A DNA stretch of 43,656 bases from the NCBI GenBank assembly GCA_017468385.1, contig JAFUIQ010000020.1, positions 1 through 43,656 on the forward strand. Reading direction: 5' to 3'. Source of the DNA: Clostridia bacterium. Lineage in GTDB: Bacteria > Bacillota > Clostridia > Oscillospirales > CAG-272. Within the stretch, counting starts at the first letter, position 1, and every line of letters starts with the position of its first letter. Made by a program: the position numbers and the translations under genes. Under the pieces are notes generated by a model. It was not told where the DNA came from, did no database searches, and saw only the letters and a list, made by a program, of their open reading frames with translations. Positions 1-43,656 of the stretch are shown piece by piece.

Positions 1-471
1 CACCAGAGAGATCGTTCCCTCCGCGAAAGGGGCATCGTACTGGCTGTCACGTACAACCGTCACCGGAAGATACTGTCCCGGCTTACTCTCCGCTTTCCCG
101 CTTGTGTTGTACATGAGAAGCGTATTATTCGGTGCCCGGTACCGCGTGGTGTGAAATATATCCTCTACAGCATCAAAATAGATCATATTGTAGTACATAG
201 AGAGCCCGTCCACGTCCAACTCGGATGTAAACCCTTCCAGCCGTCCGGCGTATGTAGTCTCGTTTTTCTTTTGCACCAGATAATACTCCATATAGGGCAG
301 GTTCATCATCCGGTTCAAATGAGACGCACAGGTGTACATCATGAGCACAAACAATGTGGCAACCGCGCCGAGAAAGGCGATCAGAGAAAGAATACAGTAG
401 CCGGATCGAAGCCGCCACACATTGGTAAAGATGCGCTTTATACTGCCAAAGCGTTTCGTTTTATTCGTCAT
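1..471 (-). CDS. Membrane protein, N-terminal 157 residues (C-terminus outside window)
   Basis: I do not recognise the family. The gene starts with ATG at 471 and runs open off the left edge. The protein begins MTNKTKRFGSIKRIF, a basic cytoplasmic stretch, followed by one hydrophobic segment at about residues 24-45 (YCILSLIAFLGAVATLFVLM). A hydrophilic, presumably extracytoplasmic domain follows up to the edge. One N-terminal helix followed by an outside domain is the layout of many MacB/FtsX-type ABC permeases, but the diagnostic C-terminal helices are not in the window, so this is only a possibility. It lies 4 bases after the stop of the upstream lipoprotein gene, so the two form an operon expressed from the BlaI-type promoter near 1214-1242. 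Confidence 0.7.
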   Translation of the reverse strand, partial: MTNKTKRFGSIKRIFTNVWRLRSGYCILSLIAFLGAVATLFVLMMYTCASHLNRMMNLPYMEYYLVQKKNETTYAGRLEGFTSELDVDGLSMYYNMIYFDAVEDIFHTTRYRAPNNTLLMYNTSGKAESKPGQYLPVTVVRDSQYDAPFAEGTISLV

Positions 472-475
472 AAAC

Positions 476-973
476 TTACCCCCCGTACTGCTGATAGTAT
501 TCCATATACAGCTTTGTGGAGTATAAACACTTGGCCACGCCGCCGCACGCACACTTGGACACATACATGTACACCGTCACGGTATCATCAATAGGCATGG
601 AACCGGCAAATGTGTATGGCTCGCCCTCATGGGGCGCGGTTTCCAGATTCTTCCCGCACAGCGTACAGAACCGGGTGTGAGTGTCGTTATCATAAAAATA
701 CCTTGTGGTTCTGTGTGAACATGTTTCTTGCCGCAGCGCTGCACGTTCTTCTGCGGACACATTGTACATCGCCTCTGTTTTTTGCAAGGCAGGCAAAAGC
801 ACTGTCTGCACATATTCCTCCTGCCCCGCCTTCGGCGCAAACACCGGCGATTCCCAATCGATCACAAAGGTCTCCCTTGCGTCCGGGATGGACTCCACAT
901 CCGCCACGCATCCTGCCAAGGCCGGCAGGAGCATGAGAAGCACAAGCCCAAGCAGATATTTGTGTTTTTTCAT
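476..973 (-). CDS. Cysteine-rich lipoprotein with a zinc-ribbon-like pattern, function unknown
   Basis: A 165-residue predicted lipoprotein. A signal peptide ends in the lipobox LAGC with the lipidated cysteine at residue 22. The ATG at 973 is chosen because AAGGAGG lies at the right distance upstream; the in-frame ATG at 1042 has no ribosome site. The mature part is unusual in carrying Cys85-Ser-His87 followed by Cys103-x2-Cys106, and then Cys141-x-Cys143 and Cys149. This resembles a zinc ribbon, which is uncommon in an exported protein; disulfide pairs are an alternative. It is the first gene of an operon with the membrane protein at 1-471. The promoter carries the same operator as the blaI-blaR1 operon at 42.1 kb. 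The function is not known; a role in the envelope-stress response controlled by that repressor is inferred from the operator. Confidence 0.8.
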   Translation of the reverse strand: MKKHKYLLGLVLLMLLPALAGCVADVESIPDARETFVIDWESPVFAPKAGQEEYVQTVLLPALQKTEAMYNVSAEERAALRQETCSHRTTRYFYDNDTHTRFCTLCGKNLETAPHEGEPYTFAGSMPIDDTVTVYMYVSKCACGGVAKCLYSTKLYMEYYQQYGG

Positions 974-1192
974 AGGCGCCTCCTTGAAAAGATTAATATC
1001 GATATTCTTTTGTATACATACCGCGCGAGGTTTAAAAAACACAAGCGGAAATATGGAACTTTTATTCCTTTGTACTGCCGCTGCGGCAATTCAATACGAT
1101 TTCACATCATAAAGTATGTGGTCGTCCTACAAAACAAAGCAGAATCGAAATCCGCTATAAAAAACTACACGATTCTATCGGCACGCAGAGCT
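974..1192 (-). other. Long 5' leader of the lipoprotein operon, no gene seen
   Basis: About 220-230 nt separate the predicted transcription start (near 1207) from the start codon at 973. The only open frame, an upstream extension of the lipoprotein from an ATG at 1042, lacks a ribosome site. I see no tRNA-like or recognised riboswitch structure. Confidence 0.4.
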
Positions 1193-1228
1193 CTACTGCG
1201 TTAGATCAATTACACTCTAACACAGTAG
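1193..1228 (-). promoter_or_regulatory. BlaI-type operator (two dyads)
   Basis: On the minus strand the half-site CTACTGTGTTAGA (1216-1228) is followed after 10 nt by TCTAACGCAGTAG (1193-1205). The two halves are inverted copies with one mismatch. Each half is itself roughly palindromic (TCTA...TAGA when the flanking T is included), so the site could hold two repressor dimers about two helical turns apart. It covers the -10 region. The same sequence, with the same 10-nt gap and the same distance to the -35 box, lies before blaI at 42085-42120. Confidence 0.85.
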
Positions 1229-1242
1229 ATCTGTTTTGTCAA
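1214..1242 (-). promoter_or_regulatory. SigA-type promoter of the lipoprotein operon
   Basis: Minus-strand -35 TTGACA (1237-1242), a 17-nt spacer and -10 TAGAGT (1214-1219). The operator begins 8 nt after the -35 box and runs through the -10, so a bound repressor would block polymerase. Confidence 0.8.
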
Positions 1243-1332
1243 GAGTTTTTGTAAAAATACAGGGAATGACGGCCAAACGCATCGCCGAAGCCTGCCTGCG
1301 TATTGCCGAACAGATTCAATTTGTTACCGATT

Positions 1333-1371
1333 GCAAACGAAAAAGGACCACCTTGCGGTGATCCTTATTAT
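1333..1371 (-). terminator. Second copy of the tRNA-Leu terminator hairpin
   Basis: On the minus strand, AAGGATCACC-gcaa-GGTGGTCCTT is followed by T5. Its 22-base core is identical to that of the terminator at 1510-1546, and the flank CAAACGAAAAA resembles the TAAACGAAAAAA flank there. It may act as a back-up terminator. The duplication suggests that a unit between or beside the copies was lost. The 138 bases between the copies (1372-1509) show no gene or tRNA. Confidence 0.6.
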
Positions 1372-1509
1372 GCATACCGTAAACAAAGACAACTCTGCCT
1401 CCACCGTCGTGTGCTGCGATTCGGATTTCTGCCGTCGCCACCCGATGTTTGGATGCCGACACTGTCGGATGATGCGGGCCGACCCTTCAAGCCCTCTCTT
1501 TTCGTAAAC

Positions 1510-1546
1510 GAAAAAACAAGGACCACCTTGCGGTGATCCTTGTTTT
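1510..1546 (-). terminator. Rho-independent terminator of tRNA-Leu
   Basis: A long hairpin, AAAACAAGGA-x-CACC closed by TTGC on GGTG-x-TCCTTGTTTT, with a single mismatch. On the minus strand it is followed by a T run and starts right after the CCA end of tRNA-Leu. It is symmetrical enough to work in both directions. Confidence 0.85.
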
Positions 1547-1633
1547 TGGTGCGGGCAAGAGGACTTGAACCTCCACCGAATTGCTTCGACTAGAACCTGA
1601 ATCTAGCGCGTCTGCCAATTCCGCCATGCCCGC
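1547..1633 (-). tRNA. tRNA-Leu (CAG)
   Basis: An 87-nt class II tRNA on the minus strand. The acceptor arm GCGGGCA pairs with TGCCCGC, followed by discriminator A and an encoded CCA. The anticodon stem CTAGA/TCTAG closes the loop TTCAGGT, giving anticodon CAG. A long variable arm and the T-loop GTTCAAGTC are visible. It has its own promoter and terminator. Confidence 0.97.
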
Positions 1634-1665
1634 ATATTTCGGGGCGTTCCTCAGAACGCTTGTAT

Positions 1666-1694
1666 ATTATAGCACGGGGCTTGCGGATTGTCAA
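1666..1694 (-). promoter_or_regulatory. SigA promoter of tRNA-Leu
   Basis: Minus-strand TTGACA (1689-1694), a 17-nt spacer and TATAAT (1666-1671): a consensus promoter. The -35 box overlaps the stop codon of the upstream transporter gene. Confidence 0.9.
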
Positions 1695-2632
1695 GGGGTA
1701 GATTTAAATTTTTTCAAATTATTTTTTGCCTTATTTATGACGGCGGAAATCGGGATCTGGGCAAGGAGCACAGCCCCAAACATCAGCACACATCCGAGCA
1801 GTTCCCTGCCCGATAAAGACTGATTCAGAATCACCCATCCCGCCAGCACGGAGAACACGGACTCCAGGCTCATCAAAAGGGATGCCAGTGTGGGCGGCAC
1901 ATTCTTCTGCGCCACGATCTGCAAGGTATATCCGATGGCGCTGGAGAAAAGGCCGGCGTACAGAATCGGCATCCATGCCTCCACGAGCGATGCCCAGGTG
2001 GGCGTTTCGGTGATCAGCATCATTATGGCGGACAAAACGCCGCAAGTGAAAAACTGAATGCAGGCCAGCTTTACACCGTCCACTTGGGGGGAGAAATGAT
2101 CCACGAGGAGAATCTGGCCGGAAAAAACCACCGCGCAGATCAAAACCAGAAAATCGCCGTAGGAAATGGCAAATCCCTCTTTGATGCAAAGAAGATACAT
2201 ACCGACGGTGGCCAACGCCACACCGATCCACACGGCGAGGGGAATCTTCTTTTTCATAAATATCCCGGCGAGGGGCACGATCACGATATACAGCGCGGTG
2301 ATGAAGCCTGCCTTGCCCACGGTGGTAGCGGGATCGCCAATACCGATCTGCTGGAAGGCACTGGCGATCATCAGCGCCGTGCCGCACAGAATTCCGCCGA
2401 TCCACAGCGCCCGGGGAGAGGAAACATTTTTCGCCTCACCTCCGCCGCGGCGATTCCGCCAAGCGATCACGGGCAAAAGCGCAACTCCCGCGATAAAGGA
2501 CCGGCTGGCCAAAAATGTAAACGGTCCCACGCTGTCTCCGCCCACACTTTGGGCAACGAAGGCCACGCCCCAGATCATGGCGGTGAGCACCAGAAGCAGT
2601 GCCGATCCCATTTGTTTGAACTTGTTTGTCAT
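1691..2632 (-). CDS. EamA/DMT-family transporter
   Basis: A 313-residue inner-membrane protein of the drug/metabolite transporter superfamily, with the usual length and about ten hydrophobic segments arranged as two EamA repeats. The first helix carries the family-typical LLLVLTAMIWGVAFVAQ, and the second repeat starts near GDFLVLICAVVFSGQILLVDHFSP. The substrate cannot be read from sequence; family members export amino acids, drugs or other metabolites. The ATG at 2632 is preceded by AAAGAGG. It is a single gene whose end overlaps the tRNA-Leu promoter. Confidence 0.9.
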   Translation of the reverse strand: MTNKFKQMGSALLLVLTAMIWGVAFVAQSVGGDSVGPFTFLASRSFIAGVALLPVIAWRNRRGGGEAKNVSSPRALWIGGILCGTALMIASAFQQIGIGDPATTVGKAGFITALYIVIVPLAGIFMKKKIPLAVWIGVALATVGMYLLCIKEGFAISYGDFLVLICAVVFSGQILLVDHFSPQVDGVKLACIQFFTCGVLSAIMMLITETPTWASLVEAWMPILYAGLFSSAIGYTLQIVAQKNVPPTLASLLMSLESVFSVLAGWVILNQSLSGRELLGCVLMFGAVLLAQIPISAVINKAKNNLKKFKSTP

Positions 2633-2923
2633 ATGTACCTCTTTGCTTATCCGATTGGGTCGATAAAAATCACGGAATCATTATACTACAATTTCTGTCA
2701 AAAGAAAAGCATTTTTGCCACAATATCCGAATTTGCGAAAACGCTCTCCCTGGCATTGCCAAAAACGATGATTTTACACGCCGCATCCGCGGATGCTGTC
2801 GATTATTCGCTGATTTACCAAAAGTTTTGGGGTACCCAATCCGATGCACGGCGATTATAATAATAGTAACTCCATTCTTTAATGAACCGCGACATGCGGA
2901 ATTGCGCGAAAGGAGATGCCGCC

Positions 2924-3511
2924 GTGCGCGGCACACACATTATGGAACTGATACTGATCAGCGAAAGCAAACTGAAGGTCATGCTCACAGCGGACGATAT
3001 GCGCCGCTACAATCTGGACTGCGACACCATGGATTCCGACGCCGCACCGTCCCGCCGGGCGTTCTGGAACATTCTGGACGAGGCGCGGGCGCAGACCGGC
3101 TTCGATCCCGGCGGTGAGAAAGTATTCGTGCAGTTATATCCCAGCAAAACCGGCGGATGCGAAATGTTTGTCACCAAAATCGGCGGAAGTCCGGCGGACA
3201 TCTCTCAAACAGCTATACCGAGAAAGCACAAAAAAAAGTCCGTCCCCCTCTGCACGGAGCACGCATACGCCTTCACCAGCCTGTCCCATCTGCTGCAGGC
3301 GTGCCGCCGGCTGAAACAAACATACACAGGCTCATCGAAAGCCTATGTGGATCGGGAGAAGCGGGAATACTTTCTGATTCTGTCCGAGGAAGCCACTGTT
3401 CTTGCCGAATACGAAGCACACAAATGCAAATCCCGGGAGATTCCCTACATACTGGAATACTGCCGCTGCTTCTGCAACGACGCCGCCGGGACTCTTGCGG
3501 ATCTGGCATAG
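2924..3511 (+). CDS. MecA-family adaptor protein
   Basis: A 195-residue protein related to MecA, the ClpC/ClpP adaptor that delivers ComK and other substrates in Bacillus. The N-terminal domain (MELILISESKLKVMLTADDM..) and the FDPGGEKVFVQLYPSKTGGCEMFV segment match that family, followed by a linker and a C-terminal domain with AYAFTSLSHLLQACRRL. The GTG at 2924 is preferred because AAAGGAG (2909-2915) lies 9 nt before it; the ATG at 2942 would be 27 nt away and the ATG at 2882 has no ribosome site. Substrates in this organism are unknown. Confidence 0.8.
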   Translation: MRGTHIMELILISESKLKVMLTADDMRRYNLDCDTMDSDAAPSRRAFWNILDEARAQTGFDPGGEKVFVQLYPSKTGGCEMFVTKIGGSPADISQTAIPRKHKKKSVPLCTEHAYAFTSLSHLLQACRRLKQTYTGSSKAYVDREKREYFLILSEEATVLAEYEAHKCKSREIPYILEYCRCFCNDAAGTLADLA

Positions 3512-3529
3512 GGGATCTGCGGGGATCGC

Positions 3530-3558
3530 TTGACAAACACGCCCGGACGCGGTACAAT
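3530..3558 (+). promoter_or_regulatory. SigA promoter of the aminopeptidase gene
   Basis: TTGACA (3530-3535), a 17-nt spacer and TACAAT (3553-3558), located 40 nt before the start codon. Confidence 0.85.
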
Positions 3559-3597
3559 CATTACAGAATATTATTTGATTGAATAGAGGAGTTCCTC

Positions 3598-4893
3598 ATG
3601 ACCGTCAATGAAAAACTGATTGATTTTATCAAGCAATCCCCCAGCAGCTTCCACGCGGTGGAAACCATCGCCCGACGTCTGGAGGCGGAGGGGTACATTT
3701 CCCTGCCGGAGTGCACCGCATGGACCATTCTGCCCGGCGGTAAGTATTTTGTAACGCGGAATCAGTCCTCCGTGATCGCTTTCTCCGTGCCGACCGCCGC
3801 CCCCCGCGGATTTATGATGTGCGCCTCCCACAGCGACAGCCCCACCTTCAAAATCAAGGAGCATCCGGAGTCGGAAAGCGCGGGCATGTATGTGAAGCTG
3901 AACACGGAGCGCTACGGCGGCATGCTTTGCTCCACCTGGCTGGATCGTCCCTTGTCCGTGGCCGGACGGGTGGTTGTGAAATCGGAGGGAAAGATCCAGT
4001 CCCGCACGGTGTGCGTGGATCGGGATCTGCTTCTGATCCCCAATGTGGCCATCCACATGATGCGGGGTGCCAACGACAACATGAGTTACAACGCCAACGT
4101 GGATATGTTCCCCCTGATGGGCTCCACGGCCGTGAAGGGATCCTTCAAAAAAATCATTGCCGAGGCGGCCGGTGTGGCGGCGGAGGATATCATCGCCTCC
4201 GATCTGTACCTGTACAGCCGCACGGCGGCCACCGTATGGGGTGCGGAAAACGAATTCATCTCCTCCCCGCGGCTGGATGATCTGCAGTGCGCCTTTGCCT
4301 CTCTGGAAGGATTCCTGGCGGCGGACGCCAAGGATTCCGTGCCCGTGCTTGCGGTACTGGATAACGAGGAAGTGGGCAGTCAAACCAAACAGGGCGCCGC
4401 ATCCACCTTCCTGTACGATGTGCTGATGCGGATCTGCTCCGCTTTGGGCATGGAATATCTCCCCGCCATTTCCTGCAGTTTCCTGGTATCGGCGGACAAC
4501 GCCCACGCGGCTCATCCCAACCATCCCGAATTCTCCGATGCCAATCACCGTCCGAAGATGAACGGCGGTATTGTGATCAAGCACAACGCCAACCAGCGCT
4601 ACACCACGGACGCAGTATCCCAGGCGATCTTTGCATCCATCTGCGAAGCGGCGGATGTGCCCGTGCAGTATTTCGCCAACCGATCGGATATGGCTGGTGG
4701 ATCTACCCTCGGCAACATCGCCAACACTCAGGTTTCTCTGAACACGGTGGATATCGGCCTGGCACAGCTGGCCATGCACTCCTCCTACGAAACGGCGGGT
4801 GCCAAGGACACGGAACACCTGATCACCGCGCTGACCCGGTTCTACTCCTCCTCCCTGAACGTCCTGGCCGACGGCGAATATGCAATCGAATAA
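3598..4893 (+). CDS. apeB: M18 family aminopeptidase (aspartyl aminopeptidase type)
   Basis: A cytoplasmic dinuclear-metal aminopeptidase of family M18 that removes N-terminal residues, usually acidic ones, from peptides. The 431 residues match the family length. Metal-binding and catalytic signatures are visible: ASHSDSP with His78 and Asp80, DNEEVGS with the catalytic Glu pair, and SADNAHAAHPN; the terminal metal histidine falls in QLAMHSSYETAG. ATG 3598 follows GAGGAG. It has its own promoter and terminator, so it is monocistronic. Confidence 0.93.
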   Translation: MTVNEKLIDFIKQSPSSFHAVETIARRLEAEGYISLPECTAWTILPGGKYFVTRNQSSVIAFSVPTAAPRGFMMCASHSDSPTFKIKEHPESESAGMYVKLNTERYGGMLCSTWLDRPLSVAGRVVVKSEGKIQSRTVCVDRDLLLIPNVAIHMMRGANDNMSYNANVDMFPLMGSTAVKGSFKKIIAEAAGVAAEDIIASDLYLYSRTAATVWGAENEFISSPRLDDLQCAFASLEGFLAADAKDSVPVLAVLDNEEVGSQTKQGAASTFLYDVLMRICSALGMEYLPAISCSFLVSADNAHAAHPNHPEFSDANHRPKMNGGIVIKHNANQRYTTDAVSQAIFASICEAADVPVQYFANRSDMAGGSTLGNIANTQVSLNTVDIGLAQLAMHSSYETAGAKDTEHLITALTRFYSSSLNVLADGEYAIE

Positions 4894-4899
4894 ATCCCC

Positions 4900-4935
4900 A
4901 AAGAGTTGGTGCACGACGCACCAACTCTTTTTCTG
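4900..4935 (+). terminator. Rho-independent terminator after the M18 gene
   Basis: The arms AAAGAGTTGGTGC and GCACCAACTCTTT are perfectly complementary, with a 5-nt loop and a T-rich tail. Confidence 0.93.
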
Positions 4936-4937
4936 TG

Positions 4938-4965
4938 GCATAGGATTTTCTCACTTCCATATAAT
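4938..4965 (+). promoter_or_regulatory. Possible sporulation SigE-type promoter
   Basis: CATATAAT (4958-4965) fits the SigE -10 consensus CATAYAHT, and GCATA (4938-4942) 15 nt upstream resembles its -35 element. The same TATAAT could be a SigA -10, but no TTGACA-like box stands 17 nt upstream. The downstream M50 protease makes the sporulation reading attractive. Confidence 0.4.
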
Positions 4966-4996
4966 GATAAGGAAATACTGCTGCGGAGGGAATCAT

Positions 4997-5368
4997 ATGC
5001 GTTGGGGAAGAAGCAAACCGTCGTCCGGGGAGAATCAGCCGCCGAGGCGGAGGGAGGCCACTGCCGTTCTGATCACGGGCATCCTGCTGTGTGCCGTGTT
5101 CTTTTGCCGGGCGGTAGGCAGCACACGTATTTTGCCCGTGTATCCCGAGGAGATGGCGCAGGATGCGGTGCAGACTTTTTGTGAGGAACACGCCGCTTTG
5201 GCGGATGCTTTGGGGATCGGCGAATACTTTCCCCGGGATGCCGTGCAGGCCGGGGCCTTTGAGGACAAAAGCGAGGCCGGCTACAGAGAATTCACCGACA
5301 ACAAATGGAGTTTCGGTGCGTATTTGCGGGACGCATTCCTCACTCTGATCGGCGAGGGCCGGCCATGA
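4997..5368 (+). CDS. Small membrane-anchored protein preceding the M50 protease
   Basis: A 123-residue protein of unknown family. A basic, proline-rich N-terminus (about 20 residues) is followed by one hydrophobic segment (ATAVLITGILLCAVFFCRAVG). The remaining domain of about 80 residues contains LPVYPEEMAQDAVQTFCEEHAAL, probably outside the cytoplasmic membrane. ATG 4997 is preceded by GGAGGG. Its stop overlaps the start of the M50 protease gene by 4 bases, so translation is coupled. By analogy with SpoIVFA next to SpoIVFB it could be a partner or inhibitor of the protease, but it lacks the LytM-like domain of SpoIVFA; this is inference from context only. Confidence 0.75.
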   Translation: MRWGRSKPSSGENQPPRRREATAVLITGILLCAVFFCRAVGSTRILPVYPEEMAQDAVQTFCEEHAALADALGIGEYFPRDAVQAGAFEDKSEAGYREFTDNKWSFGAYLRDAFLTLIGEGRP

Positions 5369-5913
5369 GTGTCCCCTGGCTGTTTGGCGGATTATTTCTC
5401 TTACTGAACGGTCTGCGGGATACATTTCCCGTTCTGCTTGCCGCCCTTCTGCACGAATGTGGTCACGGATTGGCATGCCTTTTCCTGGGTGTGCCGATCC
5501 GTTTCTTTCGCCCCACCGCCGCGGGTGCCGTGATCGGATACGATCCGTCTGCTTTGTCCTATCCCCGGGAGGCATGGATCGCGCTCAGCGGCCCTCTTGT
5601 GAATCTGGCGGGCGTGTTGGTCTGCTTTCCCGGGGAGTGCGGGCGGTTGCGGGCGTTGTTCGGCATCTCTTCCCTGGCGCTTGCTGTCTTCAATCTGCTC
5701 CCCATCCGACACCTGGACGGGGGCGTTCTTCTGGCATCGTTTCTTCTGCCCCGTCTGGGCGTGGGACGCGGGGAGATTTTTTGTGAAAAAATATCCCGGA
5801 TATTCACATTTCTTTTATGGATCTGCGCCGTATCCGTCCAAATGCGGTGCGGAGGAAATCTCTCACTTTTGCTGATTTCTGTATACCTTTTGACAAAGAT
5901 TGCGGGAGAATAA
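5365..5913 (+). CDS. M50 site-2 protease, SpoIVFB-like
   Basis: A 182-residue polytopic membrane metalloprotease. The zinc site HECGH is at residues 30-34 within a hydrophobic stretch, and the third ligand lies in [11 protein letters not shown] (110-120, Asp118), the standard M50 arrangement. Enzymes of this family cut within the membrane. SpoIVFB cleaves pro-SigK during sporulation, but other M50 proteases have different substrates. The protein is small and lacks CBS or PDZ domains, which fits the SpoIVFB branch only loosely, since SpoIVFB of Bacillus is longer. Start ATG 5365 overlaps the upstream stop. A clear terminator is not seen before the pot operon. Confidence 0.82.
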
Positions 5914-5977
5914 TGAGTATATCCGTCATTTTCCCCTGCAATTCGCGAAAAAATCCTCCCTATCCGTAAAGAATATA

Positions 5978-6006
5978 TTGCAAAATTATGCACAGTGTGA
6001 TACAAT
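5978..6006 (+). promoter_or_regulatory. SigA promoter of the potABCD operon
   Basis: TTGCAA (5978-5983), a 17-nt spacer and TACAAT (6001-6006), 52 nt before the potA start. Confidence 0.75.
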
Positions 6007-6058
6007 GAATCCGATTCTTCAAAAAAGAATCAAGTTTTACGAAAGAACGAGGAAAGCA

Positions 6059-7162
6059 ATGGAAAAAAAGAAGCTGGTTGAGCTGAAGAACATCGTCAAG
6101 GAGTTCAACGGCGAGCCGGTGCTGAGAAGCATCAATCTGGATGTGCATGATAACGAATTCATGACACTGCTCGGTCCTTCCGGTTGCGGTAAAACCACAA
6201 CCCTCCGTATCATCGGCGGTTTTGCAACCCCCGATTCCGGTGATGTGTTCTTCGATGGTGTGCGGATCAACGATGTTCCCCCGCACAAGCGTCAGGTAAA
6301 CACGGTGTTTCAGAAATACGCATTGTTCCCGCATTTGAATGTGTATGAGAATGTTGCTTTTGCTTTGCGCCTGAAAAAAACACCCGAACGGGAAATCAGC
6401 ATGCGCGTAGCGGAAATGCTGGAACTCGTGAACCTCAGCGGCTTTGAAAAGCGAAGTGTAAACTATCTCTCCGGCGGTCAGCAGCAGCGCGTGGCCATCG
6501 CCCGTGCCCTGATCAGCAACCCCCGCGTCCTTCTTCTGGACGAACCGCTGGGCGCACTGGATCTGAAGCTGCGCAAGGAAATGCAGACGGAATTGAAAGC
6601 TCTGCAGCAGCGCACGGGAATTACCTTCGTATACGTAACACACGATCAAGAGGAAGCCCTCACCATGAGTGATACGGTTGTCGTTATGAACGGCGGTATC
6701 ATTCAGCAGATCGGCACGCCTCAGGATATATATAACGAGCCCCTCAACACCTTTGTCGCCACCTTTATCGGCGAATCCAACATCCTTCCCGGCATCATGC
6801 ACCGGGATTTCCTGGCGGAGTTTGCCGGCAACAATTTTGCCTGCGTGGACAGCGGCTTTGCTCCCATGGAGCCGGTAAACGTGGTCATCCGCCCCGAGGA
6901 TATCTCCATTGTGGAGGCACAGGAGGAAACCATCAACGGCGTAGTCCGCTGTGTGACCTTCAAGGGCGTCCATTACGAAATCATCGTGGAAGCCTGCTCC
7001 GTGGACTGGATCATCCACTCCACCAAGGCACCGGAGGTGGGCAGCGTGGTCGGCATGACCTTCACCCCTCAGGATATCCACATTATGCACCGTTACCCGG
7101 ATGACGCGCCGGCTCCCCTGGAGACGGTCCGCAAGCCGGAGGAATCTGCGGACAATCCGTAA
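6059..7162 (+). CDS. potA: Spermidine/putrescine ABC transporter, ATP-binding subunit
   Basis: A 367-residue ATPase that powers polyamine import. Walker A GPSGCGKT lies at 39-46, the signature [15 protein letters not shown] follows, then Walker B LLLDEP and switch H in [13 protein letters not shown]-terminal TOBE-like domain with [13 protein letters not shown] is typical of PotA and related importers. The ATG at 6059 follows GAGGAAAG; upstream in-frame ATGs lie within or before the promoter. It is the first gene of potABCD. Confidence 0.96.
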
Positions 7163-7274
7163 GAATCCGCTGAGGCAGAGTACAGTATCCGCCGTATTTG
7201 TGCCTGCGTTCGCCGGCGTTTTGCCGCTGCCGAACAAATTACTTCTGAATTCCGGCGGGGAAACGGAGCAATCA

Positions 7275-8201
7275 TTGAACAAACAAGTCAAGTGGGCCGC
7301 CACCCCCTATCTGGCGTGGATGGCGATCTTTATCATCGTTCCGCTGGCGCTGATCGCGGTTTTCGCGTTCACCACCACGGTCACCGTGGACGCGGACGGT
7401 ACGATTCTATCCGATGAGGATATTCTGGCCATCGAAGAAGAATTCGCCGATGAGGACGGAAATCTTCCCGAGGGAATCCTTTTTGAGAAAACCATATTCA
7501 CCTGGGCGAACATCCTGGAAGTGAGCAACTATATGTCTACCCTGCTCAACTCCATCTGGCTCGCTCTCATCGCCACCGTGATCTGTCTGATCCTGGCGTA
7601 TCCCGTGGCCTATTACATCTCCCGGCTGGATTTCAGCCGACAAAAAATGATGCTGATGCTGGTCATGCTCCCCATGTGGATGAACTTCCTTCTGCGCACC
7701 TACGCATGGATGACCCTGCTGGAGAAAAACGGACTGATCAACCAGTTCCTCGGTCTGTTCGGCATCGGCCCTCTCCAGATGATCAACACCCCCGGTGCGG
7801 TAGTACTGGGTATGGTGTACAACTATCTCCCCTTCATGATCATGCCGCTGTACTCCGTCATGACCAAGATCGATGACCGCACCATTGAGGCGGCACAGGA
7901 TCTGGGCGCGGGTGCCATCCGTGTAGTCACCAAGGTGGTTCTTCCCCTGTCCATGCCGGGCATCGCCTCCGGCATCACCATGGTATTCGTCCCCGCGGTC
8001 AGCACCTTTATTATCTCCCGTATGCTGGGCGGCGGCACCAATATGCTGATCGGTGATTTGATCGATCTGCAGTTCCTGGGCAACGCCTACAACCCCAATC
8101 TGGGCGCAGCCATGTCCATTGTACTGATGGTATTCATCCTGCTCTGCATGAGCATCACCAATTCCCTCGATGACGAGGATACGGAAGGGGTGCTGATGTG
8201 A
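7275..8201 (+). CDS. potB: Spermidine/putrescine ABC transporter permease
   Basis: A 308-residue permease with six predicted helices and the EAA loop (AAQDLGAGAIRVVTKVVLPLSMPGI) that docks on PotA. I place the start at the TTG at 7275, because GGAG lies 6 nt before it, the protein then begins MNKQVKWAATPYLAWMAIF as expected, and no ATG with a ribosome site exists between the potA stop and the first helix. An insert of about 45 acidic residues (VDADGTILSDEDILAIEEEF..) lies between helix 1 and helix 2 on the outer side, longer than in the Escherichia coli protein as I recall it. A 112-nt gap separates it from potA. Confidence 0.93.
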   Translation: MNKQVKWAATPYLAWMAIFIIVPLALIAVFAFTTTVTVDADGTILSDEDILAIEEEFADEDGNLPEGILFEKTIFTWANILEVSNYMSTLLNSIWLALIATVICLILAYPVAYYISRLDFSRQKMMLMLVMLPMWMNFLLRTYAWMTLLEKNGLINQFLGLFGIGPLQMINTPGAVVLGMVYNYLPFMIMPLYSVMTKIDDRTIEAAQDLGAGAIRVVTKVVLPLSMPGIASGITMVFVPAVSTFIISRMLGGGTNMLIGDLIDLQFLGNAYNPNLGAAMSIVLMVFILLCMSITNSLDDEDTEGVLM

Positions 8202-8989
8202 TGAAAAAGATGACCTTTTCCAAGATCTATACGTCGATCATCTTCCTGTTTCTGTACATTCCCATCGGGGTTCTGATTGTCAACTCCTTCAATGCCTCCA
8301 AGAGCCGTACCGTATGGACAGGCTTCACGCTGGATTGGTATTCCAAGCTGTTCCACAACGAAACCATCATGACCAGCCTGCTGAACACGCTGGTTGTGGC
8401 GCTGATTGCCTCCGTGGTGGCCACCATTCTCGGCACCGCCGCCGCCATCGGCATCTATAACATGAACAGCGTGGCCCGCAAGTTCATCATGAACATCACC
8501 CTGATCCCCAACGTGAATCCGGAGATCGTCACCGGTGTGTCCCTGATGCTTCTCTTCGTTTTCCTGAAGATGGAGTTCGGCTTCACCACCCTGATTCTCT
8601 CCCACATCACCTTCTGTGTGCCCTATGTGATTCTGAATGTCATGCCGAAGCTGCGGCAGATGAACCGGAATCTGTGCGAGGCGGCCATGGACCTGGGCTG
8701 CAATCAGCTGCAGGTGTTCCGGAAGGTTATCGTGCCCGAGATTATGCCCGGCATTCTGTCCGGATTCCTCATGTCCCTCACCTACTCCATCGATGATTTT
8801 GTCATCAGTTATTTCACCTACGGTGCCAGCTCCCAGACCTTGTCCATCACCATCTTCTCCATGACGCGCCGCAAAGTCAGCCCCGAGGTCAACGCCCTCT
8901 CCGCGATCATCTTTGTGGTGGTGCTGGCCATCCTTCTGATCATGAATATCGTAGACATCAAAAAGCATGAGAAGGAGGCAAGACGATGA
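8201..8989 (+). CDS. potC: Spermidine/putrescine ABC transporter permease
   Basis: A 262-residue second permease with six helices and the EAA loop EAAMDLGCNQLQVFRKVIVPEIMPGI. The ATG at 8201 overlaps the potB stop by one base (TGATG). A GTG at 8198 is also in frame and would add one residue; the purine-rich GGAAGGGG upstream could serve either. It pairs with PotB in the membrane channel. Confidence 0.95.
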   Translation: MKKMTFSKIYTSIIFLFLYIPIGVLIVNSFNASKSRTVWTGFTLDWYSKLFHNETIMTSLLNTLVVALIASVVATILGTAAAIGIYNMNSVARKFIMNITLIPNVNPEIVTGVSLMLLFVFLKMEFGFTTLILSHITFCVPYVILNVMPKLRQMNRNLCEAAMDLGCNQLQVFRKVIVPEIMPGILSGFLMSLTYSIDDFVISYFTYGASSQTLSITIFSMTRRKVSPEVNALSAIIFVVVLAILLIMNIVDIKKHEKEARR

Positions 8990-10218
8990 AACGGTTTATA
9001 GCATTTTTGCTTCTTACTCTGCTCATTTGCTCCGCGGCTCCCGCGGTCTTCGCCGCAGAAAGCGGATACGACATCGACTACTCCGACAGTGTGGATTGGA
9101 ACAAATTCCGCGGCGAGGATATCACCCTGAACGTGTACAACTGGGGCGAGTATATCTCCGTGGATGACGGCGAGGACGGCGCCTTTGACACCATCGCCGC
9201 TTTCGAAAAACTGACCGGCATCGATGTGGTGTATTCCACCTTCTCCACCAATGAGGAATTGTACGCCAAACTGAAGATGGGCGGCGGCAGTCAGTACGAC
9301 ATCATCATTCCCTCGGACTACATGGTATCCCGTATGATAAACGAGGGCATGCTGACCAAGCTGAACTTTGACAACATCCCCAATTCCGGGATGATCATGG
9401 ATACGCTGAAAAATGCCGACTACGATCCCACGGGCGAGTATTCCGTGCCCTATTTCTGGGGCATCGTGGGCATCATCTACAACACCACGCTGGTGGATGC
9501 AGAGGACGATGTACACTCCTGGGATATTCTGTGGAATGAGAAGTATGCCAACAATATTCTCATGTTCCAGAACTCCCGCGACACCGTCGGCATTGCGCTG
9601 AAGCGGCTGGGATATTCCTTCAATACCACCAATGAGGAAGAGATCCGCCACGCGGCCCAGACGCTGGTGGACCAGAAGCCTCTGGTACAGGCCTACGTCA
9701 TGGACGAGATCTTCGACAAGATGATCGGCGGCGAGGCGGCTCTGGCCCCCTACTACGCCGGTGACGCCATCGTCATGATGCAGGACAATCCGGATCTGGC
9801 CTTTGCGGTTCCCACAGAGGGCACCAATCTGTTTGTGGATGCCATGTGCATCCCCGCCGATTCCAAGAACAAGGAGGCGGCCGAGTTGTTTATCAACTTC
9901 ATGTGCGAAACGCTGGTTGCCCTGAAAAATGCGGAATACGTGGGATATGCTACCCCCCATGCCGAGGCATTCACCTATCTGGATGAGGAAATGCAGACAT
10001 CCGTCACCTATCCCAGCGATGAGATTATGGAGGCCGCCGAGGCGTTCATCGCCCTGCCCTCCTCCACCACTTCCCTGCTGGACGGGTTGTGGACAGACAT
10101 TCTCAGCACAGGTGCCGCCAGTCCCTGGATGACACCCGTATTCATGGGAATCTGCATCGCCTTGACCATCGGCATCAATGCCTTTAAACGACAGAAGAAA
10201 AAGAGAAATTCCTTTTAA
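8986..10218 (+). CDS. potD: Polyamine-binding protein with C-terminal membrane anchor
   Basis: A 410-residue extracellular solute-binding protein of the PotD/PotF type. It has a signal peptide with a likely SPase I site after AVFA, the family start LNVYNWGEYIS, and the conserved IIIPSDYMVSRM and SVPYFWGIVGIIYN segments. It overlaps potC by 4 bases (ATGA), with GGAGG before it. Gram-positive PotD is usually a lipoprotein, but there is no lipobox cysteine here. Instead a hydrophobic helix (about residues 382-400, TPVFMGICIALTIGINAF) followed by RQKKKR sits at the very C-terminus, which would tether the protein to the membrane. A terminator follows directly. Confidence 0.94.
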   Translation: MKRFIAFLLLTLLICSAAPAVFAAESGYDIDYSDSVDWNKFRGEDITLNVYNWGEYISVDDGEDGAFDTIAAFEKLTGIDVVYSTFSTNEELYAKLKMGGGSQYDIIIPSDYMVSRMINEGMLTKLNFDNIPNSGMIMDTLKNADYDPTGEYSVPYFWGIVGIIYNTTLVDAEDDVHSWDILWNEKYANNILMFQNSRDTVGIALKRLGYSFNTTNEEEIRHAAQTLVDQKPLVQAYVMDEIFDKMIGGEAALAPYYAGDAIVMMQDNPDLAFAVPTEGTNLFVDAMCIPADSKNKEAAELFINFMCETLVALKNAEYVGYATPHAEAFTYLDEEMQTSVTYPSDEIMEAAEAFIALPSSTTSLLDGLWTDILSTGAASPWMTPVFMGICIALTIGINAFKRQKKKRNSF

Positions 10219-10220
10219 CG

Positions 10221-10257
10221 AAAAAGACTGCTTACCGTAAGGTAGGCAGTCTTTTTT
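10221..10257 (+). terminator. Rho-independent terminator of the pot operon
   Basis: AAAAAGACTGC-x-TTACC and GGTA-x-GCAGTCTTTTTT form a strong hairpin with a GTAA loop and a T6 tail. Confidence 0.93.
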
Positions 10258-10297
10258 ACCGAACACGCATCGAAATCGGCCGAAGGCTTGCGGGGGA

Positions 10298-10326
10298 TTG
10301 AAATGCCCCGATTCCTTCGCTATAAT
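10298..10326 (+). promoter_or_regulatory. SigA promoter of the LytTR gene
   Basis: TTGAAA (10298-10303), a 17-nt spacer and TATAAT (10321-10326), 21 nt before the start codon. Confidence 0.8.
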
Positions 10327-10347
10327 GAATATGCAAGGAGGGATTCT

Positions 10348-10779
10348 ATGAAATGCACCGTACACATTGACAAAGAACGGGCGGAGGAAGTGATCGTATA
10401 CGCCCATGCGCCGTCTCCCTTGACGGAGGAAATCCGCCGGCTTTGTGACGCAGAAACCCGTGAGGTGATCGGCTACCGCGATGAGGAAGCGCGCCCGCTG
10501 ACGGCCCGGGACGTCTGCTGCTTTGTGGTGGAGGACAACAAAATCTACGCACGAACCATGCAGGGCACATACCGGGTCAAGGCCCGGCTGTATCAGCTGG
10601 AGGAAATGCTCTCGGACGGATTTGTAAAAATCAATCAGTCCTGTCTGGCCAACGTGAGCCGGATCGAAAAATTCGGCACATCCTTCACGGGGACGCTGAC
10701 CGTCACGTTCCACAACGGATACTGCGATTACGTATCGCGGCGAAATGTAAAATACATCAAAGAAAGGTTTGGTTTATAG
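10348..10779 (+). CDS. LytTR-family DNA-binding regulator
   Basis: A 143-residue regulator. The C-terminal two thirds form a LytTR domain (VCCFVVEDNKIYARTMQGTYRVKARLYQLEEML, FVKINQSCLANVSRIEKF, RRNVKYIKERF), which binds DNA through beta strands. The N-terminal 45 residues are not a response-regulator receiver, so this is the short single-protein type that occurs beside a DUF3021 membrane protein. ATG 10348 follows AAGGAGGG; the upstream in-frame start lies before the promoter -10. It is co-transcribed with the DUF3021 gene one base later. Confidence 0.92.
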   Translation: MKCTVHIDKERAEEVIVYAHAPSPLTEEIRRLCDAETREVIGYRDEEARPLTARDVCCFVVEDNKIYARTMQGTYRVKARLYQLEEMLSDGFVKINQSCLANVSRIEKFGTSFTGTLTVTFHNGYCDYVSRRNVKYIKERFGL

Positions 10780-10780
10780 T

Positions 10781-11197
10781 ATGAATCGTTATGTGAAATC
10801 GTTTTTCCACAGAGGGATGCTGTTCGGCGGCTTCGGCCCCGTGGTGGCAGGCATCGTCTACGCCATTCTGGAGCGCACGGTTGCCGATTTTTCGCTGAGC
10901 GGATCCCAGGTGCTCCTGGCCATCGTTTCCACGTATCTGCTTGCCTTTGTGCAGGCAGGCACCAGCGTATTCAACCAGATCGACGAGTGGCCGCTGCCCA
11001 AATCCCTGCTCTGCCATTTTCTCTCGCTGTACGCCATGTATGTACTCACCTATCTGGTCAACACATGGATTCCCTTTCAGGCAGAAGTGGTGCTGATCTT
11101 CACCGCGATCTTTGCGGCGGGATATTTTGTAATCTGGGGCATCGTCTATCTGACGGTGCGGGCCACCAGCCGCCGGCTCAATCAAAAACTGGGCTAA
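10781..11197 (+). CDS. DUF3021-family membrane protein
   Basis: A 138-residue protein with four hydrophobic segments, the size and layout of DUF3021 proteins. It starts one base after the stop of the LytTR regulator, and that pairing is conserved in Firmicutes. The membrane partner is thought to modulate its LytTR regulator, which often controls a transporter or itself. ATG 10781 is used; a TTG at 10769 is in frame but has no ribosome site. The gene ends before a hairpin at 11203-11236. Confidence 0.85.
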   Translation: MNRYVKSFFHRGMLFGGFGPVVAGIVYAILERTVADFSLSGSQVLLAIVSTYLLAFVQAGTSVFNQIDEWPLPKSLLCHFLSLYAMYVLTYLVNTWIPFQAEVVLIFTAIFAAGYFVIWGIVYLTVRATSRRLNQKLG

Positions 11198-11202
11198 TCT
11201 CC

Positions 11203-11236
11203 AAATCCCCGCCGTCCCTTCGGGAACGGCGGGGAT
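11203..11236 (+). terminator. Terminator after the LytTR-DUF3021 operon
   Basis: AATCCCCGCCGT and ACGGCGGGGATT pair around a UUCG-capped top, with one bulged A. The following T tract is short, so termination may be partial. Confidence 0.7.
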
Positions 11237-11246
11237 TCGTTTGCAG

Positions 11247-11276
11247 TTGACGGATTGCGACAGGATATGCTATAAT
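11247..11276 (+). promoter_or_regulatory. SigA promoter of the polytopic membrane protein gene
   Basis: TTGACG (11247-11252), an 18-nt spacer and TATAAT (11271-11276). Confidence 0.78.
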
Positions 11277-11312
11277 AGGACAAACATAGTCTTTCGACGG
11301 AGGGATTCCATC

Positions 11313-12671
11313 ATGCAAATGCAAGCCGGCCAGGCGGTGCAAGAACTGCCGGAAAGTCTGTCCCCGAAACAGGCGTCCATGTGGAAGAGGCATCTTCCTT
11401 TGTCCCTGGTCTGCCTTTCTGTCTTTGTGTTTATTCTGGTCTGCAACCTGCTCACCCCCCTGCTTGTGGATGATTACACCTACTGCTTCTCCTTTGTGGA
11501 CGGATCTCCCATCGAATCGGTATGGGATATTTTCCCCTCCATCGCGGCCCACGCCCAAAAAATGAACGGACGGCACACGGCACATTTTACGGCACAGCTG
11601 TTTCTGCTTCTGCCGCCGATCTTCTTTAAGATCATCAACGCCGCCGTTTTCGTTATCGGCCTTTGCCTGATCACACGCATCGGCGGAAAGGTGCGCCCCC
11701 GGCCCCTTCTTCTGGGATTCTGCCTGCTTTGGCTGTTTGAGCCGGCCTTCGGTGAGGTCAATCTCTGGCTGGACGGTGCCTGCAATTACCTGTGGGGATA
11801 CACCCTGTGTCTGTTGTGGCTCTGCCCCTATTTTGACTCCGTAGATCGCCCGGCCGATGCCTCCATGGCCCGACGCATCGTCTGGATTCTCCTGGGATTA
11901 TTGGCCGGCGGCTGGAACGAAAACGTATCCGCATCCGCCATTTTCATGGCTATGCTGCTGATCGCTTTGGCTATTCTTCGCCGGCGCCGGGTGAGATGGG
12001 ATCAGATAGCCTCTCTCGCCGCGGCCGTGGGCGGATTTCTCACCATGGCCCTGGCCCCCGCCGAGGGCAAAAACAAAATCGCTTCCCTGTCGCTGGGCAT
12101 GCTGCGGGATCATTTTGTGATCGCCACGAAGATGCTGGCCACGCTGGCTCCGCTTCTCCTTTTATACACGGTGCTTGTGACGCTGGCTGTTCTTTCCGGC
12201 AAGGCCGGACAAGCTGTGATCAAATCCGCGGTGCTGGTGCTGGGCGCCCTGGCCTCCAACTACGTGATGATATTCGCATCCTATTATTACGATCGGTCCG
12301 CCGCGTTCACGGCGGTTCTGCTGGTAGCGGCCTGTCTTATACTGCTCCGCGCCCTGCACGCGGACGGATACAAAAAACTGTCCGCCTGCACGCTGAGTGT
12401 GGCTCTTCTGCTCACATCGTATTTTGTGATCATCGGAGCAAACGACATATACGACACCTACCAGACAGTCACCGCCAACGAGGAATATCTCACGTCCTGT
12501 CGGGATGCCGATCTCCCCGTGGCCTATCTGCCCGTGGTTACCGCCGAAACCAAATACAGCGCAGTGAAGAATCTGAAATACATCGATACGACTGATCCGG
12601 ACACCTGGCCCAACCGGAACATGGCCCGCTATTACGGCCTGGATGCCATCTATGGCGTGCCGGGAGAATGA
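11313..12671 (+). CDS. DUF6056-like polytopic membrane protein (GT-C-like layout)
   Basis: A 452-residue protein with roughly ten hydrophobic segments. The first outer loop, after helix 1, reads VDDYTYCFSFVDG and then NGRHTAHFTAQLF. This acidic DD motif after the first helix is seen in DUF6056 and in GT-C glycosyltransferase-like membrane proteins that use lipid-linked sugars. The enzymatic activity is not established. The C-terminal tail of about 70 residues (NDIYDTYQTVTANEEYLTSC..) is hydrophilic and probably outside. ATG 11313 is chosen because GGAGGG lies 8 nt before it. It is monocistronic between its own promoter and a bidirectional terminator. Confidence 0.8.
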   Translation: MQMQAGQAVQELPESLSPKQASMWKRHLPLSLVCLSVFVFILVCNLLTPLLVDDYTYCFSFVDGSPIESVWDIFPSIAAHAQKMNGRHTAHFTAQLFLLLPPIFFKIINAAVFVIGLCLITRIGGKVRPRPLLLGFCLLWLFEPAFGEVNLWLDGACNYLWGYTLCLLWLCPYFDSVDRPADASMARRIVWILLGLLAGGWNENVSASAIFMAMLLIALAILRRRRVRWDQIASLAAAVGGFLTMALAPAEGKNKIASLSLGMLRDHFVIATKMLATLAPLLLLYTVLVTLAVLSGKAGQAVIKSAVLVLGALASNYVMIFASYYYDRSAAFTAVLLVAACLILLRALHADGYKKLSACTLSVALLLTSYFVIIGANDIYDTYQTVTANEEYLTSCRDADLPVAYLPVVTAETKYSAVKNLKYIDTTDPDTWPNRNMARYYGLDAIYGVPGE

Positions 12672-12685
12672 TTCAAATAAGCAAA

Positions 12686-12716
12686 ACAAAAAGGACAGGC
12701 TAACCTGTCCTTTTTT
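12686..12716. terminator. Bidirectional terminator between converging units
   Basis: AAAAAGGACAGG-ctaa-CCTGTCCTTTTTT. It ends the membrane-protein gene on the plus strand and the tRNA operon on the minus strand. Confidence 0.93.
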
Positions 12717-12719
12717 GTA

Positions 12720-12797
12720 TGGGGTGAGTGATGGGAGTCGAACCCACGACCTTCAGGGCCACAACCTGACGCTCTAACCAACTGAGCTACACCCACC
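12720..12797 (-). tRNA. tRNA-His (GTG)
   Basis: A 78-nt tRNA including the extra 5' G(-1) paired with C73, the hallmark of tRNA-His, and an encoded CCA. Anticodon stem TCAGG/CCTGA, loop TTGTGGC, anticodon GTG. Last gene of a three-tRNA operon. Confidence 0.97.
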
Positions 12798-12800
12798 GTA

Positions 12801-12877
12801 TGGCGTACCTTGGGGGACTCGAACCCTCGACCTACTGCTTAGAAGGCAGTTGCTCTATCCAGCTGAGCTAAAGGTAC
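12801..12877 (-). tRNA. tRNA-Arg (TCT)
   Basis: A 77-nt tRNA with acceptor GTACCTT/AAGGTAC, encoded CCA, anticodon stem ACTGC/GCAGT, loop CTTCTAA and anticodon TCT. Middle gene of the operon. Confidence 0.97.
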
Positions 12878-12911
12878 AAAAGGAAGCTCCTGATCCCTCT
12901 CGGGTAAGGAT

Positions 12912-12985
12912 TGGAGCGGGTGATGGGAATCGAACCCACATGGCCAGCTTGGAAGGCTGGAGTTCTACCACTGAACTACACCCGC
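12912..12985 (-). tRNA. tRNA-Gly (TCC)
   Basis: A 74-nt tRNA with acceptor GCGGGTG/CACCCGC, encoded CCA, anticodon stem CCAGC/GCTGG, loop CTTCCAA and anticodon TCC. First gene of the operon; 34 nt separate it from tRNA-Arg. Confidence 0.97.
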
Positions 12986-13011
12986 ATCGGCGTTCTCAAT
13001 GTCGCCCAAAT

Positions 13012-13040
13012 ATAATATCATATATGCCATCGTTTGTCAA
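13012..13040 (-). promoter_or_regulatory. SigA promoter of the tRNA-Gly-Arg-His operon
   Basis: Minus-strand TTGACA (13035-13040), a 17-nt spacer and TATTAT (13012-13017). On the other strand, TTGTAA (13134-13139) and TACGAT (13157-13162) with a 17-nt spacer are a weaker candidate for the next gene; the AT-rich stretch between them holds nothing else I can identify. Confidence 0.88.
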
Positions 13041-13202
13041 GCACTTTTTTCGATTTTTTCACATTTTCCCCGTGCATGCCCGATTTTTTAAAAACATACG
13101 ATTTTTGTTGTTTTTTAATTTACAGAATGTTTATTGTAATTTTGCTCTATTTCTAATACGATATTATATATATCTGTTTCGAATGTGTGGTGAGAGACGT
13201 CT

Positions 13203-14120
13203 GTGTTTGGCTACATCCGGCCGCTGGTCGGCGATATGAGGGTGCGGGAAAACGAAATGTACCGCGCCATATACTGCGGGCTGTGCCGCGCCATGGGGCA
13301 CCACACCGGCTGTGCTTCCCGCATGACGCTCAGCTACGATTTTGTCTTTCTCAGCGCCTTTCGGGCAGCGATCACGGGAGAACGATTTGACCCCCAGCCC
13401 CACCGATGCCTGATGCATCCGGTGAAACGGCGTATGATGGCGGAGGACAATGACACCTTTGCCTACTGCGCCCGGGCCGCCGCCTATCTGACGTGCGCCA
13501 AACTGGAGGACGATCTGGCGGATGAAACAGGGATGCGGCGGCTTGCCGCGAAATCCCTTCGCCCTGCCGCGCGGGATATGCGCAAAAAAGCTGGGGAAAA
13601 TCCCACCCTGGAGGAAAGCATTGCCGCTTCCCTGGCCGCTTTACGAAAACTGGAGGAGGACAAATCCGACTCCATTGACGAAACAGCCGAATGCTTCGGC
13701 AGACTGCTGGGCGATATTTTCGCCGGTGAGCTGGACGGAAAGGATGCACGGATCGCCTGCGAGGTGGGTCGGGCTGTCGGACGCTTCATCTATGTGATCG
13801 ATGCGGCCGATGATGCCCCGGAGGATGCCGGGCGGGATCGGTACAACCCGATTCTGCGCCGCTACGGAAAAGAGATTCTTTGCGAGCGGGAAATCACGGA
13901 GCGAAACGGAACAAAGAAAACGGCGATTCGCATAAACGAAAACACAGCGCAGGATATATACATCGCCGCGCTGAACGATCTGGGACGGCTGAGTGCCGCC
14001 ATTGAGCTGATCGATTTCTCCCACAGTCAAAGCGAAGTGGAAGGAATCGTAAAAAACACGGTATACCTGGGTATGCCGGCCGAACTTCGCCGGGTGCTGG
14101 CCATCGACGAGTCGGTGTAA
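13203..14120 (+). CDS. DUF5685-family protein
   Basis: A 305-residue, probably cytoplasmic, mostly helical protein. It begins [22 protein letters not shown] and continues with [24 protein letters not shown], the conserved start of DUF5685 proteins. The CxxC in YCGLCR could bind a metal, and the helix-rich remainder ([31 protein letters not shown]) resembles a polyprenyl-synthase-like all-helix fold only superficially. No enzymatic role is known. The GTG at 13203 gives exactly the family start; the ribosome site before it is weak (GGTGAGAG). It precedes a J-domain gene by about 20 nt, a recurring association in Clostridia as I recall. Confidence 0.85.
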
Positions 14121-14143
14121 CGGAAAGGATGCCTACGGGCTGC

Positions 14144-14764
14144 ATGACTATGAAAGATCCCTATATGACTCTCGGCGTGTCCCGGGATGCCACCGATGAA
14201 GAAATCAAAAAGGCATACCGCACACTGGCACGGAAATATCACCCCGACAACTACGCGGGCAGTGATCTGGCCGATGTGGCCGAGGAGAAAATGAAAGAAA
14301 TCAACGAAGCCTACGATATGATCGGGAAGATGCGCGCCGCGGGCGGCACCGGCGGATCCTATACCGGTACTTCGTCCTCCCAGAGCTACTCCTCGGGCAA
14401 TTACGCCGAGATCCGCTACCGGATCAACGAGGGGCGATTCTCCGACGCGGAGATCCTGCTGGATGCCATTCCCGCCTCCCAACGGGGGGCGGAGTGGAAC
14501 TTCCTCAAGGGCTGCGTGATGATGCAGCGGGGCTACTATTTTGACGCACAGAAGTACATCGAAACCGCCTGCTATCTGGATCCCACCAATATGGAATACC
14601 GCCAGGTGAAGCAGCGCATGCGCGCCACCGCCTCCTCTTACGACAGCCCCTACCGTACCACGTCCTACGGCAGCGCCTGCTCCGGCACAGACTGCTGTAC
14701 TTCCCTTATCTGTGCGGACTGCCTGTGCGAATGCTGCGGCGGCGATCTGATCCGCTGCTGCTGA
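14144..14764 (+). CDS. J-domain protein with cysteine-rich tail
   Basis: A co-chaperone-like protein of about 206 residues. The first 65 residues form a J domain: [24 protein letters not shown], then the HPD motif in [10 protein letters not shown] Gly/Ser/Thr linker and a TPR-like helical segment ([38 protein letters not shown]) follow. The last 28 residues hold nine cysteines ([20 protein letters not shown]..). It lacks the zinc-finger and substrate domains of DnaJ, so it is a specialised J protein that would recruit DnaK to a specific client. The start is uncertain: ATG at 14129, 14144 or 14150; GGAAAGG at 14122-14128 touches the first, so I use 14144. Confidence 0.85.
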
Positions 14765-14773
14765 GGTGAGTGT

Positions 14774-15310
14774 ATGAAAAAGAACACCTCCTCCAAGCAG
14801 ACAAAGCGCATTGCCACCTGCGGAATTTTGTGCGCCCTCGGCGTCATCAGTATGTCGATCGGCTCCCTCGTCGAGGTGCTGGATCTGACCATGATTATGC
14901 TGGCGTCCTTCTGCATCGTCTTTGCGGTCATCGAGATCGGCAATCGCTGGGCATGGCTGATCTGGGCGGTGACGGCTGTCTTGAGCCTGCTTCTTCTGCC
15001 CAACAAGATCGCCGCCGTTTTCTATCTGATGGGCGGCATGTATCCCATTGCCAAGGCGGCCTTTGAGAAACTGCATCCCGTGCTTTCATGGATTCTGAAA
15101 TTGTCCATGTTCAACACAGTCCAGCTGGCCTTTCTGCTGATCGCGCAGAAGGTATTCGGCTTGGTGGAGGAAGCATACAGCTTTGCCGCGGGAGCGCTTA
15201 TCTTTAACAATGTTCTGTTTCTCGTTTACGATGTGACTCTGACGGTTTTCATCACCCTCTATCTGGTGAAACTGCGCCGACGTCTCAAATTCAAAAGTCT
15301 GCGCGACTGA
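14774..15310 (+). CDS. Small polytopic membrane protein, ECF S-component-like
   Basis: A 178-residue protein with five or six hydrophobic segments and a basic C-terminus (KLRRRLKFK). The opening KQTKRIATCGILCALGVISMSIG resembles the first helix of ECF-type substrate-binding subunits and related clostridial membrane proteins, but no substrate motif can be read. ATG 14774 follows GAGGTGA. It starts 9 nt after the J-domain gene, so the three genes from 13203 are one operon ending at the hairpin at 15321-15359. Confidence 0.78.
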   Translation: MKKNTSSKQTKRIATCGILCALGVISMSIGSLVEVLDLTMIMLASFCIVFAVIEIGNRWAWLIWAVTAVLSLLLLPNKIAAVFYLMGGMYPIAKAAFEKLHPVLSWILKLSMFNTVQLAFLLIAQKVFGLVEEAYSFAAGALIFNNVLFLVYDVTLTVFITLYLVKLRRRLKFKSLRD

Positions 15311-15320
15311 TACCATCTCC

Positions 15321-15359
15321 GGGCCTGCTGCATGGAAATGCTGCAGGCCCTGTATTTTT
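15321..15359 (+). terminator. Rho-independent terminator
   Basis: GGGCCTGC-t-GCAT, loop GGAA, ATGC-t-GCAGGCCC, followed by TGTATTTTTC. It ends the DUF5685 operon. Confidence 0.9.
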
Positions 15360-15393
15360 CTTTCGGCAATTGTGCGAATTTGTTAAGAAAAAG

Positions 15394-15423
15394 TTGACAA
15401 ATACCGCTGAAAAAGAGTATAAT
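15394..15423 (+). promoter_or_regulatory. SigA promoter of the yloC-gmk operon
   Basis: TTGACA (15394-15399), an 18-nt spacer and TATAAT (15418-15423), both consensus, 52 nt before the yloC start. Confidence 0.9.
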
Positions 15424-15474
15424 AATAGTATCTATGAGTATGCCTCGGCGCATATTCAAAAAGGAGACTGTTCC

Positions 15475-16368
15475 ATGCTGAGAAGTATGACCGCTTTCGG
15501 TCGCGCCCGTGCCCTGTCGGCATGCGGCACCAAAGATATTACCGTAGAACTGAAAAGCGTCAACAACCGCTTTCTGGACTGCACCGTCCGTCTGCCCCGG
15601 ATGTATTCCTTTCTGGAGGAAAAAGTCAAAGCGTATCTGACGGAGCGCGGCATCGTCCGCGGAAAAATCGAAGTGTACATCGGTGTGGATGTACTGCAGG
15701 AAGAAGGCACCGTGATCACGCTGGATCGCGCGCTGGCCGCGTCCTATATCCGTGCCCTGGAGGAACTCCGGGACGAGTTCTCCCTGAAGGATGACATCTC
15801 CGTTATGCGCGTCGCCGCCAACCGGGATCTGTTCATCACCAAAAAGGCGGAGGACGATCTGGAAAAGGATTGGGAGGATGTCCGTGCCGTGCTCGGCGCG
15901 GCGGTGGATGTATTCCTTGCCGCAAGAGAGCGGGAGGGCGAGAATCTCCGCCGGGATATTCTGGACAAAGCGGAAAAGATCAAGCAGTGCGCCGCGCAGG
16001 TGAAGGTACTGTCCGAGACCGACATCGCCGGTCACCGGGACAAGTTGGATGCGCGGATTCATAAACTGCTGGACGATCACTCCATACAGATTGACGAGCA
16101 GCGGATTCTGACTGAGGTGGCCATCTTCGCGGACCGCGCCGCTATCGACGAGGAGCTGGTTCGTCTGAACTCCCACTTCAGCGGACTGGAGGATATACTG
16201 AACAGTCCGGAACCGGCAGGCCGCCGCCTGGATTTCCTGCTGCAGGAAATGAACCGGGAAACCAACACCATCGGATCCAAGGCTAACAACGCCGCCATCG
16301 CCCGCCTTGTGGTGGACATGAAGTGCGAGTTGGAAAAAATCCGCGAACAAATTCAGAATATCGAGTAA
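15475..16368 (+). CDS. yloC: YicC/YloC-family endoribonuclease
   Basis: A 297-residue protein matching the YicC family in length. It starts [12 protein letters not shown] and contains [19 protein letters not shown]. The C-terminal DUF1732 part includes [40 protein letters not shown], the family signature. YicC-type proteins are endoribonucleases acting in RNA turnover. ATG 15475 follows AAGGAG. It opens the conserved yloC-remA-gmk-rpoZ block. Confidence 0.95.
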
Positions 16369-16372
16369 AGAT

Positions 16373-16651
16373 ATGAGATTTATCAATATAGGATTTTCCA
16401 ATCTGGTTTCCGCTGAACGCATCATCACCGTGGCCGCCCCCGATTCCGCCCCGATCAAACGACTGATTCAGGACAGCCGGGAAGACGGACGCTCCATTGA
16501 CTGCACCTGCGGCAAGAAAACCAAATCGGTCATCATTACCGACAGCGATCATGTGATCCTGTCTGCCCTTCCGCCGGAAACCATTGCCGCACGGATCGAT
16601 ACCACGGCACAAAATTCCGAGTCATCGGAGGATATCGAGGGACAGTTATGA
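16373..16651 (+). CDS. remA: RemA-like regulatory protein (DUF370)
   Basis: A 92-residue protein. The core ([28 protein letters not shown].. and [27 protein letters not shown]) matches RemA/DUF370, a small DNA-binding protein that activates biofilm-matrix and osmoprotection genes in Bacillus subtilis. It also has a short acidic C-terminal tail. Its start lies 4 nt after yloC and its stop overlaps gmk by 4 bases, so translation is coupled. Confidence 0.93.
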
Positions 16652-17271
16652 GCACAGAAAATAAAGGCATGTTGATTGTGATCTCCGGCCCCGCCGGAAG
16701 CGGAAAAGGCACCGTGGTCAAAGAACTGCGCGCCATGCTCCCCAATCTGGGGCTGTCCGTTTCCGCCACCACCCGCTCCCCCCGCCCCGGCGAGGAGGAC
16801 GGTGTCCACTACTACTACATGTCGCGGGATGATTTTGAGGAAGCCTTGTCCCACGGCGAAATACTGGAACATACCGTGTACTGCGGGAATTATTACGGAA
16901 CTCTGCGTTCCGAGGTGGAACGGGTTCTATCGGGCGGTCACGATCTGATTCTGGAGATCGAAGCGGACGGCGCTATGCAAGTCAAGCGAATCTTCCCCGA
17001 TACCATCACGATCATGCTGCTCCCCCCCGACGGCCAGGTGCTGGAATCCCGCCTGCGGGGACGCGGAACGGAAACCGATGACATCATCCTGGCACGGCTT
17101 CGCCGAGCACGGGAAGAAATCGCCATCAGCGAAAAATACGACTACATCGTTGTGAATCAAAACGACGGTGCCGCGGAGTGCGCCAAAGATATCGCCGGCA
17201 TTCTGGCCGCCGAGCATCTGCGTTCCGCCCGCATGAAGCACATCACGTCTCATTTCTTTGCGGAAAACTGA
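16648..17271 (+). CDS. gmk: Guanylate kinase
   Basis: A 207-residue cytoplasmic enzyme that converts GMP and ATP to GDP and ADP in nucleotide synthesis. The P-loop GPAGSGKGT is at residues 14-22. The GMP-binding motifs [36 protein letters not shown] and ILEIEADGA follow, and a lid with RLRGRGTET is visible. Start ATG 16648 overlaps the remA stop. Confidence 0.98.
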
Positions 17272-17332
17272 CCACCGCACACATACAATCTTTATAAATC
17301 TCACACCCGAATCGGGAGAAAGTGCAAGTATT

Positions 17333-17665
17333 ATGATTTATCCGTCCATCAGTGATTTGTCCAAAAACGGAAAATATAACCGCTATACTCTGGTCATCGC
17401 CGCCTCCAAAACGGCGCGCATTCTGACCGATGAATATGTAAAGCAGCGCGAATATGCGGAGAAGCTGATCGCCAACAAGGAAACCGACAAGAGCCTGATC
17501 TCTATGATCAAGCGGGAATATCGGGATGAGAAGGCGGTCAAGAGCGCCATTAACCGTCTGCACGAAGGGGAATTTGACATCATCCCCCTGACCGCGGAAG
17601 CTGCGGAAGAAATCGATGCGGAACTGCCCGAGTCGGATAACGAGGCGGCCACTGCCGAAGAATGA
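17333..17665 (+). CDS. rpoZ: RNA polymerase omega subunit
   Basis: A 110-residue small subunit of RNA polymerase that binds the beta' C-terminus. YTLVIAASKTARILTDEY and the helix that follows (KSAINRLHEGEFDI) are the family core. The acidic Ala/Glu-rich tail is variable in this family. ATG 17333 gives the usual start MIYPSISDLSK; GGGAG stands about 14 nt upstream, rather far. A terminator follows. In many Firmicutes coaBC lies between rpoZ and priA; here it is missing. Confidence 0.93.
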   Translation: MIYPSISDLSKNGKYNRYTLVIAASKTARILTDEYVKQREYAEKLIANKETDKSLISMIKREYRDEKAVKSAINRLHEGEFDIIPLTAEAAEEIDAELPESDNEAATAEE

Positions 17666-17670
17666 TCCCG

Positions 17671-17706
17671 ATGCCTGCCGTCGCTGTGGCGGCAGGCATA
17701 TTTTTT
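17671..17706 (+). terminator. Terminator between rpoZ and priA
   Basis: ATGCCTGCCG, a loop of about 9 nt, CGGCAGGCAT, then ATTTTTT. It separates the yloC-rpoZ unit from priA, possibly as an attenuator. Confidence 0.88.
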
Positions 17707-17737
17707 CACCACTTTGATTGTTGCGGAGGTTTTTGTT

Positions 17738-20260
17738 GTGAGCGAATTGTTTGCGTCTGTCCACATTCTGGACATTCCCTACCACGCAGACCGTGCCTAC
17801 GATTATTTCGTACCGCCGGAGATGCACGACGGGATCGCCGTCGGTATGCTGGTCTGTGTACCTTACGGCAACGCCAACCGCAAAGTCCCCGCCGTGGTCA
17901 CCGCCCTGCGGGATCACTGCGATTTTGAGAACGTGAAGCCGATTCTCTCCGCCTTGTCCAACGGTGCGGCGCTGAACCCGGAAATGCTGGCGCTGTGCGA
18001 TTTTTTGAAAGAGCACACCCTGTGCACCATCGGTGATGCGGTACGGGCCGCGGTGCCCGCCGCCGCCATCTCCAAAACCACGGAATATTACAGCGCAATC
18101 CCCACGGAGGATGTAACCGAAAAGTTGTCCAGGCTCGGGGACAAGGCGGCGTTTCTCTATTCCTTCATCGCCGCAAGGGAACGGGTATCCCTTGCCCGCC
18201 TGCGGACTGAATTCGGGGTGGAAAGCGGTGAATTGGCCGCATCCCTGCACAAGCATGGGCTGATCTCCGTCGAGACGGAGGTGCGGGAAAACCGCACGGA
18301 AAAGAAGCGGCAGTTTTTTTCCCTGGCCGCGGAATTGACCGATCCCGACGCGCTGGAAAATGCGGTCCGCAAAATGCGGTCCCAGGCGCAGGTGAGCATT
18401 CTCCGCGCCCTGTCCGGATGCGGCGAGATGGAAGAAGAAGATCTTATGACGCTGACGGGAACATCCCGGGTGCAAATCTCGTCTTTATGGAAAAAGGGAC
18501 AGATCACCAAGCGAACGGAGGACAACTTCCGCGATCCATTTGCGGAGAAAATCCTGCCCGTCGATGTGGGCAACAGCCCCCTGAGCGAAGAACAAACCAT
18601 GGCGTACAACACGCTGTGTGGCCTGTACGAAAGCGGAGAGGCGAAAGCCGCCCTTCTGCACGGCGTCACCGGCAGCGGCAAGACACGGGTAATCCTCGCC
18701 ACCATCGATCGGGTGTTGGCGGATCGCCGCGGCGTAATCATTCTGGTACCGGAGATCTCCCTAACGCCTCAAATGGTGGGTATCTTCCTCGCCCGCTACG
18801 GTGAGCGGGTAGCGGTGATCCACTCTTCCCTTTCCGCCGGTGAGCGATACGACGCCTGGCGGCGTATCCGGGACGGTCTCGCCGATGTGGTCATCGGCAC
18901 ACGATCCGCGGTATTTGCACCGCTGGCTAACGTGGGAATGATCGTCATCGACGAGGAACAGGAGCACACCTACAAATCCGATGCCAATCCGAAATATCTT
19001 GCCCACGACGTGGCCCGCTTCCGCTGTGCCCATCACGGTGCCTTAATGCTGCTGGCATCGGCCACCCCGTCGGTGAACAGTTATTACAAAGCGAAAAGCG
19101 GCAAATACACGCTGATCGAGATGAAGCAGCGGTACGGCCGCGCCACCCTTCCCCATGTGATCGTCACCGATATGCGGGGCGAAGCCGGCGGCGGTACGCT
19201 GTCCCCTCTGGGGCATATGCTGAAGGAGCGGCTGACAGAGACCGTGGAAGCCAAAAAACAGGCCATCGTCTTTCTGAATCGCCGGGGATACAACAGCTTT
19301 ATCTCCTGCCGAAAATGCGGCGAGGCGCTGAAATGCCCCAACTGTTCCGTTTCCCTTACGTATCACGTGTTCCGCACGCTGGGCAGCGGAACTACGGAAG
19401 AAGAATACCGGAAAACCCGCTCGGAGAGCGGTATTCTGACTTGTCACTATTGCGGCTACCGCACGCGGGTCCCCGAAAAATGCCCCTCCTGCCAGAGCGA
19501 GCATTTCCATTTCCGCGGATTTGGCACCCAGATGCTGGAGGAGGAGTTGCGCCAATTGACGCCATCCCCCCGGGTGATCCGTATGGATATGGACACCACC
19601 CAATCGAAATTCTCCCACGAGGAACTATTGACCCAATTCCGAGGGGGGGAGGCAGACATACTGCTCGGCACGCAGATGGTGACGAAAGGCCACGATTTCC
19701 CCGATGTGACGCTGGTCGGCGTCATCAACGCGGACAGTTCGTTGTATCTGGATGACTACCGCGCCTCGGAGCGCACCTTCGCCATGCTGACCCAGGTAAT
19801 CGGTCGTGCCGGACGGGCGGATGCCCCCGGTGTGGCCATAGTGCAAACCTTCAACCCCACAAGCGACATCATCACTCTGGCCTCCAACCAGGATTACGGG
19901 GAGTTCTACCGCCGGGAAATCCGCATGCGCCGCGCGCTGGTGTTCCCGCCCTTCTGCGACATCGCAGTGATCACTCTGGCCAGCCGGGATGAGGCACTTC
20001 TTGCCGGGGCCACGGTTCGCCTGAGAGAATGGGTGCGGGACGCGGTATCCGGCCCCTACGCGGATCTGAAGTTGATGATCTTCGGCCCCTTTGAGGCGCC
20101 GGTATATAAAATCCAAGGCGTATGCCGCAACCGCATGGTAATCAAATGCCGTCTGAATCGGCGAAGTCGGGCGTTCATTGCCGCCATTCTGACCGAATTC
20201 GGCAAAAACGCAGGCAAGCGGCTGACGGTATCCGTGGATCTGAATCCCAACACATTGTAA
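17738..20260 (+). CDS. priA: Primosomal replication-restart helicase PriA
   Basis: An 840-residue superfamily 2 helicase that reloads the replisome at stalled forks. The order is: N-terminal 3'-DNA-binding domain, winged-helix region, Walker A GVTGSGKT (309-316), Walker B DEEQ (405-408, then EHTYKSD, where many PriA proteins have DEEH), and the zinc-binding insert CRKCGEALKCPNCS..CHYCGYR..CPSCQ with eight cysteines. The helicase C-lobe carries LGTQMVTKGHDFPDVTLVGVINAD and QVIGRAGRA. The GTG at 17738 is chosen for GGAGG 8 nt upstream; the frame extends to 17714 without a ribosome site. Confidence 0.97.
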   Translation: MSELFASVHILDIPYHADRAYDYFVPPEMHDGIAVGMLVCVPYGNANRKVPAVVTALRDHCDFENVKPILSALSNGAALNPEMLALCDFLKEHTLCTIGDAVRAAVPAAAISKTTEYYSAIPTEDVTEKLSRLGDKAAFLYSFIAARERVSLARLRTEFGVESGELAASLHKHGLISVETEVRENRTEKKRQFFSLAAELTDPDALENAVRKMRSQAQVSILRALSGCGEMEEEDLMTLTGTSRVQISSLWKKGQITKRTEDNFRDPFAEKILPVDVGNSPLSEEQTMAYNTLCGLYESGEAKAALLHGVTGSGKTRVILATIDRVLADRRGVIILVPEISLTPQMVGIFLARYGERVAVIHSSLSAGERYDAWRRIRDGLADVVIGTRSAVFAPLANVGMIVIDEEQEHTYKSDANPKYLAHDVARFRCAHHGALMLLASATPSVNSYYKAKSGKYTLIEMKQRYGRATLPHVIVTDMRGEAGGGTLSPLGHMLKERLTETVEAKKQAIVFLNRRGYNSFISCRKCGEALKCPNCSVSLTYHVFRTLGSGTTEEEYRKTRSESGILTCHYCGYRTRVPEKCPSCQSEHFHFRGFGTQMLEEELRQLTPSPRVIRMDMDTTQSKFSHEELLTQFRGGEADILLGTQMVTKGHDFPDVTLVGVINADSSLYLDDYRASERTFAMLTQVIGRAGRADAPGVAIVQTFNPTSDIITLASNQDYGEFYRREIRMRRALVFPPFCDIAVITLASRDEALLAGATVRLREWVRDAVSGPYADLKLMIFGPFEAPVYKIQGVCRNRMVIKCRLNRRSRAFIAAILTEFGKNAGKRLTVSVDLNPNTL

Positions 20261-20283
20261 ATAACCGAAAGGATAGGATAATT

Positions 20284-20766
20284 ATGGCCATTTTGAATAT
20301 AGTAAAAGAAGGCGACCCGGTTCTGCGCAAAATCTGCCGTCCTGTGACGGAGATCACCCCCCGCACTCTGCAACTTCTGGATGATATGAAAGAAACGCTG
20401 CACAAAGCCGACGGATGCGGTCTGGCCGCACCCCAGGTGGGTGTGCTCCGCCGCATTGCACTGGTAGAAGTGGAAAAGGGCAAGCTGTACGAACTGATCA
20501 ATCCCGAAATCATCGCACGGGAGGGCACCCAGAACGAGATGGAAGGATGCCTGTCCATCCCCGGTGAGTGGGGCATCACGGAGCGTCCCGAGAAGGTAAC
20601 CGTCCGCGCCATGAACCGCAACGGCGAGATGTACGAAGTCTCCGGCGAGGGTTTAATGGCCCGCGCTTTGTGCCACGAATTGGATCATCTGGACGGCGTT
20701 CTGTACAAGGATAAGGCCATCCACATGCTGACCAAAGAGGAAATCGACGAACAACTCGAGGATTGA
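20284..20766 (+). CDS. def: Peptide deformylase
   Basis: A 160-residue metalloenzyme that removes the formyl group from nascent proteins. All three motifs are present: GCGLAAPQVG (44-53), EGCLS (87-91, metal ligand Cys89) and HELDH (131-135; His131, Glu132, His135). ATG 20284 is preceded by AAGGATAGG. It starts 23 nt after priA and is followed by fmt, the enzyme that adds the formyl group. Confidence 0.97.
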   Translation: MAILNIVKEGDPVLRKICRPVTEITPRTLQLLDDMKETLHKADGCGLAAPQVGVLRRIALVEVEKGKLYELINPEIIAREGTQNEMEGCLSIPGEWGITERPEKVTVRAMNRNGEMYEVSGEGLMARALCHELDHLDGVLYKDKAIHMLTKEEIDEQLED

Positions 20767-20776
20767 GGATACATCC

Positions 20777-21721
20777 ATGAGAATTCTGTTTATGGGAACG
20801 CCGGATTTCGCCCGTTCCATTCTGGAAAAACTGCATACAGACGGAGAGGATATTGTGGCTGTGGTCACCCAGCCGGACAAGCCTTGGGGACGCAAACAAG
20901 TCCTCACTCCGCCGCCGGTGAAGCAGTATGCGCTGGAGAAGAATCTCCCGGTATATCAGCCTGTTACGCTGAAGGATGGGGCGTTCGCCGAGGAGTTATC
21001 CCGCATTGATCCCGAGCTGATCATTGTGGCCGCCTACGGCAAGATTCTGCCGAAGTATATCCTGGATTATCCGAAGTACGGATGCATCAACGCCCACGGA
21101 TCCATCCTGCCCCGCTGGCGGGGTGCCGCGCCGATCCAGCACGCCATCATGGCCGGGGACACTGTCAGCGGCGTAACCGCCATGTACATGGCCCAGGGGC
21201 TGGACACCGGCGATATGATTCTGACGGTAGAGGTGCCGATCACCGATGAGGACGATTTTGGCACGCTCCACGACAAACTGGCTGTAGCCGGCGGCAACGC
21301 CATGGCGCAGACCATTGCCCGCCTGCGGGACGGCACGATCACCCGCGAAGTGCAGAACGATGCGAATGCCACCTATGCGGCGAAGATTGAAAACGCAGAC
21401 TGCGTCATCGATTTCACCAAGTCGGTGACGGAGATATACAACCAGGTACGGGGTCTGTCCCCCGTGCCGCTGGCAGTGACATGGATGCCCGACGGCAAGA
21501 GGCTGAAGATCATCGCCGCGCAGCGGGAAATCTGTGCCGTGACGGCCGCACCAAGCACGGTGATCGACATCGATCACGGCACGCTGGACATCGCCTGCGG
21601 TGACGGAATCCTGCATGTGACCCAACTGCAGCCGGAAGGAAAAGGACGGATGGCCGCCGCCGATTTTTTGCGCGGACGCAAGCTTTCTGTCGGTGACGTC
21701 CTTCACACCCCTGCATCATGA
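20777..21721 (+). CDS. fmt: Methionyl-tRNA formyltransferase
   Basis: A 314-residue enzyme that formylates initiator Met-tRNA using 10-formyltetrahydrofolate. The catalytic region contains NAHGSILPRWRGAAPIQ with the catalytic Asn and His, and the downstream Asp in QGLDTGDMI. The C-terminal tRNA-binding domain begins near VRGLSPVPLAVT. The stop overlaps rsmB (ATGA). Confidence 0.97.
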   Translation: MRILFMGTPDFARSILEKLHTDGEDIVAVVTQPDKPWGRKQVLTPPPVKQYALEKNLPVYQPVTLKDGAFAEELSRIDPELIIVAAYGKILPKYILDYPKYGCINAHGSILPRWRGAAPIQHAIMAGDTVSGVTAMYMAQGLDTGDMILTVEVPITDEDDFGTLHDKLAVAGGNAMAQTIARLRDGTITREVQNDANATYAAKIENADCVIDFTKSVTEIYNQVRGLSPVPLAVTWMPDGKRLKIIAAQREICAVTAAPSTVIDIDHGTLDIACGDGILHVTQLQPEGKGRMAAADFLRGRKLSVGDVLHTPAS

Positions 21722-23025
21722 AAAAACAACTCACCAATCCCCGCGCGGCGGCCGCCGCATCCCTGATTGCCTGGGAGAAAAACGGCCGATATGCCAATCT
21801 GGAGGTGGCCACTTCCCTCACCGATTCTCCCATGAGCGAGGCGGATCGGGCGCTGTACACCGCGCTGGTCTACGGCGTCATTGAGCGGGTCATCACGCTG
21901 GATTATATCATCGCCGCTCTGTCCTCCCGGCCCATGGCCGAGATCGATCGGGAAGCCTTGTGCGCCCTTCGTTTGGGGATATATCAATTGACCTTTATGG
22001 ATCGGATCCCGCCCCACGCGGCTGTATCCGAATCTGTCAGCACAGCCCCTGCCCGCAGCCGCGGCTTTGTCAATGCCCTGCTGCGCGCCTATCTGCGGGG
22101 CGGATGCCGATATACTCTGCCCGAGGGCGATCCTATAACACGGATGTCGGTGGAATACTCTGCCCCCGAGGAGTTGTGTGCCTTCTGGGTAGAGCGGTAC
22201 GGGGCGGAAAAAGCCGCCGAACTGCTCACTTCCACCATGCGGAATCCCGCAGTCACCCTGCGGATCAATCCGCTGATCACCACCACAGCAGAGGTTATCG
22301 CCGAATTCCCCGAGGGACAGGCGTGTGCCTGCCCTCTGGCCCCCGATATGGTTACGGTAAAGAGTGCCGCCCACATCCCGGACGGGATACGTGCCGGCAA
22401 GTATTTTGTGCAGGATCCCGCCTCCCGCTTGTGCGTGCGCGCGCTGGATCCGCAGCCCGGGGAAACTGTCATCGATACCTGCGCCGCCCCCGGCGGCAAG
22501 ACCATATCCATCGCCTTGGATATGCAGAATCGGGGACAAATTCTGGCCTGCGATCTGCACGAGAACAAACTGTCGCTGATCCGCCGCACCGCCCAGTCGC
22601 TGGGCGTATCCATTCTGGAAGTGCAGGCCCGGGATGCGCGAAATCCGGATCCCGCCCGGATCGGTAAAGCCGATCGGGTACTGTGCGACGCGCCCTGCTC
22701 CGGGCTGGGTGTTATCGGCAAAAAGCCGGATATCAAGTATAAATCCCTGGATTCCATACGGGCACTGCCCGCCATCCAGTACGATATTCTTTGCGGCGCG
22801 GCGCAGTATGTCCGCCCCGGCGGAACGCTGGTGTATTCCACCTGCACGCTGAACCCGGATGAAAACGAGCACATCGTGGCGCGATTCCTTGCCGAACATC
22901 CCGATTTTACTGCCGTGGATTTCGATCTGGGACCTGCGGGCGTGTCGGAGGGTGGCATGCGCACCTTCTATCCCCATAAGGACGGTTGTGACGGATTCTT
23001 TATTGCCAAAATGATACGGAGTTAA
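21718..23025 (+). CDS. rsmB: 16S rRNA m5C967 methyltransferase RsmB
   Basis: A 435-residue enzyme with an N-terminal NusB-like RNA-binding domain (about residues 1-140) and a C-terminal Rossmann methyltransferase. The SAM motif is DTCAAPGGKT, the motif IV cysteine is in CDAPCSGLGVIGKKPDIKY, and the catalytic motif VI cysteine is in LVYSTCTLNPDENE. Start ATG 21718 overlaps the fmt stop, so it is coupled. Confidence 0.95.
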   Translation: MKKQLTNPRAAAAASLIAWEKNGRYANLEVATSLTDSPMSEADRALYTALVYGVIERVITLDYIIAALSSRPMAEIDREALCALRLGIYQLTFMDRIPPHAAVSESVSTAPARSRGFVNALLRAYLRGGCRYTLPEGDPITRMSVEYSAPEELCAFWVERYGAEKAAELLTSTMRNPAVTLRINPLITTTAEVIAEFPEGQACACPLAPDMVTVKSAAHIPDGIRAGKYFVQDPASRLCVRALDPQPGETVIDTCAAPGGKTISIALDMQNRGQILACDLHENKLSLIRRTAQSLGVSILEVQARDARNPDPARIGKADRVLCDAPCSGLGVIGKKPDIKYKSLDSIRALPAIQYDILCGAAQYVRPGGTLVYSTCTLNPDENEHIVARFLAEHPDFTAVDFDLGPAGVSEGGMRTFYPHKDGCDGFFIAKMIRS

Positions 23026-23027
23026 CT

Positions 23028-24071
23028 ATGGAAAACAAAGCCGATATTCTCTCCATGACCCCTGAGGAGTTGAGCGAATTCGTTTGCTCCGTGGGGGAAA
23101 AGGCCTTTCGCGCAAAACAGCTTTTTTCCTGGATGCACAAGGGCGCGCAGTTTGAGGAAATGTCCAATCTGCCCGCCTCCTTTCGGGAAAAACTGACGGA
23201 GTGCGCGGAATATCGCCTGCCCCGCATCGAGGAAAAATACGTATCCAAAATCGACGGCACGGTGAAGTATCTCTTTTCCATGATCGACGGTGAGTGCGTG
23301 GAGAGCGTATTCATGCGCTACGAGCACGGCAACACGCTGTGTGTATCCTCTCAGGCGGGATGCCGCATGGGATGCAGATTCTGCGCCTCCACCCTGAAGG
23401 GACGCTCCCGCGATCTGCACGCATCGGAAATACTGGGCCAGGTGATCGCCGCCCAGCGGGACACGGGAGAGCGAATCAGCGGCATCGTGATGATGGGCAT
23501 CGGCGAGCCTCTGGATAACTACGACAACACTATCCGTTTTCTCCGTCTGGTCAGCCATCCGGACGGGCTGAACATTGGCCTGCGGCACATATCCCTTTCC
23601 ACCTGCGGTCTGGCGGACAAGATCCGCACACTGGCGGGGGAGGGATTGCCTGTAACGCTGTCCGTTTCCCTGCACACCCCGGATGACGCCACCCGCAACG
23701 AACTGATGCCCGTCAATCGGAAATATAACATTGATACACTTCTTTCTGCCTGCCGGGATTATTTCGATCGCACCGGCCGCCGCGTGTCCTTTGAATACAC
23801 GCTGATCGGCACCAAGAACGACTCCCCCGCCCATGCGGATGCGCTGGCCGCCCGGCTGAAGGCCGGCATGCACGCCACGTGCCATGTGAATCTGATCCCG
23901 CTGAACGAAGTGGCGGAAACGGGACTTTCATCGGTAAATCGCAAAAACGCGGAGATTTTCCGCGACCGGCTGGCAAAGCACGGCATCAATGCCACCATCC
24001 GGCGCAAGCTGGGCAGTGACATCAACGCATCCTGCGGACAGCTTCGCCTGCGCCGGGCAGAAAAAAACTGA
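23028..24071 (+). CDS. rlmN: Dual-specificity RNA methyltransferase RlmN
   Basis: A 347-residue radical-SAM enzyme that makes m2A2503 in 23S rRNA and m2A37 in some tRNAs. The iron-sulfur cysteines are C112, C116 and C119 (GCRMGCRFCAS). GIGEPLDNYDN and the catalytic cysteine region near the C-terminus (DINASCGQLR) are also seen. It starts 2 nt after rsmB. Confidence 0.96.
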   Translation: MENKADILSMTPEELSEFVCSVGEKAFRAKQLFSWMHKGAQFEEMSNLPASFREKLTECAEYRLPRIEEKYVSKIDGTVKYLFSMIDGECVESVFMRYEHGNTLCVSSQAGCRMGCRFCASTLKGRSRDLHASEILGQVIAAQRDTGERISGIVMMGIGEPLDNYDNTIRFLRLVSHPDGLNIGLRHISLSTCGLADKIRTLAGEGLPVTLSVSLHTPDDATRNELMPVNRKYNIDTLLSACRDYFDRTGRRVSFEYTLIGTKNDSPAHADALAARLKAGMHATCHVNLIPLNEVAETGLSSVNRKNAEIFRDRLAKHGINATIRRKLGSDINASCGQLRLRRAEKN

Positions 24072-24087
24072 TGTTTACAAAACCGTT

Positions 24088-24116
24088 CTTTACTTATCCA
24101 TGCAAATATGCTACAA
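24088..24116 (+). promoter_or_regulatory. Internal SigA promoter before prpC
   Basis: TTTACT (24088-24093), a 17-nt spacer and TACAAT (24111-24116), in a 78-nt gap. It would let prpC-prkC-rsgA-thiN be transcribed apart from the upstream genes. Confidence 0.65.
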
Positions 24117-24149
24117 TGTAATTTACAGATCCAAACGGAGGTGATCCAT

Positions 24150-24923
24150 TTGCAGTACTGCGGTAAAACCGATGTTGGCATGAAACGGAATGTCAACCAA
24201 GATCATTTCGCCATAAAGGAATACGCGCCCGGCATTCTGCTCGCCGTTGTTTGCGACGGTATGGGCGGTGCACGCGGCGGCCGTGAGGCAAGCTGCACCG
24301 CAACAGACAGTTTTGTGGCCTCCATGGATTCTTTTGTGGAATCCCATATCACGGAACAGCACACCATCGAATGCACCGACGCCCAGATCCACCGGGCCCT
24401 GCGTTCTGCCGCCGCCACCTCCAATCGGGCTGTGTTCTCACGGGCGGAGGAGGATGAATCCCTGCGCGGCATGGGAACCACGCTGGTGGCGGTTCTCATC
24501 ATCGGTAAGACCGTCTACACGGTAAACATCGGCGACAGCCGTATGTATATCCTCCACGGCGCTTCCATTGAGCAGATCACACACGATCACTCCTATGTAC
24601 AGTATCTGGTGGATACGGGGCGGATCAGCGCCGAGGAAGCCCGCACCGCGCAAAACCGCAACATCATCACCCGCGCGGTAGGCACGGAATCCAGCGTGGA
24701 TGCGGATGTGTTTGTGACCGAAATCGATTGTGCCGGCGGCGCAGTCTACGTTCTGCTCTGCTCCGACGGACTGACCAACCACATCGGCAGCGATGAGTTG
24801 GCCTCCATCATTACTTCCGATGCGGAAGTTTCCCTGAAAGCCGACACGCTGGTGTCCCGCGCCAACAGTTACGGCGGCACGGACAACATCACCGCCGTCG
24901 TCATCAAGCTCGAAAACTGCTAA
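24150..24923 (+). CDS. prpC: PP2C-type Ser/Thr protein phosphatase
   Basis: A 257-residue manganese-dependent phosphatase that reverses PrkC phosphorylation. Motifs: KRNVNQDHF, VVCDGMGGARGG (metal Asp-Gly), GMGTTLVAVLI, VNIGDSRMYI, CSDGLTNHI and GGTDNITAVVI. The start is a TTG at 24150, because GGAGGTGATCC, a near-perfect match to the 16S rRNA tail, lies 8 nt upstream. It is followed after 18 nt by its kinase partner. Confidence 0.95.
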   Translation: MQYCGKTDVGMKRNVNQDHFAIKEYAPGILLAVVCDGMGGARGGREASCTATDSFVASMDSFVESHITEQHTIECTDAQIHRALRSAAATSNRAVFSRAEEDESLRGMGTTLVAVLIIGKTVYTVNIGDSRMYILHGASIEQITHDHSYVQYLVDTGRISAEEARTAQNRNIITRAVGTESSVDADVFVTEIDCAGGAVYVLLCSDGLTNHIGSDELASIITSDAEVSLKADTLVSRANSYGGTDNITAVVIKLENC

Positions 24924-24941
24924 AAGGAAACGATTACTCGG

Positions 24942-26837
24942 ATGGATAAATTTGAAAAATACGTCGGTGTCGTTTTCGACAACCGATACAAAATTGACAG
25001 AATCATCGGCATCGGCGGCATGGCAGTGGTATACAAAGCCATCGATCTGCTGATGAAGCGGATCGTCGCCGTGAAGATGCTGCGGGATGAGATCGCCGCG
25101 GACGAGCAAAGCGTGCGCCGTTTCATCAACGAATCCAAGGCGGTAGCCATGCTTTCCCACCCCAACATCGTCAATATATACGATGTCTCCGTGCGGGATA
25201 ACGTAAAGTATATCGTCATGGAGTACGTGGAAGGCATCACGCTGAAGAACTATATGACCCGCAAGGGCATTCTTTCCGTGCGGGAGATCATCAGCTACTC
25301 CGAGCAGATTCTGCAGGCGTTGGAACACGCCCATGCCAAGGGCATCGTGCATCGGGATATCAAGCCCCACAACATCATGCTCCTCAAAAACGGCCTGATC
25401 AAGGTCATGGACTTCGGCATTGCCAAACTGCCCAATGCAGAAACCGTCACCATGACGGACAAAGCCATCGGCACCGTATACTACATCAGCCCCGAGCAGG
25501 CCAGCGGCCGTCCCATCGACGCTCGCAGCGATCTGTACTCCCTGGGCGTTCTGATGTATGAAATGGGATGCGCCCAACTGCCCTTCAATGCGGACAGCCC
25601 CGTATCCGTGGCTCTGATGCAGGTGAACGACAGTGCCCTGCCCCCCCGCAAAGTCAATGCGGCTTTGCCCATCGGTCTGGAGCAAATCATTACCCGCGCC
25701 ATGGAGAAAGATCCCGCAGACCGATATCAGAGCGCAAAAGATATGCTGAAGCATCTTCTGCGCCTGAAAGAGAATCCGCACATCGTCTTCCGCCAGGTCA
25801 AGAAAGTCAAAAAGCAGCGCAAGCCCCATCGCGCCAGCCATGCCATGCTTCCCATTATTCTCGGTGTGGCCTTCGCCTTTTTGAGTGTGGCGGCGGTCAG
25901 CGCCGTGTATGCGCTGAATGCTATTTTCTTCAGCAGTGACACGACAAAGGCTGAAACCATCACAGTGGTGGACCTGGGCGGCACCACCTTCTCCACGCAG
26001 CTGCAGGAGTGGTTTGACAAATCCGAATACTATACGCTCAAAACGGTCTATCAGTACGATGACGAGCATCCCGCCGGAACTATCATCGACCAGGATCCCA
26101 AGGGCGGTGATCACCGCAAGGTGACGCCGGGCCAGCAGCGCTGTGAGATCACACTCACCATCAGCCAGGGAGCGGAAACGTTCCATTTGCCCGATGTGGT
26201 GATTTACGACTACCGCGAAGCGGATGCGATGCTGAAGAAACTGGGACTGATCGTCCGCGTGGAGAAAATCTACAGCGAGACATTCACGGTAGGCTCTGTA
26301 ATCCGTACCGAACCGGAGGCCAACACGGTGATGAAAAAAGGCGATACCGTAATCATCTACGCCAGCCAGGGTACGGCGGTGGGCACGGTGGTCGTCCCGC
26401 AGTTCGTTGGATTGACGGAAGTGCAGACGCTGCGCAAGGTAATTGCCGCCGGTTTGCGGGTTGGAAATGTGACCTATGAGCAGTCCAGCGCCGAGGCGGG
26501 TACGATTCTCTCCCAGGATATTGCCGAATTCAAGGTGGTCCACGCCAACACAAAAATCAGTTTTGTGGTCAGCGGCGGCCCGGATTATATGACCGATCCC
26601 TTCCCGGATGATCCCATCCCCGACGATCCGTGGGGCGATGACAATCCGGAGGACACCACAGAACCGGAAGACACCACAGAACCGGAGGACACCACCGATC
26701 CCGCGGACACGGACGATCCCTACGCCAACTGGGAGCCGGAGGATGGATTTGGCGACACCACAGAGGATCCTTGGAAGGACCCGGACTACAATCAGGACAT
26801 CCGCGACTGGCTGGACAATTTTCTGAACAGGAATTGA
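24942..26837 (+). CDS. prkC: PASTA-domain Ser/Thr protein kinase
   Basis: A 631-residue membrane kinase that senses muropeptides or lipid II and phosphorylates cell-wall and translation proteins. Kinase domain 14-275: GIGGMAVVY loop, Lys45, HRDIKPHN with catalytic Asp139, DFG 157-159 and activation segment TMTDKAIGTVYYISPEQ. One membrane helix at about 301-330 is followed by three PASTA repeats, then an unusual tail of about 85 residues that is rich in Asp, Glu, Pro and Thr and contains EDTTEP repeats. In spore formers PrkC also triggers germination. Confidence 0.95.
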   Translation: MDKFEKYVGVVFDNRYKIDRIIGIGGMAVVYKAIDLLMKRIVAVKMLRDEIAADEQSVRRFINESKAVAMLSHPNIVNIYDVSVRDNVKYIVMEYVEGITLKNYMTRKGILSVREIISYSEQILQALEHAHAKGIVHRDIKPHNIMLLKNGLIKVMDFGIAKLPNAETVTMTDKAIGTVYYISPEQASGRPIDARSDLYSLGVLMYEMGCAQLPFNADSPVSVALMQVNDSALPPRKVNAALPIGLEQIITRAMEKDPADRYQSAKDMLKHLLRLKENPHIVFRQVKKVKKQRKPHRASHAMLPIILGVAFAFLSVAAVSAVYALNAIFFSSDTTKAETITVVDLGGTTFSTQLQEWFDKSEYYTLKTVYQYDDEHPAGTIIDQDPKGGDHRKVTPGQQRCEITLTISQGAETFHLPDVVIYDYREADAMLKKLGLIVRVEKIYSETFTVGSVIRTEPEANTVMKKGDTVIIYASQGTAVGTVVVPQFVGLTEVQTLRKVIAAGLRVGNVTYEQSSAEAGTILSQDIAEFKVVHANTKISFVVSGGPDYMTDPFPDDPIPDDPWGDDNPEDTTEPEDTTEPEDTTDPADTDDPYANWEPEDGFGDTTEDPWKDPDYNQDIRDWLDNFLNRN

Positions 26838-26841
26838 CAAT

Positions 26842-27846
26842 ATGAACGGTGAATCCACGCTAAAAGGAATACTGATACGCGGAGTGGGCGGGCTTTACGG
26901 AGTCTGCCCTTTGCCGCTTGTACCGGGAGCACCGATTCTGTCCTGTCGGGCGCGGGGTGTCTTTCGTCACGAGAAGATCTCGCCCCTCCCCGGAGATACT
27001 GTAATTCTTCGGCGGGACAGCGATGCGCCCGCCAAATCGCGCGGAAATTTGGCGGACGCCGAATATGTAATTGACGAGATCCTCCCCCGCACCAATACGC
27101 TGGTGCGCCCCCCTCTTGCCAATCTGACCCATCTGTTTTTGATGATCCCCTCCGCCCATCCTACACCGGATCTGCTGACGGCGGACAAGCTTATTTCCAT
27201 CGCGGAAGTCAACAACATCGAGCCTGTCATTGTAATCTCCAAGCAGGATCTGGATCCTACTGCCTCCGAGGATATCCGGCAAATGTACGCCACTGCCGGG
27301 TTTTCTACGTTTGTCGTTTCCGTGGACAACCCTGCATCCGTACAGCAGCTGCGGGAGTTTATTCTGTCTCTTTCCGCCGGAGAGCGACCGATCACGGCAG
27401 CCTTTGCCGGCGCATCCGCCGCGGGAAAGTCCACCATGATGATGCAGTTGTTCCCCGGCCTTTCCTTGAAAACAGGAGATGTCAGCCGCAAAACAGAGCG
27501 CGGACGACAGACCACCCGCCATGTGGAGTTGTTCCCCTTTGAGGAGGGCGAGCACATCTGTCTGATCGCCGACACGCCGGGTTTTTCCCTTTTGGATTTC
27601 ACTCAATTCAACTTCTTTGATCCGTCGGATCTCCCCGGCTCTTTTCGGGAATTCCGGGATTATATAGGCAATTGCCGATATACAAAATGTTCCCACACCA
27701 AAGAGGAAGGCTGTGCCATTCTGCAAGCCATCCGTGACGGTGATATTTCCGACCGGCGGCACAAGAGCTTTCTCGCCATGTACGAGGATCTGAAAAAGAA
27801 GCCGGACTGGAAACGCCGCAAGGAGGAAAGGAGCCGCCATGGTTGA
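26842..27846 (+). CDS. rsgA: Ribosome small-subunit GTPase RsgA
   Basis: A 334-residue circularly permuted GTPase that matures the 30S subunit. The order G4 (VISKQD), then G1 (GASAAGKST), then G3 (DTPG) shows the permutation. An OB-fold precedes the GTPase domain, and the C-terminal zinc site is visible (CRYTKCSHTKEEGC). It starts 4 nt after prkC and overlaps thiN by 8 bases. rpe, which lies between rsgA and thiN in Bacillus, is absent. Confidence 0.95.
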   Translation: MNGESTLKGILIRGVGGLYGVCPLPLVPGAPILSCRARGVFRHEKISPLPGDTVILRRDSDAPAKSRGNLADAEYVIDEILPRTNTLVRPPLANLTHLFLMIPSAHPTPDLLTADKLISIAEVNNIEPVIVISKQDLDPTASEDIRQMYATAGFSTFVVSVDNPASVQQLREFILSLSAGERPITAAFAGASAAGKSTMMMQLFPGLSLKTGDVSRKTERGRQTTRHVELFPFEEGEHICLIADTPGFSLLDFTQFNFFDPSDLPGSFREFRDYIGNCRYTKCSHTKEEGCAILQAIRDGDISDRRHKSFLAMYEDLKKKPDWKRRKEERSRHG

Positions 27847-28471
27847 ATCTACCGCTCTCGTCTTTGTGGGTGGTCATTGCGACACCGCACGGATTCCGCA
27901 GAAGATGCTGTCGGCAGATATCATCATTGCGGCCGATTCCGGGCAGCTCACGGCGGAGAAATGCGGGGTGATTCCCCATCTCATCGTTGGAGATTTTGAT
28001 TCCTCCGATTTGCCGTCCGGCACCGATGCGGAAGTTATCCGCGTTCCCGCCGAAAAGGATGATACCGACACCATGCTTGCCTGCGATATGGCCATACAGC
28101 GCGGGGCGCGGCGGATCACCATCCTGGGTGGAACAGGCGGGCGGATCGATCATTCCCTGTCCAACCTGTTTCTTTTGGAAAAATGGAAGATGCGCGGAAT
28201 CGACCTTGTCCTGTGCGACGGGGATAACCGGGTGAGAGTTCTTCTGAATGAAACCGTACTTCTGAGCGCAGATGGATTCCGTTACTTCTCCCTGATCGCG
28301 CTGGAGCCGGCCACCGTATCCGTTTCCGGATGTAAATATCCCTTGCACAACGCATCGCTGATCCGCACCGAGCCCTATGCCGTGAGCAATGAAATTACGG
28401 ACGACACGGCGCAGATCACAGTAAGCGGCGGAGCGGTTCTTCTGATCGAAAGCGAACGGGAACCGATTTGA
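27839..28471 (+). CDS. thiN: Thiamine pyrophosphokinase
   Basis: A 210-residue enzyme that makes thiamine diphosphate from thiamine and ATP. Motifs: IIAADSGQLTAEKCGVIPHLIVGDFDS with conserved acidic residues, KDDTDTMLACDMA and LGGTGGRIDHSLSN. The start ATG 27839 overlaps the rsgA end and follows AAGGAGG-like sequence inside rsgA. It is the last long gene before spoVM. Confidence 0.93.
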   Translation: MVESTALVFVGGHCDTARIPQKMLSADIIIAADSGQLTAEKCGVIPHLIVGDFDSSDLPSGTDAEVIRVPAEKDDTDTMLACDMAIQRGARRITILGGTGGRIDHSLSNLFLLEKWKMRGIDLVLCDGDNRVRVLLNETVLLSADGFRYFSLIALEPATVSVSGCKYPLHNASLIRTEPYAVSNEITDDTAQITVSGGAVLLIESEREPI

Positions 28472-28479
28472 GAATGCGT

Positions 28480-28494
28480 CATATACTGTAGTAA
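28480..28494 (+). promoter_or_regulatory. Possible SigE-type -10 of spoVM
   Basis: CATATACT (28480-28487) fits the SigE -10 consensus CATAYAHT, and spoVM is under SigE in Bacillus. No convincing -35 element is visible, since it would lie inside the end of thiN. The 13-mer TATACTGTAGTAA recurs at 34587. Confidence 0.45.
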
Positions 28495-28515
28495 GTACAC
28501 GTAGGAGGGACGCAT

Positions 28516-28590
28516 ATGAAAATCGTTATTGTAAAATCCCCGAAAGTATTGATTCCGTTTTTGCGGCGATTTTTCAAATTGAACGGATAG
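28516..28590 (+). CDS. spoVM: SpoVM-like sporulation peptide (24 residues)
   Basis: A 24-residue peptide beginning MKIVIVKSPKVL and ending RRFFKLNG. SpoVM is a small amphipathic helix (26 residues in Bacillus) that recognises the convex forespore membrane and anchors the coat ATPase SpoIVA. Shared features are the length, a Lys-Ser/Leu-Pro-Lys motif near residue 7-10, a hydrophobic middle and a basic end. The position supports the call: immediately after thiN, as in Bacillus. AGGAGG stands 8 nt before the ATG, and a terminator follows 5 nt after the stop, so the short frame is a complete transcription unit. Confidence 0.85.
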   Translation: MKIVIVKSPKVLIPFLRRFFKLNG

Positions 28591-28594
28591 AATG

Positions 28595-28626
28595 GAAAAA
28601 CCGGAAGGTTCCCTTCCGGTTTTCTT
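28595..28626 (+). terminator. Rho-independent terminator after spoVM
   Basis: AAAAACCGGAAGG-ttc-CCTTCCGGTTTTC. It is nearly symmetrical and can also serve the minus-strand gene ending at 28634. Confidence 0.93.
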
Positions 28627-28633
28627 AATTTGA

Positions 28634-29077
28634 CTATTCGCACCGCAGACGGCCCAAGGTATCCGCCTCGGCCGCCTCGGCCGCCATCATCCGCTGGCCC
28701 AAAGCCAGCGCGTCGGGATCGCATCCGCGACCGGCCAGATTCGCAATTGTACGCCGCATCCGCGCGGCGCTGTCACGGGAACCGGCCTGCAAAAGATCGG
28801 CCAACTGCTGCTGGGTGGACAGATGCATGCTCTCCAGCAAAACGCCGCCGCGCACGGAGATCTGATCCCGTAGGGAGAAGTGCGCATTGCCCAAATTCTT
28901 CTCCTGCAGCATCTGCTGTGCCCGGGACGTATACTCTGCGTACATTTCCATCTGTGCTGCTGTTTCCGCCACCAGATTCTTGTCACGGATTTTGGATGCG
29001 ATGCCGCAGATGGTTTCACACCCGCTCCTGGCTTCCGTATAGATTCCTTGTAAAAGTTCTTTGGTGGGATTTTCCAT
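28634..29077 (-). CDS. Small helical protein, ferritin-like bundle, function unknown
   Basis: A 147-residue soluble protein without signal peptide or membrane segment. Heptad-like Leu/Ala patterns suggest a four-helix bundle (NPTKELLQGIYTEARSGCETI, AAQMEMYAEYTSRAQQML, LLESMHLSTQQQLADLLQ). It resembles small ferritin-like or DUF2383-type clostridial proteins in size and pattern, but I do not see a full set of iron ligands. ATG 29077 is preceded by AGGAG. It stands alone, divergent from tRNA-Ser. Confidence 0.75.
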   Translation of the reverse strand: MENPTKELLQGIYTEARSGCETICGIASKIRDKNLVAETAAQMEMYAEYTSRAQQMLQEKNLGNAHFSLRDQISVRGGVLLESMHLSTQQQLADLLQAGSRDSAARMRRTIANLAGRGCDPDALALGQRMMAAEAAEADTLGRLRCE

Positions 29078-29140
29078 GGGGTACTCCTGTCTTGTTTTTT
29101 GTTAGTATGCCGCCAATCCCACAAAAATACGCACGTAAAC

Positions 29141-29169
29141 TTGACAAAACGAGCGCGGTATGATAAGAT
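29141..29169 (+). promoter_or_regulatory. SigA promoter of tRNA-Ser
   Basis: TTGACA (29141-29146), a 17-nt spacer and TAAGAT (29164-29169), 20 nt before the tRNA. Confidence 0.85.
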
Positions 29170-29188
29170 ATTCAGAGTGAATCCATTC

Positions 29189-29277
29189 GGAGGGTTATCG
29201 AAGTGGTCATAACGAGGCGGTCTTGAAAACCGTTTGGGCGCACGCCCACGTGGGTTCGAATCCCACACCCTCCGCCA
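29189..29277 (+). tRNA. tRNA-Ser (TGA)
   Basis: An 89-nt class II tRNA. Acceptor GGAGGGT/ACCCTCC with discriminator G and encoded CCA. Anticodon stem GCGGT/ACCGT, loop CTTGAAA, anticodon TGA at 29224-29226. The long variable arm TGGGCGCACGCCCA is visible. Confidence 0.97.
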
Positions 29278-29280
29278 TCA

Positions 29281-29314
29281 AAAACAGCACCTGCTGCCGC
29301 AGGTGCTGTTTTTA
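29281..29314. terminator. Bidirectional terminator
   Basis: AAAACAGCACCTGC-tgcc-GCAGGTGCTGTTTTT. It ends tRNA-Ser on the plus strand and the NagB-like operon on the minus strand. Confidence 0.93.
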
Positions 29315-29322
29315 TTTAGGGA

Positions 29323-30288
29323 TTACAACTCCCAATCCTTAACGTCCTTGGTCCAGCTGCCGAAGGGTCTGGCGATGGCTTCGCTTACGTAGCAAACGCC
29401 CTTGCCCAGACGCATGATGGATGCGGGGCATTCCATGGAGATCGGTCCGTACAACTCGATACGGGAGATCATTCTCTGCCAGGAATCTCCGCCCGGATTC
29501 ACAAAATTGTGAATTTCGAAGCGCTCGCGGGCATTGACCACGTCGCGGGGACCGATGGTAGCTGCTCTGGGCGGAACTGCCCAAACGTCACCGGATGCAC
29601 CCATGGGGCTGAACAGGGAGTTTTCGCACACAGTCAGAGGCACCTGGGTAGTCAGGCGGGAGCCCAGCTTGCAGAACTCCTCAAGAGAATCTGCCTGGAA
29701 TTCCTTGGCACCGGGATCGATGAACGCGGTGTGTCCCGGCCAACCGGTAGCGGAATAGATTACATCGGCACCGCCGCAGCCTACTTCCTCGATGATGGAG
29801 GAGTACACGCCGTCGCCCTTGTTTTCGTTGGTGAACACATGCCAATGATCCACGGAAGGACGAAGATCCTCCCGGATCCGTCCGTAGAAGTGGGTACGGA
29901 AGGAATAGCCCAGCCCTGCGCCGTAGGTCAGGGGCGCTACATTGCCGTCCTCATCGGCCCATTCATCCATAGCGAAAGCGTCCACGTTGCGGCAGCTTAC
30001 GTTATAGCGGTTGATCATCTCCGCCACGGCGGAATATGCGCCGGGCCACTGATTGGGGAAAATCATGGTCAGGTGCTGATCCAGCACGTCGCTGAGGTAG
30101 ATGCGGTGGAAAATATCCTGCACCAGAAGGAGGGTGGGATCGATCACGATGCGAACGCTGTAACCGTTTTCGTTCGTGTACTCCATATCCTCGCGCTTGA
30201 TGTTTCTCACGCGGTCCAGCATTTCAATGTCCCGGGACGGAAGCCAGGGAGCCGGCTGGAAATTGAACTCGTAATTGTTCTTTGCCAT
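29323..30288 (-). CDS. Divergent NagB-like (glucosamine-6-phosphate deaminase family) protein
   Basis: A 321-residue cytoplasmic protein of the NagB/6-phosphogluconolactonase fold; NagB of E. coli is about 266 residues. DAFAMDEWADEDGN (103-116) matches the FNMDEY region carrying the catalytic Asp72 of E. coli NagB (here Asp108). The later motif GVDGHIAFNEP reads GWPGHTAFIDP (182-192). The His is kept (His186), but Asp141 is replaced by Pro184 and Glu148 by Asp191. Sugar-phosphate binding is likely; deaminase activity is doubtful. ATG 30288 follows GAGGAAG. It is the last gene of the three-gene operon with a NagA-like protein and a beta-propeller. Confidence 0.75.
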   Translation of the reverse strand: MAKNNYEFNFQPAPWLPSRDIEMLDRVRNIKREDMEYTNENGYSVRIVIDPTLLLVQDIFHRIYLSDVLDQHLTMIFPNQWPGAYSAVAEMINRYNVSCRNVDAFAMDEWADEDGNVAPLTYGAGLGYSFRTHFYGRIREDLRPSVDHWHVFTNENKGDGVYSSIIEEVGCGGADVIYSATGWPGHTAFIDPGAKEFQADSLEEFCKLGSRLTTQVPLTVCENSLFSPMGASGDVWAVPPRAATIGPRDVVNARERFEIHNFVNPGGDSWQRMISRIELYGPISMECPASIMRLGKGVCYVSEAIARPFGSWTKDVKDWEL

Positions 30289-30311
30289 TATGTCTTCCTC
30301 CAATAATAAAA

Positions 30312-32321
30312 TTACGCAATTGTATAATACAAAATCTGTCCCAGTCTCTCGTCACTTCCGATGGCAAGACGCTTGCCGTCGGGGCTGATGGCGCAAGAGG
30401 AGAGGATGGAGCAATGGTAGGCTCCGTCATCGGAGGGTGCGGCGTAGGACACGTGTCCCAGCCAGCGGAGACCTTCCTCCTCGCAATAGGAGAATACCAT
30501 ACCCATATCGTCGTCGTGACCGCCTACGCCGTAGACCTTCTTGCCGTCCGGCGTAGCGCAGAGACACCGAACCGGTCCGTTATATACTGCCGGGCCAAGG
30601 CCGAAGACCTTATCGCCGTCGCACACAGCCAGCATACCGTCCTTGGTACCGACAACCTTCTTATCGCCCATATTCACACAGGCGGAAGGAACAGCCAGAT
30701 ACTGTCTGCCGGGGTAGTAGGGCAAGCCCTGGATCTCAGGCAGGGTCGCCTTCGCCATCAGTTTCTCGAAGAGGGCCACATTCTGCTCTTTTTCCACAAG
30801 TTCGGTGATCTCGCCGTTGACCGTGCGGAACACGTACTCTTTCTTATTGCCGCACACACCGACCAGGGTGGTATCATTCTCCCAGGTCAGCGCCTTGATG
30901 CTGGAATCATCCACATGATCCGGAGCCAGCGCACGCCACAGACGGCTGGGCTTGCAGGCCAAAGGATATCCTACATGCCAGGGATTCCTCTCGCCGAATT
31001 CCTCCTGCTCGAAGAACATATCCGCCATCTTCTCATAGCGCTCGGAATTGGGGTTCACATAGTACTCATCCACCAGCAGCTCATCGCCGAATTTGTACAT
31101 ATCCTTCCGGTACTTCTTCAGATCCACCGCGGTGATATCCGGACCGTCCGCCGCATGGTTGGAGCCGGTTATGTACATGATATCGTCTTTGCTGATGCGC
31201 AATTCGCTGGTCCAGCAGCCGGAGCGGTCCTTGGTACCGCAGATACCCATCCATTCCGGCTTGCCGCCGCGGGTGATATCCCAACGGAACAGGGAGGAAG
31301 GCAATCCTTTCTCGCGAATACCGCTGCTGCAGTTGCGGCCGAAGACCACGTACCACAGAACGCCTTCGTTATCGAACTCCAGAGCGATAGCGCCGTTGCG
31401 GGTCTCGCCGTTGACGTATTTATCAAAGCCGGGCATGTAATCGCCCATATCCTCAAAGGTATCCGTATCGCTGTCATAGGCAACGATATTGCGGCCGTAG
31501 TAGGCCAGCATATACAGACGTCCGTCGGGACCGATGGAGCCGTTGGAGAGGCACTTGAAGTCGCCGCCCGTATATTCCGGATAGGTGCGGGTGGGAAGAC
31601 GGTAATTCAGATCCCGTACCTGCAGGGTATCCGTATCGATCTTGTACATATAACCGGAGCGGGTAGCGCCCAGAATGTCACCGTTTTTATCCACCAGCAG
31701 ACGCCATGCGAAGCACTCCGCCGTCTGGCCTAAATCCGTCAGCTTGTGGGCATCCAGATCGTAGCGGTAGGTGTGGCCGCGGAACATACCGGTAAAGAAC
31801 AGCGCGTTATGCTTGGCATCGTAAGCCGCGCCGTAAATGGACTCGTGGGGGACAGGGATGCCCAGATTCTCGGCTTTTCCCGTTTTGGGATCGTAAATAA
31901 TGATATTTGACCCCGCATATCCCTCCCAGATGTGATGGTAGTACTGGAAGGGCATCCAGCTGGGATGGAGGGGGCTCTTGTCGGTGGTATGGGTGGTCAT
32001 GATCAGCCGGCCGTCGTTCATCTCGTAGATGGACGTATGGAACTTGCTGGCGCGGATGGCCTTGTCGGAGGGCATGATCACATCCTCCGCCTTAAAGCAT
32101 TCAATGGCCTGATTGGTCTCAAAATCGTACCGGTACAGGCGAACGTAGCCGGCGGTGGTCAGCTCCGTAGCCAGAGCGAAGTACAGCGTGCCATCCTTAG
32201 TCACACGGGCATCCCAGATCGCATTGTGGATGCTGTCCAGGGGGAACACGTACTGCTTGACACCGCTTTGCGACATGACTTTATAGTCCGCCGGTGTCGA
32301 CAACAAAAATTCTTTCATCAT
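30312..32321 (-). CDS. Cytoplasmic beta-propeller protein, function unknown
   Basis: A 669-residue protein without signal peptide or membrane segment. Blade-like repeats occur throughout: IWDARVTKDGTLYFALAT, IYGAAYDAKHNALFFTG, LLVDKNGDILGATRSGYMYKID, IGPDGRLYMLAYYGRNIVAYD, ALEFDNEGVLWYVVFG, LCATPDGKKVYGVGG, CAISPDGKRLAIGS. This suggests one or two seven-bladed propellers, with a helical insert near 420-470 (KKYRKDMYKFGDELLVDEYYVN). Some cytoplasmic propellers are lyases or epimerases, others are scaffolds; I cannot assign a reaction. It lies between NagA-like and NagB-like genes with short spacers (23 and 39 nt), so it should act on the same sugar. Start ATG 32321 (or 32318). Confidence 0.8.
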   Translation of the reverse strand: MMKEFLLSTPADYKVMSQSGVKQYVFPLDSIHNAIWDARVTKDGTLYFALATELTTAGYVRLYRYDFETNQAIECFKAEDVIMPSDKAIRASKFHTSIYEMNDGRLIMTTHTTDKSPLHPSWMPFQYYHHIWEGYAGSNIIIYDPKTGKAENLGIPVPHESIYGAAYDAKHNALFFTGMFRGHTYRYDLDAHKLTDLGQTAECFAWRLLVDKNGDILGATRSGYMYKIDTDTLQVRDLNYRLPTRTYPEYTGGDFKCLSNGSIGPDGRLYMLAYYGRNIVAYDSDTDTFEDMGDYMPGFDKYVNGETRNGAIALEFDNEGVLWYVVFGRNCSSGIREKGLPSSLFRWDITRGGKPEWMGICGTKDRSGCWTSELRISKDDIMYITGSNHAADGPDITAVDLKKYRKDMYKFGDELLVDEYYVNPNSERYEKMADMFFEQEEFGERNPWHVGYPLACKPSRLWRALAPDHVDDSSIKALTWENDTTLVGVCGNKKEYVFRTVNGEITELVEKEQNVALFEKLMAKATLPEIQGLPYYPGRQYLAVPSACVNMGDKKVVGTKDGMLAVCDGDKVFGLGPAVYNGPVRCLCATPDGKKVYGVGGHDDDMGMVFSYCEEEGLRWLGHVSYAAPSDDGAYHCSILSSCAISPDGKRLAIGSDERLGQILYYTIA

Positions 32322-32360
32322 CGGTTCTCTCTTTCCTTTATCGTACTTTATGTATTACAA

Positions 32361-33524
32361 TCACGCATTCACAACTACGGTATCGCCTTCCAGGATTACC
32401 TGCTTCACATGGACTGCGTCGTCGATCAGAATCAGATTGGCCGTCTTGCCCGCTTCCAGGCTGCCCACCCGATCCTCAATGCCCAGCATACGGGCAGGGT
32501 TCAGCGACGCGAAGCGAATGGCGTGGCAAAGGCCATAACCGGTGTGCTTCATCAGGTTGCGGCAAGCATTATCCAACGTCAGGTGACTGCCCGCCAGATG
32601 GCCCTCGTAGTCATAATTCAAATCCGGGCCGTAGGCGATGCCCTCGGCTTCGTTATTGGTGAAATCCCCCAGCAGCGGCATGGCGTCGGAGATCAGGATA
32701 ATCCGCTCCACACCCTTGGTGCGCACCACCATTTTCAGCATATCCGGTGTCACATGAATGCCGTTTTCATCGCAAATCAGCTCCGCGTAGATGTCCGGAT
32801 CGTACAGCGTGAATTCGTCACAGCCCGCGCCGATGGTCCCCTGGGCCTTGCCGGGCGCCTTGCCGGAATCCCCGTGATGGGTCTGCACCCTGACGCCGTA
32901 CTTTTTCACACGCCGGCAATCCGCTGCCGTGGCGTGGGAGTGTCCCATGGCGAAGATGGCCTGGGGATCCCTTTCGCGGACATCCGCCATAAATCCTTCA
33001 ATGCCCTCCCGGGCGGGATCGATGGCCCAGACGCGAGCCAGATCGCACACTTCCTCCAGAAGCGGAGCGTATTCTTCCTCGTGGATCTCGCCGCCCCACA
33101 AAATGTACTTCTGATTACTTCCCTGCCCGTTCATGTACGGGCCTTCCATATACAAACCGTCCAAAATCCGGCCGACACCGGTTTTGGATGCCTCACGCAC
33201 CCGGCGCGCGCCCTCCACCATTCTTTCCAGATTCAGATTGCAGTAAAACGCGGGAAGGACCGTCGTCTCGCCGTGGCGGACAAAATGCTCCGCGCACTTC
33301 GTGGGTTCCTCACAAAACAGATGCTCCGTGGAGCCGTGGGTGTGGATATCGATGAGCCCGGGTGCTGTATACAGACCGCCCGCATCGATTACTTCCGCGC
33401 CATCCGGGATGGTTACCGCATCCGCCTCTCCCACCTGCGTGATCCGATCACCCTCCCACGTAATGGCACCGTTCCAGACAATGCCGTCTTCCAGGATGAG
33501 TTTTGTGTTGACAATTGCTTTCAC
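32361..33524 (-). CDS. Divergent NagA-like (N-acetylglucosamine-6-phosphate deacetylase family) amidohydrolase
   Basis: A 387-residue TIM-barrel metal hydrolase. Metal and catalytic residues of the family are present: HTH (61-63), Glu127 in YMEGPYM, His195 in MGHSHATAAD, His216 and the catalytic Asp280 in ISDAMP. However, the substrate-binding motif that reads THLFNAM in NagA reads THHGDSG here (215-221), so the sugar may differ. The GTG at 33524 is chosen because AGGAGG lies 8 nt upstream. It is the first gene of the minus-strand operon, divergent from an AraC regulator. Confidence 0.85.
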   Translation of the reverse strand: MKAIVNTKLILEDGIVWNGAITWEGDRITQVGEADAVTIPDGAEVIDAGGLYTAPGLIDIHTHGSTEHLFCEEPTKCAEHFVRHGETTVLPAFYCNLNLERMVEGARRVREASKTGVGRILDGLYMEGPYMNGQGSNQKYILWGGEIHEEEYAPLLEEVCDLARVWAIDPAREGIEGFMADVRERDPQAIFAMGHSHATAADCRRVKKYGVRVQTHHGDSGKAPGKAQGTIGAGCDEFTLYDPDIYAELICDENGIHVTPDMLKMVVRTKGVERIILISDAMPLLGDFTNNEAEGIAYGPDLNYDYEGHLAGSHLTLDNACRNLMKHTGYGLCHAIRFASLNPARMLGIEDRVGSLEAGKTANLILIDDAVHVKQVILEGDTVVVNA

Positions 33525-33575
33525 GAAATGGTCCTCCTGTTGATCATAGTCGGGGCACAAAATGCCGATTGTCTA

Positions 33576-33603
33576 TTGACATCGGTAAACATAAGGCTAT
33601 AAT
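33576..33603 (+). promoter_or_regulatory. SigA promoter of the araC-type gene
   Basis: TTGACA (33576-33581), a 16-nt spacer and TATAAT (33598-33603). On the opposite strand a TATAAT (33607-33612) without a good -35 is a candidate for the NagA-like operon, as expected for a promoter needing an activator. Confidence 0.75.
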
Positions 33604-33614
33604 AAAATTATAAC

Positions 33615-33659
33615 CGTATTTTTTCACAATAAAATGCTATATTCGCTATAAAAAATACG
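33615..33659. promoter_or_regulatory. Inverted repeat between the NagA-like operon and the AraC gene
   Basis: CGTATTTTTT (33615-33624) and AAAAAATACG (33650-33659) are perfect inverse copies separated by 25 nt. The position fits an operator for the AraC protein: upstream of the minus-strand TATAAT and just downstream of the araC promoter. It could also form an RNA hairpin in the araC leader. Confidence 0.5.
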
Positions 33660-33692
33660 ATTTCAGTCATATAACACGAGGAGGCATTTTCC

Positions 33693-34544
33693 ATGGAGTT
33701 CAAACCCTTCCAGGTGTATTCCCTTCTGTCCGTGCGCAGTCTCTACACCGTACATCACATGAACTTTTCCAGTGGCTTCTCCTTTGCGGGCGAGCGGCAC
33801 GATTTCTGGGAATTCAATTACATTCTTGACGGCAGTGCGGGTGCTACCTCCAACGACAATGTGTACATCTGCCACGCCGGAGACGCGTTTCTCCACGCGC
33901 CCAATCAGTACCACACCCTGTGGGTGAACGAAAACGATGCCTGTGAGATCTTCACCATCACCTTCGATGGCACGGGTCTGGAACACAAATTGTCCCCGGG
34001 GCAATATCAGCTGACGGAGGAGGAAAAGCATCACGTGGATGGCATCTTATCGAAACTGGATCGGCTGTTTGAGAACTACAACACCATCGATTTCGTCCAG
34101 TTGGCCGGCACATCCTCCCCCAACAACGCCGGCTATCAAATGATTAAGAATTATCTGGAACTGCTGTGCCTGTCGCTGATCCAGCGGGGGCACGATCTGC
34201 ACGGCACTCCCCTGTCTGACGCGGATTCCCTCTGTTATGCCAAGATCACGTCGTTTTTGCGGGACAATATCGAGGAAAAACTGACCCTGGACGATATCTG
34301 CCGGGGCGTGTACGAATCCCCCGCCAAGGTCAAGGAAGTGTTCCGCCGCTTCACCAACGGGGGCGTCATGCATTATTTTCACCAGATGCGCTGCGAGCAC
34401 ATCATGCGCCTGATCTCCGAAGGACACAGCATCAAAAGCATCGCAGAAACCATGCACTTCTCCTCTCCCTACTACCTGTCCTACTTCTTCAAACGGGAAA
34501 CGGGCATCCCCCCCGCCGAATACAAAAAACGCCAGCGAAGATAA
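33693..34544 (+). CDS. AraC-family transcriptional regulator
   Basis: A 283-residue regulator with an N-terminal cupin-like sensor (RHDFWEFNYILDGSAG.., CHAGDAFLHAPNQYHTLWV) and a C-terminal AraC DNA-binding domain of two helix-turn-helix units (LTLDDICRGVYESPAKVKEVFRRF and SIKSIAETMHFSSPYYLSYFFKRETGIPPAEYKK). It is divergent from the NagA-like/propeller/NagB-like operon and very likely senses its sugar and activates that operon. ATG 33693 follows GAGGAGG. Confidence 0.93.
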   Translation: MEFKPFQVYSLLSVRSLYTVHHMNFSSGFSFAGERHDFWEFNYILDGSAGATSNDNVYICHAGDAFLHAPNQYHTLWVNENDACEIFTITFDGTGLEHKLSPGQYQLTEEEKHHVDGILSKLDRLFENYNTIDFVQLAGTSSPNNAGYQMIKNYLELLCLSLIQRGHDLHGTPLSDADSLCYAKITSFLRDNIEEKLTLDDICRGVYESPAKVKEVFRRFTNGGVMHYFHQMRCEHIMRLISEGHSIKSIAETMHFSSPYYLSYFFKRETGIPPAEYKKRQRR

Positions 34545-34586
34545 CGCCGTTTCACCTCCGGGAACATTTTTCCGCCAAAAACGTCT

Positions 34587-34599
34587 TATACTGTAGTAA
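34587..34599 (+). promoter_or_regulatory. Candidate promoter element before the lipoprotein cluster
   Basis: TATACTGTAGTAA, identical to the sequence before spoVM at 28482-28494. It lies 44 nt before the small ORF at 34643. A -35 box cannot be assigned. A 13-base match can occur by chance in a window this size. Confidence 0.3.
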
Positions 34600-34642
34600 T
34601 TCCGCATGATAAACGTTTTTAGATATAGGGGGAATGACATCT

Positions 34643-34804
34643 ATGAAGAAAAATTCTTTCACCCGGAATACCATTTTGATCCTGCTTCTGCTCTGCGTCA
34701 TCGTGACGCCGTTCGCACGCCATCACGAAAAAGAAGATATACAGACCGACACCACGCAAGCGGGGGACATCTCCGTCGAGGAATCCGACGCCGCCCCGGC
34801 TTGA
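34643..34804 (+). CDS. Small exported or membrane-anchored protein, 53 residues
   Basis: An unrecognised 53-residue frame. A basic start MKKNSFTR is followed by a hydrophobic stretch (NTILILLLLCVIVTPFA) and an acidic tail (EKEDIQTDTTQAGDISVEES). This would be a signal anchor with a short outside tail. AGGGGG lies 10 nt before the ATG; an ATG at 34634 is in frame but too close to it. It stands 34 nt before the first lipoprotein gene and probably shares its transcript. Confidence 0.5.
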   Translation: MKKNSFTRNTILILLLLCVIVTPFARHHEKEDIQTDTTQAGDISVEESDAAPA

Positions 34805-34820
34805 TGGGCAGTATGTGGGA

Positions 34821-34935
34821 CACCACAGGAGGACACGTATGAGACGCTATCTGAAAAGCATGGCCATTCTTGCCCTGATCGCCGCGCTCCTTATGGGGTG
34901 TAATACGATACCCGACACGCCCGATGTGCCGGAGG
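34821..34935 (+). repeat. Conserved 5' block of the lipoprotein genes, copy A
   Basis: 115 bases spanning the ribosome site, signal peptide and lipobox region of the first lipoprotein gene. They are repeated almost exactly at 37094-37208 (copy C) and more loosely at about 35964-36065 (copy B). The stretch from the end of the signal peptide through GATGTGCCGGAGG is identical in A and C, which suggests recent duplication or gene conversion. Confidence 0.85.
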
Positions 34936-35954
34936 TGCCGGATATTCCAGAGGATGTCGGGACGGATACAAGTGCAGACACAGGAACGGACACAACCGAG
35001 AACACGGACACTGACATCGCTATTCCGGCCGAGGATAGGTTTTCCGTAGCATACGAATGTCCTGTTATTCCCTATGTAACGGATTTGTCGGGGATCACAA
35101 AACTGAATTATGATTTGCACAAGGTAGACTTTAATATACTGTCCGATATGTCATTTCAGGACCGACTGTATCCGCTGAACAACGGATGTTGGGCATATGG
35201 GTATAGGTTTTTCTCTGTAAAAACGACCAATAGCAAACAGCTGATGACACCCATTATGCAGGCTATCGCAATTTTGTATCCGGATGGAGCCATACCTCAT
35301 TGGTATCCGCGATGGGCTGAAGACACAACATTTTCCGCCAGACCTATCAGCTTGACATTCACTCTGGCGCTGGCTTTTGATAACGGAGATCTTCTGAGTT
35401 GTCACAATCTTTCCTGTGAATTCCGAAACCATGTGACAAGCAACTTTCGTGGAACACATTCCTTTGGTGAGATGATCCGTGACAATCGCTTCAGCCGTAT
35501 TGCCGCATGCCAGAGCAAAATGTTTGCGTACTATTTTCCGAATGAGTTCAGCCGCCAGGAGACGATCATTCCAGCCTATGCTCTCTTTGACCGATTCACT
35601 CGTCTTACCGATTATAAATACTGCGAACTGTATGCATCCGGTGATGTTTTCGTTGGCCTGTATTACGATAAAAATTTCATAGTTCACACTGATATCATCG
35701 ATGAAACGGGAGAAATCCTGCGCAGTGAAGCAACAAGCCTTCGCGCGAAATATCCGGAAGAAAAGAATGACTACGGCTATGACGGTTTAACTGTAATGCA
35801 GGACAGCAAAACGGGACTTTACTATTATGCAAATGCCAAAGGGGAGGCAGTATGTGAACCCAAATTTACCGAGTGCACCAACATCAAAAACGGCACAGCG
35901 GTTGTGAAAATTGGCTCTGTGCTGTACATGCTGGTTGTAACCTCGGCGGAATGA
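34839..35954 (+). CDS. Tandem lipoprotein paralog 1, WG-repeat-like C-terminus
   Basis: A 371-residue lipoprotein with lipobox LLMGC (Cys21) and an acidic Pro/Asp/Thr-rich linker of about 40 residues. The outer domain shares these blocks with its two neighbours: FTRLTDYKYCELYASGDVF, YPEEKNDYGYDGLTV, and the final YANAKGEAVCEPKFTECTNIKNG. The last block resembles a WG-type beta repeat (a residue pair reporting a state, then KNGTAVVK). Function unknown. ATG 34839 follows AGGAGG. GC content is visibly lower than in the housekeeping genes. Confidence 0.82.
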   Translation: MRRYLKSMAILALIAALLMGCNTIPDTPDVPEVPDIPEDVGTDTSADTGTDTTENTDTDIAIPAEDRFSVAYECPVIPYVTDLSGITKLNYDLHKVDFNILSDMSFQDRLYPLNNGCWAYGYRFFSVKTTNSKQLMTPIMQAIAILYPDGAIPHWYPRWAEDTTFSARPISLTFTLALAFDNGDLLSCHNLSCEFRNHVTSNFRGTHSFGEMIRDNRFSRIAACQSKMFAYYFPNEFSRQETIIPAYALFDRFTRLTDYKYCELYASGDVFVGLYYDKNFIVHTDIIDETGEILRSEATSLRAKYPEEKNDYGYDGLTVMQDSKTGLYYYANAKGEAVCEPKFTECTNIKNGTAVVKIGSVLYMLVVTSAE

Positions 35955-35982
35955 TACATATTTGCACCACAGGAGGACACGT

Positions 35983-37083
35983 ATGAGACGCTATTTGAAA
36001 AGTATCACTCTGCTTGCCTTGATCGCCGCGCTTTTTGTGGGGTGTGAAACCGCAACTGACACGCCGGATGTTCCGAATGTGGAGGATACCACGCCGCCCG
36101 AGACAACTCCATCGGACAGGATTGGAAAGTATGCGTTTTATGAACCATCCGTTATACCTTATGTGACGGATTTGTCGGAGCTCAAAGAGTTGAATTATAA
36201 TTTGTATAAGTTTACGGATCAATCTCCTTCTTCTGACTATGGAATCTTTTGTTTAGGAGATAGAGTTCCATTCAATGAACGCTTTTACCCCTTGGATAAC
36301 GGATGCTGGGCATACGTAACACAACGTTATTGGGTACATACTGTTGATAGCAGAAAAAACAACAACAGGGATAAAAAGACTACCATTCCCCACGTAGTAC
36401 ACATCGTGTATCCCGATGGAAGCCTGCCCCATGTTGATAAGACCACATCCACCGGAGAGCGTAATCCACTGTACAAAGAATTTACTGTTGCTATGGCCTA
36501 TGATACAGGCGATCTGCTTACCGCACGCCTTTATGGAAAATTCAAAAATCAAACAAATATCTCCAAAACACTGGACTACGAAATAGGCTGGTCTACAGGC
36601 GAACTCATCAAAGACAACCGATTCAGTCGTATTGTTGAATATTACGGGGAGATGGAGTGGCTGTATCAAATTGGGCCGTTTTTGCCGTACAATATCACCC
36701 CGAGGTACGCTCTGTTCGATCGATTTACCCGACTCACCGATTATAAATACTGCGAACTGTACGCATCTGGGGACGTATTCCTTGGCCTGTATTTCGACGA
36801 GGACAACATTCTCTATAGTGAAGTCATCAGTGAAACGGGAGAGATTGTACACAGCGAGGCAGCCGATCTTCGAGAAGAATACCCGGAGGAAAAGAACGAC
36901 TACGGATACGACGGTCTGACCGTAGAGCGCGACAGCAAAACGGGACTTTACTATTATGTAAATGCCAAGGGAGAGGCAGTGTGTGAGCCCACATTTACCG
37001 AGTGCACCAACATCAAAAACGGCACAGCGGTTGTCCAAATCGGCTCGGTGCTGTACATGCTGGTGGTAACATCGGCGGAGTGA
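35983..37083 (+). CDS. Tandem lipoprotein paralog 2
   Basis: A 366-residue lipoprotein with lipobox LFVGC (Cys21), a shorter linker (NVEDTTPPETTPSDR), and the same three conserved blocks near the C-terminus as its neighbours. The middle part (residues 60-230) has diverged most, including a Lys/Asn-rich insert (DSRKNNNRDKKTT). It begins 28 nt after paralog 1 with the same AGGAGG-spaced start, so the cluster is one operon. Confidence 0.82.
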   Translation: MRRYLKSITLLALIAALFVGCETATDTPDVPNVEDTTPPETTPSDRIGKYAFYEPSVIPYVTDLSELKELNYNLYKFTDQSPSSDYGIFCLGDRVPFNERFYPLDNGCWAYVTQRYWVHTVDSRKNNNRDKKTTIPHVVHIVYPDGSLPHVDKTTSTGERNPLYKEFTVAMAYDTGDLLTARLYGKFKNQTNISKTLDYEIGWSTGELIKDNRFSRIVEYYGEMEWLYQIGPFLPYNITPRYALFDRFTRLTDYKYCELYASGDVFLGLYFDEDNILYSEVISETGEIVHSEAADLREEYPEEKNDYGYDGLTVERDSKTGLYYYVNAKGEAVCEPTFTECTNIKNGTAVVQIGSVLYMLVVTSAE

Positions 37084-37093
37084 TACATATCTA

Positions 37094-37208
37094 CACCACA
37101 GGAGGAAACGTATGAGACGCTATTGGAAAAGCATCACTTTGCTTGCCCTGATCGCCGCGCTCCTTATGGGGTGTAATACGATACCCGACACGCCCGATGT
37201 GCCGGAGG
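37094..37208 (+). repeat. Conserved 5' block of the lipoprotein genes, copy C
   Basis: Second near-identical copy of the block at 34821-34935; it covers the ribosome site and signal peptide of paralog 3. Confidence 0.85.
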
Positions 37209-38125
37209 ATGTGAAAGAACCGGACTTATCCACGATTACTAAACTGGAGTATGAGCTGCATCCGTTAAACATTTCGCCTCCCACCGCCGGTTATGTGGCG
37301 ATTCTTCCTTTTAAAGATCGTTTCTATCCACTCGATCATGGCAGCTGGGCTATGAAAGAAACAGGCTACACTGCATCTACCGCAAACGGAATTATGAGCG
37401 GCAAAAATACGCCCACCCAGTTAGCGATCCAAGCCGTTAATGTAATTGATGCAAGTGGAATTATACCCAACATCACTCCTTCGTCCCCTGCGGCACAAGG
37501 AAGGATTTTATACCACGCTTGCACATTGGCCATGGCGTTTGACACCGGTGATCTTCTAACATGTATCGATTATTCACTCAAATTCAAAAACTACAAAAGA
37601 CCGGAAGACTTGAAAAACATCCGTGAATATTGGATGTCGGGAGAACTTATCCGAGATAACCGCTTTAGCCGGATTGCCAACAGCGATGGTGGCGCGGAAT
37701 GGCTTTTTCAGCAAGGACCGTTCACGCCAGATATTATTATTCCTCACTATGCTTTGTATGATCGGTTCACACGTCTTACCGATTATAAATACTGCGAACT
37801 GTATGCGTCGGGAGATGTATTCCTGGGGTTGTATGTAGACAAAAACAAAAACCTGCACTGCGATGTGATCAGCGAAACGGGCGAGATTTTGCGCAGTGAA
37901 GCGGCGGATCTTCGTGCGGAATACCCGGAGGAGAAAAACGATTACGGATACGACGGACTGACCGTGAAACGCGACAGCGACTCGAAATTGTACTTTTATG
38001 CAAACGCCAAAGGAGATGCTGTTTGCGAACCCGCATTCACGAATTGCACCAACATCAAAAACGGTACCGCAATTGTTATGATTAAGGACGAGTTGTACAT
38101 GCTGGTGGTAACCTCGGCGGAGTAA
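37112..38125 (+). CDS. Tandem lipoprotein paralog 3
   Basis: A 337-residue lipoprotein with lipobox LLMGC (Cys21). The linker is nearly lost, so the domain starts soon after the membrane. The conserved blocks are again present (RLTDYKYCELYASGDVFLGLY, RAEYPEEKNDYGYDGLTV, TNCTNIKNGTAIV). Its N-terminal coding block is closest to paralog 1 and its later blocks lie between 1 and 2, as expected after gene conversion. A strong terminator follows. Confidence 0.82.
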   Translation: MRRYWKSITLLALIAALLMGCNTIPDTPDVPEDVKEPDLSTITKLEYELHPLNISPPTAGYVAILPFKDRFYPLDHGSWAMKETGYTASTANGIMSGKNTPTQLAIQAVNVIDASGIIPNITPSSPAAQGRILYHACTLAMAFDTGDLLTCIDYSLKFKNYKRPEDLKNIREYWMSGELIRDNRFSRIANSDGGAEWLFQQGPFTPDIIIPHYALYDRFTRLTDYKYCELYASGDVFLGLYVDKNKNLHCDVISETGEILRSEAADLRAEYPEEKNDYGYDGLTVKRDSDSKLYFYANAKGDAVCEPAFTNCTNIKNGTAIVMIKDELYMLVVTSAE

Positions 38126-38138
38126 GAATAAGTCAAAC

Positions 38139-38176
38139 ACAAAACCGGCCGATCCCCATGGATCGGCCGGTTTATT
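38139..38176. terminator. Bidirectional terminator
   Basis: AAACCGGCCGATCC-ccat-GGATCGGCCGGTTT with T-rich flanks on both sides. It ends the lipoprotein operon and the CotH-family gene. Confidence 0.93.
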
Positions 38177-40243
38177 TTATTGATATTCCTCAGAGTTCAG
38201 TCGGGCATCCATATAGTTCCATCTTGTTTCGATGAAATCCCGCAGATACTGCACTTGCTTTTCGTAGGTGTCATAGCGGCTGGGGCTGACGGATCCCATG
38301 CCGATCCGCTTATCCATAATATTCCACACAAGGAAATTCTGCTGCTGGCTTCCGTCCAGCATAGCGGCATAGTCATCCACCGCGCCCAGGGCGGTGGTGC
38401 GCAAATCCTCCTTCACCTCGTTCCAACGTGCCACCAGGCGGTCGGTGAAGCTGTCGTACTGCATCAGGTGATTCATCCAGTTTTCCGATATGTACTGGTA
38501 GGTGGATTCGGTGGTACACCATCCGTTATACCCGGCCAGATCGCCGTAATGATTGCCGAAGGCCATATCAAAATCCCACACGGGGCCCATCTTCAGCTTG
38601 CCGCCGGTCTCCCGCCACAGATAACAGCTGCGGTAGAAGGAGGACTCCGTATTGAAGGTGAGCTCATTGACGATAAACCAATCGACGAAGGAATCCACAT
38701 CGATGTACTCCTCCCATCCGTCGTTATTGACGATGGCATTCTCCATGGCCAAGATGTAGTTTTTCACGATGAGGAATTCCTTGGAATTCTTCACCGTGAT
38801 CTCCGGCTCCTTCACAAAAATGCGAAAAGCGTATTTTGTATCAAAATAATCCCGGTTGTACACGTTTTCCTGATCGTAATCCCAGCCAAATTCCAGAAGG
38901 AATCCCACATCCGTCACGCCGCCATTGCCCTCGATGGGATCGCCCAGATCCAGCCGGCCTTTTCCTTCCTCGATCTTATCGGCGAAAGTGTACACGCCCA
39001 GATAGGTGCCGTTCAGGTACAGATTGACGGGGAAATGGGTAGGCGTATAGGACAGCCCGGCAAGGGACGCGGCGATGGTATGGGCCACGCAGTTGCGGAT
39101 CATAGTCTTGTCCGCGTAGTTGGACGCCAGCACCCAGTCCCGATTCTTAGGCAAACCGAAGAGGGGCGCGCCCTCATCCAGTTTGATGCGGTACGCTTTC
39201 TTGGGAAACTGATTCCACGACGCGTTGCCGCGGCCGCGGATCTTCATAGGATATTTTTCGCCGTCGATGGTCAGCGTACCGTGGATGTAGGTATTCTTCT
39301 CCACGATGGGCACGCCGCCGTCCGTGTGGATCTCCATGAGGGGCAAATTATGGGACAGCCGCTCCGATGTGAGCAGGTATGTGCGAGGCTTTCCGTCGGC
39401 ATCGGTAATTGTGATCGTCCCCGACGCGGTGAGATCCATCTTCTGCGGCGGAATGTTGTGTCCGCCCTCCGTGGTGAAGGAGATGTTCGCGGAACGCACA
39501 TCCGTCTCCGACACGATCAGCGGATAATGCACCAGAGCCAGATTGCCGAGCACGGCCAGGGACACGCCGTCATAAGGCTTGCCTGTGGCGGTATTCATCA
39601 GCGTCACACCTGACAATCGATCCGTGCCCGAACCGCCCAGATTCCCTGCCAGAACTTCCCCGTTATAGGATGCCACATTGCAATAGAGAGCCACCGCCGA
39701 CGGGGCGGGCAAGACATCCCCGATCACCGTCAGAGCGGCGGCGGGGGCATCGATGAGGAGCAATCCGCCCTCGATCAGCATGGGGGCGGCGGTCATCACC
39801 GTCAGAGCAGATACGGATTCCCCGCACCGCACCGTGATGGGTTCACCACCCGCGCACTCCGCGGGCAGATAGATAACATCTACGTCGCGGGAGACGGTCA
39901 GCGGCGCCTCAAATAGAAAGGCCTCCGTGATGCAGAGGGTGGGCCTGTCGGGATATATCAGAAAATTCTCGGAGACGATCCCCTCCCGCAGAGCGGCAAA
40001 GGAATCCGCGAAGAACACCCCGGGCGTTCCCGCAGGCGGTGCTGCCACGGTGGGAACCTCAGGCGGGATCGTTTCGCTGTCCGCCGGATCAGCGGGGGAT
40101 TGGTTATCCGTCCCATCGCCCGATTCCATCGGCACATCCGACACCGGGGGGGATTGTGTATCCTCCCCGGATGGACGAAACGGCGTGCAGGATGTTATCA
40201 TCAGCAGAGACAGAATCCCCGCAAGCAATCGTAGTTTTTTCAT
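38177..40243 (-). CDS. CotH-family lipoprotein (putative protein kinase)
   Basis: A 688-residue lipoprotein with signal peptide and lipobox MITSC, and a Ser/Pro/Asp-rich linker. A beta-rich N-terminal region follows, then a CotH domain in the C-terminal half: IRGRGNASW..FPKKAYRIKL (nucleotide-binding Lys region), FPVNLYLNGTYLGVYTFADKIE, and the metal-binding PVWDFDMAFGN. CotH phosphorylates spore-coat proteins in Bacillus, but lipidated CotH proteins with extra domains are common in gut Clostridia and may act on the cell surface. ATG 40243 is used because GAGGAA lies 7 nt upstream; the ATG at 40249 is too close to it. Confidence 0.9.
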   Translation of the reverse strand: MKKLRLLAGILSLLMITSCTPFRPSGEDTQSPPVSDVPMESGDGTDNQSPADPADSETIPPEVPTVAAPPAGTPGVFFADSFAALREGIVSENFLIYPDRPTLCITEAFLFEAPLTVSRDVDVIYLPAECAGGEPITVRCGESVSALTVMTAAPMLIEGGLLLIDAPAAALTVIGDVLPAPSAVALYCNVASYNGEVLAGNLGGSGTDRLSGVTLMNTATGKPYDGVSLAVLGNLALVHYPLIVSETDVRSANISFTTEGGHNIPPQKMDLTASGTITITDADGKPRTYLLTSERLSHNLPLMEIHTDGGVPIVEKNTYIHGTLTIDGEKYPMKIRGRGNASWNQFPKKAYRIKLDEGAPLFGLPKNRDWVLASNYADKTMIRNCVAHTIAASLAGLSYTPTHFPVNLYLNGTYLGVYTFADKIEEGKGRLDLGDPIEGNGGVTDVGFLLEFGWDYDQENVYNRDYFDTKYAFRIFVKEPEITVKNSKEFLIVKNYILAMENAIVNNDGWEEYIDVDSFVDWFIVNELTFNTESSFYRSCYLWRETGGKLKMGPVWDFDMAFGNHYGDLAGYNGWCTTESTYQYISENWMNHLMQYDSFTDRLVARWNEVKEDLRTTALGAVDDYAAMLDGSQQQNFLVWNIMDKRIGMGSVSPSRYDTYEKQVQYLRDFIETRWNYMDARLNSEEYQ

Positions 40244-40274
40244 ATACATTTCCTCGATAACTGGTCTTGCTTTC

Positions 40275-40303
40275 ATTATAGCAAATCCGGGCGGGTAAAT
40301 CAA
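40275..40303 (-). promoter_or_regulatory. SigA promoter of the CotH-family gene
   Basis: Minus-strand TTGATT (40298-40303), a 17-nt spacer and TATAAT (40275-40280). Confidence 0.78.
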
Positions 40304-40498
40304 TACGCGGTGTTTCGCAAAAGGAAAAATCCTGTCGGAGTATGGATTTTTTTGATCCGATGTGATATACTGTAAGCAGCATATCGTAGTACGAAATCAG
40401 ACGTTACGGTTGTGATTTGGTCACATCATTCTGTTCCGCAGTATCGTCGCTGAACCGATCTGCGGCTATCCTATACTGTGGCGAAAGGATCTCACATC

Positions 40499-42022
40499 AT
40501 GCACGCAGGAAAACGGAGTTTTCTCCTTTTCAGTATTCTTCTGTTTATATGGCTTCTTCAGCCTGTTTCCGCGGCGGAGGAAGCATCTCCCTCTATTATC
40601 ATCACCGGCACCGGATTTGCCAATCCCGCCGCGCTGACGGATGGTGACCGTCTAACCTACACAAAGACAAGCGGCGGCGGCACCGTAACCGTTTCCGCAG
40701 ACGCAGGCATTGATTCTTTGTACATCGTGTTCGATCGCGTCCCGGCGGAATGGACGATGACAGACGGCGCTGCCGCGATTCCTTGCGGGCAAAACGGATT
40801 TCTGCACGAATTTGTGGATGTGGAAGCTTTGCTTGGCGGCCGTCCTGCATCGCTGACGCTGAATTTCCCCGCCGGCACATCTATCGACGAAATCTACGCC
40901 TTTGCCACCGATGAAATCCCCGATTGGGTACAGATATGGCAGCCCCCCTGCGAGGCGGCAGACATCCTTCTCCTCTCCTCCCACTCCGACGATGAGCAGT
41001 TGTTCTTCGCCGGAATTCTCCCCCTGTATGCCGGGGAGAAGGGATTGGATGTGCAGGTGGTGTATCTGGTCCATCATTTTGACACCCACAACCGCCCCCA
41101 TGAGCAGTTGAACGGACTGTGGGAAGTGGGCGTCCGCCACTATCCGGTCATCTCCGGCTTTCCCGATCTGTATTCGGAGTCGCTGAACGGCGCGATTTCC
41201 ATCTACAAATCCTACGGCCATTCCTACGAGGATTTCTGCAGCTACATAACCACCAACATTCGCCGATTCCGCCCGCAGGTGCTGATCACCCACGATCCCG
41301 CCGGGGAATACAGCCACGGCACCCACATTCTCTGCACCGCTACGGTACAGGAGTGCCTGGATTACGCCGCCGATCCCGCCGTCTATCCCGACACGGCGGA
41401 CACCTACGGCACATGGGATGTGCCCAAAACCTATTTGCATCTGTACAAAGAGAATCCCATCGTGATGGATTTTGACACACCCCTCTCCGCCTTCGGCGGG
41501 AAAACCGCGTTTCAGGTATCCCAGGATGGCTTTGCCCATCACAAATCCCAACATTGGACATGGTTCTATAAGTGGATCTACGGCACCAAGGACAAGCCGA
41601 TCACCAAGGCGGCCCAGATCAACTATCTGTCCCCCTGCCGGTACGGCCTCTATCGCACCACCGTGGGCGCCGACGTGGTGGGCGGAGATTTCTTTGAGAA
41701 CCTGACATCCTATGCGGAGAAAAAAGCCGCCGAAGAAGCGGCCAAGCAGCAGGACACCACCGCGGCGGATACCGAATTGCCCCCGGATACGGCGGACACC
41801 GACACGGAAGCCGCCACGGATGCGGCGGTCACTACTGATCTGCCGGACACCTCCTTCGCGGGCACCTCCTCCCCGGCAACGGAGGAGCCGCCGGAGCCCA
41901 CCGATCCGGCCCGCCCCTCATCCGCTGCTTTCATTCTGGCAGCAGTCGCTGTTGCGGCTGCCCTGGTTGCCATGATCCTGCTTCCTATGTGTATGCATCC
42001 GTCCAAGAAAACCAAAAGATAA
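40499..42022 (+). CDS. Exported PIG-L/LmbE-type deacetylase, membrane-anchored
   Basis: A 507-residue protein. Signal peptide (cleavage near VSAA, residue 25), a beta-sandwich of about 110 residues resembling a discoidin or F5/8 type C sugar-binding domain, then a PIG-L deacetylase domain with zinc motif HSDDE (162-166) and HDPAGEYSHGTH (265-276). An Ala/Thr/Asp/Pro-rich linker of about 90 residues leads to a C-terminal helix (AAFILAAVAVAAALVAMILLP) and a basic tail. PIG-L enzymes remove N-acetyl groups from amino sugars, so a cell-wall or glycan substrate outside the cell is likely. ATG 40499 follows GAAAGGA. TATACTGT stands at 40366 and 40472 upstream; the promoter is uncertain. Confidence 0.9.
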   Translation: MHAGKRSFLLFSILLFIWLLQPVSAAEEASPSIIITGTGFANPAALTDGDRLTYTKTSGGGTVTVSADAGIDSLYIVFDRVPAEWTMTDGAAAIPCGQNGFLHEFVDVEALLGGRPASLTLNFPAGTSIDEIYAFATDEIPDWVQIWQPPCEAADILLLSSHSDDEQLFFAGILPLYAGEKGLDVQVVYLVHHFDTHNRPHEQLNGLWEVGVRHYPVISGFPDLYSESLNGAISIYKSYGHSYEDFCSYITTNIRRFRPQVLITHDPAGEYSHGTHILCTATVQECLDYAADPAVYPDTADTYGTWDVPKTYLHLYKENPIVMDFDTPLSAFGGKTAFQVSQDGFAHHKSQHWTWFYKWIYGTKDKPITKAAQINYLSPCRYGLYRTTVGADVVGGDFFENLTSYAEKKAAEEAAKQQDTTAADTELPPDTADTDTEAATDAAVTTDLPDTSFAGTSSPATEEPPEPTDPARPSSAAFILAAVAVAAALVAMILLPMCMHPSKKTKR

Positions 42023-42026
42023 GCGC

Positions 42027-42059
42027 AATCACCTCGGACACAGTCCGAGGTGATTTTTT
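42027..42059 (+). terminator. Rho-independent terminator
   Basis: AATCACCTCGGAC-aca-GTCCGAGGTGATTTTTT; ends the deacetylase gene before the blaI promoter. Confidence 0.93.
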
Positions 42060-42070
42060 ACAATTCCCTC

Positions 42071-42099
42071 TTGACAAATGTGCTCTACTGTGTTAGACT
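42071..42099 (+). promoter_or_regulatory. SigA promoter of blaI-blaR1
   Basis: TTGACA (42071-42076), a 17-nt spacer and TAGACT (42094-42099). The -35 box and spacing are the same as for the promoter at 1214-1242. Confidence 0.85.
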
Positions 42100-42120
42100 A
42101 TAGTCAATCTAATGCAGTAG
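42085..42120 (+). promoter_or_regulatory. BlaI-type operator (autoregulation)
   Basis: CTACTGTGTTAGA (42085-42097), a 10-nt gap, TCTAATGCAGTAG (42108-42120). The first half is identical to the one at 1216-1228 and the second differs by one base. In both promoters the operator begins 8 nt after the -35 box. Confidence 0.87.
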
Positions 42121-42136
42121 AGCACGGAGGTCACAC

Positions 42137-42508
42137 ATGGAAATGCCGAAAATTTTTGAGAGTGAATACCGCTTTTGCCTGATCTTATGGGAGCACGAAC
42201 CCATCAAGAGTACGGAGCTGGTAAAACTGTGCCAGGAGCAGTTGGGATGGAAATCCACCACCACCTACACCGTAATCAAGCGTCTGTCCGAGCGGGGCGT
42301 TGTGAAAAATGAAAACACCATCGTCACGTCCCTGGTGAGCAAGGAAGCGGTCCAGGCGGCGGAAATTGAGGAAATGGTGGAGAAAACCTTTGAGGGTTCC
42401 CTGCCCGCTTTTGTGGCCGCCTTCACCAAGCATCGCGACATCTCAAAGGAGGAAATTGACGCGGTGCAGGCCATGATCGACCGATTCCGGGAAGGAGGAG
42501 GCCAATGA
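42137..42508 (+). CDS. blaI: BlaI/MecI-family transcriptional repressor
   Basis: A 123-residue winged-helix repressor. The DNA-binding domain (ESEYRFCLILWEHEPIKSTELVKLC.. and GWKSTTTYTVIKRLSERGVVKNE) matches the family, and the C-terminal part is a helical dimerisation region (EIEEMVEKTFEGSLPAFVAAF). In the family the repressor is removed by proteolysis when the BlaR1 sensor is activated. It should bind the operators at 42085-42120 and 1193-1228. ATG 42137 follows CGGAGG; the stop overlaps blaR1 by 4 bases. Confidence 0.93.
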   Translation: MEMPKIFESEYRFCLILWEHEPIKSTELVKLCQEQLGWKSTTTYTVIKRLSERGVVKNENTIVTSLVSKEAVQAAEIEEMVEKTFEGSLPAFVAAFTKHRDISKEEIDAVQAMIDRFREGGGQ

Positions 42509-43656
42509 GCGATCTGTTTCTGAAAATTCTCAACATGAGCATCACGGCCAGTTGGCTGGTGCCGGTAGTGTTGCTTCTGCGGCTTCTCTTGAAAAAGGCG
42601 CCTCGCTGGATCCACGTTCTGCTCTGGGGCATGGTGGCGCTGCGGCTGATTTGTCCGTTTTCCGTGGAAAGCGACCTCAGCTTGATCCCCAGCGCCCAGA
42701 CGATTCCGTCGAATATCGAGTTGGATATCACCCCCGCCATCGACAGCGGCGTTCCGATGATCAATCAGACCATCAATCCCCTAATACAGAATTCCAATAC
42801 GCCGGCAGCCGGCGCCAGCATCAATCCGCTGCAGATCACCTTCGGTATTCTTTCCAATCTGTGGGTGATGGGCATGCTTGCCATGACACTCTACACCGCC
42901 ATCAGTTATCTTCGCTTGCGGCACAGCATTGGCACAGCCATTCGCCTGCGGGACAACATTTATCAGAGCGAGCATGTGCAATCCCCCTTTGTGTTGGGGA
43001 TTTTGCAGCCGCGAATCTATCTGCCCTATCGCCTGACGGAAACCGATCGGGAGCACGTAATTGCCCACGAAACGGCCCACATCCGCCGACGGGATCACTA
43101 CTGGAAGCCCCTGGGCTTTCTTCTGCTCACGATCCACTGGTTCAATCCGCTGATGTGGCTGGCCTATGTTCTTCTGTGCCGGGATATCGAAGCCGCGTGC
43201 GACGAGCGCGTGATCCGCGATCTGGGATACGACGGCCGGGCCGATTATTCCCAGGCACTTCTGAACTGCAGTATCCCCCGCCGTGCTATTGCGGCCTGTC
43301 CCCTGGCCTTTGGTGAAGTGAATGTGCGGGATCGGGTGAAGTCTGTATTGAACTACAAGAAGCCCGCTTTCTGGATTCTCCTTCTGGCTGTGATCGCCTG
43401 TGTATTGACCGCGGTGTTCTTCCTGACTGATCCCGCGTCGTCCCTGGATGAGGATCTGCAGATATTCATCGATTGCCAGATCGCGGAGCATCATCAAACC
43501 GAGCACACCGCCGGCCATGCCAGCGTGCTGGACTGGAAACTGCTGGGGCAGAAGCGAAAAGGAGACGAAACCACATTGTATATGTGGGTGCTGTATGAGG
43601 AATACAGTTGCGAGGACGGCATTTTGAAGCAGGAGTCCGGCGCCCACTCACCCACC
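42505..43656 (+). CDS. BlaR1-like M56 sensor protease (partial, cut by window edge)
   Basis: 384 residues of a membrane metalloprotease of family M56. Helices near the N-terminus (two), at about 113-133 and 203-224 and, before the outer domain, at 371-391 equivalents (FWILLLAVIACVLTAVFFLT, about residues 291-310) frame the zinc motif HETAH (188-192) and the downstream EAACDE with the third ligand. The outer domain after the last helix (SSLDEDLQIFIDCQ..) does not look like a penicillin-binding domain so far as it is visible, so the signal may not be a beta-lactam. GGAGGAGG lies before ATG 42505, which overlaps the blaI stop. Confidence 0.9.
   Translation, partial: MSDLFLKILNMSITASWLVPVVLLLRLLLKKAPRWIHVLLWGMVALRLICPFSVESDLSLIPSAQTIPSNIELDITPAIDSGVPMINQTINPLIQNSNTPAAGASINPLQITFGILSNLWVMGMLAMTLYTAISYLRLRHSIGTAIRLRDNIYQSEHVQSPFVLGILQPRIYLPYRLTETDREHVIAHETAHIRRRDHYWKPLGFLLLTIHWFNPLMWLAYVLLCRDIEAACDERVIRDLGYDGRADYSQALLNCSIPRRAIAACPLAFGEVNVRDRVKSVLNYKKPAFWILLLAVIACVLTAVFFLTDPASSLDEDLQIFIDCQIAEHHQTEHTAGHASVLDWKLLGQKRKGDETTLYMWVLYEEYSCEDGILKQESGAHSPT

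Follow-up and report, generated by a model that had tools for sequence, protein, structure and literature searches.

The 43,656-base stretch of DNA analyzed here, hereafter the window, very probably contains a two-operon regulon controlled by a single BlaI-type repressor, and the output of that regulon would be an operon encoding a lipoprotein and an ABC transporter. By default, BlaI-BlaR1 pairs are taken to regulate beta-lactam resistance; here the second target appears to be an ABC transporter operon. The window is the entire contig C2 of a draft genome of 62 contigs and 2,225,653 bases that is 93.6% complete, so that each operon is truncated at a contig end, although the 41 kb separating their operators is real. 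Circularity of C2 was considered and rejected, because it has no exact terminal overlap of 16-500 bases and the genes at its ends converge.

One operator at two promoters

The two promoters and their operators are the following.

1193..1228, minus strand: left operator, a 36-bp dyad CTACTGTGTTAGA-N10-TCTAACGCAGTAG over the -10 of the lipoprotein/ABC operon (pattern search)
1214..1242, minus strand: left promoter, TTGACA (1242-1237), 17-nt spacer, TAGAGT (1219-1214), extended -10 TG (promoter scan)
42071..42099, plus strand: blaI promoter, TTGACA (42071-42076), 17 nt, TAGACT (42094-42099) (direct reading)
42085..42120, plus strand: right operator, a 36-bp dyad over the blaI -10 (pattern search)

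Read from 1242 to 1193 on the minus strand, the left promoter and operator are TTGACA-AAACAGAT-CTACTGTGTTAGA-GTGTAATTGA-TCTAACGCAGTAG, and at 42071-42120 on the plus strand the right ones are TTGACA-AATGTGCT-CTACTGTGTTAGA-CTATAGTCAA-TCTAATGCAGTAG. Both therefore follow the formula TTGACA-N8-CTACTGTGTTAGA-N10-TCTAAyGCAGTAG, with the 36-bp dyad covering the extended -10. The initial annotation had described the same operator at both ends of the window, with identical spacing to the base and the dyad lying over each -10, and the pattern search bears this out in every particular: sites were recovered at 1193-1228 and 42085-42120, the -35, the 8 nt, the first arm, the 10-nt gap and the second arm are shared, both promoters have a 17-nt spacer, and TAGAGT on the left and TAGACT on the right lie within the dyads. 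The left promoter is the sole promoter-like match in 900-1400, where the scan by itself would expect 0.7 such matches in shuffled sequence.

Could the dyads have arisen by chance? No dyad was found at up to three mismatches in 100 dinucleotide shuffles of the window, and the operators score 31.5 and 30.8, against a best of 12.6 in 100 mononucleotide shuffles. Across the draft genome the exact dyad occurs only at the two window sites, and the same two are the only hits for a slightly wider pattern at up to three mismatches, the reversed-pattern control giving none in either search. A chance origin is rejected by the shuffles together with this uniqueness. The initial annotation had named numerous promoterless copies around the genome as evidence that would count against its proposal; there are just two sites, each with its -35 and -10. 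A search for TTGACA-N8 followed by one half-site with up to one mismatch found four places, namely three blaI promoters of the same subfamily and the left operon; since the reversed control found one place, these four alone are not far above chance, whereas the full dyad is. The window and the initial 20 kb of contig C35 contain no additional CTACTGYRTTAGA half-site, even allowing one mismatch.

Comparison of the two sites base by base reveals where they have been conserved. The -35 is identical at 6/6 positions, the left arm at 13/13 and the right arm at 12/13, but the spacers, although equal in length, are identical at only 4/8 (N8) and 5/10 (N10) positions. In total the arms match at 25 of 26 positions and the spacers at 9 of 18 (Fisher p 0.0005), and identity in the promoter flanks is 18/60 and 22/60, which argues against a plain recent duplication. 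We read the contrast between arms and spacers or flanks as a likely signature of selection for binding by one repressor rather than of recent copying. Each 12-mer half-site has inverted ends, CTA-N6-TAG, and so each operator would probably accommodate two BlaI dimers.

The leader of the left operon, from operator to start codon, is approximately 220 nt, unlike that of blaI. It contains a weak terminator-like hairpin of six pairs at 1138-1156 on the minus strand, about 40 nt past the operator, and attenuation is possible there. No Rfam family matches an RNA element in this leader, the window yielding only five tRNAs at gathering score.

A lipoprotein and a predicted type VII ABC system

Read across two contigs that appear to adjoin, the left operon consists of the following genes.

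476..973, minus strand: lipoprotein, 165 aa, lipobox LPALAGC, C-x2-C and CACGG cysteine motifs (by eye)
1..471, minus strand: FtsX/MacB-type permease (permease 1), N-terminal 157 residues, cut by the contig end
C35 1070-2335: permease 2, weakly FtsX-like, 19 bits (below the cut-off of 25.5)
C35 ~2328-3011: LolD/MacB-type ABC ATPase, PF00005 126.4 bits

The lipoprotein has no Pfam or NCBIfam match at E 0.1 and was not found in the 96 relatives among 97 genomes searched (the window genome being the other). The permease 1 N-terminus is found in no other of 395 genomes, and the 157 residues within the window match no Pfam family by themselves. Residues 111-157 recur at the start of C35 in a protein search, and the last 141 bases of the C2 reverse strand are exactly the first 141 of C35. 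A 141-bp overlap is the usual sign that two contigs adjoin in the assembly graph, and as the frame is continuous across it, C2 and C35 appear to be neighbors; this link consists of assembly overlap and reading frame rather than a sequencing read, and the contigs were left unjoined. The permease 1 frame continues on C35 to 1053, and the C35 part scores 39.7 bits for FtsX and 30.3 bits for MacB_PCD, both above the Pfam cut-off. Solved relatives of the ATPase include YbbA, LolD, MacB and YtrE; among the best 25 of 189 NCBIfam models none reaches its cut-off. An FtsX-like permease with a MacB-like periplasmic domain is thus accompanied by a LolD/MacB-like ATPase, in the same operon by position, and these are the features of the type VII (FtsX/MacB/LolCDE) ABC systems.

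The initial annotation had predicted a lipoprotein and a membrane protein in this operon, no beta-lactamase, and an induced output of some other kind. The lipoprotein was confirmed by reading, the profile search identifies the membrane protein as the FtsX/MacB-type permease, and a lipoprotein, two permeases and an ABC ATPase include neither a beta-lactamase nor a resistant penicillin-binding protein (PBP), so the sequence supports an output consisting of a lipoprotein and an ABC system.

A terminator-like hairpin follows the ATPase gene at C35 3093-3116 (one found, with 0.7 expected in shuffles). Past it, C35 3325-9821 encodes a 753-aa lipoprotein, a DUF5050 lipoprotein, an ABC-2-type permease and a GldA/DrrA-like ATPase; this region has no CTACTG half-site and, given the hairpin, would be a separate unit.

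Permease 2 has matches in 15 other genomes of the 395 (best E 2.6e-13, 24% identity). Among 19 permease 2 loci scanned, some of them overlapping and most with 1.5 kb of flank, there was neither a dyad nor a -35 with a half-site. The genome with the best relative has the same permease-permease-ATPase order on a 3.4-kb contig that ends inside the first permease gene, before any promoter. Plasmid records contain no match to permease 2 or to the lipoprotein.

The repressor and its paralogues

The right operon comprises two genes.

42137..42508, plus strand: blaI, BlaI/MecI-family repressor, 123 aa (PF03965 1.4e-21; MecI 1okr 6.7e-7)
42505..43656, plus strand: blaR1-like M56 membrane metalloprotease, 384 aa present, cut by the contig end after the M56 domain (PF05569 1.8e-52)

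Assignment of the first product to the BlaI family, as originally proposed, is upheld by 77.4 bits for Penicillinase_R PF03965 (cut-off 22.6) and by matches to the MecI and BlaI structures, and at the sequence level its gene has the autoregulatory dyad overlapping its own promoter. Nine matches in the genome exceed the PF03965 cut-off, of which seven are strong and two are partial (25 bits). Three of the strong matches, one on C2 itself and the others on C55 and C44, belong to a single subfamily that starts with PKIFE..Y.FC, the C55 and C44 paralogues being 65-68% identical. All three blaI genes are preceded by TTGACA-N8 and then two CTA-N6-TAG half-sites: CTACTGTGTTAG-N12-CTAATGCAGTAG at C2, CTAATCTGTTAG-N14-CTAATCCATTAG at C55 and CTATCGTGTTAG-N11-CTAATCCATTAG at C44. 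Two further paralogues, on C25 and C18, are of the MEHxTLSxGEWKIMKLLW type. By eye, the repeats in their promoters are of a very different kind, GTTGACA/TGTCAAC, and the genome thus seems to contain no fewer than two classes of BlaI operator.

With three repressors of one subfamily sharing the same basic CTA-N6-TAG architecture, the left operon might be controlled by the C55 or C44 paralogue, or by all three together. We regard this as unlikely, since the left-site arms differ from the C2 blaI operator at 1 of 24 positions and from those of C55 and C44 at 5 of 24 each, and the 12-mers are 12 apart at each of the window sites, compared with 14 at C55 and 11 at C44. The three paralogous pairs thus appear, as far as their sequences indicate, to be insulated by the outer half-site bases and the spacing. 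Control by the C2 repressor is the reading that we retain, and we infer that C2 BlaI physically binds both window sites.

The operator in related genomes

A search with a wider pattern, CTAHT...TTAG-N11-14-CTAA...ADTAG, covered 395 family genomes and 394 order genomes (by our count 748 once overlaps are removed) and gave matches in 28 and 21 of them, respectively; the reversed-pattern control matched in one genome in each search (G217 and G558). Of the 747 order genomes other than that of the window, 45 have one site each, and TTGACA-N8 is present at 45/45. An open frame with a BlaI-like start was located by script 2-21 nt downstream of 44 of these operators, and by eye at the remaining one (L076), where the DNA downstream, STPKIFQSEYRFC, contains a BlaI-like start. 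Because all 45 external dyads precede blaI-like genes, the dyad can be regarded as the autoregulatory operator of this BlaI subfamily. Among the pattern-matching sites, only the left one in the window precedes something other than blaI, and its arms have at least two mismatches to each of 46 other operators compared. CTA, T5 and TTAG were fixed in each arm, so diverged sites such as the C44 site, CTATCG..., are missed.

At half-site position 4, which the search left free among A, C and T, C is found in all four window half-sites and A in 88 of 90 external ones (the others being one C and one T); none of the other operators examined has C in both of its halves. The window BlaI has residues rare among its relatives at positions 3, 26, 33, 40 and 71 of the first 75. 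A single-residue code for position 4 is not claimed, as relatives with Ser40 (L034, L043 and L045) retain an A operator (by eye). The CTACTG variant was also searched in contigs of named genomes, which possibly do not include the window's own genome, and 11 stretches were found (nine in Belliella, one in Tetragenococcus and one in Armatimonadota). These are not operators, for each forms a perfect or near-perfect hairpin, TTGACA is missing from the preceding 16 nt, and the first frame is not BlaI-like. The Belliella hairpin, CTACTGTCTTAGTTGCCTTAAGGCAACTAAGACAGTAG, perfect or near-perfect in nine contig stretches from two species, is perhaps a mobile-element end or a repeat.

A search at up to three mismatches recovered no dyad from the other four genomes of the genus. 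As none of the relatives was found to have the same target, the link between operator and target receives no support from conservation.

The sensor and its probable signal

The M56 HExxH motif residues H188, E189 and H192 are invariant in 20 subfamily sensors, a set comprising the cut window copy, the two paralogues from the same genome and 17 external sensors, and leaving out three of 23, namely L090 and L100 (by filter) and L098 (shortened), as well as the other 25 external loci. All 20 match Peptidase_M56, five have a bacterial Ig-like domain (Big_14) and one has DUF4825, and their outer regions are very different in length and poorly conserved.

Might the window sensor be an ordinary beta-lactam receptor, with a PBP domain past the contig end and the ABC operon as a secondary response? 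Canonical BlaR1 is built in this way, and the window copy is cut after 384 aa, with its last 141 bases matched by no other contig. Such a receptor would alter the signal and would be compatible with a two-operon regulon. Nevertheless we give it little credence, as none of the 20 sensors, the cut window copy included, matches a penicillin-binding or transpeptidase family at E 0.01. Judging from the related sensors scanned, which do not have such a domain, the window sensor, whose own sensor domain is cut off, would have none either, and a beta-lactam captured by a PBP-like domain is improbable as the signal.

Genes behind blaR1 were scanned for a Walker A and ABC signature motif over the 3.5-8.3 kb that follow 22 operators (those of 20 among the 45 external loci and of the two paralogues from the same genome). 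The only hit was on the opposite strand, with none on the same strand, and the blaI-blaR1 pair thus has no adjacent ABC partner at the loci examined.

It is very unlikely that the left dyad is a non-functional remnant of a duplicated blaI promoter: the promoter elements are common to both and no related genome has the same target, but the arms have been kept while spacers and flanks have drifted, and the left promoter is the only promoter-like match in its region.

Proposed mechanism and comparison with known systems

The two-operon regulon proposed originally, 41 kb from one operator to the other, is supported by the genome-wide uniqueness of the dyad and by the operators of relatives. Repressors of the BlaI family bind dyads of this sort in dimeric form, and BlaR1 signaling leads to their inactivation. 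In the window, BlaI dimers over the extended -10, probably two per operator, would shut both promoters. An extracytoplasmic signal would be read by the BlaR1-like M56 protease, leading to inactivation of BlaI, which would open blaI-blaR1 (a feedback) and the ABC operon jointly. The product would be a type VII, mechanotransmission-type ABC system together with a surface lipoprotein. Type VII ABC systems with FtsX-like permeases perform mechanical work on the membrane or on extracytoplasmic substrates, and the role of this one is most likely in envelope or antimicrobial-peptide stress.

The staphylococcal blaI-blaR1-blaZ and mecI-mecR1-mecA systems combine a BlaI-family repressor with an M56 sensor protease and a dyad over the promoter. 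The window shares all of this and differs in that neither operon encodes a beta-lactamase or PBP, and in that the subfamily sensors scanned have no penicillin-binding domain. CopY and TcrY are copper repressors, and BlaI relatives that control transporters, such as CopY, are known. The window BlaI belongs to the same repressor superfamily and would also control a transporter, scoring 44.3 bits against TIGR02698 (cut-off 121.95), but its gene is followed by one for an M56 sensor, and the target is an ABC system instead of a P-type ATPase. With LolCDE, MacB, YbbAP and YtrE the left operon shares an FtsX/MacB-type permease and a LolD/MacB/YbbA/YtrE-like ATPase; unlike them, it has two unequal permeases, an orphan cysteine-bearing lipoprotein and a BlaI dyad in front.

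Multi-operon BlaI regulons are already known. For the BlaI regulators of Clostridium thermocellum, ordered sites for four protomers and autoregulation have been described, and one regulator was assigned three operons (PMC8457756). The BlaI_0696 motif is an inverted GTCTAT with five nt between repeats, and its other targets are sensory and signal genes and one hypothetical protein, no ABC transporter being named in the section that describes them (PMC8457756). The architecture that we propose is supported by that study, in which inverted repeats are paired to give four protomer sites, BlaI is autoregulated and one BlaI has a regulon of three operons, and the window resembles the BlaI_0696 regulon in autoregulation with further operons, in paired inverted repeats for up to four protomers and in a target of unknown function (PMC8457756). 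A BlaI/M56 pair controlling an FtsX/MacB-type ABC operon did not turn up in searches of the open PMC literature, which misses most subscription journals.

The left operon would give a concrete, testable output for a subfamily whose matching operators, in 45 other genomes, precede only its own gene. One may speculate that the blaI-blaR1 pairs of this subfamily are a general envelope-signal switch, that the window exposes a lipoprotein and an FtsX/MacB-type ABC machine as one output of it, and that a private operator code insulates it from the two paralogous pairs; we offer this tentatively. If true, it would be a proteolysis-driven counterpart of BceRS-BceAB-like detoxification.

Other genes of the window

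Three tandem genes at 34815-38125 encode proteins of 337-379 aa without a Pfam family match at E 1e-5, and have repeated DNA in common (exact 25-mers). Just upstream of blaI, 40478-42022 encodes a 514-aa protein that carries a PIG-L deacetylase domain (PF02585). By eye it also has a stretch rich in threonine and proline and a hydrophobic segment at its C-terminus, and it probably acts as an enzyme at the cell surface. Between this gene and blaI is a hairpin with a T run.
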